Assembly (NCBI GenBank): GCA_017937845.1
Contig: JAGBCV010000052.1
Location: 1-64,000 of the forward strand
DNA: 64,000 nt
DNA from: Clostridia bacterium
GTDB taxonomy: Bacteria; Bacillota; Clostridia; Oscillospirales; CAG-272
Reading direction: 5' to 3'
Part shown: piece by piece, positions 1-64,000 of the stretch
How positions within the stretch are numbered: position 1 is the stretch's first letter
Layout of the letters: the number at the start of each line of letters is the position of its first letter
Made by a program: the position numbers and the translations under genes
The notes under the pieces: model-generated
Seen by the model: only the letters and a program-made list of their open reading frames with translations
Database searches by the model: none
What the model was told of the DNA's origin: nothing

Positions 1-401
1 ACAACGATATAGGGAACGCCAACCTGACGGCTGAGAAGGATATGCTCACGAGTCTGAGGCATAGGACCATCAGCTGCAGATACAACGAGGATAGCACCGT
101 CCATCTGAGCAGCACCTGTGATCATGTTCTTAACGTAGTCAGCGTGTCCGGGGCAGTCAACGTGTGCGTAGTGACGAGTTGCAGTTTCGTATTCAACGTG
201 TCTGGTGTTAATTGTGATACCACGAGCTCTTTCTTCGGGAGCGTTGTCGATCTGGTCGTATGCGAGAGATTCGATGTTAGCGTTGCCGAGAGAAAGGGTC
301 TTTGTGATAGCAGCGGTAAGAGTGGTCTTACCATGGTCAACGTGACCGATTGTACCAATGTTTACATGGGGTTTTGTTCTTTCGAATGTAGCCTTTGCCA
401 T
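1..401 (-). CDS. tuf: Elongation factor Tu (C-terminal part outside window)
   Basis: EF-Tu carries aminoacyl-tRNA to the ribosomal A site in a GTP-dependent way. The visible N-terminal ~133 residues start [16 protein letters not shown] and contain the P-loop GHVDHGKT at residues 19-26, the switch I stretch RARGITINT and the G3 motif DCPGHADY. The rest lies beyond the left edge. The start is set by an AAGGAGG ribosome binding site 9 bases upstream of ATG at 401. It is the last gene of the rpsL-rpsG-fusA-tuf run, 100 bases after fusA, with a GC-rich stem-loop in the gap. Confidence 0.98.
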
Positions 402-475
402 TGTAAAGTTCCTCCTTAATTTGCGATTATATCGCTATTTTTTATTTTAATCTGAAATGAGATTAGGGGGTTCCC

Positions 476-494
476 CACGGGGACGCGCCCCGTG
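476..494 (-). promoter_or_regulatory. GC-rich stem-loop between fusA and tuf
   Basis: CACGGGG-ACGCG-CCCCGTG forms a perfect 7-bp stem just after the fusA stop. On the minus strand no T-run follows, so it is not a canonical terminator. It could be a partial attenuator or an mRNA 3'-end stabiliser that sets the fusA:tuf ratio. A TATAAT-like hexamer lies closer to tuf, but no convincing -35 goes with it. Confidence 0.4.
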
Positions 495-501
495 AGAAAG
501 A

Positions 502-2586
502 TTATTTTGCGTTCTGCTTACCAGCGATGATTTCAGCTGCGATGTTCTTCGGAATTTCAGCGAAGTGGCTGGGTTCCATGGAGTACTGACCACGGCCCTG
601 TGTCTTAGAACGAAGGTCGGTAGCGTAACCGAACATATTGGAAAGCGGAATCATAGCTGTGATCTGCTGAGCACCGGATACAGGATCCATAGACTGAATC
701 TGACCACGGCGGGAGTTGATGTCGCCCATTACATCGCCCATGTAATCATCGGGAGTAACAACGACAACCTTCATGATCGGCTCTGTGAGAATCGGGTTAG
801 CCTTTCTCATAGCATTCTTGAATGCCATAGAACCGGCAATCTTAAATGCCATTTCAGAGGAGTCGACTTCATGATAAGAACCATCATAAAGTGTAACCTT
901 AACATCAACAACATTGTAGCCTGCGAGGACACCGGACTGCAATGCGCCCTGGATACCTGCGTCAACAGCGGGGATATATTCCTTCGGAATTGCACCGCCA
1001 ACAACCTTGTTAATGAATTCAGAACCCTTACCGGGTTCGTTGGGTTCGATCGTAATCTTAACATGACCGTACTGACCCTTACCACCGGACTGACGAGCGT
1101 ACTTGCAATCTTCATCAGCAGCCTTGGTAATGGTTTCTTTGTAGGATACCTGAGGCTTACCTACGTTAGCTTCCACCTTGAATTCGCGAAGCAAACGATC
1201 AACGATAACTTCGAGGTGAAGCTCGCCCATGCCGGCGATGATGGTCTGACCGGTTTCTTCATCGGTATAAGCGCGGAATGTCGGGTCTTCTTCAGCAAGC
1301 TTTGCAAGGGAGAGACCCATCTTTTCCTGACCTGCTTTGGTCTTAGGTTCGATAGCGACCTTAATAACAGGTTCCGGGAATTCCATCGATTCAAGAATGA
1401 TGGGGTGCTTTTCGTCGCAAAGTGTGTCACCTGTTGTGGTGTACTTTGTACCTACGATAGCAGCGATATCACCTGCATATACGCAGTCGATATCCTTTCT
1501 TTCGTTTGCGTGCATCTGGAGGATACGGCTGAAACGTTCGCGGTTACCTTTCTTCTTCGGGTTGAGAGCGGTTTCACCGGACTTGATGGTACCGGAGTAA
1601 ACGCGGAAGAAGCAGAGCTTACCAACGTAGGGGTCAGTCATGATCTTGAATGCGAGCGCTGCGAAAGGTTCGTCATCGGAAGAAGGTCTTTCTTCTTCTT
1701 CTTCGGTTTCGGGGTTGATACCCTTGATGTGCTCGATGTCTGTCGGTGCAGGCATAAAGTCGATGATCGCGTCAAGGAGTTTCTGAACGCCCTTATTTTT
1801 ATAGGAAGTACCGCAAACTACGGGAACGATGTCGTTTGCGATGGTTGCTTTTCTAAGACCGGTCTTGATGTCTTCGATGGAAAGTTCGCCTTCTTCAAGG
1901 TACTTTTCCATGAGTTCTTCATCAGAGCCTGCGACAGCTTCAACAAGTGCTTCACGGTAGGATTCAGCATCTGCGAGCATATCTTCGGGGATGGGTTCGA
2001 TACGAACGTCCTTACCGAGGTCATCATAATATACGTCAGCCTCCATGTTGATGAGGTCAACAATGCCGCGGAAGGAAGATTCTTTACCGATGGGGAGCTG
2101 GATCGGTACCGCATTTGCTCTCAAACGTTCTTTCATCATATCAACTACGCGATAGAAGTCTGCGCCGTTGATATCCATCTTGTTAACGTACGCCATTCTC
2201 GGTACACGGTATTTGTCAGCCTGACGCCATACGGTTTCAGACTGGGGTTCAACACCGCCTTTTGCACAGAGAACGGTTACCGCGCCGTCAAGAACGCGGA
2301 GAGAACGTTCAACTTCTACTGTGAAGTCAACGTGTCCGGGGGTATCGATGATGTTGATACGATTACCCTTCCAGAAGCAGGTTGTCGCAGCGGAAGTAAT
2401 GGTGATACCTCTTTCCTGTTCCTGTTCCATCCAGTCCATCGTTGCGGAACCGTCGTGGGTTTCGCCGATCTTGTGGGTCTTACCGGTATAGAAAAGAATT
2501 CTTTCCGTTGTGGTTGTTTTACCTGCATCAATATGAGCCATGATACCAATGTTGCGTGTATTTTCAAGCGAGTATTCTCTAGCCAT
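502..2586 (-). CDS. fusA: Elongation factor G
   Basis: EF-G is the GTPase that drives ribosomal translocation. It has 694 residues, the normal length. The P-loop AHIDAGKT is at residues 17-24, followed by the switch I segment [11 protein letters not shown] and the DTPGHVDF G3 motif; domains II-V follow through [12 protein letters not shown]. An acidic run of Glu and Asp near residue 300 replaces a normally short loop. It lies between rpsG and tuf in the standard str order. An AAGGAG-type ribosome binding site precedes the ATG. Confidence 0.98.
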
Positions 2587-2649
2587 ATTTTTGCTCCTTC
2601 AATCTTAATAAATCGTGGAATTTTTGATAAGTCCGAATAAACGGTTTTA

Positions 2650-3120
2650 TCAATATCTGAAATGTGCGAAAGCTCTGTTTGCTTCTGCCATCTTGTGTGT
2701 TTCTTCTTTTTTCTTTACAGCCGCACCGGTGTTTGCGATAGCGTCCATAATTTCGTTCGCGAGTCTTTCTGCCATAGTCTTTTCGCCGCGTTTTCTAGAG
2801 TATACGACGAGCCAACGGAGACCGAGAGTCTGTCTTCTCTCAGGGCGAACCTCCATCGGAACCTGATATGTGGCACCGCCGAGACGGCGACCTTTAACTT
2901 CAAGGACCGGCATAATGTTTTCAAGAGCATTCTGGAATGCTTCAAGTGCGGGCTTGCCCGACTTTTCTTCTACGGTTGCAAATGCGTCATAAACGATCTT
3001 CTGTGCAACACCTTTTTTGCCGTCGAGCATTACGTTATTGATAAGCTTTGTTACGAGCTTGGAATTGTAAAGCGGATCCGGCAATACATCTCTCTTGGAA
3101 ATTTGACCTCTTCTTGGCAC
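2650..3120 (-). CDS. rpsG: 30S ribosomal protein S7
   Basis: S7 nucleates assembly of the 30S head and lines the E/P tRNA path. The start is GTG at 3120 (product begins with [10 protein letters not shown]): a GGAGGG ribosome binding site sits 6-7 bases upstream, and it gives 156 residues, the family's usual length. An in-frame ATG 18 bases further upstream would add an atypical extension before that site. The gene is between rpsL and fusA, as in most bacteria. Confidence 0.97.
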
Positions 3121-3287
3121 TGTTATTCCCTCCTTCATAAAATTTTAATGATATCATTGGTACTCGAAAGTTTCCTCCCGACCGTGCGATCTTCCCATTC
3201 AAAGAGTTGTGCGCCATATCGCTTTATCCGATATAAACAATTTCTCTGTATTTAGGAATCACATGCGATCAGAGTGCGACAGCGGGA

Positions 3288-3713
3288 TTATTTCTTAGCT
3301 GTCTTCTTACCGCGTTTTGCACCGTACTTAGAACGGCTCTGCTTGCGGTTAGCAACGCCCTGGGTATCAAGTGTACCACGGATGATGTGATAACGTACAC
3401 CAGGAAGGTCACGTACTCTACCTCCTCGGATAAGAACAACAGAGTGTTCCTGAAGGTTATGACCGATACCGGGAATGTAGCAGATTGCTTCAAAACCGTT
3501 GGTGAGCTTAACCTTTGCAACTTTACGGAGAGCGGAGTTCGGTTTTTTCGGTGTGGTTGTGTAAACCTTTGTGCAAACGCCTCTCTTCTGAGGAGCACTC
3601 AGGTCTGTCTGCGCTTTTTCAAGGGAGTTGAAGCCTTTCTGAAGAGCAGGAGCCTTAGACTTGAAAGCCTTTGTTTCACGACCATTACGAACGAGCTGGT
3701 TGAATGTTGGCAT
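3288..3713 (-). CDS. rpsL: 30S ribosomal protein S12
   Basis: S12 is a decoding-centre protein. It has 141 residues with the conserved [13 protein letters not shown] segment, where the Lys linked to streptomycin sensitivity is kept, and [28 protein letters not shown] split over the second conserved block. The tail is Lys/Arg rich, as usual. It follows the L7Ae-like gene by 77 bases and precedes rpsG, so both are likely on the transcript from the promoter at 4124-4152. Confidence 0.98.
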
Positions 3714-3790
3714 GTGTGTTGGACCTCCTTTTTACAGATTACATGATTGTTTATATATACTACCGGGAAAGAATCGCGGTCGTATGCAAA

Positions 3791-4033
3791 TTATTTGATG
3801 AGCGTGCAGACCGCACAGCCCACTTCAATTCCGCAAAGCTCGGAAAGTTCCGCTTTCGTTTTCGTCATTTCGACAGGAACATTCTTTTCTTCGCAGAGCG
3901 CGTTTATCAAGGAAGCGATTCCCGCGTCTGCATCGGTTGCGAGATATACTTTGGAAGCCTGTCCCGCTGCGAGGAGCTTTTTGGTTTTATTGAGTCCTGC
4001 GACGAGGACTTGTGCATTGTTCTCGGATGCCAT
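3791..4033 (-). CDS. L7Ae-family ribosomal protein (YbxF-like)
   Basis: This is an 80-residue member of the L7Ae/L30e/S12e/Gadd45 fold, typically an RNA kink-turn binder encoded next to rpsL in Firmicutes. The pattern MASENNAQVLVAGLNKTKKL, a central KVYLATDAD strand and the C-terminal GCAVCTLIK match small YbxF/YlxQ-like proteins. ATG at 4033 is preferred; an in-frame TTG 21 bases upstream lies on top of the likely AAAGGA site. It is the first gene of the str transcript here. Confidence 0.85.
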   Translation of the reverse strand: MASENNAQVLVAGLNKTKKLLAAGQASKVYLATDADAGIASLINALCEEKNVPVEMTKTKAELSELCGIEVGCAVCTLIK

Positions 4034-4123
4034 TTTCTTCAAAAATCCTTTCAAAAAATGATTTTCCGATGTTTTGCTTTCTTTTCAAGCGGTTATATCG
4101 TTTTGCGTACATAACCATTCTAT

Positions 4124-4152
4124 ATAATACCACGGATTTGCGCTCTTGTCAA
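4124..4152 (-). promoter_or_regulatory. Sigma-A-type promoter of the L7Ae-rpsL-rpsG-fusA-tuf operon
   Basis: The -35 is TTGACA (4147-4152, read on the minus strand) and the -10 is TATTAT (4124-4129), with exactly 17 bp between. It lies about 90 bp upstream of the L7Ae-like gene and just after the esterase terminator, so the str operon is transcribed separately from rpoBC. Confidence 0.85.
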
Positions 4153-4203
4153 CGGATATTTCAAAAATTTCAAAATTTTTTTATACATTTCCCTTTTTTA
4201 CAC

Positions 4204-4233
4204 AAAAAACTCCGTGAAAATCACGGAGTTTTT
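4204..4233 (-). terminator. Terminator of the esterase gene
   Basis: An inverted repeat (ACTCCGTGA / TCACGGAGT) with a 3-base A loop is followed on the minus strand by a T-run. It sits 17 bp past the esterase stop. Confidence 0.85.
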
Positions 4234-4249
4234 GATTTTTTATGCAAAA

Positions 4250-5959
4250 TCAGTCGGCTTTGGTCTGTTCCATGAGCCATTGTGCCGCGGTCTGACCCTC
4301 TGCGTTCTTTGCGTTGTACGCATAATCCCAAACGCTGTGACCGATGCCGTTGAATGCGGTATAGGTCGCGTTGCCGCCTGCTTCCTTGATGGCTTTGACC
4401 ATAAGCTCAGAGCCTTCGGGACGAACGGTGGTGTCCGCTGTGCCGTGGAACGCCCAGATCGCAACGTCGGTAAGAGATTCTGCCGAGGTAAGGATACCCG
4501 AGCCACAAACGGGAACTGCCGCCGCGAAAGTATCGGGTCTGCGGGCGATCATTTCCCAAGTACCGCAACCGCCCATCGAGATACCGCCGATATAAACGCG
4601 GTCCTTGTCTACGGTATCGAGCGCGAGGAATTTATCGAGAAGCGCGGATGCCGCCTGCAAGCCTACGGTATAGGTGATGTCCTCAAGGTCATCTTTGCGA
4701 ATGGGCATACCCTGCTTTTTGTCGACAGGGTTCGTACCGTCCCAAACGTGCTGATATTCTCTGCCCGTTCCCGAAGCAACCCACTCAGAATAGTTCGTCG
4801 CTCTGTCGCAGTAGGTCTGCGGCGCGAGAATGATGCAGTTATCCATCGCTACGATATCGTCAAGAAGCTTATTGGGCATATTCAAGACCTGAAGCTGCTT
4901 GCTGTTGTCCGTACCCGTTTCGCCATGACCGTGGAGGAAGAACAAGATCGGATACTCTTTATCGCCCTTGGGGTCATAGTCGGAGGGATAATATACTCTG
5001 TAAGGAAGCGAGATCTTATCGCCATTTGCCGCGGTATACTCAAAGGTATCGGCATCTGCGCCCATAAGACCGGAAATTTTGATATCGATCGCGTAATCGT
5101 AGATCTTGAAATCGTCGATACAGCCGTGGAACTGTGCGCTGGCATCGGTATCGTTCGAGGTGCTGTTTCTGCCGCCGATATAAAGATTGCCGTTGGAAAC
5201 GTATCTCTTGACAGCGGTGCTGTTCACCTGAACGCCGTCAAGGAACATAAAGAGAAGTCCGTTTTTGGAAACGACGGTGATATGATGCCATGTTTCCTTG
5301 GAAGAGAGCATGCCGATGCGCCAGTTGCCTGTGTCGCCGCCCCAGCAAACGCCCTGATTGGTGTTGTCGTTCGTGCCGAGCCATACGCCATACCAGCCGT
5401 TTTTCTGCGTACCCTTGGAGAAGAGGTTATCCCAACCCATCGCCTTCTTGTCGAGCTTATACCAGAAATCGACGGTAAATTCGTCGCTGGTTTCAAAATT
5501 GAGTCTTTCGTCGTTTGCAATGGTCAAGAAATCGAATACGGGCTTCGTACCGAAATGGATCGCGCTGCCGCCTGTGGGACCCGAAACGTATTCGGGCGTA
5601 CCCGTGATGGTCGCGTCAAGTCCGCCGCCGATGACGTTTTTGATGACGTTGCCTTCGATATGCTCTGCTTCAAAATCGAGATGAAGAATCGGACCCTTTT
5701 CAACGGGAACAACGGGTGTTTCCGTCGTGGTCTCTTCCGTTGTGGTTTCTGCCGTGGTCGTTTCTTCCGTGGTCGTTTCTGTGGTTACGGGAACCGTTGT
5801 TGTTACTTCCACTGTGGTATCCTCCTGTGTCGTGGTTTCGGTCGTTACCGTTGTGGAAACTTCGGGTCCGTTCGTCGTGGTGTCGCTGACGTCACCGCAG
5901 GAAACGAACAAAACGAGAAGCATGGAAACGACCATGATAAGCGAAATGGTTCTTTTCAT
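4250..5959 (-). CDS. Secreted lipoprotein: LamG-like domain plus alpha/beta-hydrolase esterase
   Basis: The 569-residue protein starts with a lipoprotein signal (hydrophobic core ending LFVSC). A Thr/Glu-rich linker (~30-85), a concanavalin-like LamG domain (~95-290) and a C-terminal alpha/beta hydrolase of the COG4099/PHB-depolymerase/feruloyl-esterase type follow. The hydrolase has an FLHGHGE oxyanion-loop motif and a nucleophile elbow GISMGG with Ser461. Asp509 (HGTAD) and His541 (GIGHS) probably complete the triad. It likely removes ester groups from plant or host glycans at the cell surface; the substrate is unknown. It stands between rpoC and the str operon with its own promoter and terminator, an unusual place for such a gene. 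Confidence 0.85.
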   Translation of the reverse strand: MKRTISLIMVVSMLLVLFVSCGDVSDTTTNGPEVSTTVTTETTTQEDTTVEVTTTVPVTTETTTEETTTAETTTEETTTETPVVPVEKGPILHLDFEAEHIEGNVIKNVIGGGLDATITGTPEYVSGPTGGSAIHFGTKPVFDFLTIANDERLNFETSDEFTVDFWYKLDKKAMGWDNLFSKGTQKNGWYGVWLGTNDNTNQGVCWGGDTGNWRIGMLSSKETWHHITVVSKNGLLFMFLDGVQVNSTAVKRYVSNGNLYIGGRNSTSNDTDASAQFHGCIDDFKIYDYAIDIKISGLMGADADTFEYTAANGDKISLPYRVYYPSDYDPKGDKEYPILFFLHGHGETGTDNSKQLQVLNMPNKLLDDIVAMDNCIILAPQTYCDRATNYSEWVASGTGREYQHVWDGTNPVDKKQGMPIRKDDLEDITYTVGLQAASALLDKFLALDTVDKDRVYIGGISMGGCGTWEMIARRPDTFAAAVPVCGSGILTSAESLTDVAIWAFHGTADTTVRPEGSELMVKAIKEAGGNATYTAFNGIGHSVWDYAYNAKNAEGQTAAQWLMEQTKAD

Positions 5960-6034
5960 GGAAATACATCCTCCGTCAAATTTTTTCTTCCCCTCATGCC
6001 AAGCACAGGGGAAATCGCAAAATATTACAGATTC

Positions 6035-6063
6035 ATTTTATATCAAAACAATTTTTTTGTCAA
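6035..6063 (-). promoter_or_regulatory. Promoter of the esterase lipoprotein gene
   Basis: TTGACA (6058-6063) and TAAAAT (6035-6040) are spaced by 17 bp on the minus strand, about 75 bp upstream of the ATG at 5959, which has a GGAGG site. Confidence 0.75.
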
Positions 6064-6128
6064 TAGATTTATAAATTTCCAAATGAAAAGACGAATTTTT
6101 GTGAATTTTATACAATGCGGTATAGAAT

Positions 6129-6160
6129 CAAAAAAGCGGAGCGACTTTCGCCGCTCCGCT
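6129..6160 (-). terminator. Terminator after rpoC
   Basis: AGCGGAGCG (6135-6143) pairs with CGCTCCGCT (6152-6160). On the minus strand it is followed by TTTTTTG. It ends the rpoBC transcript 17 bp past the rpoC stop. Confidence 0.88.
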
Positions 6161-6176
6161 GTCATTTGTGGAGTGT

Positions 6177-9100
6177 TCAGACCGCTGTTTCCTGAGCAAA
6201 ATCTTCATCTTCCACAACAGAAGCGGTCTTTTCCACTTCGATGTCGCGGTAGACCTGAAGACCTGTGCCGGCAGGAATGAGTTTACCGATGATGACGTTT
6301 TCTTTCAGACCGATAAGGTGGTCGACCTTACCCTTGATGGCAGCTTCCGTGAGGACCTTGGTGGTTTCCTGGAAGGATGCCGCAGAGAGGAAGGATTCCG
6401 TCTGCAATGCCGCCTTTGTGATACCGAGAAGGATCGGTGTTGCGGTCGCGGGGCGGAGCGTTTTTTCGCCAGCCTCGATGCGAGCCGCGATGGCTGCATT
6501 TTCTGCTTCCAATTCCGCAACGTCAACGACTGTGCCGAAGAGCATTTCGGTGTCACCGCCGTCGTCGATGCGAACCTTACGGGTCATCTGTCTTGCGATA
6601 ACCTCGATGTGTTTATCGTTGATTTCGATATCCTGCATACGGTATACGCGCTGAACTTCACGAATGATATAATCATACGCTTCGTCCAGACCCTTGATTC
6701 TGGTGATATCGGTGGGCGCGAGCGTACCTTCTGTGATGGAATCGCCGCGGCTTACGTATTCACCGGATTCTACGAGGATCTTCGTGCCGTAAGGAACGGG
6801 ATATACGACGTCTGTACCTGTTTCAGCCGCATTGCGGATGATAACGTTTCTCGCGCGCTTCGCGTCCTGAATCTCAACAAGACCCGAAACCTCGGAGATG
6901 GTCGCTGTCTTCTTGGGACGGCGCGCTTCAAAGATTTCTTCAACACGGGGAAGACCCTGTGTGATATCCGCACCCGCGATACCACCGGTGTGGAACGTTC
7001 TCATCGTAAGCTGTGTACCCGGTTCACCGATGGACTGCGCCGCGATGATACCGACCGCTTCACCGACGCTTACCTTCTTGCTCGTCGCAAGGTCGGCACC
7101 GTAACAGTGAGCACATACGCCGTGTTTGCATTTACATTTGAGGATGGAACGAACGTGAACCTGTTCGATACCTGCCTCCACAATGGCGTTTGCCTGCTGG
7201 AGGGTGAGCATTTCACCGTCATACGCAAGCACGTTACCGTTTGCATCGACAACATCACCGATAACGTAACGACCGGGAAGTCTGTCAACAAGCGGTTCGA
7301 TGACTTCGTTGCCGTCCTTGACGTCGGACACCCAGATACCCTCTGTGGAGCCGCAGTCTTCCTCACGAATGATAACTTCCTGAGATACGTCAACGAGTCG
7401 TCTTGTAAGATAACCCGAGTCAGCTGTTTTAAGCGCTGTATCGGAAAGGGATTTACGAGAACCACGCGCACCGACGAAGTATTCCAATACGGAAAGACCT
7501 TCACGGAAGCACGCCTTGATCGGGATTTCCATCGTACGGCCGTTGGTCGCAAACATAAGACCACGCATACCTGCGAGCTGACGCATCTGCGCCATAGAAC
7601 CACGGGCACCGGAGTCGGACATCATGTTGATGGAGTTGTAACGGTCCATGCAGTTTTTGAGCGCTTCGATAACGTCGTTGGTCGCCTTTTCCCAGATCTT
7701 GATGACACATTCATAGCGTTCATCCTCGGAGAGGACACCTCGGCGGAACTGACGGCGGATCATTTCAACGTCATGCTCAGCCTTTGCGATGATGGTCTTC
7801 TTTTCATTGGGAACAGTCATATCGAGTACGGAAATGGAAATAGATGCAAGAGTGGAGTATTTGTAACCGTTTGCCTTGATGTCGTCAAGGACCTGTGCGG
7901 TCACGCTGGGACCGTGCTTTTTGATGGTACGGTCTACGATCTGACCAAGCTGTTTTTTCTTGGTCGTGAAGTCGATCTCGAGCTTCAAGAGGTTTTCGGG
8001 CTTACTTCTGTCAACGAAGCCGAGGTCCTGCGGGATCGGCGCGTTGAAGATAAGACGTCCGAGTGTGGCATCGATCATGCCTGTATGAACGACGCCGTCG
8101 ATCTCCTTGGAAACGCGGACTTTGATGGGTGCGTGGATACCGAGAAGACCGTTTGCGTATGCCATCATCGCTTCGTCGAAGTCGCGGAATACGCTGCCTT
8201 CACCGATCTCGCCTGCGCGGTCGATGGTGAGGTAATAAGAGCCAAGCACCATATCCTGAGAAGGAACGGTTACGGCTTTACCGTCCACAGGCTTCAAGAA
8301 GTTGTTCGCGGAAAGCATAAGGAATCTTGCTTCCGCCTGCGCTTCGTTGGAAAGCGGTACGTGAACAGGCATCTGGTCACCGTCGAAGTCGGCGTTGAAC
8401 GCGGTACATACGAGAGGATGGAGCTTGATCGCTCTGCCTTCTACGAGTACGGGCTCGAATGCCTGAATGGAAAGACGGTGAAGTGTAGGCGCACGGTTCA
8501 GAAGAACGGGATGGTCCTTGATGACGTTTTCGAGTGCGTCCCAAACCTCGGGGCTTGCCTTATCCACTTTCTTCTTTGCGTCTTTGATATTGGATGCGTT
8601 CTGTGTTTCCACAAGACGCTTCATAACGAACGGCTTGAAAAGTTCGAGTGCCATTTCCTTCGGAAGACCGCACTGATAGATCTTCAGTGTCGGACCTACG
8701 ACGATAACGGAACGACCGGAATAGTCAACACGTTTACCGAGAAGGTTCTGACGGAAACGACCCTGCTTACCGCGGAGCGACTCAGAAAGGGATTTGAGCG
8801 GACGGTTGGAGGAGCCTGTTACGGGCTTACCATGTCTGCCGTTATCGATGAGCGCGTCGACCGCTTCCTGGAGCATTCTCTTTTCGTTCTTGATGATGAT
8901 ATCGGGAGCGTAAAGCTCAAGGAGCTTTTTCAGACGGTTGTTGCGGTTGATAACGCGGCGATAGAGGTCGTTGAGGTCGGAGGTAGCAAATCTGCCGCCG
9001 TCGAGCTGAACCATCGCACGGAGATCCGGAGGAATGACCGGAAGTACGTCAAGAACCATCCATTCGGGGTTGTTGCCGGATTTGCGGAACGCTTCCACAA

Positions 9101-9731
9101 CCTCGAGTCGCTTGATGATGCGAAGCTTCTTCTGACCGCTTGCGGTCTCAAGCTCGGTCTTGAGCTGTTCGGAAAGCTTTTCGATATCAAGCTCGTGGAG
9201 AAGCTCCTTGATCGCCTCGGAGCCCATACCCACGCGGAAATCATCCTCGTATTTTTCATACATCTGATGATATTCCGTTTCTGTCAGCATCTGCTTCTTT
9301 TCAAGGGGCGTGTTACCCGGATCGAGAACGATATACTGACCGAAGTAAATTACTTTTTCGAGAAGTCTGGGGGAAATATCAAGGAGAAGACCCATACGGG
9401 AGGGTGTCGCCTTGAAATACCAGATGTGCGCCACAGGAGCTGCAAGCTCGATGTGACCCATGCGTTCGCGGCGGACCTTCTTGGTGGTGACTTCTACGCC
9501 ACATTTTTCACAGGTCTTGCCTTTATAGCGAACGCGCTTATATTTACCGCACGCACATTCCCAGTCCTTGGTCGGACCAAAGATCTTTTCGCAGAAAAGA
9601 CCGTCGCGTTCGGGTCGGAGTGTACGGTAGTTGATGGTCTCGGGCTTTGTAACTTCGCCAAAGGACCAGCTTCTAATCATTTCGGGAGATGCCAGGCCAA
9701 TCTTGATTGAATCAAAAACATTCTTACCCAT
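6177..9731 (-). CDS. rpoC: DNA-directed RNA polymerase subunit beta'
   Basis: This is the catalytic clamp subunit of RNA polymerase, 1184 residues, typical of Firmicutes without large lineage insertions. The N-terminal zinc site is CACGKYKR...CEKCG. The active-centre NADFDGDQ near residue 445 provides the Mg-binding aspartates. A second Cys cluster near residue 850-870 ([13 protein letters not shown]) is also present. The start has a GGAGGAGA ribosome binding site. It follows rpoB by 18 bases and ends at a strong terminator, so it is the last gene of the rpoBC transcript. Confidence 0.98.
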
Positions 9732-9749
9732 CTTATCTCTCCTCCAATA

Positions 9750-12700
9750 TTATTCTTCGTCGCCGAAGTCTTCGTCTTCGTCGTCGTAATAGAAATCGTC
9801 GTCTTCGTCGTCGCCTTCAAAATCTTCTGCGATTTCGTCCTCGTCAACGAGAGTATAGTTGTCTTCATCGCCTTCTTCAAGGACGGTGGGACCGACGTCA
9901 TCTGCGGAAACGTAGCCCTTATCCTCGTCGAGAAGCTCCTCGCCGATGGAAGAAAGCTCGATCTCCTGTGCGTCCTCGTCGAGAACGCGAATATCAAGAC
10001 CAAGACCCTGAAGTTCCTTAACAAGCACGCGGAAGGATTCGGGAACACCCGGTGTCGGGATATTCTGACCCTTGACGATCGCTTCGTAGGTCTTCACACG
10101 TCCGGTCACGTCGTCGGACTTGACTGTCAGGATCTCCTGAAGTGTATAAGCCGCGCCGTATGCTTCCAGCGCCCAAACTTCCATTTCACCGAAACGCTGA
10201 CCGCCAAACTGCGCTTTACCGCCGAGAGGCTGCTGTGTTACGAGAGAGTAAGGACCGACGCTTCGTGCGTGGATCTTATCGTCAACGAGGTGATGGAGCT
10301 TGAGGTAGTACATGATACCGACGGTTACGGGGTTATCAAAGGGTTCGCCCGTTCTGCCATCGTAAAGGATTCTCTTACCGTCAACGGTCTTGAGTTTCTT
10401 TTCTTCGATCTTCTGCGCTACCCACGCCTTGTTGGAAAGTTTATCGTCACCGAGAAGCTCATAGCGCTTTTCGCCTGTTTCCTCGTCAACGATCTCCTCG
10501 TAGAATTTCTTACCTACGAGCGCTTCACCGCGGAGAACGGGTCTGTAAAGTCCCGCTTCGGTGAGCATTTCTGTGATATCGCTTTCCTTTGCGCCGTCGA
10601 ACGCAGGAGTCATGACCTTAAAGCCAAGTTCTCTTGCGGCAATGCCGAGGTGAACCTCAAGCACCTGACCGATGTTCATTCGGGAAGGTACGCCGAGGGG
10701 GTTCAAAACGATATCGAGCGGTGTGCCGTCTTCAAGGAACGGCATATCCTCGGGCGGCATGATACGGGATACGACACCCTTGTTACCGTGACGACCCGCC
10801 ATTTTGTCGCCGACGGAGATCTTACGCTTCTGCGCGATATAAACGCGGACAGACATATTGACGCCTGTCGGCAGTTCATCGGAGTTGTCACGGGAGAAGA
10901 CGCGAACGTCAACGACCGTACCCGATTCACCGTGAGGGAGTCTGAGAGAGGTATCGCGCACTTCTCTTGCCTTTTCACCGAAGATCGCACGGAGAAGTCT
11001 TTCTTCTGCGGTGAGCTCGGTTTCACCCTTAGGTGTTACCTTACCGACGAGGATATCGCCTGCGTGCACTTCCGTACCGTTGCGGATGATACCGTTTTCG
11101 TCGAGGTCTTTCAATGCATCGTCACCGCAGTTCGGGATCTCGCGGGTGATCTCTTCCGGTCCGAGCTTGGTGTCGCGTGCTTCGAGTGTATATTCTTCGA
11201 TATGAATGGAGGTGTAAACGTCCTTACGAACGAGGTTTTCGTTGAGAAGAACCGCGTCTTCGTAGTTATAACCTTCCCATGTCATAAAGCCGATAAGAGC
11301 ATTCTTACCGAGCGCAACTTCACCGTTGCTGGTTGCGGGACCGTCAGCGAGAACGTCGCCTTTTTCCACACGCATACCGACGTCAACGATGGGACGCTGG
11401 TTGATACAGTTGCCCTGGTTGGAGCGTTTGAATTTCAAAAGCTCGTAGGTCTGGTTGCGGCCGCTGTCTTCGGTAACGACGATCTTATCCGCGGATACCG
11501 ATTTGACGTAGCCTGCTTCCTTTGCGATGATACAAACGCCGGAGTCGATAGCGGCTTTGTATTCCATACCCGTACCGACGATCGGGGAGTCGGTCACGAG
11601 AAGCGGCACTGCCTGCTTCTGCATGTTGGAGCCCATGAGCGCACGGGAGTTGTCGTCATTTTCAAGGAACGGGATGAAGCCCGTTGCGACGGAGATGACC
11701 ATCTTCGGCGAAACGTCGATGTAGTCGGGGCGGGATGCGTCAACTTCAACGATTTCTGCACGGTCACGCGCAAGAACGCGCTTGTTGATGAAGCGTCCGT
11801 TTTCGTCTACGGGTTCGTTTGCCTGCGCGACAACGTAATTATCTTCCATGTCGGCGGTCATATATTCAACGATATCGGTCACTCTGCCCGTTTCCTTATC
11901 GATCTTGCGGTAAGGCGCTTCGATGAAGCCGTAATCGTTGATCTTTGCATAGGTTGCAAGGTAGGAGATAAGACCGATGTTCGGACCTTCAGGTGTTTCG
12001 ATAGGACAGATACGGCCGTAGTGGGTGTAGTGTACGTCTCGAACCTCGAAGGATGCGCGGTCTCTGGAAAGACCACCCGGACCGAGAGCGGAAAGACGGC
12101 GCTTATGTGTAAGCTCTGCCAAGGGATTGTTCTGGTCCATGAACTGAGAAAGCGGAGAAGAACCGAAGAACTCACGGATAGCCGCCACGATAGGACGGAT
12201 ATTGATAAGAGCCTGCGGTGTCAAGGAGTCCGAATCCTGAATGGTCATTCTTTCCTTGATGATTTTGTCCATACGGGAGAAGCCGATACGGAGCTGGTTC
12301 TGGATAAGCTCACCCACTGCACGAACACGGCGGTTGCCAAGGTGGTCGATATCATCGGGCGTACCGACGCCGTGGGAAAGACAAATGAGATAGTTGATGG
12401 ACGCATAGATATCGTCCTTTGTGATATGCTTGGGAGAAAGCTCTGCCGCGCGGTCGCGTGCGATGCGCTTGACCTCGTCGAAGTCACCGCCGACCTCTTC
12501 CACGATCTGGAGAAGAAGATTGAGCTTTACCTTTTCGTTGATGCCGATCTCCTTGAGATCGATGCCGAGAACCTTTTCGGGGTCGACCATGCCGTTGCCG
12601 AACACCTTCATGTCCTTTTCCTCGGAGATGTAAACGAATGCTTCGTTGACACCGGAGTTTTCGATCACCATAGCCTCGTCGAAGGTAAGAGTCTTATCTG

Positions 12701-13649
12701 CTTCAAAGAGGATTTCGCCCGTGATGGGGCTGATGACGGGACGGGAAAGGGTCTTGCCGGAAAGTCTTCTGCCGAGAGCGACCTTCTTGTCGAATTTGTA
12801 ACGACCGACGGTGCCGAGGTCGTAACGCTTCGGGTCAAAGAAGAGGTTATTGAGAAGGATCTGCGCGGATTCTACGAGCGGAGGCTCGCCGGGGCGCAGC
12901 TTCTTGTAAATCTCTTTGAGAGATTCTTCGTAAGCGGTCGTGCCGTTCTTTTCTGCTTCCGCCTGCATACCGTCCTTTTCAAGGGTGGTCACGATCTTGA
13001 TGTCGTCGCCAAAGAGCGCACGGACGTCCGTGGAGGTGGAAACGGATTCTTCCAAAGCGCGGATAAGAACCGTTACGGGGATTTTTCTGTTTTTATCGAT
13101 ACGAACGTAGAAAACGTCGTTCATATCGGTTTCATATTCGAGCCATGCGCCGCGGTAGGGGATGATCTGAGCGGTCTGCATACTCTTGCCTGTTTTGTCC
13201 ATAGCGGACGTATAATACATACCGGGAGAACGTACGAGCTGAGATACAGCGACACGTTCTGCGCCGTTGATAACGAAGGTACCTGTTTCTGTCATGAGCG
13301 GGAAATCACCCATGAAGATATCCTGCTGTTTGACTTCGCCTGTTGCGTTGTTGGTAAGGCGTACGGTTACACGCAAGGGAGCGGCATAGTTTACGTCGCG
13401 TTCTTTACATTCTTCGACGGGGTATTTCGGGGTCGGGTCGATCGAAAAGCCTACAAATTCGATAGCGAGATTGCCCGAATAGTCAACGATCGGGGAAACA
13501 TCCTGCAAAACCTCGGTGATTCCCTTCTCAAGAAGCCATTTGTACGATTTTTTCTGAACCTCAAGAAGGTCAGGCATTTGCAGAATTTCGTCGATCTTCG
13601 CAAAGCTCATTCGCACATTTTTGCCAAGCTGCTGGGGTTTGATCCTCAT
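9750..13649 (-). CDS. rpoB: DNA-directed RNA polymerase subunit beta
   Basis: RpoB forms the RNA polymerase active centre together with RpoC. It has 1299 residues. The rifampicin pocket segment [20 protein letters not shown] keeps the Asp and His that resistance mutations change, and the following SALGPGGL keeps the Ser, so the allele looks wild type. The C-terminus ends in a strongly acidic tail of ~60 residues rich in Asp, Glu and Tyr, a common Clostridia feature. No rplJ/rplL genes precede it; the neighbour upstream is a Nudix gene with its own terminator. Confidence 0.98.
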
Positions 13650-13814
13650 AAAATCACTCCAATTCTAATTTTAAGCTCGCCTTTACTTTTTGGGAAATAG
13701 TTTTCCATAGCTTGCAATATCGCCAAGGGGTTTTCTGAAATTGCTCTCACAGCCCGATTTCAAAAAAGCCTTTTGAAATATAGCAATAATACAAGCATTG
13801 TAATGCAATTTATA

Positions 13815-13843
13815 AGTATATCACTGCTTTGTCAATATGTCAA
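13815..13843 (-). promoter_or_regulatory. Promoter of rpoBC
   Basis: TTGACA (13838-13843) and TATACT (13815-13820) are spaced by 17 bp on the minus strand. The resulting leader is ~160 nt and includes an imperfect hairpin (TTTCAAAAGG / CTTTTTTGAAA). The 287-bp Nudix-rpoB gap otherwise holds only the Nudix terminator. Confidence 0.75.
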
Positions 13844-13904
13844 GAAGTTTACAAAAAATATTTTTGAGAAATGCGTATATTTTTTCATTTTCGACAAAAC
13901 GACA

Positions 13905-13933
13905 AAATACCGACGGAAAAACCGTCGGTATTT
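13905..13933 (-). terminator. Terminator of the alaS-HIT-Nudix run
   Basis: ATACCGACGG and CCGTCGGTAT form a 10-bp stem with an A-rich loop, followed on the minus strand by TTTTG and further T-rich sequence. It lies immediately after the Nudix stop. Confidence 0.85.
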
Positions 13934-13936
13934 TAC

Positions 13937-14404
13937 TTATTTTTGCGTTTGCTTTCTCCGCTTCAGATATGCGTCAATCGCAGGTCTGTTCGGTAGAAAA
14001 ATATCTTCGGGAAAGGCATCGATATCAAAAAACCTCAGATCGTCCACTTCCCCCTCCTGACATTTGAGCATTCCCGTATACCGTCTGCAAATATAAACGA
14101 CGTCCACGTTGGAAACCTCATCGCCGTTGGGATACACAAAGTGCATCTCCTTGCCCGAAAAAACGCCCAAAAGCACCAAATCTTCGGCACGAAGCCCCGT
14201 TTCCTCAAAAAGCTCGCGTTTTGCCGTTTCTTCGACCGATTCGTCAATTTCGACAGAACCGCCTGCATATGCCCATGAGCCGTTATCGCGGCGCTTCTGC
14301 AAAAGCACACGACCGCAAGCATCCTCAACGATGACGCTTGCACCGACCTGCAAAAGAGTTCTGTGTCCTACGATTTTCCGAAGGTCCATGATATAACTTG
14401 ACAT
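13937..14404 (-). CDS. Nudix hydrolase
   Basis: This 155-residue protein of the MutT/Nudix family cleaves nucleoside diphosphates linked to another moiety. The Nudix box at residues 49-71 matches the Gx5Ex7REUxEExGU signature completely (REL...EETGL). The HFVYPNGDE segment suggests an ADP-ribose or NTP-type substrate, but this cannot be fixed from sequence. An AGAAAGGA site precedes the ATG. It is third in the alaS-HIT-Nudix direction, 30 bases after the HIT gene. Confidence 0.92.
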   Translation of the reverse strand: MSSYIMDLRKIVGHRTLLQVGASVIVEDACGRVLLQKRRDNGSWAYAGGSVEIDESVEETAKRELFEETGLRAEDLVLLGVFSGKEMHFVYPNGDEVSNVDVVYICRRYTGMLKCQEGEVDDLRFFDIDAFPEDIFLPNRPAIDAYLKRRKQTQK

Positions 14405-14434
14405 AAACGATTCCTTTCTGATATTTGATACAGG

Positions 14435-14773
14435 TTACGCCATCTTTTCCGCGAGCTTCGCGCCGCCGATAACGTGGAAATGCAAATGCTTCACCGTCTG
14501 GCAAGCATCATCACCGCAGTTGGAAATGACGCGATAACCGTTTTCCAGACCGCAAAGCTTGGCGATCTTCGGGATATTTTGGAAAATATGCGCCACGATC
14601 GCGCTGTTTTCCTCGGTGATCTCGTCAACGCAAGCAATGTGCATCTTGGGAATCACGAGAACGTGAACGGGAGCCTGAGGGTTGATATCCTTGAACGCAA
14701 AGATCTTTTCATCCTCATAAACCTTTGTCGAGGGAATCTCACCTGCAATGATTTTACAAAAAAGACAATTCAT
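14435..14773 (-). CDS. HIT family protein (HINT-type purine phosphoramidase)
   Basis: This 112-residue histidine triad protein hydrolyses AMP-linked phosphoramidates such as adventitious aminoacyl-adenylates. The triad HLHFHV lies at residues 96-101. The N-terminal CLFCKIIAGEIP motif includes the CxxC seen in bacterial HINT proteins. Its place directly downstream of alaS fits a role in clearing aminoacyl-AMP by-products (inference). Confidence 0.93.
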   Translation of the reverse strand: MNCLFCKIIAGEIPSTKVYEDEKIFAFKDINPQAPVHVLVIPKMHIACVDEITEENSAIVAHIFQNIPKIAKLCGLENGYRVISNCGDDACQTVKHLHFHVIGGAKLAEKMA

Positions 14774-14805
14774 ACGATAACTTCCTTTCTGATTCCTTTA
14801 TGATA

Positions 14806-14831
14806 TTGTCCGCCGTAAAAACGGCGGACAA
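14806..14831 (-). promoter_or_regulatory. Stem-loop between alaS and the HIT gene
   Basis: TTGTCCGCCG and its complement CGGCGGACAA form a 10-bp stem with a short A-rich loop. No T-run follows on the minus strand, so it may only attenuate transcription or protect mRNA between alaS and the two downstream genes. Confidence 0.45.
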
Positions 14832-14845
14832 GGATATCCTATATA

Positions 14846-17473
14846 TTAAAGAAGAGATTTTACGATTTCGGGGAGTGCCGCGAATGCTTCGCCGAGCTTT
14901 TCGGGATTCTTCGCGCCTGCTGTCGCGCTGTCGGGACGACCGCCGCCGCCACCGCCAACGATCTTCGCAAGCTCCTTGAGAACTGCGGGCGCTTTGATGC
15001 CCTTTGCAAGAACGTCCTTACCGCATACACAAGCAAGGGTAAGCTTGCCGTCAACGAGAGAGGAAACGACTGCGATCATATCGGCGTACTTGGACTTGAT
15101 ATCGTCGCCGAGGGTACGAACTGCCGCTACGGGAAGTTCTGTCGCCATCGTGGCAACACGAACACCGTCAACGTTCACTGCGGAGGAGATCATCGCTTCT
15201 GCCTTTGCGGATGCGAGCTTTGCAGATGCGGATTCGAGCTCACGCTTGCAAGCCTTGAGGTCATCGGAAAGTGCCGTGATTCTTGCGGGAACGTCATCGG
15301 GTGTACCCGCCTTGGTAAGCTTCATCGCGGAAGCGATAAGCGCTTCTCTTCTGCCGAGATATTCGTAAGCGTTCAGACCCGTGACGGCTGTGATACGTCT
15401 TGTACCTGCCGCAACGGAGCTTTCGGATGTGATCTTGAAAAGACCGACCTTTGCGGTATTGTCGATATGCGTACCGCCGCAAAGCTCTGCGGAGAAATCA
15501 CCCATCTTGACGACGCGGACGATATTGCCGTATTTTTCGCCAAAGAGTGCGATCGCGCCGGATTTTCTTGCGGTTTCGATGTCGGTTTCAAATACGTCAA
15601 CGGCGATGCCTTCGAGAATCTTTTCGTTGACGAGAAGCTCGACCTTTGCGAGCTCTTCGGGGGTAACTGCCGCAAAGTGAGTAAAGTCGAAGCGTGCTTC
15701 CTTTTCGTCTACGTAAGAGCCTGCCTGATGGATATGGTCGCCGAGAACAAGACGGAGAGCCGCATCAAGAAGGTGAACGGAGGAGTGGTTTCTCATGATC
15801 GCCGCACGGCGGGAAGCGTTTACCTTGAGGGTAACGGTATCGCCAACGGAGAAAGAACCGCTTTCGATCTGACAGATGTGCATATATACACCGTCGTTTT
15901 TCTTGGTGTCGGTCACAACAGCCTTGCCGTTTGCGCCGATGATCTCACCGATATCACCGACCTGACCGCCGCCTTCGCCATAGAAAGGTGTGCAGTCTGT
16001 GATGATAACCGCATTTTCGCTTGCGATATCAACGAGAGCATCGGTTTCGCCGTCGATGATAGCAACGATCTTGCCTGTGGATTCGGTTTCGGTGTAGCCT
16101 GTAAATACCGTCTTAACCGAGGTATCCACGAGGGATTTCATGCTGTCATCCCAGCCGCTGATATTGCCTCTTGCGGCACGCGCGCGCTGCTTCTGCGCGA
16201 GAAGGTTTTCTTCAAAGCCCTTTTCGTCGATGCCAAGACCGTTTTCCTCTGCGATCTCGCGTGTAAGGTCGATCGGGAAGCCGTAGGTATCGGAAAGCTT
16301 GAATACGTCAGCGCCGTCAAGCTCTGCTTTGCCGGCTTCTTTTGCTTCCGCCATGAGCTTATCAAGGAGGTTCATGCCGGATTCAACCGTTGCATTGAAG
16401 CGTTCTTCTTCCATGCGAACGATCTTCTGAATATAATCGAGCTTTTCGGTGAGTTCTGCATATGCGGGATAGTTCTCTTTCGCAACGACACCCATGATCT
16501 CATAGAGGAACGCGCCCTTGATGCCGAGAATTCTGCCATGACGGAGCGCACGGCGCATGAGTCGGCGGAGAACGTAGCCGCGACCTTCGTTGGAGGGCAT
16601 AACGCCGTCTGCAATGAGGAACGCGGATGCACGGGAGTGGTCAGCGATGATACGGAGAGAAACGTCTGCTTTTTCGTTCGCCTTGTATGCAATGCCTGCC
16701 TTTTCGCTGATCGCCTTGATGATATTCGCGATGGTATCGACCTCGAACATATTATCAACGCCCTGCATGACACAAGCAAGACGCTCAAGACCCATACCGG
16801 TATCGATGTTTTTGTTTGCAAGCTCGGTGTAGTTGCCTGCGCCGTCGTTATTGAACTGAGAGAATACGTTGTTCCAGATCTCCATATAACGGTCGCAATC
16901 ACAACCGGGACGGCAATCGGGACTGCCGCAGCCGTACTTTTCGCCGCGATCAAAGTAGATCTCGGAGCAAGGACCGCAGGGACCGGAACCGTGTTCCCAG
17001 AAGTTGTCCGCTTTACCAAGACGGACGATGTGGTCTTCTCTTACGCCGATCTTGTTTTTCCAGATGTCGTAAGCCTCATCGTCATGCTCGTAAACGGAGG
17101 GCCAAAGGAGGTCTGCGGGGATCTCGAGGACCTTGGTGAGAAACTCCCATGCCCATTCGAGCGCTTCTTCCTTGAAGTAATCGCCAAAGGAGAAGTTGCC
17201 GAGCATTTCAAAGAATGTCCCGTGACGCGCTGTGAAGCCTACATGCTCGATGTCGTTTGTACGGATACATTTCTGACAGGTCGCCATACGGCGTCTGGGG
17301 GGTTCTTCTTCACCTGTGAAATATTTTTTGAGAGGTGCCATACCTGCAACGATGAGAAGCAGGGATTTGTCGCTTTCGGGAACGAGGGAATAACTTTTGC
17401 GGGAAAGGTGATCCTTGGATTCAAAGAACTTCAGGAATTTTTCGCGCAAATCATTAAGAGATGTCCATTCCAT
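14846..17473 (-). CDS. alaS: Alanyl-tRNA synthetase
   Basis: AlaRS attaches alanine to tRNA-Ala. It has 875 residues, full length. The class II catalytic core contains ARHGTFFEMLGNFSFGDYFK and a Cys-rich insert CGSPDCRPGCDCD. The editing domain has NHSSVHLLDAALR (HxxxH) and CGGTHIDNT for zinc binding. The C-terminal DHHA1-type domain has a glycine-rich VGGGGGGRPD. Its promoter is consensus-like, and I see no T-box leader, although T-boxes often control such genes in Firmicutes. Confidence 0.98.
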   Translation of the reverse strand: MEWTSLNDLREKFLKFFESKDHLSRKSYSLVPESDKSLLLIVAGMAPLKKYFTGEEEPPRRRMATCQKCIRTNDIEHVGFTARHGTFFEMLGNFSFGDYFKEEALEWAWEFLTKVLEIPADLLWPSVYEHDDEAYDIWKNKIGVREDHIVRLGKADNFWEHGSGPCGPCSEIYFDRGEKYGCGSPDCRPGCDCDRYMEIWNNVFSQFNNDGAGNYTELANKNIDTGMGLERLACVMQGVDNMFEVDTIANIIKAISEKAGIAYKANEKADVSLRIIADHSRASAFLIADGVMPSNEGRGYVLRRLMRRALRHGRILGIKGAFLYEIMGVVAKENYPAYAELTEKLDYIQKIVRMEEERFNATVESGMNLLDKLMAEAKEAGKAELDGADVFKLSDTYGFPIDLTREIAEENGLGIDEKGFEENLLAQKQRARAARGNISGWDDSMKSLVDTSVKTVFTGYTETESTGKIVAIIDGETDALVDIASENAVIITDCTPFYGEGGGQVGDIGEIIGANGKAVVTDTKKNDGVYMHICQIESGSFSVGDTVTLKVNASRRAAIMRNHSSVHLLDAALRLVLGDHIHQAGSYVDEKEARFDFTHFAAVTPEELAKVELLVNEKILEGIAVDVFETDIETARKSGAIALFGEKYGNIVRVVKMGDFSAELCGGTHIDNTAKVGLFKITSESSVAAGTRRITAVTGLNAYEYLGRREALIASAMKLTKAGTPDDVPARITALSDDLKACKRELESASAKLASAKAEAMISSAVNVDGVRVATMATELPVAAVRTLGDDIKSKYADMIAVVSSLVDGKLTLACVCGKDVLAKGIKAPAVLKELAKIVGGGGGGRPDSATAGAKNPEKLGEAFAALPEIVKSLL

Positions 17474-17534
17474 ACTATTTTTCTTCCTTTATATCAAGAT
17501 TTATTTTTCATGATTAAAAATATATTCACTAATT

Positions 17535-17563
17535 ATTATAATAATATTCAGAATAAAAGTCAA
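17535..17563 (-). promoter_or_regulatory. Promoter of alaS
   Basis: TTGACT (17558-17563), 17 bp, TATAAT (17535-17540) on the minus strand, ~60 bp upstream of the alaS ATG. The short leader leaves no room for a T-box. Confidence 0.85.
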
Positions 17564-17575
17564 TACGATTTTTCA

Positions 17576-17612
17576 GAAAAAGCGAGCAACACCCCAAGGA
17601 AGTTGCTCGCCA
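17576..17612 (-). terminator. Terminator after pcrA
   Basis: GCGAGCAAC (17582-17590) pairs with GTTGCTCGC (17602-17610); a T-run follows on the minus strand. It separates pcrA from the alaS promoter. Confidence 0.88.
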
Positions 17613-17624
17613 TCTCGTGATATT

Positions 17625-20027
17625 TTATAATTTCAAAAGCTTCGCATAGGTTGCCATGAGCTTTTTCGTGCCTGCCTTATCAAATGCGATCTCATAAAGC
17701 ACGTCCGCGCCCATTTCACGAACGGAAAGCACCGTACCTTCGCCAAACATATAATGCTTGACACGGTCGCCCGCAACAAAGCTCTCGACCTTTTTGGTCT
17801 TGCCGACCTCGCTTGTCAGCGAGGATTTTGAGGTAAATTCATTGGAAAGAGAGAACTTTTTGGTCTTTTCGCCAAACTCCGTGCGATATTTCGGCTTCTG
17901 CTCCAAAATCTCCTCGACTTTATATTCTTCTCCGATCACATCAAGGAAACGGGATTTCGGATTATACAGCGTCTTACCGAAAAGCAAGCGTTCTTTCGCG
18001 CAAAGCGCATAGACGCGCTGTTCCGCTCTCGTGAGCGCAACATAAGCCAAACGGCGTTCTTCTTCCAATTCCTCTTTGATGAGCGCCGATTGCTGGCTCG
18101 GGAACACACCTTCCTCCATGCCGGGGAGGAATACTACGGGAAATTCCAAGCCCTTGGCGCTGTGAATGGTCATCAGCACGACCGCCTCCGAGCTTTCATC
18201 ATAATTATCGATATCCGAAACGAGAGCGACCTCCTCGAGGAATCCGCGGAGCGTAGCATCGACATGAGATTCTTCATATTCGATGGCAACGGAAATGAGT
18301 TCCTCCACGTTTTCGCGGCGTTCGCTTCCCTCTCCGTTTTCTTCCGCCTGACGAAGCATATCGAGATAACCCGACTTTTCGATCGCCGCGCGAACCACGG
18401 TAGAAAGCTTTTCCTTTTCCGCCATTCTCTGAAGTCCGCGAATGAGGATCACGAACATCTGGAATTTGCTCTGCGCCTTGGCGATCATCGGATATTTCGA
18501 CGCATTCTCCATCACGTCAAAAATGGACGCACCGTAATCCTCTGCGATGCGGCGAACAGCCGTCATCGTTGCTTCGCCGATCTTACGCTTCGGCTCATTG
18601 ATGATGCGCTCCAAGCGGAGATTATCGCTCGGATTGTTGACAACGCTCAAATACGCGAGGATATCCTTGACCTCTTTTCTGTCAAAGAAGCGATGTCCGC
18701 CAATCACGCGGTACGGCATACCGCTTTTCGCAAACACGGTTTCCAATGCATTCGATTGCGCGTTCGTGCGGTAAAGCACGGCAAAATCCCCGTATTTCTT
18801 CTTCTCACGGATCATCAGCTCCATGATCTTATTGGCAATGAATTTTGCCTCGTCGTTCTGCGTCTCAAACTGCTTGACAAGAACCTTTTTGCCCTCTTCG
18901 CCCTTTGTCCAAAGCTCTTTTCCGCGTCTGCCGAAATTGTTGCGAATGACCGAGTTTGCGGCATTCAGGATATTGCTTGTGGAGCGATAATTTTCTTCAA
19001 GCTTGATGATCTTCGTATCCACGACCTTTTCATCAAAATGCAAGATATTTTCAATCGTTGCGCCGCGGAATTTATAGATGCTCTGGTCATCATCGCCAAC
19101 GACCATGAGATTGTTATGACCGCCCGAAAGCAAGAGCGCAAGCTCAAACTGTGCGCGGTTGGTATCCTGAAATTCATCGATCAAAACATAACGGAATTTA
19201 TTCTGATAATTCAGTCTTGCGCGTTCGCTTCTGCGGAGAAGCGCAACCGTTCTCATGATGATATCATCAAAGTCAACGGCATTCGCTTGATGCAGTTTGC
19301 TTTGATACAAGGTATAGACCGAGGAGATCTGCTGCATTTTATGGTCGTTACCGACCTCCGCATCGAAATCATGCGGGGTCATGAGTTCATTTTTCGCCAT
19401 GCTGATGCGGTTCATGATCTGCTTTGCCGAAAGGACCTTTTCATCTACGCTGAGCTGCTTCATACATTCCGTGATAAGCTTTTTTGTGTCATCGGTATCG
19501 TAGATCGTAAAGCTCGGACGAAGTCCCGCTTCATCGGCATACATACGCAACATTCTCAGACACATCGAATGAAACGTACCGCACCAAAGGTCAGTCGCCG
19601 CCGGACCGATCAGCTTTGCAAGACGGGTCTTCATTTCGTTTGCCGCCTTATTTGTAAACGTAATGGCGAGAACATTCCAAGGCGCGACCCTCTCTTCTGC
19701 TCTCGGTGCGAATGATTCCAGCAAAAGATCGATATCCTCGACCGATGCTTCTGCCGCTTTTTCCAGTTCCGTTACCGTATTTTCATCCAAAGATGCCGGT
19801 ACATCATCAGAAAAATAAGCGTCCCCATATTTGAGTATGTACGCGATGCGATTGACAAGCAAGGTCGTTTTTCCCGTACCTGCGCCCGCAAGAACCAAAA
19901 GAGGACCATGAATGGTGTAAACTGCTTCTCGCTGTTTCTCATTCAGAAAGCTGTATTTTTTATCAAAAAGGGCTTTCTTCGCCGCAAGGTAACGACCCGC
20001 AAGCGTTTCTCTGGCTTGATTTGACAT
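17625..20027 (-). CDS. pcrA: ATP-dependent DNA helicase PcrA/UvrD (UvrD/REP family)
   Basis: This is a superfamily 1A 3'-5' helicase for repair and replication restart, ~800 residues. The motifs are in order: I (LAGAGTGKTT), Ia (ITFTNKAANEM), II (DEFQDTNRAQ), III (VVGDDDQSIYKFRGA), IV (EENYRST), V (TIHSAKGLEFPVVFLPG) and VI (VALTRAE). About 45 extra, mostly acidic residues lie between motifs I and Ia (before VAPWN). ATG at 20027 is chosen because GGAAGG lies 7 bases upstream; two earlier in-frame ATGs (20042, 20033) overlap or precede that site. The C-terminal tail ends in a KOW/Tudor-like region (GDRVKHYMFGEGTVL). Confidence 0.95.
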   Translation of the reverse strand: MSNQARETLAGRYLAAKKALFDKKYSFLNEKQREAVYTIHGPLLVLAGAGTGKTTLLVNRIAYILKYGDAYFSDDVPASLDENTVTELEKAAEASVEDIDLLLESFAPRAEERVAPWNVLAITFTNKAANEMKTRLAKLIGPAATDLWCGTFHSMCLRMLRMYADEAGLRPSFTIYDTDDTKKLITECMKQLSVDEKVLSAKQIMNRISMAKNELMTPHDFDAEVGNDHKMQQISSVYTLYQSKLHQANAVDFDDIIMRTVALLRRSERARLNYQNKFRYVLIDEFQDTNRAQFELALLLSGGHNNLMVVGDDDQSIYKFRGATIENILHFDEKVVDTKIIKLEENYRSTSNILNAANSVIRNNFGRRGKELWTKGEEGKKVLVKQFETQNDEAKFIANKIMELMIREKKKYGDFAVLYRTNAQSNALETVFAKSGMPYRVIGGHRFFDRKEVKDILAYLSVVNNPSDNLRLERIINEPKRKIGEATMTAVRRIAEDYGASIFDVMENASKYPMIAKAQSKFQMFVILIRGLQRMAEKEKLSTVVRAAIEKSGYLDMLRQAEENGEGSERRENVEELISVAIEYEESHVDATLRGFLEEVALVSDIDNYDESSEAVVLMTIHSAKGLEFPVVFLPGMEEGVFPSQQSALIKEELEEERRLAYVALTRAEQRVYALCAKERLLFGKTLYNPKSRFLDVIGEEYKVEEILEQKPKYRTEFGEKTKKFSLSNEFTSKSSLTSEVGKTKKVESFVAGDRVKHYMFGEGTVLSVREMGADVLYEIAFDKAGTKKLMATYAKLLKL

Positions 20028-20086
20028 ATTCATACCTTCCATTTTCTTACTTTTAGCGATGAACCTATCTGTGTTTTCGCTATCAA

Positions 20087-20106
20087 AATTGATTCAATAA
20101 TCAATT
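20087..20106. repeat. Inverted repeat next to the pcrA promoter
   Basis: AATTGATT and AATCAATT flank a 4-base centre. The site covers the predicted pcrA transcription start, so it could be an operator. It does not resemble a LexA box that I can recognise. Confidence 0.4.
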
Positions 20107-20108
20107 CT

Positions 20109-20137
20109 ATTATACACCAAAACCGCGAAAGAATCAA
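20109..20137 (-). promoter_or_regulatory. Promoter of pcrA
   Basis: TTGATT (20132-20137), 17 bp, TATAAT (20109-20114) on the minus strand. Confidence 0.75.
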
Positions 20138-20219
20138 TAAAAAATCGAAAAAAAGATGATGACTTTCTGCAAAAGACACAATTTGTTCATTTTTTCACAT
20201 ACATTTGTTTATTATCACA

Positions 20220-20247
20220 TTGACTTTTGTGAAATTTATGGTACAAT
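20220..20247 (+). promoter_or_regulatory. Promoter of the 106-aa hypothetical gene
   Basis: TTGACT (20220-20225), 16 bp, TACAAT (20242-20247), with TATG directly before the -10. It would give a ~185-nt leader containing TTTGATAGT (20292-20300) and the complementary ACTATCAAA (20369-20377), which could form a long-range stem. Confidence 0.6.
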
Positions 20248-20436
20248 GTACAAAAGTATCTATTTTTGATTTTTTGTCAAAATGTAGGCGATTTGATAGT
20301 TTTTTGAAACAAACAAAAGAAGTATGGTTCCGTATCATTTTGTGCTTGTAACCACAGCAAATTACCCCACTATCAAAAAGTCTACCTTATGATAGCAAAT
20401 GAACCGTCACAACACAAAAAAACGAGGTAACCACAC

Positions 20437-20757
20437 ATGACACAATACCAGTATGTTTTCAAAAACGATTATGATAAAAGCTTTCATGTGAAAGACAGAG
20501 AATTTTTCTGTTATTCCAAAAAGCGCATCAAATCCATGTATTTTGATAAAGATGACTATAAAGTTTTAGGCGAAACCTTGAAAAAACCCAAGGATTCCCC
20601 CGACATCAAAGGCACGCTGGATATGGGTCATCATACAACGCTGGACGTTTTTGAAAAGCATACGCATAAACGCCGTTTTTATAAACGCGAGGGTTATATT
20701 TGTGTCGGACAAAATAAATATATTGTACTCCTTAGAAAAAGAGTACTTTTTTGGTAA
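20437..20757 (+). CDS. Hypothetical protein, 106 aa
   Basis: I do not recognise this protein. It is basic, rich in Lys, Tyr, Phe and Asp, and has no signal peptide or membrane segment. It starts MTQYQYVFKNDYDKSF and ends KYIVLLRKRVLFW, a basic-hydrophobic tail. A GAGGT site lies 8-9 bases upstream of ATG, and a strong terminator follows the stop. Its promoter spacing (16 bp, TATGn) resembles those of the small peptide and lipoprotein genes just downstream, so it may belong to the same accessory group (inference). Confidence 0.65.
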   Translation: MTQYQYVFKNDYDKSFHVKDREFFCYSKKRIKSMYFDKDDYKVLGETLKKPKDSPDIKGTLDMGHHTTLDVFEKHTHKRRFYKREGYICVGQNKYIVLLRKRVLFW

Positions 20758-20762
20758 TGACG

Positions 20763-20790
20763 ATCCCACGGGCAACCGTGGGATTTTTTT
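20763..20790 (+). terminator. Terminator of the 106-aa gene
   Basis: ATCCCACGG-GCAA-CCGTGGGAT is followed by seven T, six bases past the stop. Confidence 0.9.
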
Positions 20791-20995
20791 GGTCTTCCCC
20801 TTGAGGGGAAGGTATCAACTCAAAAATGACCTATCAAAAGCCTCCACCTTTGGGGGAGGTGGCGCGCCGAAGGCGCGACGGAGAGGGCTTTTTCTCTATA
20901 AGCTTTCGCCCTCTCAGTCAGCTTGCGCTGACAGCTCTCCCAAAGGGCGAGCCTTACAAAATCTTAACTTTTTATCGTCCAGCGGAGGGAAGCCT
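20791..20995. repeat. Intergenic palindromic repeat, copy 1
   Basis: This is a composite of nested hairpins: CTTCCCCTTGAGGGGAAG, then AGCCTCCACC...GGGGGAGGTGGC with an inner GGCGCGCCGAAGGCGCG, then CCCTCTCAGTCAGCTTGCGCTGACAGCTCTCCC, and a GAGCCTTACAAAATCTTAAC tail. It shares GGAGGTGGC...GACGGAG...CAGCTC with the element at 47.46-47.61 kb and the GAGCCTT tail with 55.2 kb. It is non-coding, in the 316-bp gap before the small lipoprotein gene; the rest of that gap is the promoter. Confidence 0.75.
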
Positions 20996-21014
20996 TATAA
21001 ATTTCGTTATCCCC

Positions 21015-21042
21015 TTGATTTTCTTGGGCATTATGTTATAAT
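21015..21042 (+). promoter_or_regulatory. Promoter of the 54-aa lipoprotein (TTGATT-16-TATAAT form)
   Basis: TTGATT (21015-21020), 16 bp, TATAAT (21037-21042), with TATG one base before the -10 (extended -10). Confidence 0.75.
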
Positions 21043-21073
21043 AAAAATAAAAACACGTTAAAGAGGACGTATT

Positions 21074-21238
21074 ATGAAGAAAAATATGCTGAAAAAATGG
21101 TTTATCATTGGGTTTACCGCGCTTTTTCTTTCCCTTTCCGCCATCGGTCTGACCGCCTGCACAGACGACGAGGAAACAGAAAGCTCTACGGATACGACGA
21201 TTTTCCCAGAGGTAGAATTGCCTTGGGATGAGTTTTGA
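21074..21238 (+). CDS. Small lipoprotein, 54 aa, C-terminus LPWDEF
   Basis: The start MKKNMLKKWFIIGF leads into a hydrophobic core and lipobox LTAC at residues ~25-28, so the mature lipid-anchored peptide is only ~27 residues: acidic, Ser/Thr-rich and ending VELPWDEF. AGAGGA precedes the ATG. The next gene encodes a longer lipoprotein with the same terminal LPWDEF. No family is recognised. The shared end looks like a recognition or binding tail rather than a domain (inference). Confidence 0.8.
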   Translation: MKKNMLKKWFIIGFTALFLSLSAIGLTACTDDEETESSTDTTIFPEVELPWDEF

Positions 21239-21284
21239 TAGCAAATACATCATTACTATCAAGTCATCATTTTCATGAAATATC

Positions 21285-21312
21285 TTGATTTTTTTCAACT
21301 TTATGTTATAAT
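21285..21312 (+). promoter_or_regulatory. Promoter of the 164-aa lipoprotein (TTGATT-16-TATAAT form)
   Basis: TTGATT (21285-21290), 16 bp, TATAAT (21307-21312), TATGn extended -10. It is nearly identical to the previous promoter, including the AAAAATAA just downstream. Confidence 0.78.
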
Positions 21313-21357
21313 AAAAATAACAAAAATTTATTTTGAAAAGGACATTATATTTCAAAC

Positions 21358-21852
21358 ATGAAAAGCTCTCTCAAAAAACTACTGATTTTATGCTTGATTG
21401 TATCTCTTGTTGCGACGTTGACCTTTTTCTTGACCGCTTGCGACAGCAATCAACCCGCATCTGAAACCACACTTGACCCCAACAAGCCGATCGGCACTTT
21501 GGAAACAACAAGTGATTCTGTTTCGGAAACCACGACCGTCATCGAAACGACGACCGCGACACAAGGTTCTACCTATCCCCCGGCAACCGTGCCGAACATC
21601 ACAACCAACCAAACCTACGCTTCGGTTACAACGGCAGGAACCACAACCGAAACCACCCCTGCGCCCACAACGACCAAGTATTACCCCGTTTACACAACAC
21701 GTTATCCGCTTTACCCTGTCTTTACGACGACAAGAGCAACAACGATTGCAACGACCACCGTGGTAACGACAACGGAAACCACCACAGAGGAAACAACGAC
21801 AGCAGAAACCACCACGAAAAACGAAATCGATCTTCCGTGGGATGAATTTTAA
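21358..21852 (+). CDS. Thr-rich lipoprotein, 164 aa, C-terminus LPWDEF
   Basis: The lipoprotein signal ends FFLTAC (Cys28). The rest is low complexity: Thr ~40%, with TTTE/ETTT runs, a Tyr/Pro patch (KYYPVYTTRYPLYPVF) and the end EIDLPWDEF. There is no globular domain; it probably spans the wall as an O-glycosylatable stalk that displays its C-terminus. AAAAGGA lies ~15 bases before ATG, unusually far. It has its own promoter and terminator. The shared LPWDEF end with the preceding gene argues that the tail, not the stalk, is functional (inference). Confidence 0.85.
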   Translation: MKSSLKKLLILCLIVSLVATLTFFLTACDSNQPASETTLDPNKPIGTLETTSDSVSETTTVIETTTATQGSTYPPATVPNITTNQTYASVTTAGTTTETTPAPTTTKYYPVYTTRYPLYPVFTTTRATTIATTTVVTTTETTTEETTTAETTTKNEIDLPWDEF

Positions 21853-21864
21853 GCAAAAAACGCC

Positions 21865-21902
21865 GAAGAACCGCAGCAAACAGCCGTGGTTCTTCCTTTT
21901 TT
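21865..21902 (+). terminator. Terminator of the 164-aa lipoprotein gene
   Basis: GAAGAACC (21865-21872) pairs with GGTTCTTC (21888-21895), followed by CTTTTTT. Confidence 0.8.
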
Positions 21903-21969
21903 ATATAATATATACAAAATCAGTGTATTCTTACCATCCATTTTTTACAACTTATTTTTCTAAAACATC

Positions 21970-21997
21970 TTGATTTTTTTGACATTTATGATATAAT
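21970..21997 (+). promoter_or_regulatory. Promoter of peptide 1 (TTGATT-16-TATAAT form)
   Basis: TTGATT (21970-21975), 16 bp, TATAAT (21992-21997), TATGn extended -10 and AAAAAT downstream. Confidence 0.78.
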
Positions 21998-22046
21998 AAA
22001 AATGTAATATGATTGAATAATAAATGTTTGAAAGGAAGTATATCCC

Positions 22047-22217
22047 ATGAACAATAGAGAAATTTTTGAAGTAGTTGAAATCGAAGTTATCGCTTTCGAT
22101 GCAGAAGATATTATTAGAACAAGCATTGGCACTGGCATTGGTTCTGATACGCCTGGTAACTTTGGCACAAACCAAGCTAGCGAAGAATGGTCTTTGGAAG
22201 CTCTTCTTAACCGCTAA
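22047..22217 (+). CDS. Small peptide, 56 aa, putative RiPP-like precursor (peptide 1)
   Basis: It starts MNNREIFEVVEIEVIAFD and then AEDIIRTS, followed by a Gly-rich stretch IGTGIGSDTPGNFGTN and an acidic helix to the end. There is no signal peptide. AAAGGAAG lies ~8 bases before ATG. Residues 12-26 align with the 54-aa peptide at 25867 through the pattern IE-[VI]-I-x-F-[DE]-x-x-D-x-I-x-TS, which looks like a leader, with divergent residues after TS as the possible core. It stands alone between its own promoter and a hairpin, with no modifying gene next to it; the nearest candidates are at 26.1-28.6 kb. Confidence 0.8.
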   Translation: MNNREIFEVVEIEVIAFDAEDIIRTSIGTGIGSDTPGNFGTNQASEEWSLEALLNR

Positions 22218-22235
22218 AACAAATCAAAACAACAC

Positions 22236-22267
22236 AAATGCTCTCCTGCAAAGGAGAGCATTTGTTG
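22236..22267 (+). terminator. Hairpin after peptide 1
   Basis: CAAATGCTCTCC pairs with GGAGAGCATTTG, followed by TTGTATTG. The T-run is weak, so termination may depend on the second hairpin at 22280-22316. Confidence 0.6.
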
Positions 22268-22277
22268 TATTGAGTAA

Positions 22278-22318
22278 TAAAATATCCCCGTGGGTAAAAC
22301 CCACGGGGATATTTATTC
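22278..22318. terminator. Bidirectional terminator between peptide 1 and the GLUG protein
   Basis: AAATATCCCCGTGGG and CCCACGGGGATATTT form a ~15-bp stem with a 5-base loop; A/T runs on both sides serve either strand. Confidence 0.8.
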
Positions 22319-22330
22319 AAATATTTGCGT

Positions 22331-25300
22331 TTAGGAGTTGGACTCTGTATAGGGATAAGGTCTCGCATACCATGCACTTTCATATTCAACGATTTCAAAA
22401 TCAAAGAAAATACGAATCAAAGGATTGAAAATCGAGAGAAGTCGTGCCAAAGAATCAGAGATATTCAATTTAACATAGCCTCTGGGAATGCCAGACGCAC
22501 CTGTTTGATTATCAGATTCATTCTCGATCTTATCCCAAACATCTGCATCAAAGATGTTGTCAGTATCCAAAATGATGCCACCTGTTGTGCCATCGCCAAC
22601 GGAAGTGTCAATGCCTTGATACGACTTCGCAGCATAGTAATAGTCCCAAAGAGCTTTAATGGCTGGTTCACGTCTATCCTCGCATTCCAACAAACTTGCC
22701 ACAAAATGTTCCATATTGTACGTAACAGAAGTAAAATCTTCGCTGTTTTTAGGATTATATACCTTGAAAACATATTTTTGTTCATATTCTGTTACCGACA
22801 TAGGATCCGATACAGCCATGAAATAATTTCCGGAAGTACCATAGGGTTCTTTCTTCAAATCGGCAATCGTATACTTTTTAGGATTCGCAAGATCAGCAGA
22901 TTTCATAATTTCAACAACCACCAAGTCATCGGCATAGTTGTCAATCTTATCAATATACAAAATCAATCCCAGCGCATTTGCGCTACCAAATCTAACCAAC
23001 GTGTTACTTGCATAGATAGTGTCTACTTTTTTATCAAAATTCGTAGTAATATTTGAGTTGGGTTTAGTGTTCTCCTGATTCCAAAAGCTTGTCGGTGCAA
23101 AGCCCTTTTCTGTCAAAACCGCATTTACAAGTTTAAGATTAGAAATATCCTCACTAAATTCTTTTTGTCTATAAATCTGATACTGCGCGCCATATTCAAG
23201 AACATTACAAATAAGCGTTACAAATTTATTGTAAGCATCGTCACTGGTAAAGCCCAATTCTTCCTTTGTTCTGTTCAACTGACGTGTGCAGTAATCCAAA
23301 ACGCTATAATCACGTTTTTCATAAACTTTAATCGGGGTAACACCTTCAGTATTCCACTTTTTTTCGGTTTCATTCCATTCAGGAAGGGCGTATTCTGCCG
23401 TGAAAATTACTTCAAAGTTATCACCAAGATAATGAGGCTCAATACCTGTAAGTGTAAATTCGTAATAAACCTCTTTTGTTTCGTTGTTAGTTTGGAAGCC
23501 AGTCATTGTGTATTTATCCTCACCCAACGGGTCAGGGTTGCCCTCTTGATAAACTACCACCGATCTCTCTCTAATAATATCTTGAGACAATCCACTCGGA
23601 ACATCGACTGTAAATTTAAGATTAAAGTTTTGATTCAAAAGGAGCTGAGCTTTCTTAATGGTCTTTGCTGCGAGCGAAGTGCTTTCTGTAAACTCGGGAC
23701 CATTGTCACCTGCCATCCAATAGGTAGGTGTTGCCCAATTTTCCGTGCTAAAACCATGTGTCGCCAAGTGGTGATAACCTGCGCCGGTATCATGGTCATC
23801 GTTCTCCAAATATACAAGGTTCAGCAAATAAGCAGCCGCTTCGGATTTCAAAGCAAGTACTTTAAGACCGGAAACATGGTAGACCTTCTCGGAAGTAGAC
23901 TTGCTACCAATACCGTTACCGATGACGGTATCTTTATATTCCGTTTTATAATATCCATTCTTGCCCATTTTGCCATCTGCCTGTTCGACCTGCTCCGCAT
24001 ACATATTCGGATAATAGAAGCAGTCTCTTACTTCGCCAGCATTAAGACCAACGAGGTTACCGTTATTGTCTGTATTCTTCTCAGGAATCAGAACAGGACC
24101 GTTACTATAAGAGTTGAACACCTTACCTCTTGTCGCGTTATAACCAACAAGACCGCCGACCTTATCTGTGCCGTTTACAGTACCATGGTTATACGCCATA
24201 AAGAGTTCAAGAGCAGTAACAGTGGTTCCATCTGCATCCTTTGCAGGGTTATTTTCAGTTTCGCCAAGATAGCCCACGATACCGCCGACGTATTCTTTAC
24301 CTGTAACGGTTGCGGAACCTGCGTTTACAACCTCACGGAGATAAGAGCGAATCTGATCAAGTTGACCAACGATACCGCCAACATAGGTTGTGTTTTCAAG
24401 ACCAACAACACCATAGTTTGTGCAACCATAAATAACGGTGCTGACTGCACGACCTACGATACCGCCGACATAGGTTGTACCTTCAACATAACCTGTATGG
24501 ACTATTTTTTCTTCATCCGCCTGAGCTTCCGCTTCTGAGTCTATAATAACTTCAGTATCTGCGTGCATATTGAAGGAATCTCGAATCAAAGCATGATATG
24601 TGTAACCAACAATACCGCCAACATTGGTTTCGCCGTATACATAACCGCGGTTTACACATTCATAAATGTGGTCCTGGTTGCTAGCATCGTCAAGATCGGG
24701 AGCCTCATGATCAACATCAAACGAGCCGACAACACCGCCGACATTTTTTGTACCAATGACAACGGAGCCTGTGCCGTTTACGCAACCGATGATGTTAGAG
24801 CTATGATTGGAATTACCTACAAGCGCGCCAACATTATTTTTGCCACGAATGTACGAATCTTGGATTCTTACGCCTGCAATTTTAGCACCATCAATATAAC
24901 CAAAAAGACCTACGTTATCCGATACATCATCCGGGTTAATATAAAGACCCGAAATGGTGTAAACACCCGTAATGTTACCGTTGTCATCGTACTTAAAAGC
25001 GTTGAAAACGCCTGTGAACGGTTTAGATTCGCTATCTGTTTCAGCTTTTGTACCAATAGGAGTCCAGGGGATGATCGCTTTTTCAAAGTCAGCTTCAGTA
25101 GGCTTTCTACCTTGAGAATCAGAATCACCATTTACATTACCATCAACATCAATATTAACAATCTTTGTCTGGCCTCTATTCTTATATGCAATCTTAACAT
25201 CGCCCGAGCCTTCTGTGGATTGGAAAGTAAAGCCCTCGTTCAAATTGATATCCTTTTTCAAAAGAACCTTAGCGTCGAGCGCCGTTCCTTGTTGTACATC

Positions 25301-25543
25301 AGACACAAATTTTTTCCAAGCGTCATCAGTATCAATCACATAATTGTAATAATTCTCCCCGACCTTAGTAGGATTCAAGGACTCCAAAAGATCAAGCCCC
25401 GGGAGGTTTGTTTCTGTTGTTGTGTTTTCTTCTGTTTCTGTTGTAGTTTCCTCTGTCGTATCTGCCGCCAAAACGGGAAGCGACATGGTAAAGAGCAGTA
25501 CGCTCAATACAAGACAAAGTAAGCGTTTCAATGATTTCTTCAT
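22331..25543 (-). CDS. Large secreted surface protein with GLUG repeats
   Basis: The product has 1070 residues. The start MKKSLKRLLCLVLSVLL with signal peptidase site PVLAAD is chosen over an ATG 30 bases upstream because GGAG sits 9 bases before it. A Thr/Glu-rich linker follows, then a beta-helix-like region with about eight GLUG-type repeats (xVGGIVGY and variants, ~225-520). The C-terminal ~550 residues have no domain I recognise. GLUG repeats occur in adhesins and surface proteins. No LPxTG or membrane anchor is visible. It is convergent with peptide 1 and divergent from the peptide 2 operon. Confidence 0.88.
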   Translation of the reverse strand: MKKSLKRLLCLVLSVLLFTMSLPVLAADTTEETTTETEENTTTETNLPGLDLLESLNPTKVGENYYNYVIDTDDAWKKFVSDVQQGTALDAKVLLKKDINLNEGFTFQSTEGSGDVKIAYKNRGQTKIVNIDVDGNVNGDSDSQGRKPTEADFEKAIIPWTPIGTKAETDSESKPFTGVFNAFKYDDNGNITGVYTISGLYINPDDVSDNVGLFGYIDGAKIAGVRIQDSYIRGKNNVGALVGNSNHSSNIIGCVNGTGSVVIGTKNVGGVVGSFDVDHEAPDLDDASNQDHIYECVNRGYVYGETNVGGIVGYTYHALIRDSFNMHADTEVIIDSEAEAQADEEKIVHTGYVEGTTYVGGIVGRAVSTVIYGCTNYGVVGLENTTYVGGIVGQLDQIRSYLREVVNAGSATVTGKEYVGGIVGYLGETENNPAKDADGTTVTALELFMAYNHGTVNGTDKVGGLVGYNATRGKVFNSYSNGPVLIPEKNTDNNGNLVGLNAGEVRDCFYYPNMYAEQVEQADGKMGKNGYYKTEYKDTVIGNGIGSKSTSEKVYHVSGLKVLALKSEAAAYLLNLVYLENDDHDTGAGYHHLATHGFSTENWATPTYWMAGDNGPEFTESTSLAAKTIKKAQLLLNQNFNLKFTVDVPSGLSQDIIRERSVVVYQEGNPDPLGEDKYTMTGFQTNNETKEVYYEFTLTGIEPHYLGDNFEVIFTAEYALPEWNETEKKWNTEGVTPIKVYEKRDYSVLDYCTRQLNRTKEELGFTSDDAYNKFVTLICNVLEYGAQYQIYRQKEFSEDISNLKLVNAVLTEKGFAPTSFWNQENTKPNSNITTNFDKKVDTIYASNTLVRFGSANALGLILYIDKIDNYADDLVVVEIMKSADLANPKKYTIADLKKEPYGTSGNYFMAVSDPMSVTEYEQKYVFKVYNPKNSEDFTSVTYNMEHFVASLLECEDRREPAIKALWDYYYAAKSYQGIDTSVGDGTTGGIILDTDNIFDADVWDKIENESDNQTGASGIPRGYVKLNISDSLARLLSIFNPLIRIFFDFEIVEYESAWYARPYPYTESNS

Positions 25544-25652
25544 AAGTTTCATCTCCTTTTCATTATATATCATTTTGAAAGCTCTTTTGCATCATCGCCA
25601 TCGTCGACTTATACCAAATTCAGTCAAACGTGCTTGATGCTTTTCTAAGTTT

Positions 25653-25682
25653 ATTATATCATAATCATTCCTATTTTGTCAA
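25653..25682 (-). promoter_or_regulatory. Promoter of the GLUG surface protein
   Basis: TTGACA (25677-25682), 18 bp, TATAAT (25653-25658) with TATGA before the -10. In the 323-bp gap it is divergent from the peptide 2 promoter at 25795. Confidence 0.8.
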
Positions 25683-25794
25683 TCTGTTTTTTGACATTTT
25701 CTTCGTTCATTTCAATAAAATAACATTTTTGTAAGAACGCATAAAAAAATATATTTCTGATATACAAATCATGATAGTTTTTTGTGAAAACTGC

Positions 25795-25822
25795 TTGATT
25801 TTTTATAATCCTATGCTATAAT
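25795..25822 (+). promoter_or_regulatory. Promoter of the peptide 2-kinase-PqqD operon (TTGATT-16-TATAAT form)
   Basis: TTGATT (25795-25800), 16 bp, TATAAT (25817-25822) with TATGC before the -10. TGATAGTTTTTTG lies just upstream (25772-25784) and also occurs in the leader of the 106-aa gene (20294). Confidence 0.8.
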
Positions 25823-25866
25823 ATACACAGAAACATATCATGTTTTCAGAAAGGAATCCTCCCCCA

Positions 25867-26031
25867 ATGAATCAGAAAAACACATTTGAAAATACCTTGA
25901 TTGAAATCATACATTTTGAAGAAATTGACACGATTTGCACAAGCAACATCGTACTTCCTCCCGACGAGTTCAGCTTGCGCCGTCCGTCTCTCGATTTCCT
26001 CAGCGCTCTCGAAAATGCAGAAAACGAATAA
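25867..26031 (+). CDS. Small peptide, 54 aa, putative RiPP-like precursor (peptide 2)
   Basis: It starts MNQKNTFENTLIEIIHFEEI and then DTICTS, followed by NIVLPPDEFSLRRPS and an acidic Ala/Glu end. The first half matches peptide 1 at 22047 (IE-[VI]-I-x-F-[DE]-x-x-D-x-I-x-TS). The second half contains LPPDEF, close to the LPWDEF ends of the two lipoproteins at 21.1-21.8 kb. There is no signal peptide. An AGAAAGGAA site lies ~10 bases before ATG; an upstream in-frame ATG at 25840 would place that site inside the gene. It is the first gene of the operon encoding a kinase, a PqqD-like protein and a peptidase/nucleotidyltransferase, and is therefore the likely substrate (inference). Confidence 0.8.
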   Translation: MNQKNTFENTLIEIIHFEEIDTICTSNIVLPPDEFSLRRPSLDFLSALENAENE

Positions 26032-26035
26032 AGCC

Positions 26036-26062
26036 TATCCCTGCCCCAAAAAGGCAGGGATA
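26036..26062 (+). promoter_or_regulatory. Read-through stem-loop after peptide 2
   Basis: TATCCCTGCC and GGCAGGGATA form a perfect 10-bp stem with a 7-base loop but no T-run. It lies right after the peptide stop and 33 bp before the kinase gene. Such hairpins often give more precursor than enzyme mRNA in RiPP operons. Confidence 0.65.
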
Positions 26063-26094
26063 ACTTGAATATACACGAAGTGAGGTGAAACCCC

Positions 26095-26811
26095 ATGTAT
26101 CGCAACACCTATCGATTTGCAGAAATTCCGTTTGAAGCTGTCTACGAATCCGAATATATCACAAGACAGTGTGCGGAATATTTGACCGACGAAGAACCGC
26201 AATTTTTCATCACGCTCACCAAAGAGGACGTGGAAAAAGAGCATAGCTTTTTGGAAATGCAAAAATTTCCCTACGGCTATTTGGAATCCCTTGCCCTTTA
26301 CCGCAAATTTTGCGAAAAGGTCGCATCACAAAAAATTATTTTATTTCATAGTTCCGCGATCGAAGTAGACGGAAAAGCGTATCTTTTCACAGCGCCCTCG
26401 GGAACGGGAAAAAGCACGCATACGCGCCTTTGGCGTGAAATGCTCGGAGAAAAAGCCATCATGGTCAATGACGATAAACCGCTTTTGAAGATCGAAAACG
26501 GAAAAGTCACGGTTTTCGGTACACCTTACGACGGCAAAGAACATCTCAGCACCAATAAATCCGCACCCGTGGCAGGGATCTGCTTCCTTTCGCAGGCAAA
26601 GGAAAATAAGATCGAGCGTATTCCCATGAAAAACGCTCTGCCAAAGCTCCTTTCTCAGACCTACCGCCCCTATGACAACGCCACGTTCAAGGATATTTTA
26701 AGTCTTGTCGTTTCCCTCTCGGCAGCCGTCCCTGTTTGGCATTTGGCTTGTAACATTTCCGAAGAAGCGGCAAAATTATCTTACGAAACCATGAAAGAAG
26801 GAACAACATGA
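26095..26811 (+). CDS. HprK-like Ser/Thr kinase domain protein
   Basis: This 238-residue protein resembles the HPr kinase C-terminal fold. The Walker A is APSGTGKST (100-108). VNDDKP (124-129) is a Walker B-like segment. GTPYDGKEHLSTN (142-154) resembles the GTPW.GK..L.TN motif of HprK-related proteins in lasso-peptide and PqqD-linked clusters. It lacks the HprK N-terminal domain, so regulating HPr is unlikely. In lasso systems such kinases phosphorylate the precursor (established family knowledge); here the target is probably peptide 2 and relatives. ATG follows GAGGTG at 7 bases. It overlaps the next gene by 4 bases (ATGA). Confidence 0.85.
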   Translation: MYRNTYRFAEIPFEAVYESEYITRQCAEYLTDEEPQFFITLTKEDVEKEHSFLEMQKFPYGYLESLALYRKFCEKVASQKIILFHSSAIEVDGKAYLFTAPSGTGKSTHTRLWREMLGEKAIMVNDDKPLLKIENGKVTVFGTPYDGKEHLSTNKSAPVAGICFLSQAKENKIERIPMKNALPKLLSQTYRPYDNATFKDILSLVVSLSAAVPVWHLACNISEEAAKLSYETMKEGTT

Positions 26812-27062
26812 AGCTCAAAGACGTCATCATCACCGAAGCCAACGGCGATTATATCGCCGTCACCGCGGACGGCACGTTCAACGGCATGATCCGCATGAAT
26901 CGCACCGCCGCTTTTATTGCAGAAGAACTCAAGGAAGAAAAAACGCTCGAACAGCTCATCTCCGCCGTTTGCAAAAAATACGACGTTGCCGAGGAGATCG
27001 CAAAGCAGAACATTTTGAACGTCATCAAGCAGTTTGACAGCGTGGGATTGATCGAAAAATGA
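26808..27062 (+). CDS. PqqD-like peptide-binding (RRE) protein
   Basis: This 84-residue protein has the PqqD pattern: N-terminal beta strands with AVTADGTFNGMIRMNRTAAFI, then a helical wing with LEQLISAVCKKYDV and a final helix ending DSVGLIEK. PqqD-type RiPP recognition elements bind leader peptides and deliver them to modifying enzymes. It overlaps the kinase gene and the following gene by ATGA, so all three are translationally coupled. It supports the view that this operon modifies a ribosomal peptide. There is no radical SAM or YcaO partner in the window. Confidence 0.85.
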   Translation: MKLKDVIITEANGDYIAVTADGTFNGMIRMNRTAAFIAEELKEEKTLEQLISAVCKKYDVAEEIAKQNILNVIKQFDSVGLIEK

Positions 27063-28573
27063 ATGAAAAGCTGACCATCGAGCAAACGCTCGACAAATAC
27101 GGATTCATCATTCATAAGGTACAGGGAACCAGTATGCTCCCTCTTTTGAATGAAGATACCGATCTTGTCCGTCTTGTCCCCGTCAAGGGCAAGCTCAAAA
27201 AATACGACCTGCCTCTTTACCGCTCCCCGCAGGGTACGCATTATATCCTGCATCGCATCTTAGAGGTCAAAAAAAATTATTATCTCATTTGCGGAGATAA
27301 TAATACGTTTTATGAAAAAGTTCCTTTTGACCGCGTCGTCGCCGTCGCAGAGGGCTTTTATAAGGACGGCAAATACGTCACCTGCGATGACCCCGAATAT
27401 TTGAAATATGTGGAAAAGCGTTGCGAAGGCTCCGTCAAAAACCGCGAGGTATACAAAAAGCCCATTCGCATTTCCGCAGAGCAACGCTTGCTCCTTGATA
27501 TGCTCCGCCATGCCGTTTTGGATATTCCCTATACGTCCAAGCCCGAAAATATCAACTGGAAGCTCTTTTTCGTGCTCGCGCAAAAGCAAGAGATCGCCGC
27601 GATGCTGTATCCTTACGTCAAAAACACCGATTGCCCGAAAGAGCTTCTGATTCGTTGGAAGCAAGTCGCGGATATGGCGCTCAGAAAAGAGATCCTTTTC
27701 GACGCCGAACGCAAAGCGATCTTCGCGGAATTTGAAAAAGAGAAAATCAAATATCTCCCTCTCAAGGGGATCATCATCAAGGAATTTTATCCGCATAAGG
27801 GAATGAGGCAGTTCACCGATAATGACATTCTGTTCGATACTGACCGCAGAAACGATTTGATTGCCATTATGAAAGCGCGAAATTATGAATTTGAATCCGG
27901 CGCGACGCACGATGTTTTTACCAAAAAGCCCGTCTATGAATTTGAATTTCATAAAATGCTTTTCGTTCGAGATAACCCTCTATATAAGCATTTTTCCGAT
28001 GTTTGGGAAAACGCGACACAAGAAAGCGAAACTTCTTTTGCATATCATATGAAGCATGAGGATTTTTATTGCTACACCATCGCCCACGCATACAAGCATT
28101 TTTCAAACGGCGGTATTGGCGCAAGATTCCTTGCGGATCTCTTTTTGATGCATCGCGCATGGAAAGATTCCCTTGACTTGGATGCCATCCAAAAAAAGCT
28201 CACGAAGGCAAAATTGATCGATTTTTATAACATGGCAGCAAACTGCGCCGTAGGCGTTTTTGACGGAAATGATGTCACAGTTTCCGACGATATGATTGCA
28301 CAATTCCTGTTCGGCGGCATGTTCGGCTCAATGGAACGCAATATTGCCAAAAAAGTAGCAGAAAAAGGTCGTCTTGGATATCTTCGCAGAAGAATCTTCA
28401 TCCCCTATGACCAAATGCGCTCCATATATCCCATTTTGTATAAGCTCCCTATTTTGCTTCCTTTCTGTTGGCTTGCCAAGGTCTTTGGGGTATTGTTTAC
28501 CAAGGAAAAACTTGCATATTTCTTGACAGAGCTAAAACTTCTTTTCCGAAAAAACATCGTTGACGACGATTGA
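27059..28573 (+). CDS. Fusion: S26/S24-like peptidase domain + NTP_transf_5 nucleotidyltransferase
   Basis: The protein has 504 residues. Residues ~10-105 resemble a signal peptidase/LexA-type core: GTSMLP with Ser25, a YILHRIL box with His65 in the place of the usual Lys (as in SipW/ER-type S26B), and GDNN at 79-82. No membrane segment is seen, so it should act in the cytosol. Residues ~140-500 match the uncharacterised nucleotidyltransferase family NTP_transf_5: LPLKG (233-237), then MRQFTDNDILFD (249-260) with Asp254/Asp256 as likely metal ligands. In lasso-peptide clusters such transferases act together with HprK-like kinases on a phosphorylated residue. It ends the operon at a strong terminator. 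Peptide cleavage plus nucleotidyl or glycosyl transfer is inferred. Confidence 0.8.
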   Translation: MNEKLTIEQTLDKYGFIIHKVQGTSMLPLLNEDTDLVRLVPVKGKLKKYDLPLYRSPQGTHYILHRILEVKKNYYLICGDNNTFYEKVPFDRVVAVAEGFYKDGKYVTCDDPEYLKYVEKRCEGSVKNREVYKKPIRISAEQRLLLDMLRHAVLDIPYTSKPENINWKLFFVLAQKQEIAAMLYPYVKNTDCPKELLIRWKQVADMALRKEILFDAERKAIFAEFEKEKIKYLPLKGIIIKEFYPHKGMRQFTDNDILFDTDRRNDLIAIMKARNYEFESGATHDVFTKKPVYEFEFHKMLFVRDNPLYKHFSDVWENATQESETSFAYHMKHEDFYCYTIAHAYKHFSNGGIGARFLADLFLMHRAWKDSLDLDAIQKKLTKAKLIDFYNMAANCAVGVFDGNDVTVSDDMIAQFLFGGMFGSMERNIAKKVAEKGRLGYLRRRIFIPYDQMRSIYPILYKLPILLPFCWLAKVFGVLFTKEKLAYFLTELKLLFRKNIVDDD

Positions 28574-28585
28574 CCCATAACCCAA

Positions 28586-28614
28586 AAAACCGTAGCCTTT
28601 CGGCTACGGTTTTT
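28586..28614. terminator. Bidirectional terminator after the kinase/PqqD operon
   Basis: CCGTAGCC-TTTC-GGCTACGG is flanked by A5/T5 runs. It serves the plus-strand operon and the minus-strand surface protein gene. Confidence 0.9.
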
Positions 28615-28631
28615 CATTTCATAAATTCAAA

Positions 28632-30878
28632 TCAGAAGTTGTTTTTCTGCTTGCCTCTGATCATAAAGAAGTAGATCGCTGCACCGGCAACCGCGAGGGT
28701 CACGATGGTAACGATGATCGGAACAACCAAATTGGGGCTGCTTTCTTCGCCTCTGACAACGAAGATGGTATCTGCGCCAACGAGTTCAGAACCGGGGATG
28801 ATCACTTCATTGTCATCTCTTTCAAATTCGTTGACGGGCCAAAAAGCGTTGTCACGAAGAACGAGGAAGGAGATCTCATAATCTTCGAGAGTCGCATCGG
28901 TCTTGAGAACGAGATTCATGGAATCGTTCATCGGGACCTTAGTGCCATCGGAAAGAACCTTGAAGGTATAAGCCTTGTAGAAGTTCTGATGTTCTCTGTA
29001 ATATGCTTCTGTCTGCATATCCGGAACGCCGATCTCAAATGCGTAATTCTTGCTTGCTTCCGTACCGGTAACGACGAGCGCGCCGCCAACGGAAGAGTAT
29101 GTCTTTTCAATGCCGTCCTTTACGGTCTTGGTGGATTCCTTGTAGCCGCAAACGCCGCAGGTCTTGGTCGTAACCTTGCCTTCGGTGATGGCTTCACCCA
29201 TCACGTGACCTGTGCAAGCGTCCTTTTCGGTTTCAACGGTATTGCAGAGCGCGCAGGTGCGTGTCTTTTCGCCGTCAGTCACACAAGTTTTGGAAACAAC
29301 GGTCTGCCATTCGGAGAACTGGTGGTTATTTGCGATAGGAGCGATCGCTCTGGTCTCAACAGCAGCGCACTTTACGCAAGTGTGTGCTTCCACACCGCTT
29401 GCAACGCAGGTCGCGGGCGTTGTGGTGATCCATTCGCCATAGGTATGTGCTACGAGCGGAATGGTCTGTGTTTCAGTCTTTTTACAGAGAGCACAGGTAC
29501 GGACTTCAGTACCGAGAGATGTGCAGGAAGCGGGAACGGTGGTGATCCAACCGCCGTAGCTATGACCTGTACCGTTTACGGTTCTGGTCTCTCTTACCTT
29601 ACATCTGACACATTCACGAGCTTCCACACCGTCGCTGATGCAAGTCGCGGGGGTAACGGTCGTCCATTCGCCGTAGCTATGACCGAGCGCGGGCATCACT
29701 TCGGGAATGATCTGCTTACAAACGGTACAAGTGCTTGTCTTCATGCCGCTCGTTGTGCAGGTGGGATTGTTGGTGATGGTGGAAGAAGTGAGGGTATGAT
29801 CTGCAAGAGGAAGTTCTCTTTCTTCGATCTGCTTACAGGTAGGGCACTGATAACGTGCGGTACCCTTGGTGGTACAAGTGGAAGCCTTCAAAACGGAAAG
29901 CATGGTGTATGCGTTCGCGTCGTGAGGACACTGGTTGGTTGCGACCTCGCGGGTGTTGCAGACCTTACAGATGTAGTAATATACGCCGTTTTCAAGGATT
30001 CTTTCGCCAAAGGTATGGTCAAGCTTCGGGATAGAACCGCTGATAAGGGATTCGCAATCCTTGCACTTGAAGCAGCCGCTTCCGTAAGAATAACAGGTAG
30101 GCGCCACGTAAGGATAGAGATTCTGATTGAAGGGCTTAGAGTAATCGAGGTCGTGCTGTGTGGGAAGGATCGGTTCGGTGTCGAGAACGTAGTTACAAAC
30201 TGTGCAGTAACGTTCCTTAACGCCGGAGGTCAAGCAAGTTGCTTCCTTAGCAACGCGGTAGCTTGTGTTCGCGTGGTTACAGATATAGATGCTGTATGTC
30301 GAATAGCTGGGGTCAAAGCCTACGGAAGAGTTCTGGTCGGTAACGACGGTACCGCTCACGTAGACCTGTGCCTGACGGAGCCAAGAGTATGCGTATGCGG
30401 ATTTGGTATCCACGGGATAACGGATCTCAACGTAAGCATACTGAGAGAAGGTCGCGTCGCCTGTGGTCTGAATGGTGAACTGCACCTCGGAGGTTGCCGT
30501 GGTGCTGGGGGTCGAGCTGGAAGTGCTTACGGTAGAGCAAGTAACGGCGAGCTGACCGAAAACGCTGCCGCCGACAACGGTAGGCTTACCGAGCGCGAGT
30601 GTATAAGGAGCCGTTACCTTCAAAACGCCGTATTTACCCTTTGCGACCGATTCGGAATCGATAACGAGGGTGAGGGTCAGGGTTCCTGTCAATTCATTGA
30701 AGGTATAGCTTGTCTGCTTTTGATTGATGTAAAGATATTCGGGAATGATAGGTTCGTCGTCTTCGTCCACAGCGTGAACAACGTGGTTATGCGCATCGGA
30801 GATATCAGCAAAGCCGTATGTACCGAAGCACGCAACGCAAAGCGCAAACGCCATCAAAAACGCCACAAATTTTTTCAT
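28632..30878 (-). CDS. Secreted, membrane-anchored protein with repeated Cys-pair modules
   Basis: The product has 748 residues. The start MKKFVAFLMAFALCVACFG is set by GGAGG 5 bases upstream (an upstream in-frame ATG lies before that site). After the signal peptide comes an Ig/cohesin-like beta domain (~40-185). About eight repeats of ~45 residues follow, built as ATC...G...R-x-C-x-x-C-x-x-x-E-T with GHSYGEW spacers, then a stalk domain and a C-terminal transmembrane helix (VPIIVTIVTLAVAGAAIYFF) with a KQKNNF tail. These repeats are common in Clostridia surface proteins; their function is unknown. The four-Cys arrangement suggests zinc or disulfide bonds. Confidence 0.85.
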   Translation of the reverse strand: MKKFVAFLMAFALCVACFGTYGFADISDAHNHVVHAVDEDDEPIIPEYLYINQKQTSYTFNELTGTLTLTLVIDSESVAKGKYGVLKVTAPYTLALGKPTVVGGSVFGQLAVTCSTVSTSSSTPSTTATSEVQFTIQTTGDATFSQYAYVEIRYPVDTKSAYAYSWLRQAQVYVSGTVVTDQNSSVGFDPSYSTYSIYICNHANTSYRVAKEATCLTSGVKERYCTVCNYVLDTEPILPTQHDLDYSKPFNQNLYPYVAPTCYSYGSGCFKCKDCESLISGSIPKLDHTFGERILENGVYYYICKVCNTREVATNQCPHDANAYTMLSVLKASTCTTKGTARYQCPTCKQIEERELPLADHTLTSSTITNNPTCTTSGMKTSTCTVCKQIIPEVMPALGHSYGEWTTVTPATCISDGVEARECVRCKVRETRTVNGTGHSYGGWITTVPASCTSLGTEVRTCALCKKTETQTIPLVAHTYGEWITTTPATCVASGVEAHTCVKCAAVETRAIAPIANNHQFSEWQTVVSKTCVTDGEKTRTCALCNTVETEKDACTGHVMGEAITEGKVTTKTCGVCGYKESTKTVKDGIEKTYSSVGGALVVTGTEASKNYAFEIGVPDMQTEAYYREHQNFYKAYTFKVLSDGTKVPMNDSMNLVLKTDATLEDYEISFLVLRDNAFWPVNEFERDDNEVIIPGSELVGADTIFVVRGEESSPNLVVPIIVTIVTLAVAGAAIYFFMIRGKQKNNF

Positions 30879-30901
30879 AAATTCCTCCGTTTTCATATTG
30901 A

Positions 30902-31121
30902 TGCGGAAATACCGCACATTTTTTGGGGAGCTGTTTCGCCTGCCGAAAGTATTACCTCACGGAAAACGCCTATGCACCGGTCTCCCGTTTTCCGGAAGCG
31001 AAGGCAAGCTTTCAGCGTCAAAAGCAGAGCAAGGACGAAAGCCATTGCAAATGCCTTTGGCAAAAACTTTCATTTGAAAAGCAAAAAGTTCCGAATCATC
31101 TCATATTCGGAAAACAGTCCA
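30902..31121 (-). ncRNA. Compact structured region, candidate RNA or leader of unknown class
   Basis: From the promoter at 31128-31155 this ~240-nt region would be the leader of the Cys-pair surface protein or an independent RNA. Visible pairings: TTCCGAA/TTCGGAA (31090-31113), CGGAAAACG/CGTTTTCCG (30960-30992), GGGAG/CTCCC crossing that stem (pseudoknot-like), TTCGC/GCGAA around it, and TGCGG/CCGCA at the end. I do not recognise the class with certainty; large Firmicutes RNAs such as raiA should be tested. One frame also holds a signal-peptide-like run (FAMAFVLALLLTLKAC), so a decayed small gene is an alternative. Confidence 0.4.
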
Positions 31122-31127
31122 CTTCAT

Positions 31128-31155
31128 ATTATACCTTTTTTCGCCTGTTTGTCAA
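31128..31155 (-). promoter_or_regulatory. Promoter for the structured leader / Cys-pair surface protein
   Basis: TTGACA (31150-31155), 16 bp, TATAAT (31128-31133) on the minus strand. It starts transcription ~240 bp upstream of the ATG at 30878. Confidence 0.8.
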
Positions 31156-31349
31156 GGCGTTTCACACATCTTTTTCTCAGAAGATGCAAAATCCCGCCAA
31201 GATTTATGAATATTTCTCAGAAATATACACAAAAGTGTATTGTTTCCATTTTGCTTTTCTCGTCATACTGAATCAAAAATCTCCCCACAGCCGAGGATTC
31301 TTAATTTTTGATTAAATTCGATATTCTTCAAAAAATCCGATTTTTTCTC

Positions 31350-31378
31350 TTGCATTGTGTGTATTTTTGTGTTATGAT
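31350..31378 (+). promoter_or_regulatory. Promoter of the VanY-like gene
   Basis: TTGCAT (31350-31355), 17 bp, TATGAT (31373-31378). TGATAGTAAAT overlaps the -10. Confidence 0.6.
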
Positions 31379-31445
31379 AGTAAATTATATGAAACTCAAA
31401 TTTACAGTTCAGTAAAAATAGACAACAAATAAGAAAGGAAACGTC

Positions 31446-32549
31446 ATGAACGGAAGACAAAACCCCAATCAGAATCCCGCGCCCCGTCAGAACCAAAGAC
31501 CGCCGCAAAGAAAAAAGAAAAAATACTATTTCAGACCCAATAAAGAGGGTATGCAGGCGCTCCTTATCCTCGTTTTGATCGCCGCGCTCATCATCACCCT
31601 GCTCGTGCTGACCATCAAGGGCATCGCAAGCGCCATCGGCGGACCCGAAGAAACCACAACGGCAGAAACCACCACCGCCGAAACCACAACGGAAGCCCCC
31701 GTCGTCGTAACATGGCACGATGACTATGTGAAGCAGGCTGTTCCCTCGACCGACGTTGCCGTGGGCGACCTCATTCTCGTCAACTTTGAACACAAATACG
31801 AGCTTACGGATACCATCACAAAACAACTCAGCGCACTTTCCAATAGCGAAGGATATAGCAAATATTTCGTTCTTGGTAAACAGGGTTATGACACAAAGGT
31901 GCGTCGTAATATTCTGCCCCATCTCTGTGAAATGCTCTCCGACCTTGTAGATGCCAGCCCTGTACTTGGTACCACCACAGAACATGACCGTGTGGTTATT
32001 AACAGCGGATACCGCTCCACCGAATACCAGCAGGGTCTTTACGAAAAGCAAGCCGTAGAAAACTATGTTGCTATTCCCGGGCATAGCGAGCATCACACAG
32101 GCTACGCCGTTGACCTCAATGTATTCACAGCAAAAGGAGATACCGATGTTTTTCGCGACGACGACCAGGCATGGCTCGAAGCAAACTGCGCGGATTACGG
32201 CTTTATCGTCCGTTATGACGGCGCAAAATTCGAGCTCACGGGCATTCTTGACGAAACGTGGCATTTCCGCTACGTCGGCAAGCCCCACGCGCAGTACATG
32301 AGCGAAAACGGTCTTTGCCTCGAAGAATATCTCTCCCTTCTCCGCACCACCTACAATTTCGATACCTGCGATGCTCCTCTTACATACATCACGGGCGAGG
32401 GCGAAGAAGCGACCACCTATGAGATCTACTATTACCCCGCATCTGCCGACGTCAATACCGATATTTTCGTGCCCAAGGCAGGAACGTATTCCGATATCAG
32501 CATTTCGGGCGATAACATGAACGGCTTTATCGTAACGGTTACGAAATAA
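31446..32549 (+). CDS. Membrane-anchored D-Ala-D-Ala carboxypeptidase, VanY/M15B type
   Basis: It trims the terminal D-Ala of peptidoglycan stems outside the cell. It has 367 residues: a short Asn/Pro/Arg cytoplasmic tail, one transmembrane helix (~38-58), a Thr/Glu linker, then the M15B domain. Motifs are SGYRS (187-191), SEHHTGYAVD (214-223, zinc ligands His216 and Asp223) and ETWHFRY (270-276, catalytic Glu and third ligand His273). A ~70-residue C-terminal extension of beta type is unassigned. AAAGGA precedes ATG. No vancomycin-resistance genes are near, so a wall-remodelling role is more likely. Confidence 0.9.
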   Translation: MNGRQNPNQNPAPRQNQRPPQRKKKKYYFRPNKEGMQALLILVLIAALIITLLVLTIKGIASAIGGPEETTTAETTTAETTTEAPVVVTWHDDYVKQAVPSTDVAVGDLILVNFEHKYELTDTITKQLSALSNSEGYSKYFVLGKQGYDTKVRRNILPHLCEMLSDLVDASPVLGTTTEHDRVVINSGYRSTEYQQGLYEKQAVENYVAIPGHSEHHTGYAVDLNVFTAKGDTDVFRDDDQAWLEANCADYGFIVRYDGAKFELTGILDETWHFRYVGKPHAQYMSENGLCLEEYLSLLRTTYNFDTCDAPLTYITGEGEEATTYEIYYYPASADVNTDIFVPKAGTYSDISISGDNMNGFIVTVTK

Positions 32550-32637
32550 GCGGTCAACCACTCAAATATCCAAACATATTCCGCCTATGCCCGTTTTCGG
32601 CACGGGCGGAATTTTCTTTTTCGGAAAGGAGAAAGCC

Positions 32638-34839
32638 ATGAGCGCCGAAAACATTTTCCATCGTTTCTCCCCTCTCGTGCAGGATTTCATCTATGCAGGC
32701 GGATGGGAAACGCTTCGCCCCATTCAGATCGCCGCCGCCGAGGTCATCTTCGATACCCAAGACAACCTTATTTTGTCCTCCGACACTGCGTCGGGCAAAA
32801 CGGAAGCCTCCTTCTTCCCCATCATCACGGAGATCGAAGGCTCGATGGCGGAATCGGTCGAGGTGCTTTACATCGCGCCGCTGAAAAGCCTGATCAACGA
32901 CCAGTTTGAACGCATCGATATGCTTCTCCGTGATAGCGGTATCCCCGTTTTTCATTGGCATGGCGACGTCGCGTCCTCACATAAAAATAAGCTCTTGAAA
33001 CGCCCCGCGGGGGTACTCCAAATCACGCCCGAGTCGCTGGAAAGTATGCTGATGAACCGCCACAGCGATATATTTCGGCTCTTTGGCGGACTTCGCTACG
33101 TCATCATCGATGAAATTCACACCTTGATGGGGGTAGACCGTGGCAATCAGATCCTCTGTCAGCTTGACCGCATCGCGGAGCTGATCGGCTATCATCCACG
33201 CCGCATCGGGCTTTCCGCCACGATCGGCGACCTTGAAAAAGCGAGAGAGTGGCTCACGGGAAACAGCGGAAGATACACGCAGATTCCCATGGTAAGCTCA
33301 CAAAAAAGCCGTATGCGCCTCGCCCTCGAACATTTTTACATTCAAGACACCACGACCGACCGCGAGCTGAATACAGCAGAGCATCCCGAAAGCGCCGTCA
33401 TGCTCGACGCAGGCTATGAGTACGTTTACGACTGTGTAAAAGATAAAAAAAGTATCGTTTTTTCCAATTCGCGCGAGGAAACGGAATATGTCACCGCCAC
33501 CCTGCGCCAGATCGCGGGAAACCGCGAGGACGAGGACGTTTTTTATATCCATCACGGCAATCTTTCCGCCGCCATCCGCGAGGAAGCGGAAGCCAAGCTC
33601 AAAGAAGCGCAAAAGTGCGTTGCCTGCGCCACGGTGACGCTCGAGCTCGGCATCGACATCGGCAAGATCGAGCGCATCATGAACATCGGCGCGCCCAATA
33701 CCGTCGCAAGCTTTCTCCAAAGACTCGGCAGAAGCGGACGAAAAACGGGGATCCCCGAAATGTTCATGGTCTTCCGAGAGGAAAAGCCTCTCCCCGACAC
33801 GCCCCTGCCCCAGCTGATCCCGTGGGAACTCATTCGAGGTATCGCGGTGGTTCAGCTTTATATCGAAGAAAAATTCATCGAACCGCCGTCCATCAAAAAG
33901 ATGCCCCTTTCGCTGATGTTCCAGCAAACGCTCAGCATCCTTGCCTCCTCCGGTGAAAATACGGCGAAACGCCTGGCAAGCAAGGTCCTGACCCTTTCGC
34001 CCTTTCAACACGTTGAAAAAGAAGTGTACCGCTCCTTGCTCGTTTCGATGATCAAAAACGATTACATCGAAATGACGGAAAACGGCGGTCTGATTTTGGG
34101 GCTGAAAGGCGAAAAGCTGACGAAAAGCTTCAAATTTTACGCGGTTTTCAAGGATAGCGAGGACTATTCCGTGAAACACGAAAGCGAAGAGATCGGCACG
34201 ATCTCCTCTCCCCCGCCCGTCGGCGACCGCTTCGCGCTTGCAGGCAGAGTTTGGGAGGTGGAGGAGCTTGATCTTTCGAGAAAGCTCATTTACGTGCATC
34301 CCGTTCCCGGTAAAATGCAAGTCGCATGGCCGGGTGAATACGGCGAAATTCACACCAAGATTCTCGAAATGATGCAAAAGATTCTCTCCTCCGACGTGGA
34401 ATATCCCTATCTCAAATCGAACGCCAAGGAACGCCTTGCGGCGGCGCGCCGTGTCTTCAAAAACGCCAACATGGATCAAACGATGCTGGTTTCTCTCGGC
34501 GGAAACACACGCTGTCTGCTCCCTTGGCTGGGTACGCGCTCGTTCCGCACGCTCCGCAAATATTTGCAGAAAAATGCCGCCTATTTCGGCATTTACGGGC
34601 TTGAATTTGACGGCTCGTACTATATGACCTTCAAATGCGACAAGGACCCCGACGAGCTTTTGGAGATCATCAAGCACAAGATCACACACGATACCATCAT
34701 TCCCATCGACCTTGTCGGCAAGGGCGAATGTCCTATTTTTGAAAAATATGATCCCTGTATCCCGCCCGAGCTTCTCCGCGAGGCGTACGCCACGGATAAG
34801 CTCCGCACCGATGAAATGAAGCTTCGCTTCAAGGTGTAA
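32638..34839 (+). CDS. DEAD/DEAH-box helicase, Lhr-like
   Basis: This 733-residue superfamily 2 helicase has SSDTASGKTEA (motif I), PLKSLINDQ (Ia), DEIH (II), LSATIGD (III), and in the second RecA domain TLELGIDIGKIE (V) and QRLGRSGR (VI). The C-terminal half contains a winged-helix/beta region like the Lhr core (RVWEVEELD). Lhr-type helicases act in DNA repair; this family's exact job in Clostridia is not known. ATG at 32638 is chosen for the AAAGGAG site 6 bases upstream. It is a single gene with its own terminator. Confidence 0.88.
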   Translation: MSAENIFHRFSPLVQDFIYAGGWETLRPIQIAAAEVIFDTQDNLILSSDTASGKTEASFFPIITEIEGSMAESVEVLYIAPLKSLINDQFERIDMLLRDSGIPVFHWHGDVASSHKNKLLKRPAGVLQITPESLESMLMNRHSDIFRLFGGLRYVIIDEIHTLMGVDRGNQILCQLDRIAELIGYHPRRIGLSATIGDLEKAREWLTGNSGRYTQIPMVSSQKSRMRLALEHFYIQDTTTDRELNTAEHPESAVMLDAGYEYVYDCVKDKKSIVFSNSREETEYVTATLRQIAGNREDEDVFYIHHGNLSAAIREEAEAKLKEAQKCVACATVTLELGIDIGKIERIMNIGAPNTVASFLQRLGRSGRKTGIPEMFMVFREEKPLPDTPLPQLIPWELIRGIAVVQLYIEEKFIEPPSIKKMPLSLMFQQTLSILASSGENTAKRLASKVLTLSPFQHVEKEVYRSLLVSMIKNDYIEMTENGGLILGLKGEKLTKSFKFYAVFKDSEDYSVKHESEEIGTISSPPPVGDRFALAGRVWEVEELDLSRKLIYVHPVPGKMQVAWPGEYGEIHTKILEMMQKILSSDVEYPYLKSNAKERLAAARRVFKNANMDQTMLVSLGGNTRCLLPWLGTRSFRTLRKYLQKNAAYFGIYGLEFDGSYYMTFKCDKDPDELLEIIKHKITHDTIIPIDLVGKGECPIFEKYDPCIPPELLREAYATDKLRTDEMKLRFKV

Positions 34840-34852
34840 TCATTCCTTTGTC

Positions 34853-34880
34853 AGGCTCTCCCCACGTGAGAGCCTTTTTC
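34853..34880 (+). terminator. Terminator of the Lhr-like helicase gene
   Basis: AGGCTCTC (34853-34860) pairs with GAGAGCCT (34868-34875), then TTTT. Confidence 0.88.
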
Positions 34881-34911
34881 GGCACAATAGAAAATTTCAC
34901 CAAAAAACACC

Positions 34912-34942
34912 TTGACAAACTCCCCTTTTTATGTCATACTAT
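34912..34942 (+). promoter_or_regulatory. Promoter of the 193-aa hypothetical gene
   Basis: TTGACA (34912-34917) is followed by CATACT at 17 bp or TACTAT at 19 bp. Confidence 0.6.
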
Positions 34943-34949
34943 CTATGCA

Positions 34950-35036
34950 GGGGACGACACCCATCACAAAAAACAGCGCAAAACGGTCGGCATACCATAG
35001 CTGACTTAAAATCGAATAAAGGGGGATGACACCCAT
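34950..35036 (+). repeat. Imperfect direct repeat covering the translation start region
   Basis: GGGGACGACACCCAT (34950-34964) recurs as GGGGATGACACCCAT (35022-35036). The similarity continues through AAAAAACRG. The second copy supplies the ribosome binding site and the TTG start of the following gene; the first copy lacks a start codon. Confidence 0.7.
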
Positions 35037-35617
35037 TGGAAAAAACGGTACAAGTTGTCGATGAAGTCGGCAATCGGTATGAAGCGACCTTCCCGAAGCG
35101 AGCAAAAGGGCTCGTCAAAAACGGCAGGGCGCGCTTCATAGATGAAAACACGATCTGTCTTGCACGTCCGCCGAAAAACATACTAAATTCGGAGGATATG
35201 AATATGACAAATACTAACACTGAAAATAAAGCAATCGAAATCAAAACCGAAGCAACTGAAAGCAAATACACCCTCGCATACGCGCTCGAACAAATCGAAA
35301 AGATCACAAACTCCACAGAGACAATTTCGCAAGCGCTTACGACCATTGCCAATATGCGATCCGAAGGAACGCCTTGCGGAGGCAGTGCGGATGAAATGGC
35401 AAAAGCCGCGGCAGACGTGATCCGTTGCAGAGAGACCACCAATCAAAAGCTCATTGAGTTTTATTCCAAAATGGTAGATGACTTGAAGCCGAGAAGCGAA
35501 ACCGAAAAGGCTTCCCGCGATGAGTTCATGGGTTGGGTGAGAGATTGCATCGGCTCGGCAGAAGCCGGCATGGAACTCCCCGATTTCGCAAAGCTTTGGA
35601 AATCGATCAACAGTTAA
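35036..35617 (+). CDS. Hypothetical cytosolic protein, 193 aa
   Basis: It begins at TTG (35036) after AAAGGGGG at 10 bases. The N-terminal ~45 residues (QVVDEVGNRYEATFPKRAKG, then LVKNGRARFIDENTICLARPP) form a small beta module seen in Clostridia hypothetical proteins (recognised by pattern only). A Thr/Asn/Glu linker follows, then a helical domain with AYALEQIEKIT and KLIEFYSKMVDDL. There is no signal or membrane segment. It has its own promoter and terminator. No function can be assigned. Confidence 0.75.
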   Translation: MEKTVQVVDEVGNRYEATFPKRAKGLVKNGRARFIDENTICLARPPKNILNSEDMNMTNTNTENKAIEIKTEATESKYTLAYALEQIEKITNSTETISQALTTIANMRSEGTPCGGSADEMAKAAADVIRCRETTNQKLIEFYSKMVDDLKPRSETEKASRDEFMGWVRDCIGSAEAGMELPDFAKLWKSINS

Positions 35618-35627
35618 ACACGAACCG

Positions 35628-35651
35628 CCCCGAAATCGGGGCGGTTTTTAT
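35628..35651 (+). terminator. Terminator of the 193-aa gene
   Basis: ACCGCCCCG-AAAT-CGGGGCGGT followed by TTTTTAT. Confidence 0.9.
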
Positions 35652-35659
35652 ATGGCAAG

Positions 35660-35686
35660 CAAAAAAGATAGGCAGGAAGCCTATCC
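35660..35686 (-). terminator. Terminator of the decarboxylase beta-gamma genes
   Basis: GATAGGC (35667-35673) pairs with GCCTATC (35679-35685); on the minus strand six T follow. Confidence 0.85.
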
Positions 35687-35711
35687 TTTTGATATATGGG
35701 GATTACCCACT

Positions 35712-35873
35712 TTATTTTTTCTTATTGGTTGCTTTACCGAGGAGCCAAACGGCACCGATGATAACGCCTGTTACAAGAAAGATACTCAAATAAGCCAAAA
35801 CGGACTTGAGAAGTACTTCGGAAAACGGCATTTCGGTAACAACATCAGCAGCTGCTGCGAGAATCTTAGGCAT
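35712..35873 (-). CDS. Small sodium-pump decarboxylase gamma-like subunit (OadG type), 53 aa
   Basis: This short gene starts MPKILAAAADVVTEMPFSEV, has one transmembrane helix (SVLAYLSIFLVTGVIIGAVW) and ends in a KATNKKK cytoplasmic tail. AGGAGG lies 5 bases before ATG. It follows the beta-subunit gene by 36 bases in the same direction. OadG-type subunits are small one-helix proteins that hold the carboxyltransferase on the membrane pump, which matches its shape and context. Sequence alone is too short for a firm family call. Confidence 0.7.
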   Translation of the reverse strand: MPKILAAAADVVTEMPFSEVLLKSVLAYLSIFLVTGVIIGAVWLLGKATNKKK

Positions 35874-35909
35874 AATATCCTCCTGAAATATAGAATGTTA
35901 CGGGTATCA

Positions 35910-37037
35910 TCAACCGAAGAACGTAAGGATAAGACCACCCGCAATAACGGATGCGATCTGACCCGAAACGTTGACACCGATGGAATGCATGAGAAGGAAG
36001 TTCTGGTCATCTTCCTGAAGACCCATCTTATGAACGACACGCGCAGACATCGGGAATGCGGAGATACCTGCCGCACCGATCATGGGGTTGATCTTGGACT
36101 TGGAGAAGAGATTGAGGAACTTCGCAAACATAACGCCGCCGAAGGTATCGAAAATGAAGCCGAAAAGACCGAGAGCGAGGATCATCAAAGTTTCGAGAAC
36201 GAGGAACTTTTCTGCCTGCATCTGGAGTGCAACGGAGATACCGAGGAAGATGGTAACGAGGTTTGCGAGAACCTTCTGTGCAGTTTCGGAAAGGCTATCC
36301 AAAACGCCGCATTCACGGATCAGGTTACCGAACATAAGGAAGAAGACGAGAGATGCGCTGAGAGGCGCGACCATTGCCGCGATCATGGTGATGACGATCG
36401 GGAAAAGGATTCTCGTAGTCTTGGAAACCTCGCCCGGCTTATAGGGCATACGGATAAGACGTTCTTTCTTGGTGGTAAGGAGCTTGATAACGGGGGGCTG
36501 AATGATCGGCACGAGCGCCATATACGAGTACGCCGCAACGATGATCGCACCGCCGTATTGAGATTGGAGCGTATTGGCAACGAAGATTGCAGTCGGACCG
36601 TCAGCCGCCGCGATAACGCCGATAGATGCCGCATCGTTGACAGGAAAACCGAATACACCGTTTGCAAGAACGAGTGTGAAGAAGATACCAAACTGCGCCG
36701 CCGCACCGAAAAGAAGCAGCTTCGGATTGGAAAGCAGAGGACCGAAGTCGATCATGGCACCGATACCAATGAAGAGGAGAAGTGGGAAAAGCTCGTTGGC
36801 GATACCCGCATTGAAGAGGGTTGTCAACGGACCATGTTCCGTAATCGCATCGACCATCGGGATATTGACAAGGATCGTACCAAAGCCCATCGGAAGCAGG
36901 AGCGTCGGTTCCATCTCTTTCTTAATGGCAAGATAGATGAGGATACCGCCGATACACCACATCAAAACTTGTCCGAGAGTCAGTTGTGTAAAGCTGCCGA
37001 GCAGAGCGCTTACACTTTCGCGTAAAATGTCAAGCAT
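35910..37037 (-). CDS. Sodium ion-translocating decarboxylase, beta subunit (OadB/GcdB/MmdB)
   Basis: This 375-residue integral membrane protein decarboxylates carboxybiotin and exports sodium. It has ~9-11 hydrophobic helices and hallmark segments: GIGAMIDFGPLL, GAAAQFGIF, IGVIAAADGPTAIF, GNLIRECGV, INPMIGAAGISAFPMSARV and NVSGQIASVIAGG. The start MLDILRES at 37037 has an AAAGGTG site; an upstream ATG at 37088 lacks one. The alpha carboxyltransferase and biotin carrier subunits are not in the window, so the substrate (oxaloacetate, glutaconyl-CoA or methylmalonyl-CoA) is open. Confidence 0.93.
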   Translation of the reverse strand: MLDILRESVSALLGSFTQLTLGQVLMWCIGGILIYLAIKKEMEPTLLLPMGFGTILVNIPMVDAITEHGPLTTLFNAGIANELFPLLLFIGIGAMIDFGPLLSNPKLLLFGAAAQFGIFFTLVLANGVFGFPVNDAASIGVIAAADGPTAIFVANTLQSQYGGAIIVAAYSYMALVPIIQPPVIKLLTTKKERLIRMPYKPGEVSKTTRILFPIVITMIAAMVAPLSASLVFFLMFGNLIRECGVLDSLSETAQKVLANLVTIFLGISVALQMQAEKFLVLETLMILALGLFGFIFDTFGGVMFAKFLNLFSKSKINPMIGAAGISAFPMSARVVHKMGLQEDDQNFLLMHSIGVNVSGQIASVIAGGLILTFFG

Positions 37038-37078
37038 CTTGATAAACACCTTTCTGATGAAAAATTTTATATAAGAAT

Positions 37079-37107
37079 ATTTTACCACATTGTGAACAAG
37101 AAATCAA
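37079..37107 (-). promoter_or_regulatory. Promoter of the decarboxylase beta-gamma genes
   Basis: TTGATT (37102-37107), 17 bp, TAAAAT (37079-37084) on the minus strand. Confidence 0.65.
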
Positions 37108-37144
37108 CAATTTATGAAAAATAATTCATCGGATTTTCAAAGGC

Positions 37145-37173
37145 TTGACAAGAGGTCAGATATGTGTTACAAT
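37145..37173 (+). promoter_or_regulatory. Promoter of the duplicated-domain lipoprotein
   Basis: TTGACA (37145-37150), 17 bp, TACAAT (37168-37173). Confidence 0.8.
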
Positions 37174-37285
37174 AAAATAAAGTTTTTTACTTTTTTGAAA
37201 TTTTTTCTGAAAATCGGTCACAAAATGGACACCAAAAGCGATATATAAACAGAGGGCAAAAAATATAAAATAAAGGAGAACACGT

Positions 37286-38701
37286 ATGAAAAAAACACTA
37301 CTGAAATTTCTATGCCTCACGCTTTCCGCGATATTGCTGATTTCTTGCGGAAATCCCGCCGAAAGCTCCACGACCGAAACCACGACCACGCCAATAACTC
37401 CGACACAAAGTCTTTTCACCTCTCCCGAAGATGAAGAAAGAACCACAAAGACCTTTACCGTAAAAAACGAAGACGATATTGAAATGCGTGTGCTTTTTTA
37501 TGGATACAAAAGTGAAACGCTCGGCATGGATTTTTACGTCAAGAACGGCGAAGCCATCGAAACGGAAATCCAGATCATCAATCGTTCCCAAAATACGATC
37601 TATCGATATAGCTCATATGCTTGCGGAGGAACCGTTCTCGGTGATGAAGAATGTGGTTGCGAATTTCGTTTCCAACTCCAAGACGATGCGGGAAATCTGC
37701 TTGTGCAAGATTCCAGTTATTGCAACAGTATGCTGCAAGCACCAACCGTACTTTCCGTTCCCTCTGCGAATTCCTATCGCGCAAGCTCTTTTGTGCAAGA
37801 CAACATCTACTTGATCGCAGGTATCATGACCTTTGAGGAAGAAGAAATCGATATTCCCGTCAGAAATCCGCTCCAACAGCAGGAGGGTGTCGGCTTCCAT
37901 CTGTACGGCAACCGTTTTTATACCGATTACATAAACACGTTCTCGGGCACGATCGCCTTTGACTATTCCTATACGGGCGATTTTCCGAATGACCGCACCA
38001 TAGAATGCCCTGTTTCTCTTGACGTGGTTTACACCGCTGAGCCCTCCACGACCGAAAGCACGACCGTTTCTACAACAGAAACAACAGAACCCACACAAAC
38101 TACCGCTTCGGAAACCACGACCGAACCGATACAAACCACCGAAACCACGACAACGCCGACACTGCCTACGCCCGAGTATTTTGTTGCCCCCGCACCTGAA
38201 GTGAAAGCAACAAAAAGTTTCACCAAAACAAGCCCCGATGGCATCGAGCTGACCGTCACCATTCACGGATATCAATGTAATTTGAACTCGCTCGACGTAT
38301 TTTATATAAAAAGCAATGAACCTGTCGATGTCGATCTCCAAGTAAAAAACAACTCCGATTCCACCATCTATCAGTTTTATCCATCAACGCCAACCGAATT
38401 TCCTGTCTTACAAAGTTACATTTTCAACCGAAGCTATCATGGTGAAGGTGCCCTTGCCTTTGCTCAGATGTTAGGATTTCAAGATGCTATCGCAATCGGT
38501 GAACTCGCTCCAGGACAGCTCAAGGTCAAATCACACACAATGATTTTATCCTCTGATACCGTTTTTTCCAGTTCGATGGACACATTTACAGGATCCATTC
38601 TATTTCAATACGGACTTTCTCCGAAAGCTAGCCAAGCCCGCACACACGATATCATCTTGGATTTCGGAGTAAATATTGCACACGTCCCCGAAACCAATTA
38701 A
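37286..38701 (+). CDS. Lipoprotein with two homologous extracellular domains
   Basis: The 471-residue product has a lipoprotein signal ending LLISC. Two beta-rich domains of ~170 residues follow (~50-250 and ~305-471), which align with each other: KTFTVKNEDDIEMRVLFYGY against KSFTKTSPDGIELTVTIHGY, then FYVKN/FYIKS and NTIYRYS/STIYQFY. A Thr/Glu-rich linker of ~45 residues separates them. The first copy has extra Cys residues that the second lacks. No enzymatic motif is seen; a ligand-binding or adhesive role is possible but unproven. It has its own promoter and terminator. Confidence 0.85.
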   Translation: MKKTLLKFLCLTLSAILLISCGNPAESSTTETTTTPITPTQSLFTSPEDEERTTKTFTVKNEDDIEMRVLFYGYKSETLGMDFYVKNGEAIETEIQIINRSQNTIYRYSSYACGGTVLGDEECGCEFRFQLQDDAGNLLVQDSSYCNSMLQAPTVLSVPSANSYRASSFVQDNIYLIAGIMTFEEEEIDIPVRNPLQQQEGVGFHLYGNRFYTDYINTFSGTIAFDYSYTGDFPNDRTIECPVSLDVVYTAEPSTTESTTVSTTETTEPTQTTASETTTEPIQTTETTTTPTLPTPEYFVAPAPEVKATKSFTKTSPDGIELTVTIHGYQCNLNSLDVFYIKSNEPVDVDLQVKNNSDSTIYQFYPSTPTEFPVLQSYIFNRSYHGEGALAFAQMLGFQDAIAIGELAPGQLKVKSHTMILSSDTVFSSSMDTFTGSILFQYGLSPKASQARTHDIILDFGVNIAHVPETN

Positions 38702-38706
38702 CCGAA

Positions 38707-38734
38707 AAAGCGAGGCTCACGCCTCGCTTTTCTC
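38707..38734. terminator. Bidirectional terminator between the lipoprotein and the MtaA-like gene
   Basis: AAAGCGAGGC-TCAC-GCCTCGCTTTT serves both convergent genes. Confidence 0.88.
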
Positions 38735-38737
38735 ATA

Positions 38738-39742
38738 TTATTTTTGATAATATCCCGTGACCGCGCCGAAAAACGCATCGATATTTTCCCATTTTGCCAT
38801 GGGCGGAATATCACAGCCAGAGGAGATCACGAAATTCGGATGCTCCTTGCATGTTTCAAGAAGTGCCTCCGTCGCCTTTGCGATCGATTCGGGCGTGCCG
38901 TTACGAAATTCGCCAACAGGGTCGATATTGCCCATCACGATCACGTCGGACGGCATTTTTTCAAGCATTTTTTTCATATCGACGGCATTGCCGAAGTGAT
39001 ACGCCGCCGCTCCCGAGGAAACGATACCCTCCGTAAGATTCAAGATCGCATCGCCGCAGTTATGGTAAACGACAAGAAATTCATCGGTCTGTACGGCATC
39101 GACGATCTTTTTCATATAGGGCGCGGCAAATTCCTCCATCAGAGAGGGCGAAAGAAGTCCCGCCAGCGGTTCTGCTACCATAACGCCTCCCGCTCCCGTT
39201 TTCTTATAAGCATTCATATAGTTAATAAGGAAAGAAGTCACCTTTTCCAGCACCGTATGCACCATATCGGGTTCTTCATAGCAAAGCACCATGATTTCCG
39301 AAACGTCAAGAAGTCTGCCCGCAAGGCTGTAAGGTCCGATAACGCCCGCAAAAACAGGTCTGTCCGTAATGAGCTTGCAAGCCTTTTCGATGGCTTCGAT
39401 ATAAAGCCCCGTGCGTCCTGCGCCGACCGCGGGAATTTCCAAATCCTCCGCGTCCTCCTCGCTTTCGATGATAGCGCCAACGACCGTCGGCACCTCGTGG
39501 TCACTCGTCTTGACCGCAGAGCCAAATGCTTCCGCCTCCACGGAAAGGTCCATCATGCTGACAGAAGCCGCGCTCGGTACGCGGTCCGCGATCATTTTCA
39601 TGCCCTTTGCCTGCATATCGCTGTCGGAGATCAGCTCCTTGACCGTAATATCCATCAGCTGAACGGAGGGAAAGGAAAGAATCGGGATCGCTTTCTTTTC
39701 TTTCGCATTTTTCATATTTTCAAGCCATGCTTTCATATTCAT
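38738..39742 (-). CDS. Uroporphyrinogen decarboxylase-like protein (MtaA/MtbA methyltransferase type)
   Basis: This 334-residue URO-D superfamily protein resembles methylcobamide methyltransferases more than HemE. It has the zinc-site pattern YHNCGD and SSGCDIPP (His-x-Cys...Cys) of the MtaA/MtbA group, plus VIGPYSLAGRL and MGNIDPVGEF. No corrinoid protein or methyltransferase partner is nearby, so the methyl donor and acceptor are unknown. Its promoter (39781-39809) is divergent from the GH2 gene's promoter. The spacing from the nearest ribosome binding site (AAAGG, ~14 bases) is long, so the start is less certain. Confidence 0.8.
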   Translation of the reverse strand: MNMKAWLENMKNAKEKKAIPILSFPSVQLMDITVKELISDSDMQAKGMKMIADRVPSAASVSMMDLSVEAEAFGSAVKTSDHEVPTVVGAIIESEEDAEDLEIPAVGAGRTGLYIEAIEKACKLITDRPVFAGVIGPYSLAGRLLDVSEIMVLCYEEPDMVHTVLEKVTSFLINYMNAYKKTGAGGVMVAEPLAGLLSPSLMEEFAAPYMKKIVDAVQTDEFLVVYHNCGDAILNLTEGIVSSGAAAYHFGNAVDMKKMLEKMPSDVIVMGNIDPVGEFRNGTPESIAKATEALLETCKEHPNFVISSGCDIPPMAKWENIDAFFGAVTGYYQK

Positions 39743-39780
39743 AACGAAATACCATACCTTTCAATATATCGTTTTTTCAC

Positions 39781-39809
39781 AGTATAGCAAAGACTTTTTC
39801 AAAATGCAA
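39781..39809 (-). promoter_or_regulatory. Promoter of the MtaA-like gene
   Basis: TTGCAT (39804-39809), 17 bp, TATACT (39781-39786) on the minus strand. Confidence 0.75.
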
Positions 39810-39903
39810 GCATACCCTATCGGATTTGCCCCATTTTACAAGGATTTCCCCATTTTTACAAAAGCAAGCACGATAAAAACGAAAGGATTCTCTCAAAAAA
39901 ATA

Positions 39904-39932
39904 TTGACACCTCCCTTTTTCTGTGTTACGAT
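39904..39932 (+). promoter_or_regulatory. Promoter of the GH2 gene
   Basis: TTGACA (39904-39909), 17 bp, TACGAT (39927-39932). Confidence 0.78.
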
Positions 39933-39936
39933 AAAA

Positions 39937-39957
39937 ATAGTACTATTATAGTACTAT
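39937..39957. promoter_or_regulatory. Tandem palindromic operator of the GH2 gene
   Basis: ATAGTACTAT, a perfect 10-bp palindrome, occurs at 39937-39946 and 39948-39957, 11 bp (one helical turn) apart, right after the -10 and over the predicted transcription start. It is probably a repressor site; the regulator is not next to it. Confidence 0.7.
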
Positions 39958-39982
39958 TATATAATACGAAAGGATTTTTATC

Positions 39983-41731
39983 ATGACCACAAGAAACGCA
40001 TATCCCCGTCCCGAGCTTGTCCGTGAAAATTGGACAAATCTCTGCGGCGAGTGGGAATTTGAATTTGATTTCGGCAAAACGGGCAAGGCGCGTGACGTTC
40101 AGAACAAAGCAAAGCTCGAACGCACCATCAACGTACCTTTCTGCCCCGAAAGCAAGCTTTCCGGCATCGAATACAAGGATTTTATCAATGCTTGTTGGTA
40201 TCGTAAGACCATCAACGTCGCACCGAAGGCAGGCGAACGTACCATTCTTAATTTTGAAGCGGCTTACTATGCCACAGAGGTCTTTGTAAACGGCAAAAAT
40301 ATCGGCAAGCATAACGGCGGTTATACGCCTTTTTCCTTTGATATCACCGATGCACTCGTTGCAGGCGAAAACAGCATCGCCGTTTACTGCGAAGGAGATG
40401 CACGCGACAAAAAGCAGCCCTCCGGCAAGCAGAGCGACCGTTACGCTTCTTACGGTTGCTATTACACACGCTCCACGGGTATCTATGCACCCGTATGGCT
40501 CGAACCCGTTCCCGCGACCTATCTTACCGCGATCAAGCTCGACCCCGACACGGATAACAGCCGTCTTTTCTGTGATCTTACCCTTTCCGCATACGGTGAA
40601 AAGACCGTTACCCTCACCGCAAAGCTCGATGGTAAGACCGTCGGCACGGCAAGCGCGAAGACTACCATGAAGACCGCGAAAGCCGTCCTCGACCTCGATA
40701 CCCTTTCTCTTTGGAGCATCGAAACGCCTACGCTTTACGACCTTGAGATCAAGATCGAAAGTGCAAACGGCACCGATATCGTCAAATCCTACTTCGGTAT
40801 GAGAAAGATCGAGCTTGACAAGATGTGTCTGCTCATCAACGGCAAGCGCGTTTTCCAGCGTCTTGTCCTTGACCAGGGCTATTATCCCGAGGGCGTTTAT
40901 ACCGCTCCCGATGACGATGCTTTCGCAAAGGATATCAAGCTCTCTCAGCGTATCGGCTTCAACGGCGCAAGACTTCACGAAAGAGTATTTGAACGCCGTT
41001 TCCTCTATGAAGCAGACAGACTCGGCTATCTCGTTTGGGGTGAATATCCCAACTGGGGCTTTGATTACACCACAAACGAAAATACCTATATCTATCTCAG
41101 AGAATGGACCGAATCCATGGCGCGTGATTATAACCATCCTGCCCTTATCGGTTGGTGTCCTTTCAATGAAACGTGGGATATCGACGGCAGAGAACAGGCA
41201 AACGAAATGCTCCGCACCATTTACGAGGAAACAAAGAGAATCGACCCTGTTCGTCCTTGCATCGATACCAGCGGTAACTATCACGTTGTAACGGATATTT
41301 ACGATATCCACGACTACAACCAGAGCCCGGAAGCATTCCATAGACGCTACGACTCCATGACGGAAACCGAAGTTTTCGAGAATATGAACAAAGCGAAAAA
41401 GCGTCAGCAATACGAGGGTCAGCCTTATTTCATCAGCGAATACGGCGGCATCAAGTGGGCAAAAAATCAGGAAGCCGAAAACAACAAGCAGGTAAGCTGG
41501 GGATATGGCGATGCACCGCGTAGCATTGACGAATACGTAGAGCGTTTCGTTGGACTCACAGGCGTACTTATGGATACCGAAAAGATCTGCGGTCTTTGCT
41601 ATACACAGCTTTATGACGTAGAGCAGGAGCAGAACGGCGTATATTATTACGACCGCACCCCCAAATTCACCGAAGAAACGATGGATAAGCTCGCGGCAGT
41701 GCTGAAGCGCAAGGCAGCGATTGAGAAATAA
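39983..41731 (+). CDS. Glycoside hydrolase family 2 (beta-glucuronidase/beta-galactosidase type)
   Basis: This 582-residue cytosolic enzyme has the GH2 plan: a jelly-roll sugar-binding domain (~10-185, with NGKNIGKHNGGYTPF), an Ig-like domain (~190-275) and a TIM barrel. The acid/base Glu lies in PFNETWD and the nucleophile Glu in FISEYGG. HNGGYTPFSFDIT is typical of beta-glucuronidase/galactosidase relatives. There is no signal peptide, so the substrate must be imported; no transporter gene is adjacent. AAAGGA precedes ATG. Regulation through the tandem palindromes upstream is likely. Confidence 0.92.
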   Translation: MTTRNAYPRPELVRENWTNLCGEWEFEFDFGKTGKARDVQNKAKLERTINVPFCPESKLSGIEYKDFINACWYRKTINVAPKAGERTILNFEAAYYATEVFVNGKNIGKHNGGYTPFSFDITDALVAGENSIAVYCEGDARDKKQPSGKQSDRYASYGCYYTRSTGIYAPVWLEPVPATYLTAIKLDPDTDNSRLFCDLTLSAYGEKTVTLTAKLDGKTVGTASAKTTMKTAKAVLDLDTLSLWSIETPTLYDLEIKIESANGTDIVKSYFGMRKIELDKMCLLINGKRVFQRLVLDQGYYPEGVYTAPDDDAFAKDIKLSQRIGFNGARLHERVFERRFLYEADRLGYLVWGEYPNWGFDYTTNENTYIYLREWTESMARDYNHPALIGWCPFNETWDIDGREQANEMLRTIYEETKRIDPVRPCIDTSGNYHVVTDIYDIHDYNQSPEAFHRRYDSMTETEVFENMNKAKKRQQYEGQPYFISEYGGIKWAKNQEAENNKQVSWGYGDAPRSIDEYVERFVGLTGVLMDTEKICGLCYTQLYDVEQEQNGVYYYDRTPKFTEETMDKLAAVLKRKAAIEK

Positions 41732-41737
41732 TATTTT

Positions 41738-41775
41738 ACGCAGACGGTGAAAGCCGTCTGCGTTCTTTGTTTTGT
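41738..41775 (+). terminator. Terminator of the GH2 gene
   Basis: ACGCAGACGG pairs with CCGTCTGCGT, followed by TCTTTGTTTTG. Confidence 0.82.
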
Positions 41776-41794
41776 TTTAACATAAGTTCGACGA

Positions 41795-41875
41795 AAGTAG
41801 GGCGGGATGCCCACATCCCGCCGAAAATGTTTGGATTCTTATCCTTCGGCAGCCCATTGGCAAGCCGCCCTACAC
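41795..41875. repeat. Intergenic palindromic repeat, TAGGGCGG family
   Basis: Outer TAGGGCGG / CCGCCCTA arms enclose GGCGGGATGCCCACATCCCGCC and an inner CCGAA...TTCGG-like pairing. It is non-coding. From 41876 to 42083 I see no gene; that stretch only has a small GGCGCT/AGCGCC hairpin (41956-41969). Confidence 0.65.
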
Positions 41876-42083
41876 GATTTGATTTTTATAAGAACATCGA
41901 ACTCACATTATTTTGCGGGCGTTCTCGCGCTCATTACAAAAAGCGCTTGCCGAACGGCGCTAAAGCGCCGTCAAACATGAATACAAGAAAAGTACCGAAA
42001 AACATTTATTCAACAAAAGCACCAAAAGAAAAAAAGCAAACTATACACCCTGCACAAAATTACACTTCTCCGACAAAAAATTC

Positions 42084-42112
42084 TTGACAAAGCACCCATG
42101 CTTGCGTATAAT
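42084..42112 (+). promoter_or_regulatory. Consensus promoter of the Re-citrate synthase operon
   Basis: TTGACA (42084-42089), 17 bp, TATAAT (42107-42112): a perfect sigma-A consensus in both boxes, which suits a gene held off by a repressor. Confidence 0.92.
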
Positions 42113-42114
42113 GG

Positions 42115-42143
42115 TTGGTATACCAAACGCAAATTGTATACAA
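42115..42143. promoter_or_regulatory. Two palindromic GntR-type operators
   Basis: TTGGTATACCAA (42115-42126) and TTGTATACAA (42134-42143) lie over and just after the transcription start. Such TTGTATACAA-like palindromes are typical of FadR/FCD-type GntR regulators, and one is encoded in this operon, so autoregulation is likely. Confidence 0.75.
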
Positions 42144-42167
42144 GAATACAAATATAAGGAGAACCCC

Positions 42168-43544
42168 ATGTTATATAAGAATCCTGCCAGCCATTTGCTG
42201 GAACAATCTCAATATAAATATTCGCTTCAAGACGTTGAAAAACCCAATCTGTATCGTGATATCTACTCTTACGATGAAATCCCGAAGATTGCGTTCAACC
42301 ATCGTCACGTTCCGCTGAACACCCCCGAAAATATCTGGATCACCGACACCACGTTCCGCGACGGTCAGCAGTCCCGCGCACCCTACACCGCGCAGCAGAT
42401 CGTAGATATCTACAAAATGCTCGCCCGTCTTGGCGGTCCGAACGGTCTTATCCGTCAGAGTGAATTTTTCGTTTATACGAAAAAGGACCGCAAGGCAGTT
42501 GAGGATTGCATGGCGCTCGGCTATCAATTTCCCGAGGTCACAACTTGGATCCGCGCAAAGAAAGAAGATTTCGCGCTCGTCAACGACCTCGGCATCAAGG
42601 AAACGGGTATCCTCGTTTCCTGCTCCGACTATCACATCTTCAAAAAGCTCGGCATGACCCGTTCGCAGGCGATGGAGCATTATCTCACCGTCGTCAAGCA
42701 GGCATTTTACGCAGGTATCCGTCCCCGTTGCCATCTGGAGGACATCACCCGCGCCGACTTCTACGGCTTCGTCGTTCCGTTCGTAAACGCGCTCACCGAG
42801 CTTTCTCAAGAAACCGGTATTCCCGTTCGTATCCGTATGTGTGATACGATGGGCTACGGCGTACCGCACGCAGGCGTTGCGATCCCGAGAAGCGTTCCCG
42901 GCATCGTATACGGCTTGCATCACTATTCCGACGTTACCTCCGAAATGCTCGAATGGCACGGACATAACGACTTTTACAGAGGCGTCGTCAACGCGACGAC
43001 AGCATGGCTCTACGGCGCGTCCGCGGTCAACTGCTCGCTGCTCGGCATCGGTGAACGTACAGGCAACGTACCGCTTGAAGCGATGGTCATCGAATACGCA
43101 TCCTTGCGCGGCGGCTTTGACGGCATGGACCCCACCGTCATCACCGAGATCGCAGAATATTTTGAAAAAGAACTCCATTATACCATTCCGCCCATGACTC
43201 CCTTCGTCGGCGCAAACTTCAACGTAACGCGCGCAGGCATCCATGCCGACGGCATGATGAAGGACGCAGAGATCTACAACATTTTCGACACCGAAAAGAT
43301 CTTGAACCGTCCCGCGGCAGTTTCCATCTCCAATACCTCCGGTCTTGCGGGTATTGCTTACTGGGTCAATAACTATTACCGTCTTTCTCCCGAGGAGATG
43401 ATCGGCAAGCAGGACGCGCTCGTTTCCGCCATGAAGGCAGAGATCGACGAGCAGTACGCCGACGGCAGAACCACCATCATGTGTGACGAGGAGCTTGTCG
43501 GTATCGTAGAAAAGCTCGCGCCCAACCGTTTTCATAAGAAATAA
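42168..43544 (+). CDS. Re-citrate synthase (homocitrate/isopropylmalate synthase family)
   Basis: This 458-residue HMGL-like enzyme condenses acetyl-CoA with oxaloacetate to citrate. DTTFRDGQQSR (60-70) is the DRE-TIM metallolyase signature; EWHGHNDFY carries metal-binding histidines. The sequence closely resembles the Re-citrate synthase of Clostridium kluyveri (from memory of the family). The neighbours aconitase and isocitrate dehydrogenase favour citrate over homocitrate or isopropylmalate formation. AAGGAG lies 6 bases before ATG at 42168. The window shows no Si-type citrate synthase. Homocitrate synthase activity remains an alternative. Confidence 0.85.
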   Translation: MLYKNPASHLLEQSQYKYSLQDVEKPNLYRDIYSYDEIPKIAFNHRHVPLNTPENIWITDTTFRDGQQSRAPYTAQQIVDIYKMLARLGGPNGLIRQSEFFVYTKKDRKAVEDCMALGYQFPEVTTWIRAKKEDFALVNDLGIKETGILVSCSDYHIFKKLGMTRSQAMEHYLTVVKQAFYAGIRPRCHLEDITRADFYGFVVPFVNALTELSQETGIPVRIRMCDTMGYGVPHAGVAIPRSVPGIVYGLHHYSDVTSEMLEWHGHNDFYRGVVNATTAWLYGASAVNCSLLGIGERTGNVPLEAMVIEYASLRGGFDGMDPTVITEIAEYFEKELHYTIPPMTPFVGANFNVTRAGIHADGMMKDAEIYNIFDTEKILNRPAAVSISNTSGLAGIAYWVNNYYRLSPEEMIGKQDALVSAMKAEIDEQYADGRTTIMCDEELVGIVEKLAPNRFHKK

Positions 43545-43562
43545 GAAACGGAGAACACATTC

Positions 43563-44225
43563 ATGATCAGCAAAGGAACCGCTTCTTTGGAAGCCAAAGT
43601 ATACAGCGAATTACAGGACGCTATCCTGATGGGCAGGTTCAAAAAAGGCGAAGCTCTCACCGAGCTTGCTCTTTCGGAAAAGCTCGGTGTCAGCCGCACC
43701 CCCGTACGCGGTGCGCTCAGCCGACTTTCCGAAGAAGGACTTGTGGAGCTGATACCCAATCGCGGTGCAGTCGTCATCGGCATCACGCGAGAGGATCTTG
43801 TTGACATCTATCGCATCCGTATGCGTCTGGAGGGGCTTGCTTCCGCGATGGCGGCAGAAAAGATCACCAACCAGGAAAAGAAAGAATTGATTGAAACGGC
43901 GGAGCTTTCCGAGTTTTATATCATGAAGCACGACGGCGAGCATATCAAGGAGCTGGACACCCAGTTTCATCAGACCATCTATAAGGCTTGCGGCAGCAGA
44001 ATGCTCGAAAAGGTACTCACAGACCTCCACCGCAACATCAAGGCATACCGAAAGGTATCCTTGACCTCCCCCGGCAGAGCGGAAAAATCCGCAGAGGAGC
44101 ATCGTGAAATTCTGAATGCCATCATTCGCGGAGATAGCGGTGAGGCTGACCGACTCACCTCTCTCCACGTTGAGCACGCGCTCACCAATATGCTCACAGC
44201 CATTGAAAATACATCCATCGACTAA
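43563..44225 (+). CDS. GntR-family transcriptional regulator, FCD (FadR) subfamily
   Basis: This 220-residue repressor-type protein has a winged helix (~10-75, with LSEKLGVSRTPVRGALSRLSE) and an FCD ligand domain with metal-ligand candidates Asp and His (LDTQFHQTIY, EEHREILNAI, SLHVEHA). FCD regulators often sense carboxylates. It is inside the Re-citrate synthase operon, 18 bases after the first gene, and likely binds the two palindromes at 42115-42143, with citrate or another acid as effector (inference). Confidence 0.92.
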   Translation: MISKGTASLEAKVYSELQDAILMGRFKKGEALTELALSEKLGVSRTPVRGALSRLSEEGLVELIPNRGAVVIGITREDLVDIYRIRMRLEGLASAMAAEKITNQEKKELIETAELSEFYIMKHDGEHIKELDTQFHQTIYKACGSRMLEKVLTDLHRNIKAYRKVSLTSPGRAEKSAEEHREILNAIIRGDSGEADRLTSLHVEHALTNMLTAIENTSID

Positions 44226-44238
44226 ATAGGAGATTATC

Positions 44239-46170
44239 ATGGGATACACCATTGCACAGAAAATCATCAAAAACCATCTTGTTTCGGGCGAAATGATCCC
44301 CGGACAGGAAATCGGACTTCGCATCGATCAGACTCTTACACAGGATGCCACGGGCACGATGGCATATCTGCAATTTGAAGCAATGGGCACGGAACGTGTC
44401 AAGACCGAGCTTTCCGTTGCTTATATCGACCACAACACCTTGCAGGCAGGCTTTGAAAATGCCGACGACCACCGTTATATCCAGACCGTAACCAAAAAGC
44501 ATGGCATTCGTTTCTCCCGTCCGGGCAACGGTATCTGCCATCAGGTCCACCTCGAACGCTTCGCCATTCCCGGCAAGACCCTCATCGGCTCCGATAGCCA
44601 TACCCCCACCGCGGGCGGTATCGGTATGCTCGGTATGGGCGCGGGCGGTCTTGACGTTGCCGTTGCCATGGGCGGCGGTACGTATTACATCACCATGCCT
44701 CGCATCATTCATATAAACCTCACAGGTAAGCTTTCCGATTACGTCGGCGCAAAGGACGTCATCCTTGAAGTCCTCCGTATTCTCGGTGTCAAGGGCGGTG
44801 TCGGCGCGATCGTGGAATACGGTGGCGAGGGTGTCAAGACCCTTTCCGTTCCGCAGAGAGCGACCATCACCAATATGGGCGCAGAGCTTGGCGCTACTAC
44901 TTCTATCTTCCCCGCTGACGAGATCACGAAAGCATTCCTTGCGGCAGAAGAAAGAGAAGCCGACTTCGCACCTCTTGCTCCCGACGCAGATGCCGTTTAC
45001 GATGCGGAATATACCGTTGACCTTTCCGCTTTGAAGCCTCTCGCGGCTTGCCCTCACAGCCCCGATAACGTAAAGCCCGTATCGGAATTGCAGGGTATGC
45101 CCATCAACCAAGTTTGCATCGGCTCTTGCACGAACTCCTCCATGCTCGATATGCTGACCGTTGCGGCAATGCTCAAGGGCAAGACCGTTCATCCCGACGT
45201 CAGCCTTTCCATCTCCCCCGGCTCGAAGCAGGTATACACCATGCTTGCAGAATGCGGCGCGCTCGCTGACCTCATCTCCGCAGGCGCGAGAATCCTCGAA
45301 TGTGCGTGCGGTCCTTGCATCGGCATGGGCTTCTCCCCCAAATCCGCAGGCGTGAGCCTCCGTACCTTCAACCGCAACTTTCTTGCGCGCAGCGGTACTG
45401 CGGATGCCCAGGTTTATCTCGTATCTCCCGAAACCGCGGCGGCTTCTGCCATCGCAGGCGTTTTCACAGACCCGACGACCCTCGGTAAAGCGCCCGAGAT
45501 CGCCGTTCCCACACACTTCCATATCAACGATAACCTCATCGAAATGCCCGCTTCTGCCGAAGAAGCAGGCGATATCACCGTCGAACGCGGTCCGAACATT
45601 AAGCCCATTCCCGTCGGCAAAGCGCCCGCAGACGACCTCACCTGTGAACTCATTCTCAAGGTCGGCGATAACATCACGACCGACCATATCATGCCCGCAG
45701 GCACGAAGATCCTCCCCTATCGCTCCAACGTTCCGAAGCTTTCCGAATTTTGCTTCACCGTTTGCGATAAGGACTTCCCCGAGCGCGCAAAAGCCAAGGA
45801 CGGCGGCATCATCGTCGGCGGCTCGAACTACGGACAAGGCTCCTCCCGTGAACACGCGGCGCTCGTTCCGCTCTACCTCGGTATCAAAGCCGTCGTTGCC
45901 AAGAGCTTTGCAAGAATCCACGTTGCCAACCTCATCAACTTCGGTATCGTACCGATGACCTTTACCAATCCCGAGGATTATGACAAGATCGCAGAGGGCG
46001 ACGCACTCGAGATCATCGGCTTTGCAGATTCCGTCAAGAACGCAGAAAGCCTCATTCTCCGCGATAAGACAAACGGCGTCGAGGTTCCGCTCACTCTCAC
46101 CCTTACTGCCCGCCAGCGTGCGATCCTCTCTGCCGGCGGACTTCTCAACTACACCCGTGCAAACGGCTGA
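44239..46170 (+). CDS. Aconitate hydratase
   Basis: This 643-residue single-chain aconitase converts citrate to isocitrate with a [4Fe-4S] cluster. Cluster ligands are Cys297 (IGSCTNSS), Cys357 and Cys360 (CACGPCIGMG). SDSHTPTAGGIGMLGMGAGG and the C-terminal swivel domain with GGSNYGQGSSREHAAL are present. The compact length fits the prokaryotic 'putative aconitase' group rather than AcnA or AcnB. AGGAG-type site 7 bases upstream. It is third in the operon, 13 bases after the GntR gene. Confidence 0.93.
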   Translation: MGYTIAQKIIKNHLVSGEMIPGQEIGLRIDQTLTQDATGTMAYLQFEAMGTERVKTELSVAYIDHNTLQAGFENADDHRYIQTVTKKHGIRFSRPGNGICHQVHLERFAIPGKTLIGSDSHTPTAGGIGMLGMGAGGLDVAVAMGGGTYYITMPRIIHINLTGKLSDYVGAKDVILEVLRILGVKGGVGAIVEYGGEGVKTLSVPQRATITNMGAELGATTSIFPADEITKAFLAAEEREADFAPLAPDADAVYDAEYTVDLSALKPLAACPHSPDNVKPVSELQGMPINQVCIGSCTNSSMLDMLTVAAMLKGKTVHPDVSLSISPGSKQVYTMLAECGALADLISAGARILECACGPCIGMGFSPKSAGVSLRTFNRNFLARSGTADAQVYLVSPETAAASAIAGVFTDPTTLGKAPEIAVPTHFHINDNLIEMPASAEEAGDITVERGPNIKPIPVGKAPADDLTCELILKVGDNITTDHIMPAGTKILPYRSNVPKLSEFCFTVCDKDFPERAKAKDGGIIVGGSNYGQGSSREHAALVPLYLGIKAVVAKSFARIHVANLINFGIVPMTFTNPEDYDKIAEGDALEIIGFADSVKNAESLILRDKTNGVEVPLTLTLTARQRAILSAGGLLNYTRANG

Positions 46171-46191
46171 TATCAGAAAGGACTCCCTATC

Positions 46192-47451
46192 ATGGAAAAC
46201 AACGAAACCAAAAGCTTCAAAGAAACCATTCTCGGTGCGCTCGATAGCTTCGAGGGCGCTGTGAACAAAGGTGTAGATAAACTCAAAGAAGAAACCATTC
46301 TCGAGGATGCGGCTCGCAAATTCAAGGAAATCCTCCGCAAACAGCTCGTTCGTGTCGAGGACATGAAGGCGCAGGGCGATTTCGTGGATTACGGCGCACT
46401 CGAAACCATTCGTATCGGCGTTTGCGGCGGCGACGGCATCGGTCCCATCATCTCCGCAGAAGCACGCAGAGTACTGGAATTTATGCTTGCTGACCTTGTG
46501 GAAAGCGGAAAGGTAGAATTTGTCGATATCAACGGTCTTACCATCGAAAACCGTATCGAGCATATGAAAGCCATTCCCGACGACGTTATGGAAGAACTCA
46601 AATCCTGCCATATCATCTTGAAGGGTCCGACGACCACACCCCAAAAGGGTAGCGGTATGCCCAATATCGAATCTGCGAACGTGGCAATGCGTAAAGCACT
46701 CGACCTCTTTGCAAACATTCGTCCCGTCAAAGTTCCCGAAGAGGGCATCAACTGGACCATCTTCCGCGAAAATACCGAAGGCGGTTATGCCGTTGGCTCC
46801 AGCGGCTTCAACGTAACGGAAGACCTCGCCGTTGACTTCACCATCACCACAAAGCAGGGCTCTGACCGTATCGCTCGTCTTGCATACGATTACGCAAAGA
46901 AAAACGGCTTCACCCGTGTATCTCTCGTAACCAAGGCAAACGTCATCAAGACCACAGACGGCAACTTCCTTGAGGATTGCCACAAGGTCGCTGACCTCTA
47001 CCCCGAGATCACGACCGACGAATGGTATGCAGATATCATGACCGCGAAGCTCGTTGACCAGAAGCGCCGTCGCGATTTCCAGGTACTTCTTCTCCCCAAC
47101 CTCTACGGCGATATCATCTCCGACGAAGCCGCAGAATTTCAGGGCGGTGTCGGCACGGCAGGCTGTGCCAATATCGGTAAGAAATACGCGATGTTTGAAG
47201 CCATTCACGGCTCCGCGCCCCGTATGATCAAGGAAGGCAGAGGCAAGTACGCTGACCCCTGCTCCATGCTCCGCGCTTGCGTCATGCTTCTCTCTCATAT
47301 CGGTCTTCAGGACCGCGCAGACAAGCTCGAACGCGCACTTGACATCTGCTCCTTTGAAGAAAAGAAGCTCGTCATCACAGGACGCGACACAGGCGCTACC
47401 TGCGAAGATTTCGGCAACTACGTGATGGAAACGCTCAAATCTCTTATATAA
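46192..47451 (+). CDS. Isocitrate dehydrogenase, NAD(P)-type (isocitrate/isopropylmalate dehydrogenase family)
   Basis: This 419-residue beta-decarboxylating dehydrogenase should turn isocitrate into 2-oxoglutarate. Family motifs are GGDGIGPIISAEA, KGPTTTPQKGSGMPNIESAN, RENTEGGYAVG and NLYGDIISDEAAEFQGGVG. A helical extension of ~70 residues, unusual for the family, precedes the Rossmann-like start. The context with Re-citrate synthase and aconitase favours isocitrate over isopropylmalate. Cofactor specificity cannot be read safely. It is last in the operon; the palindromic repeat downstream carries the terminator. Confidence 0.88.
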   Translation: MENNETKSFKETILGALDSFEGAVNKGVDKLKEETILEDAARKFKEILRKQLVRVEDMKAQGDFVDYGALETIRIGVCGGDGIGPIISAEARRVLEFMLADLVESGKVEFVDINGLTIENRIEHMKAIPDDVMEELKSCHIILKGPTTTPQKGSGMPNIESANVAMRKALDLFANIRPVKVPEEGINWTIFRENTEGGYAVGSSGFNVTEDLAVDFTITTKQGSDRIARLAYDYAKKNGFTRVSLVTKANVIKTTDGNFLEDCHKVADLYPEITTDEWYADIMTAKLVDQKRRRDFQVLLLPNLYGDIISDEAAEFQGGVGTAGCANIGKKYAMFEAIHGSAPRMIKEGRGKYADPCSMLRACVMLLSHIGLQDRADKLERALDICSFEEKKLVITGRDTGATCEDFGNYVMETLKSLI

Positions 47452-47462
47452 AAGCATTACAC

Positions 47463-47606
47463 AAAAAAGCCTCCCCTGTGCAAGGGGAGGTGGCATTTGC
47501 AACGCAAATGACGGAGGGGTTGGCGGTAAAACTTATGAATTTGTAAGCCAATCCCTCCGTTTCGCTAACGCTCAACAGCTCCCTTTACACAAGGGAGCCT
47601 TTTTTA
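47463..47606. repeat. Intergenic palindromic repeat, copy 2, with terminator
   Basis: The first arm is AGCCTCCCC...GGGGAGGTGGC with inner ATTTGCAACGCAAAT. GACGGAGGGGTTGGC pairs at a distance with GCCAATCCCTCCGT. The last hairpin GCTCCCTTTACACAAGGGAGC is followed by CTTTTTT and can end the citrate operon. It shares GGAGGTGGC...GACGGAG...CAGCTC with the element at 20.8 kb. Confidence 0.8.
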
Positions 47607-47612
47607 TTCCAA

Positions 47613-47876
47613 TCAATACTCATACTTGCAATACGGGCATTTCGGATAATCGAAATCATGCTCCCTACCGCAGTTCGGACAGGTTCTCTGCGGAAGCTCC
47701 TCCGCCGCCATTTCCTCTAGCCGTTCACTCGCATTGAAAAATTCCATTTTCCCGCATTTGGGGCAAATATAGATCTCCACATCGAGCCATCCCCGTAAAA
47801 AGCGTCCTAAATTAATCGTCTCATGTCCGATATAACGCATATCTGTATGACAACGCAAGCAACTGTATTTTTTCAT
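47613..47876 (-). CDS. Small zinc-ribbon protein, 87 aa
   Basis: It has three CxxC pairs that could form zinc ribbons: CLRC (6-9), CPKCG and CPNCG...CPYC near the C-terminus. The middle reads INLGRFLRGWLDVEIYICPKC, typical of a widespread Clostridia 'nucleic acid-binding' hypothetical family. GGAGGTG lies 5-6 bases before ATG. No partner or pathway is indicated; it is flanked by the repeat and by the divergent nusB operon. Confidence 0.82.
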   Translation of the reverse strand: MKKYSCLRCHTDMRYIGHETINLGRFLRGWLDVEIYICPKCGKMEFFNASERLEEMAAEELPQRTCPNCGREHDFDYPKCPYCKYEY

Positions 47877-48003
47877 TCTTTCACCTCCAAAATGTCAACT
47901 TCACTTGTCGGATTTAGCATATCATATCCCCATCGGAAAATCAAGTATTTTTCACCATTTTCATAAAAAATCCGCCGACCTCAGAAGAAAAAAACACATC
48001 GTA

Positions 48004-48032
48004 TTGACTTTTTCCGCTTGTCGCGTTATAAT
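48004..48032 (+). promoter_or_regulatory. Promoter of the nusB operon
   Basis: TTGACT (48004-48009), 17 bp, TATAAT (48027-48032). Confidence 0.82.
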
Positions 48033-48065
48033 AAAGGAAAATATCAAGTTAGATGAAAGGTATGA

Positions 48066-48488
48066 ATGATTATGGCATCTATTACACGTCGCGCCGCAAG
48101 AGAATGTGCGGTCAAGGCGCTTTACAGCTTTGAATTTAATAAAGAAGCAGATCCCGTTTTGCTTTTTGCAATGGTCTGCAACGAAGCGGAGATTCCCACC
48201 AATGATTTTGCCGCATCGCTTTTCACAGGCGTTGTGGAAAACAGAGAAGCGATCGATACGAAGATCGCAGAAAACGCAAAGGGTTGGAAAATCGAACGCA
48301 TTGCGAAAATGTCCCTTTCCATCATGCGTCTTTGCGTATACGAGCTTATGTTCACAGACGTTCCGAAGCCCATCGCCATCAACGAAGCCATCGAGCTTGC
48401 AAAAGCATACGATACCGACGATGCACCGGCATTTATCAACGGTATCCTCAACGCCGTTGGCAAGACCTTGGGTGAAAAGAAAGAATGA
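48066..48488 (+). CDS. nusB: Transcription antitermination protein NusB
   Basis: NusB binds boxA RNA with S10 in rRNA antitermination. It has ~140 residues and is all helical: TRRAARECAVKALYSFEFN at the N-terminus, then KIERIAKMSLSIMRLCVYEL and KPIAINEAIELAKAY, which are diagnostic. An alternative ATG lies 6 bases downstream (48072); AAAGG is 5 and 11 bases from the two. It is the first gene of a run that continues through xseA/xseB and ispA. Confidence 0.93.
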   Translation: MIMASITRRAARECAVKALYSFEFNKEADPVLLFAMVCNEAEIPTNDFAASLFTGVVENREAIDTKIAENAKGWKIERIAKMSLSIMRLCVYELMFTDVPKPIAINEAIELAKAYDTDDAPAFINGILNAVGKTLGEKKE

Positions 48489-49423
48489 GAGTACTCGGAA
48501 TCGACACCAGTAATTATACGACCTCCGCGGCGATCGCGGACGAAAGCGGCTTCCGTCAGAATCGGAAAATCCTTTCGGTAGGCAAAGGAGAGTGCGGGCT
48601 TCGACAAAGCAACGCACTTTTTTTGCATACGGTAAACCTCCCCGAGATCATGCGCGGGATTTCCCCCATGGGAGAGATCGACGCCGTGGCATACAGCGCC
48701 TATCCGCGTGACGTGGAAGGCTCTTATATGCCCTGCTTCCTTGCGGGGCAAGCGGCGGCAGAAACCGCGGCGGCGGTCCTCGGCGTTCCGCTTTACCGTT
48801 TTTCCCATCAGGCGGGACATCTGATGGCGGCGGTCAAGACCTGCGGAAACGATGAGATTCAAAAGAGAGAATTTTTGGCGTTTCACGCCTCGGGCGGCAC
48901 GACGGAAATGCTCCACGCGATTCCAAACGACGAGATCGGCTTTTCCGCGGATATCATCGGCAAAACGCTCGATATCTCCGTCGGTCAGCTCGTCGACCGC
49001 GTGGGTGTCATGCTCGGACTCACCTTCCCCTGCGGCGGTGAGCTTGAAAAAATGGCGATGCGCTCCACAATGAAAAAACCGCCGATGAAGCTTTCCGTGA
49101 GAGACGGCAACTGCAATCTTTCGGGCGCGGAAAATACCGCGCAGAAGATGCTCAAAAATGGAGAAAAGCCCGAGGATATCGCGCGTTTTGCGATCCTTTT
49201 CGCGGCGAAAAACATTCTTGCCATGTCCGTTTCGGCAAGAGAAGCCTATCCCGACCTTCCCATCGTCTACGCGGGCGGGGTCATGCGAAACGCCATCATC
49301 AAGGATATTTTGGCGAAAAGCCTCCCGAACGTATGGTTTGCCGATACGGAGCTTTCGAGCGATAACGCCGTCGGCACGGCATATTTGGGGCTGGAACGTC
49401 ATAAAAGGGAAGTAGGCGCGTGA
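48485..49423 (+). CDS. TsaD-like (Gcp/Kae1) paralogue
   Basis: This 312-residue member of the ASKHA-fold Kae1/TsaD family has LGIDTSNYTTSAAI at the start, the HxxxH pair in FSHQAGH (His108, His112) and HASGGTTEM. It is shorter and more divergent than canonical TsaD (~335-340 aa), which makes the t6A tRNA modification. Clostridia often have such a second copy between nusB and xseA, and its role is not established. It overlaps nusB by 4 bases (ATGA). Confidence 0.85.
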   Translation: MRVLGIDTSNYTTSAAIADESGFRQNRKILSVGKGECGLRQSNALFLHTVNLPEIMRGISPMGEIDAVAYSAYPRDVEGSYMPCFLAGQAAAETAAAVLGVPLYRFSHQAGHLMAAVKTCGNDEIQKREFLAFHASGGTTEMLHAIPNDEIGFSADIIGKTLDISVGQLVDRVGVMLGLTFPCGGELEKMAMRSTMKKPPMKLSVRDGNCNLSGAENTAQKMLKNGEKPEDIARFAILFAAKNILAMSVSAREAYPDLPIVYAGGVMRNAIIKDILAKSLPNVWFADTELSSDNAVGTAYLGLERHKREVGA

Positions 49424-50640
49424 TGCAAAAACGAATCATTTCCGTTTCGGAGCTCAACGAATATATCAAGCTCGTTTTGGAGCATGACGAGCTTCTCATG
49501 AATATTTGCGTCAAGGGTGAGATATCCAATTTCACCAATCATTATAAGACGGGGCATATGTATTTTTCGCTGAAGGATGCGGGCGGCGCCGTGAAAGCGG
49601 TCATGTTCCGCGGAAACGCGATCAGACTCAAATTCATGCCCGAAAACGGCATGAAGGTCCTCGTTTCGGGGCGTGTCGGCGTATTTCCGCGTGACGGACA
49701 ATATCAGATTTACGTAGACAGCATGGAGCCCGACGGCATCGGCGCGCTCGCCCTTGCCTTTGAACAGCTGAAACAAAAGCTTGAAAAAGAGGGACTGTTT
49801 GCCGATTGGCGCAAGAAACCGCTCCCCCAAATGCCCATGCGGATCGGCGTGATCACCTCTCCCACGGGGGCGGCGATCCGTGATATTCTCAATATTTTAG
49901 GGAGAAGATTTCCGCTTGCCGAGGTCGACCTCTACCCTGCTCTCGTGCAGGGCGAAAACGCGGCGGCGGACCTTGTGCGCGGTCTTGCCCATTTCAACCG
50001 CGCAAAAAACGTGGACGTTATCATTTTAGGACGCGGCGGCGGTTCGATAGAAGACCTTTGGGCGTTCAATGAAGAACCCCTCGTTCGTGCCGTGGCGGCA
50101 TCGGAGATACCCGTCATTTCCGCCGTCGGACATGAAACGGACTTCACGCTTTGCGATTTCGCGGCAGATAAACGCGCCCCCACCCCCTCCGCGGCGGCGG
50201 AAATCGCCGTTCCCAATGCGGAGGATATCCTTTACACCGTACAAACGGCAGATATGCGCCTGCGCCGCGCTATGAATCAAAAAATTTCCGTTGCACGGGA
50301 ACGTCTGGATAGACTCGCCTCCTCTCGCGTACTGAAAAATCCGCAGAACGTCATTGACGATAAGCGCATGATGCTTCTCCGCGAGGAGCAAATGCTTCAC
50401 GAAAAAATGCAAGCCGTTTTACAGAGAAAGGGCGCATCTCTCGGAGAAAAAGCCGCAAAGCTCGACGCCTTAAATCCCCTTGCGGTGCTGGCAAGAGGTT
50501 ACGCCGCTGTTTTTGACGAGGAAAACAAGGTCATCAAAAACACGGACGGCGTGAAAATCGGCGATGATATCACGCTCGCCATGGCAGACGGCAAGATTTC
50601 GGCAACGGTAAAAACGATGATCAAAAAAGAGGAAATATAA
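49423..50640 (+). CDS. xseA: Exodeoxyribonuclease VII large subunit
   Basis: XseA with XseB degrades single-stranded DNA from both ends. It has 405 residues with an N-terminal OB fold (VKGEISNFTNHYKTGHMYFSL), then MRIGVITSPTGAAIRDIL, GRGGGSIEDLWAFNEE and SAVGHETDFTLCDFAADKRAPTPSAAAE, and a C-terminal coiled coil. The ATG overlaps the previous stop (TGATG); a GTG one codon earlier is possible. xseB follows by 2 bases. Confidence 0.96.
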   Translation: MQKRIISVSELNEYIKLVLEHDELLMNICVKGEISNFTNHYKTGHMYFSLKDAGGAVKAVMFRGNAIRLKFMPENGMKVLVSGRVGVFPRDGQYQIYVDSMEPDGIGALALAFEQLKQKLEKEGLFADWRKKPLPQMPMRIGVITSPTGAAIRDILNILGRRFPLAEVDLYPALVQGENAAADLVRGLAHFNRAKNVDVIILGRGGGSIEDLWAFNEEPLVRAVAASEIPVISAVGHETDFTLCDFAADKRAPTPSAAAEIAVPNAEDILYTVQTADMRLRRAMNQKISVARERLDRLASSRVLKNPQNVIDDKRMMLLREEQMLHEKMQAVLQRKGASLGEKAAKLDALNPLAVLARGYAAVFDEENKVIKNTDGVKIGDDITLAMADGKISATVKTMIKKEEI

Positions 50641-50642
50641 CG

Positions 50643-50864
50643 ATGGCAGGAAAGAAAAAAATGACCTTTGAAGAAGCGCTCACACGTCTTGACGAGATCG
50701 TGCGCTCCATGGAAGCGGGCGGCGCGATGCTGGACGAATCGCTTGCGCTTTTTGAAGAAGGAATCAAACTCGTGAAATTTTGTCAAAGCGCGCTCGAGGG
50801 CGCGGAGCAAAAGGTAAAGCTTTTACAGAAACACGATGAAGCTGAGGAATCGGCAGAAGAATAA
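50643..50864 (+). CDS. xseB: Exodeoxyribonuclease VII small subunit
   Basis: This 73-residue two-helix protein has MTFEEALTRLDEIVRSMEAG and LDESLALFEEGIKLVKFC, the full XseB signature, with an acidic end. It starts 2 bases after xseA, so translation is probably coupled. Confidence 0.95.
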   Translation: MAGKKKMTFEEALTRLDEIVRSMEAGGAMLDESLALFEEGIKLVKFCQSALEGAEQKVKLLQKHDEAEESAEE

Positions 50865-50888
50865 GATATCGAAAGGAACGATTTGACT

Positions 50889-51776
50889 ATGACGTTGAAT
50901 GAACTGATCATGAAAAACGCCGCCGCGGTGGATGCGGCGCTTCCGACATATTTTGAAACACCCGAGGCTGCCTTGGAGGTGCTTTACGATGCCATGCGAT
51001 ATAGCGCACTTTCGGGCGGCAAGCGTATCCGTCCGTTCCTCGTAACGGAATTTTGCCGTTTGTTCGGCGGCAAGGAGGAAGCGGCAATGCCCTTTGCCTG
51101 TGCCATCGAATGTGTTCATGCCTCCTCGCTCATTCATGATGACCTTCCCTGCATGGATAACGACGAGCTTCGCCGCGGCAAGCCGACCAACCACATGGTA
51201 TACGGCGAGGATATCGCGCTCCTTGCGGGCGACGCACTCATGACACGCGGTTATGAGATCGCGGCAAACAATACGGCGGTCGATGCTAAGACCGCGCTTA
51301 TCGCCACACAGAAGCTTCTTTTCGCTTCGGGGGCGGTCGGCATGATGGGCGGTCAGCAGATCGACCTCAAATCCGAAAACGTACAGATCGATTTCGATAC
51401 GCTCCTGAAAATGCACGCGAAAAAGACGGGCGCGCTCATTCGCGTTTCCGCGGAGCTTGGCTGTCTTGCGGCGGGTATTACCGATGAAAACGATCCCCGT
51501 ATGCAGGCGGCGGTGGAATACGCCTGCGGTATCGGTCTGGCATTCCAGATCGTAGACGATATTTTGGACGCTACGGGCGACGTTGCGACCCTCGGCAAGA
51601 TGACCCACGCAGACGACGCGCTCGGCAAAACGACGTTCCTTACCTTTATGACCATCGAAGAAGCGCAGAAATATGCCAAGGAAGTTACGGAAAAAGCCAT
51701 CGCAGGGCTGAAAGACTACGAAAACAGCGAAATGCTCGTCGAATTTGCCAATTACTTATTGCATAGAACCAAATAA
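50889..51776 (+). CDS. ispA: Polyprenyl (farnesyl/geranylgeranyl) diphosphate synthase
   Basis: It chains isopentenyl diphosphate units to C15-C20 products for undecaprenyl and quinone-type lipids. It has 295 residues with GGKRIRP, the first Asp-rich motif DDLPCMDND and the second DDILD. ATG at 50889 is preferred; TTG at 50883 is closer (5 bases) to AAAGGA but less usual. It follows xseB as in many Firmicutes (xseA-xseB-ispA). Confidence 0.93.
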   Translation: MTLNELIMKNAAAVDAALPTYFETPEAALEVLYDAMRYSALSGGKRIRPFLVTEFCRLFGGKEEAAMPFACAIECVHASSLIHDDLPCMDNDELRRGKPTNHMVYGEDIALLAGDALMTRGYEIAANNTAVDAKTALIATQKLLFASGAVGMMGGQQIDLKSENVQIDFDTLLKMHAKKTGALIRVSAELGCLAAGITDENDPRMQAAVEYACGIGLAFQIVDDILDATGDVATLGKMTHADDALGKTTFLTFMTIEEAQKYAKEVTEKAIAGLKDYENSEMLVEFANYLLHRTK

Positions 51777-51835
51777 TCCTCACTTATCCCCCAAAAAATG
51801 CGTCGATTTGTCGCATGAATCGAAAGGACTCTCCT

Positions 51836-53056
51836 ATGACGTGCAATCAAACCGAGCTTTTTGAGCTTTTACATACGAAAAAACAAGACCGTCTTTTGGA
51901 AACGCTCCGTGGGCTTTCCGCGTCGGAGCAGGAAGCGATGACAAAAGAACTGCAATCGGTCAACTTCCCTTTTATGGAGCGCGCAAGCGAAAAAAACGGA
52001 AAGACCTATGATATCGCGCCCATCGATATCTTCACGGCAGACCGCGCAGATGCGGAGTGCGAAACGCTTACGCAGATCGGACTTTCCGCCATTCACGCAA
52101 ATAAGGTCGGCGCGGTGCTTCTCTGCGGCGGTCAAGGCACACGCCTCGGCTTTCCCCATTCCAAAGGTATGTTCGATATGGGGCTGACACGCCCAATCTA
52201 TATTTTCGAGCTTCATTTTGCATATCTTTTGAAGATCGCAAGCATGGCGAAAAATTTCTTCCCCGTTTTCATTATGACGAGCATCTATAACGATGCGGAG
52301 ATACGGGAATTTCTCGCCTTACACGACTATTTCGGTTACGATAAAAACGCGGTATATTTTTATACGCAAAATATGGCGCACGCGACGGACTTTGACGGCA
52401 ATCTCCTTTTGGAATCGCCCGAAAGCCTCGTCAAAGCGCCCGACGGCAACGGCGGTTGGTTTACCGCGCTTGCAGATGCAGGACTTCTCCCCCTCGCGCA
52501 TCGCTTGGGCTTGGAATGGTTCAACGTCGTTTCTTTAGATAACGTCCTGCAAAGAACGGTCGACCCCGTATTTGTCGGTGCGACCATTCGAGAGCAAAAG
52601 ATTTGCGGCGCGAAGGTCATTCGCAAGGCGACCCCCGACGAGCGCATCGGTCTGATTTGCCAAAACCACGGAAAGCCTGCCGTCATCGAATATTTCGAGC
52701 TGGATAAGCTCCTTGCAAACGAAAATATTTCCATCGAGGGCATCGATTACGGCGTTATCCTCAATTATCTGTTTCATATAAACGAAATGGAGCGCACCTT
52801 GACGGAAAAACCGCTCCCCGTTCATAAGGCAAAGAAAAAAATCCCGTATTGGGACGGCGAAACATACGTCAAGCCCACCACGGAAAACGGATATAAATAT
52901 GAAATGCTTGCGACAGACCTTGTGGACTATATGGCGTCCTGTCTGCCCTTTGAGGTGCGCCGAGAAGCGGAATTTGCGCCTGTCAAGAACAAAACGGGCG
53001 TAGATTCTGTGGAAAGTGCGCGGGAAATGTTACAAAAAGCAGGCATCACGCTTTGA
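51836..53056 (+). CDS. UDP-sugar/UDP-N-acetylglucosamine pyrophosphorylase (eukaryotic-type UDPGP family)
   Basis: This 406-residue UDPGP-family nucleotidyltransferase has the signature LLCGGQGTRLGFPHSKGMFDMG split over residues ~90-112. It also has the family's FHINEMERT and YKYEMLATDLVDY regions and KIPYWDG. It likely makes UDP-GlcNAc, UDP-GalNAc or UDP-hexose from sugar-1-phosphate and UTP; this type is distinct from GlmU. AAAGGA lies 7 bases before ATG at 51836. It is probably on the nusB-ispA transcript, since no terminator is seen in the 59-bp gap. Confidence 0.9.
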   Translation: MTCNQTELFELLHTKKQDRLLETLRGLSASEQEAMTKELQSVNFPFMERASEKNGKTYDIAPIDIFTADRADAECETLTQIGLSAIHANKVGAVLLCGGQGTRLGFPHSKGMFDMGLTRPIYIFELHFAYLLKIASMAKNFFPVFIMTSIYNDAEIREFLALHDYFGYDKNAVYFYTQNMAHATDFDGNLLLESPESLVKAPDGNGGWFTALADAGLLPLAHRLGLEWFNVVSLDNVLQRTVDPVFVGATIREQKICGAKVIRKATPDERIGLICQNHGKPAVIEYFELDKLLANENISIEGIDYGVILNYLFHINEMERTLTEKPLPVHKAKKKIPYWDGETYVKPTTENGYKYEMLATDLVDYMASCLPFEVRREAEFAPVKNKTGVDSVESAREMLQKAGITL

Positions 53057-53074
53057 TGCGGAAAGGAACACACG

Positions 53075-53923
53075 ATGGATTATCAAAATATATTCTCCGT
53101 TCTCGAAAAAAACGAGATCCATATTGACTATCAAATGACAAAGGAACCGCTTGCGCTCGGCACAAGCAAGATCGGCGGCAAGCCGCATCTTCCGAAGCAT
53201 TTTGAGTGGTGCTATTATGAGGGCGAGGATTATGACGGCAACCGGGAAAATCGCCCGCTGACCTTTCTCATGCAGATCAACTGCGAAAAAATAAAATCTC
53301 TTGACAAAGATAATGTTTTGCCCGAAAAAGGATTTTTATATTTCTTTTATGAGCTGACGACACTTCGCTGGGGCTTTGACCCCGAGGACAAAGGCTCTGC
53401 CCGCGTTTTGTATTTTGACGGAAGCGCCGACGAGCTGGAGATTCGTGAACTTCCCGAGGATTTGGAAGAGATCAACCGTTTCCCCGAGTGCGCTCTCCGC
53501 TTTTCCACTCATAAAAATATCCCGTCCTATGAGGAATTTAGCGATTTCTACACGGACGGCGATTGGGACGATTATGATGAAGCCGCAGAGGAATACGGAT
53601 ATGCCATCGACAAATCCCCCGATGAGGTGACAAAGGTCCTCGGCTATGCGGACCTTATCCAAGGCAGTGCTGTTTGGGAATGTGAAATGACCGCACGCCG
53701 ATTCAACTGCGGAAACGGTCCCGTGAAGCTCACCTCCGAGGAAAGAGCGGAAATCACCGAAGCCAGCAAGGATTGGATACTGCTCGCGCAGTTCGGAACG
53801 CTTACGGCAGGCGATACGGAGCTTATGTGGGGCGACTGCGGATGTCTGTATTTCTTTATCCGCAAAAAAGACCTTGCCAAGAAAAACTTTGAAAATATCT
53901 GGATGGTCTTGCAATGCGGCTAA
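53075..53923 (+). CDS. YwqG-like protein (DUF1963)
   Basis: This 282-residue protein of the DUF1963 family has the typical SKIGGKPHLPK near the start, a PLTFLMQINCEKI strand, the GFLYFFYEL segment and the C-terminal WGDCGCLYFFIRKKDL. It is cytosolic and acidic, and family function is unknown. AAAGGA-type site upstream. It is probably the last gene of the run, before a bidirectional terminator. Confidence 0.88.
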   Translation: MDYQNIFSVLEKNEIHIDYQMTKEPLALGTSKIGGKPHLPKHFEWCYYEGEDYDGNRENRPLTFLMQINCEKIKSLDKDNVLPEKGFLYFFYELTTLRWGFDPEDKGSARVLYFDGSADELEIRELPEDLEEINRFPECALRFSTHKNIPSYEEFSDFYTDGDWDDYDEAAEEYGYAIDKSPDEVTKVLGYADLIQGSAVWECEMTARRFNCGNGPVKLTSEERAEITEASKDWILLAQFGTLTAGDTELMWGDCGCLYFFIRKKDLAKKNFENIWMVLQCG

Positions 53924-53963
53924 ACACACGCCAAAATTTGCTCTCCTAACCAAAAAACATAAA

Positions 53964-53998
53964 AGGCTGAATCCGCGATAGGATTCAGCCTTTCTTAT
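53964..53998. terminator. Bidirectional terminator
   Basis: AAAGGCTGAATCC and GGATTCAGCCTTT form a 13-bp stem. T-rich sequence follows on both strands. It serves the YwqG-like gene and the convergent membrane protein gene. Confidence 0.87.
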
Positions 53999-54004
53999 TC
54001 CATT

Positions 54005-54430
54005 TTATGCAAGTTTTTCTGCTTTCTTCGCCCTATGATACTGATAGAGCAGCGCATATTGTGCGATCAAGATCACAAGATGAAAGACAAACATACAAAT
54101 GCCTATCGTCGTTACGATACCGACAAGCGTATCGTTTTGAATCAAACCAAAAAGCATATACATCTCACCGATATCACCGCCATCACCGACCAGCAAATGC
54201 GGAAACAAAAACGTGATATAAGAAAGCATCGTAACGGTCTTCAGCTTTTTATCGGTTTGTATATATTTTGCGGAAAGATGATTTCCTACAAAGAAGACCA
54301 CAGCAGAAATCACAGGAAAAAGAAGAAACGTAAGGATCAAACGAATCCAACCGATATTGAATACCCAAGAAAGACCCATAACGGCAATCATACCAATCGA
54401 TAACAAATTCAGTTTCAGTCTGTTTGACAC
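54005..54430 (-). CDS. Four-helix membrane protein, 141 aa
   Basis: It starts at GTG (54430) after GAGGTG at 7 bases. There are about four hydrophobic helices: LLSIGMIAVMGLSWVF, LILTFLLFPVISAVVFF, MLFGLI...VGIVTTIGICMF and VFHLVILIAQYALLY. The C-terminus is basic (HRAKKAEKLA). No family is recognised and no partner is indicated. It lies alone between terminators. Confidence 0.78.
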   Translation of the reverse strand: MSNRLKLNLLSIGMIAVMGLSWVFNIGWIRLILTFLLFPVISAVVFFVGNHLSAKYIQTDKKLKTVTMLSYITFLFPHLLVGDGGDIGEMYMLFGLIQNDTLVGIVTTIGICMFVFHLVILIAQYALLYQYHRAKKAEKLA

Positions 54431-54593
54431 GATATATCACCTCATTTCTAAGGCTATTTTACCATAAAACGCAGAAAAAGTCAAGTCATTTTTCCATCCT
54501 TAAAAATTTCTCAAAAAATTTTCAAAAAAAGTGCGACAAAATGCCATTTTTTCCGACTATTATATAAAGAAGACAAAATCAGGAGGTCATTTT

Positions 54594-55133
54594 ATGAAGA
54601 AAAACAACAGATTTCGGACACTTTGCGCCGCCCTTGCGATACTTTTTTTCACCGTCGCGCTCCTCGTCTGTCTGAAAAGCTGTGCAGATAAGCGAAGCAC
54701 CGAACAGATGATAGCGGATTTTAACAAGCACGCCACCCTGCCCTTCGGTCTTGCCGTCCTCGAAGAAGAGCTCGGAGATATCTCGGAATATGAATATCTT
54801 GGCGGTTTTGGCTGTTATCGTCTTGAAAAAGAGGATATTTCGTATGAAATCGGCGGTTTTCCCGACGTTGTGGACGATTACCGTACAACAGCAGTACATT
54901 TCACGTCCTCCGCATATGCAATCTATGACATTCGCATAGGAGATGCGTATACGGAAGAAATCGCTGATAAAATGATGGAGCTTGATTTTATGAAAGCGGA
55001 AACCACGAATCCCGAGCGTTATATCCGATTTGAAAACGATGAGCTTTCGATTCATTTTACGCTGGAAAACGGCATCATCACCGAAATTTCCGCACGCTTG
55101 GAAAGCACGAATAAAAATCACGTGGTATTTTAA
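54594..55133 (+). CDS. Small exported or membrane-anchored protein, 179 aa
   Basis: The start is set by AGGAGG 7 bases before ATG. An N-terminal hydrophobic segment (LCAALAILFFTVALLVCL) is followed by KSCAD; the lipobox is imperfect (Lys at -2), so it could be a lipoprotein or stay anchored. The ~145-residue extracellular part is acidic, with FENDELSIHFTLENGIITEISA at the end, a pattern like small PepSY/DUF-type lipoproteins, but I cannot name the family. Confidence 0.78.
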   Translation: MKKNNRFRTLCAALAILFFTVALLVCLKSCADKRSTEQMIADFNKHATLPFGLAVLEEELGDISEYEYLGGFGCYRLEKEDISYEIGGFPDVVDDYRTTAVHFTSSAYAIYDIRIGDAYTEEIADKMMELDFMKAETTNPERYIRFENDELSIHFTLENGIITEISARLESTNKNHVVF

Positions 55134-55156
55134 GCGGGAACGATTCAAAAATATTC

Positions 55157-55258
55157 ACGGGCGATTCGTGAATCGCCCCTACTACTATGTTAATGCTAAA
55201 ACTTTACTTTTTTAAGGCTCCCACTCTGGGAGAGCCTTGTAAGATGTCAACTTTTAGA
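55157..55258. repeat. Intergenic palindromes, incl. remnant of the GAGCCTT repeat
   Basis: GGGCGATTC-GTGAATCGCCC (55159-55178) is one perfect palindrome. AGGCTCCCACTCTGGGAGAGCCT (~55217-55239) with the tail TTGTAAGATGTCAACTTTTAG resembles the end of the 20.8-kb element (GAGCCTTACAAAATCTTAAC). No gene is seen in 55134-55420. Confidence 0.65.
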
Positions 55259-55344
55259 TGAAACAACATACTACTGCGATATTTTGAGAAAAAATCCATA
55301 AACGCGCCGTTTATTTTTTCAACCAAAGTTCCACGATGCGGTTC

Positions 55345-55373
55345 TTGCGCTTTCACGTTCGTTTTGTTATAAT
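55345..55373 (+). promoter_or_regulatory. Promoter of the XRE regulator gene
   Basis: TTGCGC (55345-55350), 17 bp, TATAAT (55368-55373). Confidence 0.65.
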
Positions 55374-55420
55374 AGAATCAGAACAAGCGCTTGTTACTTC
55401 ATCACATCGGAGGAACAAAA

Positions 55421-56470
55421 ATGGAACTTTATATTGCCGACACACTCAAAGCTCTGCGCGCAAGCCGCGGAAATACACAGGAGGATCTTGCCAATCATCT
55501 TTGCGTATCGATCCAAGCCGTTTCCAAATGGGAACGAGGCGAGGGGCTTCCCGATATCACGATGCTTCCCGGTATCGCCGCCTATTATGACGTAACGGTC
55601 GATACACTTCTCGGGTGCGATAGGCTCAAAAAAGAGGAAGAACTTCGCACATTTGAAAAAGAGTGTCATAAACTCTTAAATCAAGGAAAAAGCGAAGAAA
55701 AATTATCTCTTTGCCGAGAAATGCAGAAAAAATATCCGCATGAAGAAGTAGTCCTTTATCATTTAATGTCTTCCCTCGCAAATATCAGCAGAAAAAGATA
55801 TGCAGATGAAATTCTTGTAGCTGCGGAAAAACTAATCACCAGTCAAAACCCCAATTATCGCCACGGAGCGATCTTAAATCTTTGTTTCACGCATAAAATA
55901 CTCGGAAATACAGATCAAGCGAAGAAATATGCCGAAATGTTCCCTGCTAACAGAGATTATTTACAATTTGTTTTAGAAGGCGAGGAACTTGCTCTACATT
56001 GCCAGAAATCTATTTGGTATCTGTGCGACAATCTCGGTGTAACGCTCAAAACGCTCTTGAATTGTAAAGAAGCAAAATATACTGCGAATGAATGCCACGA
56101 ATCGTATCAAATGCTCTATGATTTCTATCATATGATCTTCAAAAACGGAGATTTCGGCTTCTGGGAGGATAGACTTGGCAGAATATGCTTCCATTTGGCA
56201 GAATATTCTATCGCAGAAAATAACCTTGACCGCGCTATGAACGAACTCGAAGAAATGCTCACACATCTCGAAAAAGCGCAAGCTTACGTCAACATCCATC
56301 ATACTTCTCCGTTAGTCAACAGAATCTATCATGAAGCCAAAATGGTCGGCAAAAGCTCCGAGGAAACCTTATTTGAAGAATTTTCAAAACGCCTTTCTCA
56401 AAATCCAATCTTCGACCCCATTCGCGAGCATCCACGTTTTCTTGCCTTGACAAAGAAAATAAAGCCTTAA
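55421..56470 (+). CDS. XRE-family regulator with TPR-like C-terminal region
   Basis: This 349-residue protein has an N-terminal helix-turn-helix (~6-62): LKALRASRGNTQEDLANHLCVSI then QAVSKWERGEGLPDI, the Cro/C1 type. The remaining ~280 residues are all helical, with repeats of Leu/Tyr/Ala spacing like RRNPP/TPR sensors, although no pheromone gene is seen beside it. GGAGG lies 7 bases before ATG. The target is unknown; it is a single gene between a repeat region and a small membrane protein gene. Confidence 0.88.
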   Translation: MELYIADTLKALRASRGNTQEDLANHLCVSIQAVSKWERGEGLPDITMLPGIAAYYDVTVDTLLGCDRLKKEEELRTFEKECHKLLNQGKSEEKLSLCREMQKKYPHEEVVLYHLMSSLANISRKRYADEILVAAEKLITSQNPNYRHGAILNLCFTHKILGNTDQAKKYAEMFPANRDYLQFVLEGEELALHCQKSIWYLCDNLGVTLKTLLNCKEAKYTANECHESYQMLYDFYHMIFKNGDFGFWEDRLGRICFHLAEYSIAENNLDRAMNELEEMLTHLEKAQAYVNIHHTSPLVNRIYHEAKMVGKSSEETLFEEFSKRLSQNPIFDPIREHPRFLALTKKIKP

Positions 56471-56556
56471 TATCTTGCTTTTTGTCTAAACATCTGTTAT
56501 ACTAAAATCAGCAAATCCGTCAAAATCCACAAAAAGCATGAAAGGATTTTCTCGTT

Positions 56557-56889
56557 ATGTTGACGTTCACATCGATATGTCTGATTGCCGTTTTTATTTT
56601 GCGCTTCGGCGGAAATTTCAAGGAATGGAAGCAAAATCAACAACATCCGCGCTTGGCGGTAGAAGTACTCATCAGTAGTAAACGCACCCATCTCACACAT
56701 CATTATATCAAAGGCAGACAAATCGGAAAAGGTACGATCACCTATTACGTAACCTTTCAGCTTGACGACGGCGACCATATCGAAGTGAAGATGTCGGAAA
56801 AGGAATATGATATGCTTTTTGTGGGGAAACGTGGCATTTTGACGTTTCAAGGCACAAAATTTTTCATGTTTGATTTGATCGAAGAATAA
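56557..56889 (+). CDS. DUF2500-like small membrane protein, 110 aa
   Basis: One N-terminal transmembrane helix (FTSICLIAVFILRF) is followed by a small beta domain with YYVTFQLDDGDHIEVKMSEKEYDML and GKRGILTFQGTKF, the DUF2500 pattern. AAAGGA lies ~10 bases before ATG. Its function is unknown. Confidence 0.82.
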   Translation: MLTFTSICLIAVFILRFGGNFKEWKQNQQHPRLAVEVLISSKRTHLTHHYIKGRQIGKGTITYYVTFQLDDGDHIEVKMSEKEYDMLFVGKRGILTFQGTKFFMFDLIEE

Positions 56890-56917
56890 ACCGCACTCAG
56901 CCGAGTGCGGTTCTTTG
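56888..56917. terminator. Terminator after the DUF2500-like gene
   Basis: CCGCACTC-AGCC-GAGTGCGG is followed by TTCTTTGTT on the plus strand; it may also act weakly for the convergent HAD gene. Confidence 0.75.
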
Positions 56918-56925
56918 TTATAATC

Positions 56926-57558
56926 CTAAAAAATCATAAGCAATTCGGATAGATTGCTTACCGTGGCATTTGCCTGCATTTTTTCACTTTGCACAGGCAT
57001 CAGACCACCAAGCCCTTGCGTGATGCGAACGGTTCTCATGCCTAGCGCCTTTGCAGGGGCGATATCGTTATCGGGACGGTCACCGATCATGCAAGCCTCA
57101 TGAGGCGCACATCCTGCACGGAAAAGCGCACGCAGGAAGAGCGCGGGATCAGGCTTTTCCATGCCTTCCTCTGCCGAAGAAAGCACAAGGGAAAATAAAT
57201 GCCCAACACCGTATTCATAAAGCCGTTGTGCTGTACCCATCGGCTGATTGGCAATGATACCAAGACGATATTTTTTCGCAAGCACCGTCAAAACATCGGT
57301 CGCTTCGGAATAAAGCACCTCTCCGATGCTGTCATACGGCGCAAACTCCGAAATGCCGATATTCTTCATCGCGCCGCGGAAGTAAGAACCGCCCGCAAGC
57401 GCGGATTTTTTCATAGCGTCCTCCAAAAAAGCAGGAGTATAGGTATTTCCAAGCTGTTTCTGTATCTCAATGGTACGCATCACACGACGGCGGAACGAAG
57501 CCGTTTCATCCACAAGCGTACCGCCAACGTCAAAAAAGAGCCATTTTACGTTTTTCAT
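56926..57558 (-). CDS. HAD-superfamily hydrolase
   Basis: This 210-residue phosphatase-type HAD has nucleophile motif I FFDVGGTLVDE (two Asp-equivalents with Gly between, as in the DxGGT subgroup), a helical cap, motif II IIANQ, Lys in EKPDPALF and motif IV IGDRPDNDI. The substrate is probably a small phosphorylated metabolite. It overlaps the preceding methyltransferase gene by 4 bases (ATGA), so it is the last gene of a three-gene operon. Confidence 0.9.
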   Translation of the reverse strand: MKNVKWLFFDVGGTLVDETASFRRRVMRTIEIQKQLGNTYTPAFLEDAMKKSALAGGSYFRGAMKNIGISEFAPYDSIGEVLYSEATDVLTVLAKKYRLGIIANQPMGTAQRLYEYGVGHLFSLVLSSAEEGMEKPDPALFLRALFRAGCAPHEACMIGDRPDNDIAPAKALGMRTVRITQGLGGLMPVQSEKMQANATVSNLSELLMIF

Positions 57559-58316
57559 ATCGGCTTCACCGAAAGAGTCGCCATATATTGGGGTGCGTAT
57601 TCCGAAATCTTCGGACCGCCCGGACGATCTCTGTCCTCATAAAGCGCATTCAAATGAAATCCTGCTTTCAGCTGTCCGCCAAGCTGTTCTTCCATCGAAT
57701 GACTGAACTGTATACCCTCGGCATTGCGCACCATCGCTTCAAAGCGTTCCTTGGGCATCTTCAAGGGGTTGAACGGCAGGGGATTGACGACCCGCAGGTC
57801 ATCTTCTTCAAAAAGAAAATTGATGCCGTTATCAAATCCCGCAAGCAGACGACCTCCCTTTTTCAAAACGCGAAAACATTCATTCCAAACGTGATACACG
57901 TCTTCGATATAACAATTTGAAACGGGATGGAAAATGATATCAAAGGTTTCGTCGGCAAAGGGCAAGCGTTTCGTCATATCGCCCTTGATGATTTCAATTT
58001 CATAGCCCTCACGCTCGCTGACGGCTTTTTCTGCGGCAAGCTGTCTGTCCGAATAATCAAAAATGGTGCAATCTGCGCCCAGCTTGCAAAAAACAGGCAT
58101 TTGCTGTCCGCCGCCGCTCGCAAGTCCGAGGAGCTTTTTCCCTTTCAGACCGTCAAACCACGCATGAGGTACAGCAACGCAAGGAGTCAGATACACGATG
58201 AAATTGGTTTCATCGGCTTTCCTATATTCCTCATGCGTGATGGGGAGCGTCCATTCACATTGGTTGTCCGCCCAAATATCCCACGTTTCGGAGTTGATCT
58301 TCGTATAATCATTCAT
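57555..58316 (-). CDS. SAM-dependent methyltransferase (class I)
   Basis: This 253-residue enzyme has motif I LLGLASGGGQQMPVF, motif II CTIFDYSDRQ, a post-I acidic residue, and PFADETFDIIFHPVSN as motif IV. ATG at 58316 follows GAGAGGTG at 7 bases; an upstream ATG at 58358 lies inside the deacetylase gene. Small-molecule methylation is probable; the acceptor is unknown. It overlaps the deacetylase gene by 8 bases. Confidence 0.88.
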   Translation of the reverse strand: MNDYTKINSETWDIWADNQCEWTLPITHEEYRKADETNFIVYLTPCVAVPHAWFDGLKGKKLLGLASGGGQQMPVFCKLGADCTIFDYSDRQLAAEKAVSEREGYEIEIIKGDMTKRLPFADETFDIIFHPVSNCYIEDVYHVWNECFRVLKKGGRLLAGFDNGINFLFEEDDLRVVNPLPFNPLKMPKERFEAMVRNAEGIQFSHSMEEQLGGQLKAGFHLNALYEDRDRPGGPKISEYAPQYMATLSVKPI

Positions 58317-59007
58317 ATAACAACACCTCTCTGTTCGTTCCGTAAAAAATATCGTCATGTCCGCTCATACGGCGGCAAAAATCCTCAAATCTATCCCAAA
58401 AATTCCATGCGTCAAATTCATAGGAATGCCCCCAAATATAGAAAAGCGCGGGGGCGTCGCCGTCATATGCGAGGAATTTTTCGCCGAGAGCAAGCATGTC
58501 ATCGGTATCGATATGGTAGACCGTCGGAGAAAAGCAAATAAGATCATTCTGCAAGGCAAAGCTTCCGTTTGCATCGATGGTTCGCGCATAGCGGATACCC
58601 GTATGCTCCGAAATGAGCTTTTCCACACGCTTGTCGTGGTTGATACCTCCCCCGGGATACGCCATACCGACGACCTCATAGCCGCAAAGCGCGGAAAGGT
58701 TCAGACGGTCCTTTTCCACTTGACGAATGACCTCCTCGTCGGAGGCTCTCGGCAAGGAGGGATGCGTGAGTGTATGCGCCGCCACCTCATGCCCTGCATA
58801 AATCTTTGCGACCTCGGAGGGCTTCACCTTATCGTGGCGAATCTCAACACCGTTTCGGATGAGCGCATTTTCTTTTCCCAAAAGCTCGGAATTGAGATTG
58901 AACGTACCTTTTAGTCCGTAGCGGTTCAAAAGTCCTGTCATGCGTATATCTTGTGTAACGCCGTCGTCATAACTGAACGTCAGCGCTTTTTTCTTTCCGT
59001 TCCACAT
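58309..59007 (-). CDS. Polysaccharide deacetylase (NodB-like, CE4 type)
   Basis: This 232-residue NodB-fold protein has the motif TFSYDDG (Asp14/Asp15), HEVAAHTLTHPSL with metal ligands His78 and His82, and AYPGGG. There is no signal peptide or membrane helix, which is unusual for wall-acting CE4 enzymes, so a cytosolic substrate should be considered. It is the first gene of the deacetylase-methyltransferase-HAD operon. Confidence 0.88.
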   Translation of the reverse strand: MWNGKKKALTFSYDDGVTQDIRMTGLLNRYGLKGTFNLNSELLGKENALIRNGVEIRHDKVKPSEVAKIYAGHEVAAHTLTHPSLPRASDEEVIRQVEKDRLNLSALCGYEVVGMAYPGGGINHDKRVEKLISEHTGIRYARTIDANGSFALQNDLICFSPTVYHIDTDDMLALGEKFLAYDGDAPALFYIWGHSYEFDAWNFWDRFEDFCRRMSGHDDIFYGTNREVLLYE

Positions 59008-59031
59008 AGGGGTTCTCCTGTTCTTCTAAAA

Positions 59032-59100
59032 TTTTGACTCCTCATCCACCATTTTGCAAAGCAAAATGGTCCACCTTCTCCCGCAGGAGAAGGCTTTTAT
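59032..59100. repeat. Intergenic palindromic repeat, ACCATTTTGC family
   Basis: ACCATTTTGC and GCAAAATGGT form a near-perfect palindrome next to CCTTCTCCCGCAGGAGAAGG followed by CTTTT. The second hairpin may stop plus-strand transcription. It lies between the four-helix membrane protein gene and the deacetylase gene. Confidence 0.7.
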
Positions 59101-59104
59101 CCTA

Positions 59105-59536
59105 TCATTTTCTTTCCCGTTTCTCTCTGCGTTTTTGCAATTTCTTTTTTCTCTCAGACTCATTTTTCCAAATCTTTGCGAAAAGCGCGCAAGCCGTGAT
59201 TCCCAAAACGGCAAGCTCTGCAAAAAGCATCCACAAAAATAATGTTTTTCCCGAAAAATTGACGCAAAGCACGGCTTCTATCACCAAAGCCAAAATCAAT
59301 AAAACCATGCTCCAAAACGTCCATTGCTGTTTTCTCGTATCCAAAAGCTGCAAAGGGATCGAAATCGCAAAAACGCCTGCCGCAACAAAAGACCACACAC
59401 GAATCTCAGCTGCCAAGAACGCCAACAAGATAAGATTCAAAACGATCATCGAAGCCGTCAAAACAAAAAGAATTTTCTGTTTTGTAAAGTGTGGTGTATT
59501 TTGCGGTGTTACGACAATATCATATTCTTTTTTCAT
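59105..59536 (-). CDS. Membrane protein, 143 aa, about four helices
   Basis: GGAGG lies 4-5 bases before the ATG at 59536; an upstream ATG is without a site. Hydrophobic helices: ILFVLTASMIVLNLILLAFL, SFVAAGVFAISIPLQLL, FWSMVLLILALVIEAVLC and LFLWMLFAELAVLGITAC, then a strongly basic tail (KNESERKKKLQKRREKRERK split by Glu). No family is recognised. Confidence 0.8.
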   Translation of the reverse strand: MKKEYDIVVTPQNTPHFTKQKILFVLTASMIVLNLILLAFLAAEIRVWSFVAAGVFAISIPLQLLDTRKQQWTFWSMVLLILALVIEAVLCVNFSGKTLFLWMLFAELAVLGITACALFAKIWKNESERKKKLQKRREKRERK

Positions 59537-59629
59537 ATTGCCTCCAAAATTCCTTTTTTTCCATTGTACCACATTCCCGCGCCCCCGTCAAGTTGCAAAA
59601 AACAACCGCTGAAAAATACAAAAAAGCTA

Positions 59630-59658
59630 TTGCACTTGTCCCCCAAAAATGGTAGAAT
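59630..59658 (+). promoter_or_regulatory. Promoter of yqeG
   Basis: TTGCAC (59630-59635), 17 bp, TAGAAT (59653-59658). Confidence 0.65.
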
Positions 59659-59691
59659 ATAATATATATGCAAAAATGAAAGGCGGTCTTT

Positions 59692-60201
59692 ATGAAAAAC
59701 CACTCCTTTGTACCCGACATGATGTTTGATAGCGTTTTTGAAATCGAGCCCGAAATGCTGATAGAAAGAAATATCCGTGCCGTGGTACTGGATATCGACA
59801 ATACCCTTGTCACTTACGGAGTGGCAGAGCCGACGGAGGAGGTCATTGCGTGGATCGAAACGCTCAAGAGTGCAGGACTTCACGTTGCCATCGCATCGAA
59901 CAATCACGAGCCGCGCGTGGCACTTTTCAACAAAAAGCTCGGCGTTTTCACAACATGGGAAAGCAAAAAACCCTCTGCGCGTTCCGTCAAGACCGCGTGT
60001 GAGCATTTCGGCGTAAAAGCAGAGGAAGCCGTCGTCATCGGCGACCAGATCTTCACAGACGTTTGGTGCGCGAGAAACGCAGGCGCACTTGCGATCTTGG
60101 TCAAGCCCATTCCTTATCCCGAAAATCTCTTTTTCAAATGCAAGCGCATTTTGGAAAAGCCCTTTATCCGTACCTATCGCAGACGGCATCAAAACAAATG
60201 A
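59692..60201 (+). CDS. YqeG family HAD IIIA-type phosphatase
   Basis: This 169-residue protein matches the YqeG family (phosphatidylglycerophosphate-phosphatase-like): VVLDIDNTLVTYG (motif I), IASNNHEPRV (motif II), KPSARS (Lys) and VIGDQIFTDVWCARNAG (motif IV). AAAGG-type site before ATG. It is followed after 15 bases by the YhaN-like ATPase gene in the same direction. Confidence 0.92.
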   Translation: MKNHSFVPDMMFDSVFEIEPEMLIERNIRAVVLDIDNTLVTYGVAEPTEEVIAWIETLKSAGLHVAIASNNHEPRVALFNKKLGVFTTWESKKPSARSVKTACEHFGVKAEEAVVIGDQIFTDVWCARNAGALAILVKPIPYPENLFFKCKRILEKPFIRTYRRRHQNK

Positions 60202-60216
60202 AAGGAAATCTGACTT

Positions 60217-62523
60217 ATGATCTTTGAGTCTTTATATATCAGAAGCTTCGGCAAGCTTTCTGACCGAGGCATTGAATTTGACAGCGGAGTCAATATCATC
60301 GAAGGCGCAAATGAATCGGGCAAATCCACCATTTGCAACTTCATCAAGTTCATTTTTTACGGACTCCCCTCCAAAACGGAAGAAAAATTGCATTTCATCA
60401 GCTGGCATACCGCAAGCGCAGGCGGTACGCTGACGTTCCGCGAGGGCAATAACCGTTATCGCATCGAGCGAGAGGTCGTTTGCGCCACCAATTCCGAGGG
60501 CAAAAACAGCTTCCGCGAGCGTCTTGCCATCATCGATGCCGATACAAATATGCCCTGCTTCAAGGGACAATCCCCGGGCGAGGTCTTCTTCGGCGTGTCC
60601 GCTTCCGTTTTTGACAGCACCGCCTATATCCGTCAATCGGCAAATACGAAGATCGGCGGTCATGCGCTCGGAGAAGAAGCGGAAAACATTCTTTTCGCAG
60701 GCAACGAAAGCATCAACACAAAAAAAGCGCTCGATAAGCTTGACAGCGCACGTGTATTTTTGCTCCACAAAAACCGCAAGGGTGGTAAGATCACCGAGCT
60801 GGAAGCCAAACGCACCGAGATCGAAGAAAAGCTCGAAATCGCAAAGCAGGCAAGCGGTGATATCATCTATTTGGAAGGCACACACCGTCAGCTTTCCGAG
60901 AAAAAAGAGGACGCCGAGCATCGACTTGCCACAGTGAACGCCGAGCTCGAAGAATTTAACCGTTATACCGTCAAAAAGGCTTGCCTGAGAAGCAAAACGG
61001 AAAAGGTCCGTCTTGCGGAGATCGAAGATAAGATCGACGCGCTCCGAAAGGACCCCGCGCATGGCGGCATGGATATCTCCACCGATACATACATCGCATC
61101 GCTTGAAAAGAAGCAGAGCGACCTTGAGCTTGCCACCTCGCGTTACAGCGACGCGGAAGAAAACCTCAAGGAAGCCGACAATAAGCTCGCGGGCATGAGC
61201 GAAAAGCTCGCCATCTTTGAGCGTTTCGGCAAAGCAGGCGGCAAAACCAGAGAAGAACTCATCAAAAAGACAAGCGATATCCGCGCATCGGTCAAAAAAG
61301 GTCAGCGCACCTCCATTCTGTGCTTTACAGGTGCCGTCCTGTTTGCGGTGCTTGCCATGGTCTTCATGTTTGCGCTCCCCGATATGCCCTCTTATCTTGC
61401 GTATATCTTTTTGGCGCTCGTTCCCGTTTGTATCATCCCCGCGCTCATCTGCATCGGCAAAAACAAAAAACAAAACGCAGAGCTTGCCGAGATCTGTACG
61501 AAATTCGGCTGTAATACCTATGCGGAATTTGAAGAGCTTGTGAAAGCCGCGACCGAGGACGAAGCCTTTATGGTCTTTATCACAGGCGCACGCGATGAAG
61601 CAAGCGATAAATTCAACAGCTCCTCCGAAAGACTGGAAAATCTGAGCGCGGATATTCTTCGCACGCTCCGCGACCACGGCTTTGCCTTCTCCGAAAATAC
61701 CTCCACCTCTCTTGCGGAAGCCATCAAGGTCTGCCGCGAAACACGCACGGAGATCGCCAAGCTTGAAACGGCGGCATCTGAGCTTCGCAGCCGTATCAAA
61801 GCCATCGCGGAAGACCTCTCCGCATACAGCGAGGATTATTTGCGCGAAGCGCTTTTCGCAGATTACAACGAGGAAGCCATGGAAGCCTTCAATCTCGCCG
61901 CCAAGAAACGCGACCGCGATTTCCTTACGGGCTCCATCAACACCCAGACCGAACGCTTGCATGAGATCGACGTAGAGCTTGCGACCTTGCGTACAGGCAC
62001 CTATAAGCCGACCGAGCTTGCAGAGGAAAAAGCCATCTTAGATGAACAGATCGAAACGCTCACCAAAAAATGGGCGGCGTATATCCTTGCCATTGAATCC
62101 ATCGAAAACGCCAGCGGCAAGCTCCGCGAGGGCATTTCTCCGAAGATCGCCAAAAATGCAAGCCGCCTCATGAACGCCATGACCGAGGGCAAATACGGCG
62201 AGCTTGGTGTGGATCTTGATTTTGCGCTCTCCTTTACCGAAGGGGGACTTACACACGATGCGGCATATCTCAGCGCAGGTACAGGCGACCTTGCCTATAT
62301 GTGCCTTCGTATCGCGCTTATCGAATTGCTTTATAAAAAATCCATGCCTCCCTTTATTTTTGACGAAAGCTTTGTCCGTATGGACGACGAACGTCTGACC
62401 CGTATGATGCTCTTGCTTCATAAATACGGTCAGCGAAATTGCCAAAGTATCCTGCTTTCCTGCCATTCCAGAGAAAGAAAAATCAGCGATGCCATCGGTT
62501 CTTACCGTCATTTGTCCATTTAA
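60217..62523 (+). CDS. YhaN-like AAA ATPase (SbcC/RecF/SMC type) with a central membrane segment
   Basis: The protein has 768 residues. The N-terminal half-domain has MIFESLYIRSFGKLSDRGIEF and Walker A GANESGKST (~31-39). Long coiled coils follow, broken near residues 365-415 by two hydrophobic helices (SILCFTGAVLFAVLAMVFMF and IFLALVPVCIIPALICI). The C-terminal half-domain has the signature LSAGTGDLAY and Walker B PFIFDESF. YhaN usually pairs with the SbcD-like nuclease YhaO, which is not next to it here. AAAGGA-type site before ATG. Confidence 0.88.
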   Translation: MIFESLYIRSFGKLSDRGIEFDSGVNIIEGANESGKSTICNFIKFIFYGLPSKTEEKLHFISWHTASAGGTLTFREGNNRYRIEREVVCATNSEGKNSFRERLAIIDADTNMPCFKGQSPGEVFFGVSASVFDSTAYIRQSANTKIGGHALGEEAENILFAGNESINTKKALDKLDSARVFLLHKNRKGGKITELEAKRTEIEEKLEIAKQASGDIIYLEGTHRQLSEKKEDAEHRLATVNAELEEFNRYTVKKACLRSKTEKVRLAEIEDKIDALRKDPAHGGMDISTDTYIASLEKKQSDLELATSRYSDAEENLKEADNKLAGMSEKLAIFERFGKAGGKTREELIKKTSDIRASVKKGQRTSILCFTGAVLFAVLAMVFMFALPDMPSYLAYIFLALVPVCIIPALICIGKNKKQNAELAEICTKFGCNTYAEFEELVKAATEDEAFMVFITGARDEASDKFNSSSERLENLSADILRTLRDHGFAFSENTSTSLAEAIKVCRETRTEIAKLETAASELRSRIKAIAEDLSAYSEDYLREALFADYNEEAMEAFNLAAKKRDRDFLTGSINTQTERLHEIDVELATLRTGTYKPTELAEEKAILDEQIETLTKKWAAYILAIESIENASGKLREGISPKIAKNASRLMNAMTEGKYGELGVDLDFALSFTEGGLTHDAAYLSAGTGDLAYMCLRIALIELLYKKSMPPFIFDESFVRMDDERLTRMMLLLHKYGQRNCQSILLSCHSRERKISDAIGSYRHLSI

Positions 62524-62577
62524 CACAACTTTCTGAAAAAATTTTCAAAAAAACTGAAAAAATTTCACAAAAAGTAC

Positions 62578-62606
62578 TTTTCATCTGCTCACTTATGTGC
62601 TATAAT
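62578..62606 (+). promoter_or_regulatory. Promoter of the long HPF gene
   Basis: TTTTCA (62578-62583), 17 bp, TATAAT (62601-62606). Confidence 0.65.
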
Positions 62607-62612
62607 ATAGTC

Positions 62613-62658
62613 GTAAGGGAGCAGAACCCTTTTTTAGAACCTCATATCGTTCCCTTAC
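62613..62658 (+). promoter_or_regulatory. Alternative hairpins in the HPF leader
   Basis: GTAAGGGA (62613-62620) can pair with TCCCTTAC (62651-62658), or its AAGGG with the nearer CCCTT (62628-62632) just before a T-run. The two are exclusive and look like a small attenuator. Confidence 0.45.
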
Positions 62659-62684
62659 AAATACGAGCGAAAGGTGAACATTCT

Positions 62685-63215
62685 ATGAAAACAACGATTC
62701 TTCTGAGACAAGTAACCATTACTGATGACGTCCGCCAGCTGATTGAAAAAAAGATCGGAAAATTGGACAAATTCTTCCTCGACAACGCTGAAGCATTCGT
62801 AACACTCAGCAAAAAAAGAGAGAAAGAAATCTTAGAGCTCACCATCTCCGCTGCCGGATCGCTCTTCCGCAGCGAAGTTGAAGGACCGACTTTCTGCCAT
62901 GCTATCGATACGGCGGTCAACGTAATTGAACGTCAGATTCGTAAAAATAAAACACGGCTTGAAAAGAAGCTTCGTGAAGGCGCTTTCCTTGATGGCGGTG
63001 CTTCCGAAATGCCCGAACCCGTAGAAGAAGAAACCGAATTTAAGATTCGCAAGAAATCCTTCGACCTCAAGCCCATGACCCCCGAAGAAGCGATCATGCA
63101 GATGAATCTCCTCGGACATGAATTTTTCGTATATGAAGATCAGGAAACCGAAGAAATCCACGTCGTTTATAAGAGAAAAGACGGCGCATATGGTCTGATC
63201 GAAACACACAAATAA
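62685..63215 (+). CDS. hpf: Ribosome hibernation-promoting factor, long form
   Basis: Long HPF/RaiA dimerises 70S ribosomes into 100S particles in stationary phase. It has 176 residues: an S30AE domain (~1-100, TTILLRQVTITDDVRQLIEKKIGKLDKFF split) and a C-terminal dimerisation domain with KSFDLKPMTPEEAIMQMNLLGHEFFVY split, the long-form hallmark. AAAGGTG lies 7-8 bases before ATG. It has its own promoter, a possible attenuator and a terminator. Confidence 0.95.
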   Translation: MKTTILLRQVTITDDVRQLIEKKIGKLDKFFLDNAEAFVTLSKKREKEILELTISAAGSLFRSEVEGPTFCHAIDTAVNVIERQIRKNKTRLEKKLREGAFLDGGASEMPEPVEEETEFKIRKKSFDLKPMTPEEAIMQMNLLGHEFFVYEDQETEEIHVVYKRKDGAYGLIETHK

Positions 63216-63243
63216 ATCACATCTTTTTCATATTTCATCTCCT

Positions 63244-63270
63244 AAAACACCGGCTTTGCCGGTGTTTTTT
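63244..63270 (+). terminator. Terminator of the HPF gene
   Basis: AAACACCGGC-TTT-GCCGGTGTTT followed by TTT. Confidence 0.9.
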
Positions 63271-63290
63271 CTGTTTACATTCTGCTTTTG

Positions 63291-63319
63291 TTGACTTTCG
63301 TTTTATGGTATGATAGAAT
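63291..63319 (+). promoter_or_regulatory. Promoter of the rRNA methyltransferase gene
   Basis: TTGACT (63291-63296), 17 bp, TAGAAT (63314-63319). Confidence 0.65.
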
Positions 63320-63372
63320 ATAAAGATAAGAATATAATTTTCACTTTACATATAAAAAATCGGAGGCTATTT

Positions 63373-64000
63373 ATGCTGAAAAAGAATGATATCGTAACCC
63401 TTACCATCACAGACCTCACCAATGAAGGCATGGGCGTTGCCAAACTCGACGGCTACGTGCTTTTCGTCCCCAAGACCGCGATCGGTGACGTGATCTCTGC
63501 GCGCGTCCTCAAAACGCTCACCTCTCATGGCTTTGCTAAGGTGGAGGAAATTTTGACACCTTCCCCCGACCGATGCGACGTGGATTGCCCTGTTTTTTCA
63601 AAATGTGGCGGCTGTCTGTTCCGTCATATCACCTATGAAGCAGAGCTTCAAATCAAAAAAAGCTGGGTAGACGGTCATTTCCAGCGCATCGGCAAGCTGG
63701 ATATTGCTTGCGATACCATTCTTCCCTCCCCCGCCGAAAACGGCTACCGCAATAAGGCGCAGATCCCTTGCGGAAAGGATACCGCAGGCAAGCCCTCCTT
63801 TGGCTTTTTCGCGCCCCATAGCCATCGCATCATTCCGAACGAACATTGTGCTTTGCAGCCTGCATTTTACGGCGAGATCACCAAAACCGTTGAAAATTGG
63901 ATGAATGAATATAAAATTGAACCTTATGACGAGGAAACACACCGCGGTATCTTGCGCCATCTGTTCATTCGTGACGGACGTGTCAGCGAAGAGGTCATGG
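63373..64000 (+). CDS. 23S rRNA (uracil-5-)-methyltransferase, RumA/RlmD/TrmA family (3' part outside window)
   Basis: The visible ~209 residues show an N-terminal TRAM domain (LTITDLTNEGMGVAKLDGYV) and a Cys cluster CDVDCPVFSKCGGC that binds [4Fe-4S] in RumA-type enzymes. GYRNKAQIPCG and a start of the SAM-binding region follow. It methylates C5 of specific uridines in 23S rRNA or tRNA; the position cannot be told. CGGAGG lies 6 bases before ATG. The gene runs off the right edge. Confidence 0.93.
   Translation, partial: MLKKNDIVTLTITDLTNEGMGVAKLDGYVLFVPKTAIGDVISARVLKTLTSHGFAKVEEILTPSPDRCDVDCPVFSKCGGCLFRHITYEAELQIKKSWVDGHFQRIGKLDIACDTILPSPAENGYRNKAQIPCGKDTAGKPSFGFFAPHSHRIIPNEHCALQPAFYGEITKTVENWMNEYKIEPYDEETHRGILRHLFIRDGRVSEEVM

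Follow-up and report, generated by a model that had tools for sequence, protein, structure and literature searches.

A likely LPP-like peptide maturation operon from Clostridia, with putative precursors that are mostly unlinked and often adjoin genes for secreted proteins

The window, which is the whole 64,000-nucleotide stretch of Clostridia DNA analyzed here, carries genes for a short peptide, an HprK-like kinase, a PqqD-type RiPP recognition element (RRE), and a fusion of an S26 peptidase with an NTP_transf_5 nucleotidyltransferase, arranged as a single operon that ends in a terminator. The operon is likely to be an LPP-like RiPP maturation system that binds, phosphorylates, and cleaves short peptides encoded both in cis and in trans. 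The gene set and its order are shown by comparison. The elements of the operon are as follows.

25795–25822, + strand: promoter-like sequence TTGATT-16-TATAAT with TG, upstream of the operon (consensus match only)
25867–26031, + strand: precursor peptide, lppA-like, 54 residues, with the leader NTFENTLIEIIHFEEIDTICTS followed by an acidic core
26036–26062, + strand: strong hairpin separating the precursor from the kinase gene (−17.9 kcal/mol, z −4.5)
26095–26811, + strand: HprK-like peptide kinase, lppK-like, with Walker A APSGTGKST, NDDKP, and GTPYDGK
26808–27062, + strand: PqqD-type RRE, lppB-like, with N68 in place of LppB D70
27059–28573, + strand: fusion of an S26 signal-peptidase-like leader peptidase (lppS-like; S25, H65, D80) and an NTP_transf_5 nucleotidyltransferase (lppN-like, residues 164–400)
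28585–28614, + strand: terminator hairpin (z −8.4)

The peptide gene has an ATG start and an AAGG-type ribosome site, and ATGA overlaps join the kinase to the PqqD gene at 26808 and the PqqD gene to the fusion at 27059; the hairpin between precursor and kinase is inferred to act as an attenuator or mRNA stabilizer. The original prediction, made from sequence alone, of a short peptide gene, a stem-loop, three genes overlapping by ATGA, and one terminator held for every element, positions included, as did its identification of a kinase with APSGTGKST, a PqqD-like protein, and a peptidase/nucleotidyltransferase fusion, which rests on profile matches and a model of the kinase. The PqqD gene product matches PF05402 (2e-12) and residues 164–400 of the fusion match PF14907 (8e-42). 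Residues 17–94 of the fusion show similarity to archaeal signal peptidase I (TIGR02228) at 2.5e-4, which is under the cut-off; the best solved matches of the S26 part are SEC11-type signal peptidases, and Ser25, His65, and Asp80 do not vary across 17 sequences. The kinase has no significant match in Pfam; its structure model (pLDDT 95.5) resembles HPr kinase/phosphatase (HprK/P) and PEP carboxykinase in a fold search. Searches by phmmer with the kinase or the RRE alone returned no reliable solved relative, and profiles and the fold search were required; a search of Rfam gave no match.

The kinase and PqqD proteins are weakly similar to those of the HPr-rel-A (TIGR04352/04353) and SynChlorMet (TIGR04248/04249) systems. 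Assignment to HPr-rel-A was rejected, the kinase scoring 20.7 bits against a cut-off of 200 for TIGR04352 and the PqqD protein 15.6 against 35 for TIGR04353, and assignment to SynChlorMet was rejected with matches far under the curated cut-offs. Convergent with the operon, at 28632–30917 on the − strand, is a gene for a 761-residue secreted protein with repeated Cys-pair motifs, a C-terminal transmembrane segment followed by a basic tail, and no Pfam match.

A kinase-centered, RRE-guided RiPP-like system without cyclization had been proposed for this locus, and this proposal is supported by a gene-for-gene fit to the linear polyphosphorylated peptides (LPP), published in May 2026 for the lppAKBSDN cluster of Paenibacillus alginolyticus. 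In that system LppB presents the leader, LppK phosphorylates one core Ser several times over, cleavage by LppS is LppB-dependent, and LppN, an NTP_transf_5 protein, was inactive in the host tested (PMC13381572). Both systems bring together a precursor, an HprK-like kinase, a discrete RRE, an S26 peptidase, and an NTP transferase, with no cyclase; the order A-K-B-S-(D)-N is found in the window and most relatives, although D is not adjacent in the window. Both peptidases are archaeal/ER-type Ser-His-Asp enzymes (S25/H65/D80 in the window, S29/H68/D93 in LppS), and both precursor types have a conserved N-terminal leader and a variable C terminus. The window differs from LPP, however, in the fusion of S26 and NTP_transf_5, in the lack of an adjacent exporter, and in a Phe-type leader combined with an RRE Asn. 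The LPP leader YxxPxVLxHQxIxFETxxS is not matched; only the Y/FxxP-hydrophobic segment agrees, together with a Ser close to the end, which in the window family lies one residue farther from the Tyr. LPP clusters contain 1–3 precursors, whereas the window system has one in its cluster and most are unlinked, and its leader consensus, which differs from that of LPP, is almost wholly confined to one order. Because the leader consensus and the in-cluster precursor rule are not met and the RRE clade is unplaced, the system is described as an LPP-like variant and not as a full member; it probably works in the LPP manner, but its chemistry is inferred. Beyond the LPP paper, the literature searched contained no account of this variant, nor of the pairing of peptides with secreted proteins that is described below, and such a pairing is not reported for LPP.

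An alternative is that the operon belongs to a phosphorylated lasso peptide system of the paeninodin or pseudomycoidin type whose cyclase is encoded elsewhere in the genome. In support of this, families of HprK-like kinase, PqqD-type RRE, and NTP transferase that act on a precursor are common to both (PMC13381572; PMC7533575). However, the window operon has neither a macrolactam cyclase nor a B2 cysteine peptidase, and neither recurs when the genes surrounding the kinase loci are clustered (a result that covers those loci only); an S26 peptidase stands in the place of B2, the leader aromatic is mostly Tyr or Phe and not Trp, and the cores are linear and acidic without conserved ring-forming spacing. 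The lasso reading is accordingly regarded as very unlikely.

A second member of the precursor family, overlooked in the original prediction together with four unlinked copies in the genome, is present in the window.

21970–21997, + strand: promoter-like sequence TTGATT-16-TATAAT (TG-extended), ahead of the first precursor gene (consensus match only)
22047–22217, + strand: second precursor-like peptide, 56 residues, MNNREIFEVVEIEVIAFDAEDIIRTS..., with a leader as in the peptide at 25867

Searched against its own genome, the peptide at 22047–22217 retrieved three more on other contigs, and a profile search brought the total to six leader peptides, two in the window and four unlinked to the operon. 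A second-round leader profile gave 113 matches, spread over 57 of the 146 family genomes. A single genome may hold up to about 10 precursors. Comparison of about 80 extracted peptides shows a leader family with a 24-residue motif in one frame, having conserved aromatic, Glu, and hydrophobic positions, and the consensus [YFW]xx[PA]x[IVM]E[IV][IV]x[FL]xxxD[IV][IL]x[TAS]S (short form [YFW]xxPxIEIIxFxxxDIIxTS). The aromatic residue is Tyr in 57 peptides, Phe in 19, and Trp in 5, the Asp is nearly invariant (82/83), and the terminal Ser is present in all 59 peptides that have this column aligned; the sequence beyond the Ser is variable, with a median of 17 residues and a mean net charge of about −4. 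Since the precursors mostly lie apart from the enzyme genes and belong to no family described so far, they escape notice. It might be argued that these ORFs, which are short and have no annotation or family match, are untranslated and that their similarity is incidental or regulatory. This can be almost entirely discounted: the motif recurs in one frame in about 80 peptides, nearly all of which have an ATG start preceded by a good ribosome site, and the co-occurrence and RRE covariation described below operate at the amino acid level.

Upstream of the first precursor are two small lipoprotein-like ORFs of 54 and 164 residues (21074–21238 and 21358–21852, both +), which share an acidic C terminus, LPWDEF, to be compared with PPDEF in the precursor at 25867. 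At one locus (L109, genome G064), leaders are found on unusually long precursors of 124–132 residues, at least two of them side by side.

Comparison of genomes shows that leader and kinase co-occur. A kinase is present in 57/57 leader-bearing genomes of the family and in 48/52 of the order; conversely, leaders occur in 57 of 90 kinase-bearing family genomes as opposed to none of 56 kinase-free ones (p 3e-17) and, in the order, in 48 of 86 as opposed to 4 of 209 (p 1e-26). It should be noted that these p values are inflated by the relatedness of the genomes. Lack of conserved co-occurrence with such small peptides would have refuted the original prediction, and on this check it stands. In 33 of the 90 kinase-bearing family genomes there is no leader match, with divergent peptides present in some, and the four leader-bearing genomes of the order without a kinase match are 75–91% complete. 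The RRE is present in every leader-bearing genome of the family and an S26 match in all but one, a few of these being weak. At the phylum level, only one sampled genome beyond the order has a leader at E ≤ 1e-4. Kinase and leader are gained or lost together within genera; three species of the window's own genus (G026, G088, and G132) lack the kinase, the RRE, S26, and leaders, so that the system has a patchy distribution, as though it were acquired or lost in one piece.

The occurrence of K-B-S-(N) operons in dozens of genomes places the gene grouping far beyond chance; the order is KIN-RRE-S26 at 17 loci and KIN-RRE-S26-NTP5 at 9. The S26/NTP_transf_5 fusion is rare, having been observed only in the window genome and G048, and elsewhere the two are separate neighbors or the transferase is missing. 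An ABC exporter lies among or beside the operon genes in some relatives (L202, L203, and L205). Twenty-five leaders lie no more than 5 kb from a kinase; all but one of these are on the kinase strand and 22 are upstream, while 6 others are on the same contig more than 5 kb away and 111 are on another contig. Many assemblies are fragmented, so that "other contig" exaggerates the distance in some genomes, but dispersal is seen to be genuine on the large contigs of G000, G085, and G382.

The best evidence that the RRE binds the leaders directly is covariation between the two. In the crystal structure, LppB D70 hydrogen-bonds Tyr-16 of the leader (PMC13381572). The RRE profile matches TbiB1, TfuB1, PbaB1, and LppB, with a higher score for TbiB1 (44 bits) than for LppB (28 bits), although these are profile scores without a reference tree. 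Residue 68 of the window RRE, an Asn, aligns with LppB D70 and with an Asp of TbiB1 and TfuB1, and all six leaders of the window genome have Phe at the Tyr position. Among 1658 leader-RRE column pairs, that of RRE residue 68 with leader position 5 ranked first: across 40 genomes, Asp68 is found in 0/8 genomes with Phe-only leaders and 28/32 others (p 6e-6), as compared with p 0.006 for the next-best RRE column. About six independent switches are seen on an RRE tree built without column 68. Departures from this pattern occur in G037 and G140, which have His, in G043, which has Gly, and in the mixed genome G057, which has Ala. The covariation shown by this comparison therefore supports direct binding of leaders by the RRE, including unlinked leaders in trans, in the absence of binding data. 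The predicted recognition switch, in which Tyr goes with Asp and Phe with its absence, is represented by dozens of naturally occurring leader/RRE pairs.

In the mechanism proposed from these comparisons, the PqqD-type protein would bind the common leader as an extra β-strand, with the leader aromatic residue in a pocket, and the HprK-like kinase would phosphorylate the near-invariant Ser that closes the conserved motif. The NTP_transf_5 domain would probably attach another group to this phosphate; the NTP transferase of pseudomycoidin is associated with glycosylation (PMC7533575), and a sugar on the phosphate is therefore possible. The S26 domain would remove the leader near the motif Ser, and the acidic core would be exported by the ABC exporter that is adjacent in some relatives. 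One operon would serve precursors in cis and in trans. The original prediction that the peptide is phosphorylated, modified on the phosphate, and cleaved thus remains inferred, as do the phosphorylation site, the cleavage point, and export, there being no mass-shift, binding, or cleavage data. Prochlorosins are a precedent in which one lanthionine synthetase acts on many unlinked precursors; they share with the window system a single maturation enzyme set with many precursors in trans, but they differ in chemistry and enzymes, and it is the window-type precursors that show a link with secreted proteins.

The original prediction also missed that the majority of precursors are encoded away from the operon and adjoin secreted proteins. 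In the window such a protein is encoded between the two precursors.

22331–25573, − strand: secreted 1080-residue protein with a GLUG motif and a tandem partner domain, on the strand opposite to the precursors (signal peptide by eye)
22616–23059, − strand: tandem domain copy 2, residues 839–986 of this protein (E 4e-11)
23168–23653, − strand: tandem domain copy 1, residues 641–802 (E 1e-19)
25653–25682, − strand: perfect promoter-like sequence TTGACA-18-TATAAT, divergent, upstream of the gene for this protein (consensus match only)

For 45 of 59 scattered leaders, the immediate same-strand neighbor encodes a large predicted secreted protein, often 13–50 bp away, and 58/89 neighbor genes are predicted to encode secreted proteins, as against 15/200 control genes from the same loci (p 3e-24), with signal peptides called by a simple home-made rule used alike on both. 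Pfam searches of these neighbors gave diverse repeats and enzymes and no common domain. A profile built from neighbor ends, however, defined a domain of about 125 residues, usually in tandem, that is found in 36/78 neighbors and 0/108 controls; the seed was drawn from neighbors, which biases this comparison in their favor, but a later genome-wide search was independent of position, and in it 40/42 domain-bearing genomes had the kinase. In domain-bearing genomes, a domain is encoded no more than 700 bp away from 30/51 leaders, and for most of these the distance is within 100–200 bp. The domain occupies the end of the protein closest to the peptide gene, the C terminus if the peptide follows and near the N terminus if it precedes. 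Some domain genes without a leader match have a divergent peptide after them, such as MKETKKVSYQAPELLVIELGDSAVVTASGGIPLPDVDWS. At some loci the kinase operon directly follows a domain gene, as at L047, with domain gene, peptide, and kinase in this order. The domain has no match in Pfam, NCBIfam, or PDB sequences; a high-confidence model of the pair (pLDDT 90.7) shows two β-rich domains, with a helical hairpin after each one. Foldseek with the whole pair returned nothing convincing, and its hits to Ig tandems (TM about 0.2, rmsd 17–20) were rejected as evidence of homology.

These associations raise the alternative that the peptides, instead of giving rise to natural products, are small partners dedicated to secreted proteins. 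The enzymes would act as in LPP, so that the two readings overlap in this respect, but the purpose would differ: the operon would mark or load peptides, as phospho- or sugar-phospho-peptides, for binding by the tandem domain of the neighbor, and they would serve to anchor it at the surface, to assist its maturation, or to time secretion. The adjacency to secreted proteins, the position of the domain at the peptide-proximal end, its closeness to leaders, and its co-occurrence with the kinase favor this reading. Against it, the domain is missing from about half of the neighbors and has no match in many kinase genomes, the domain protein of the window is on the opposite strand, and there is no direct evidence of contact. 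On balance, the partner reading is judged somewhat less likely than not. A bolder version can be entertained as a possibility, in which a central kinase-RRE-peptidase-transferase operon matures all peptides in trans, many large secreted proteins with the tandem β-sandwich/helix domain, which has had no name so far, are each encoded beside their own peptide, and the tandem domain has the mature phosphate-linked peptide as its ligand or anchor, a role inferred from gene position alone. With the LPP-like reading retained as the best explanation, the adjacency suggests, by inference, that the modified peptides act with cell-surface proteins, and the tandem domain is a new candidate for the partner that the mature peptide would have. 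No role is known for LPPs (PMC13381572), and the window variant links LPP chemistry to secreted proteins in Clostridia, several of them from rumen or gut samples.

Three further arrangements were observed. In G382 (L198–L201 and L264; assembly 81% complete), where no kinase was found, leader peptides similar to one another, about ten in number and with LPPxxWG at their ends, lie behind secreted tandem-domain proteins. Several loci of G085 (L193–L197) contain a repeated cassette of a leader peptide, a secreted protein of 325–734 residues, a protein of 413–491 residues without a Pfam match, and a lipoprotein of 1300–1900 residues. At L073, L074, L076, and L037, distant kinase homologues are found beside a radical-SAM-like gene, PqqD, and peptides such as MKKTYAKPEIFFENFKMTSSIANGS..., and constitute a related yet different RiPP-like set.
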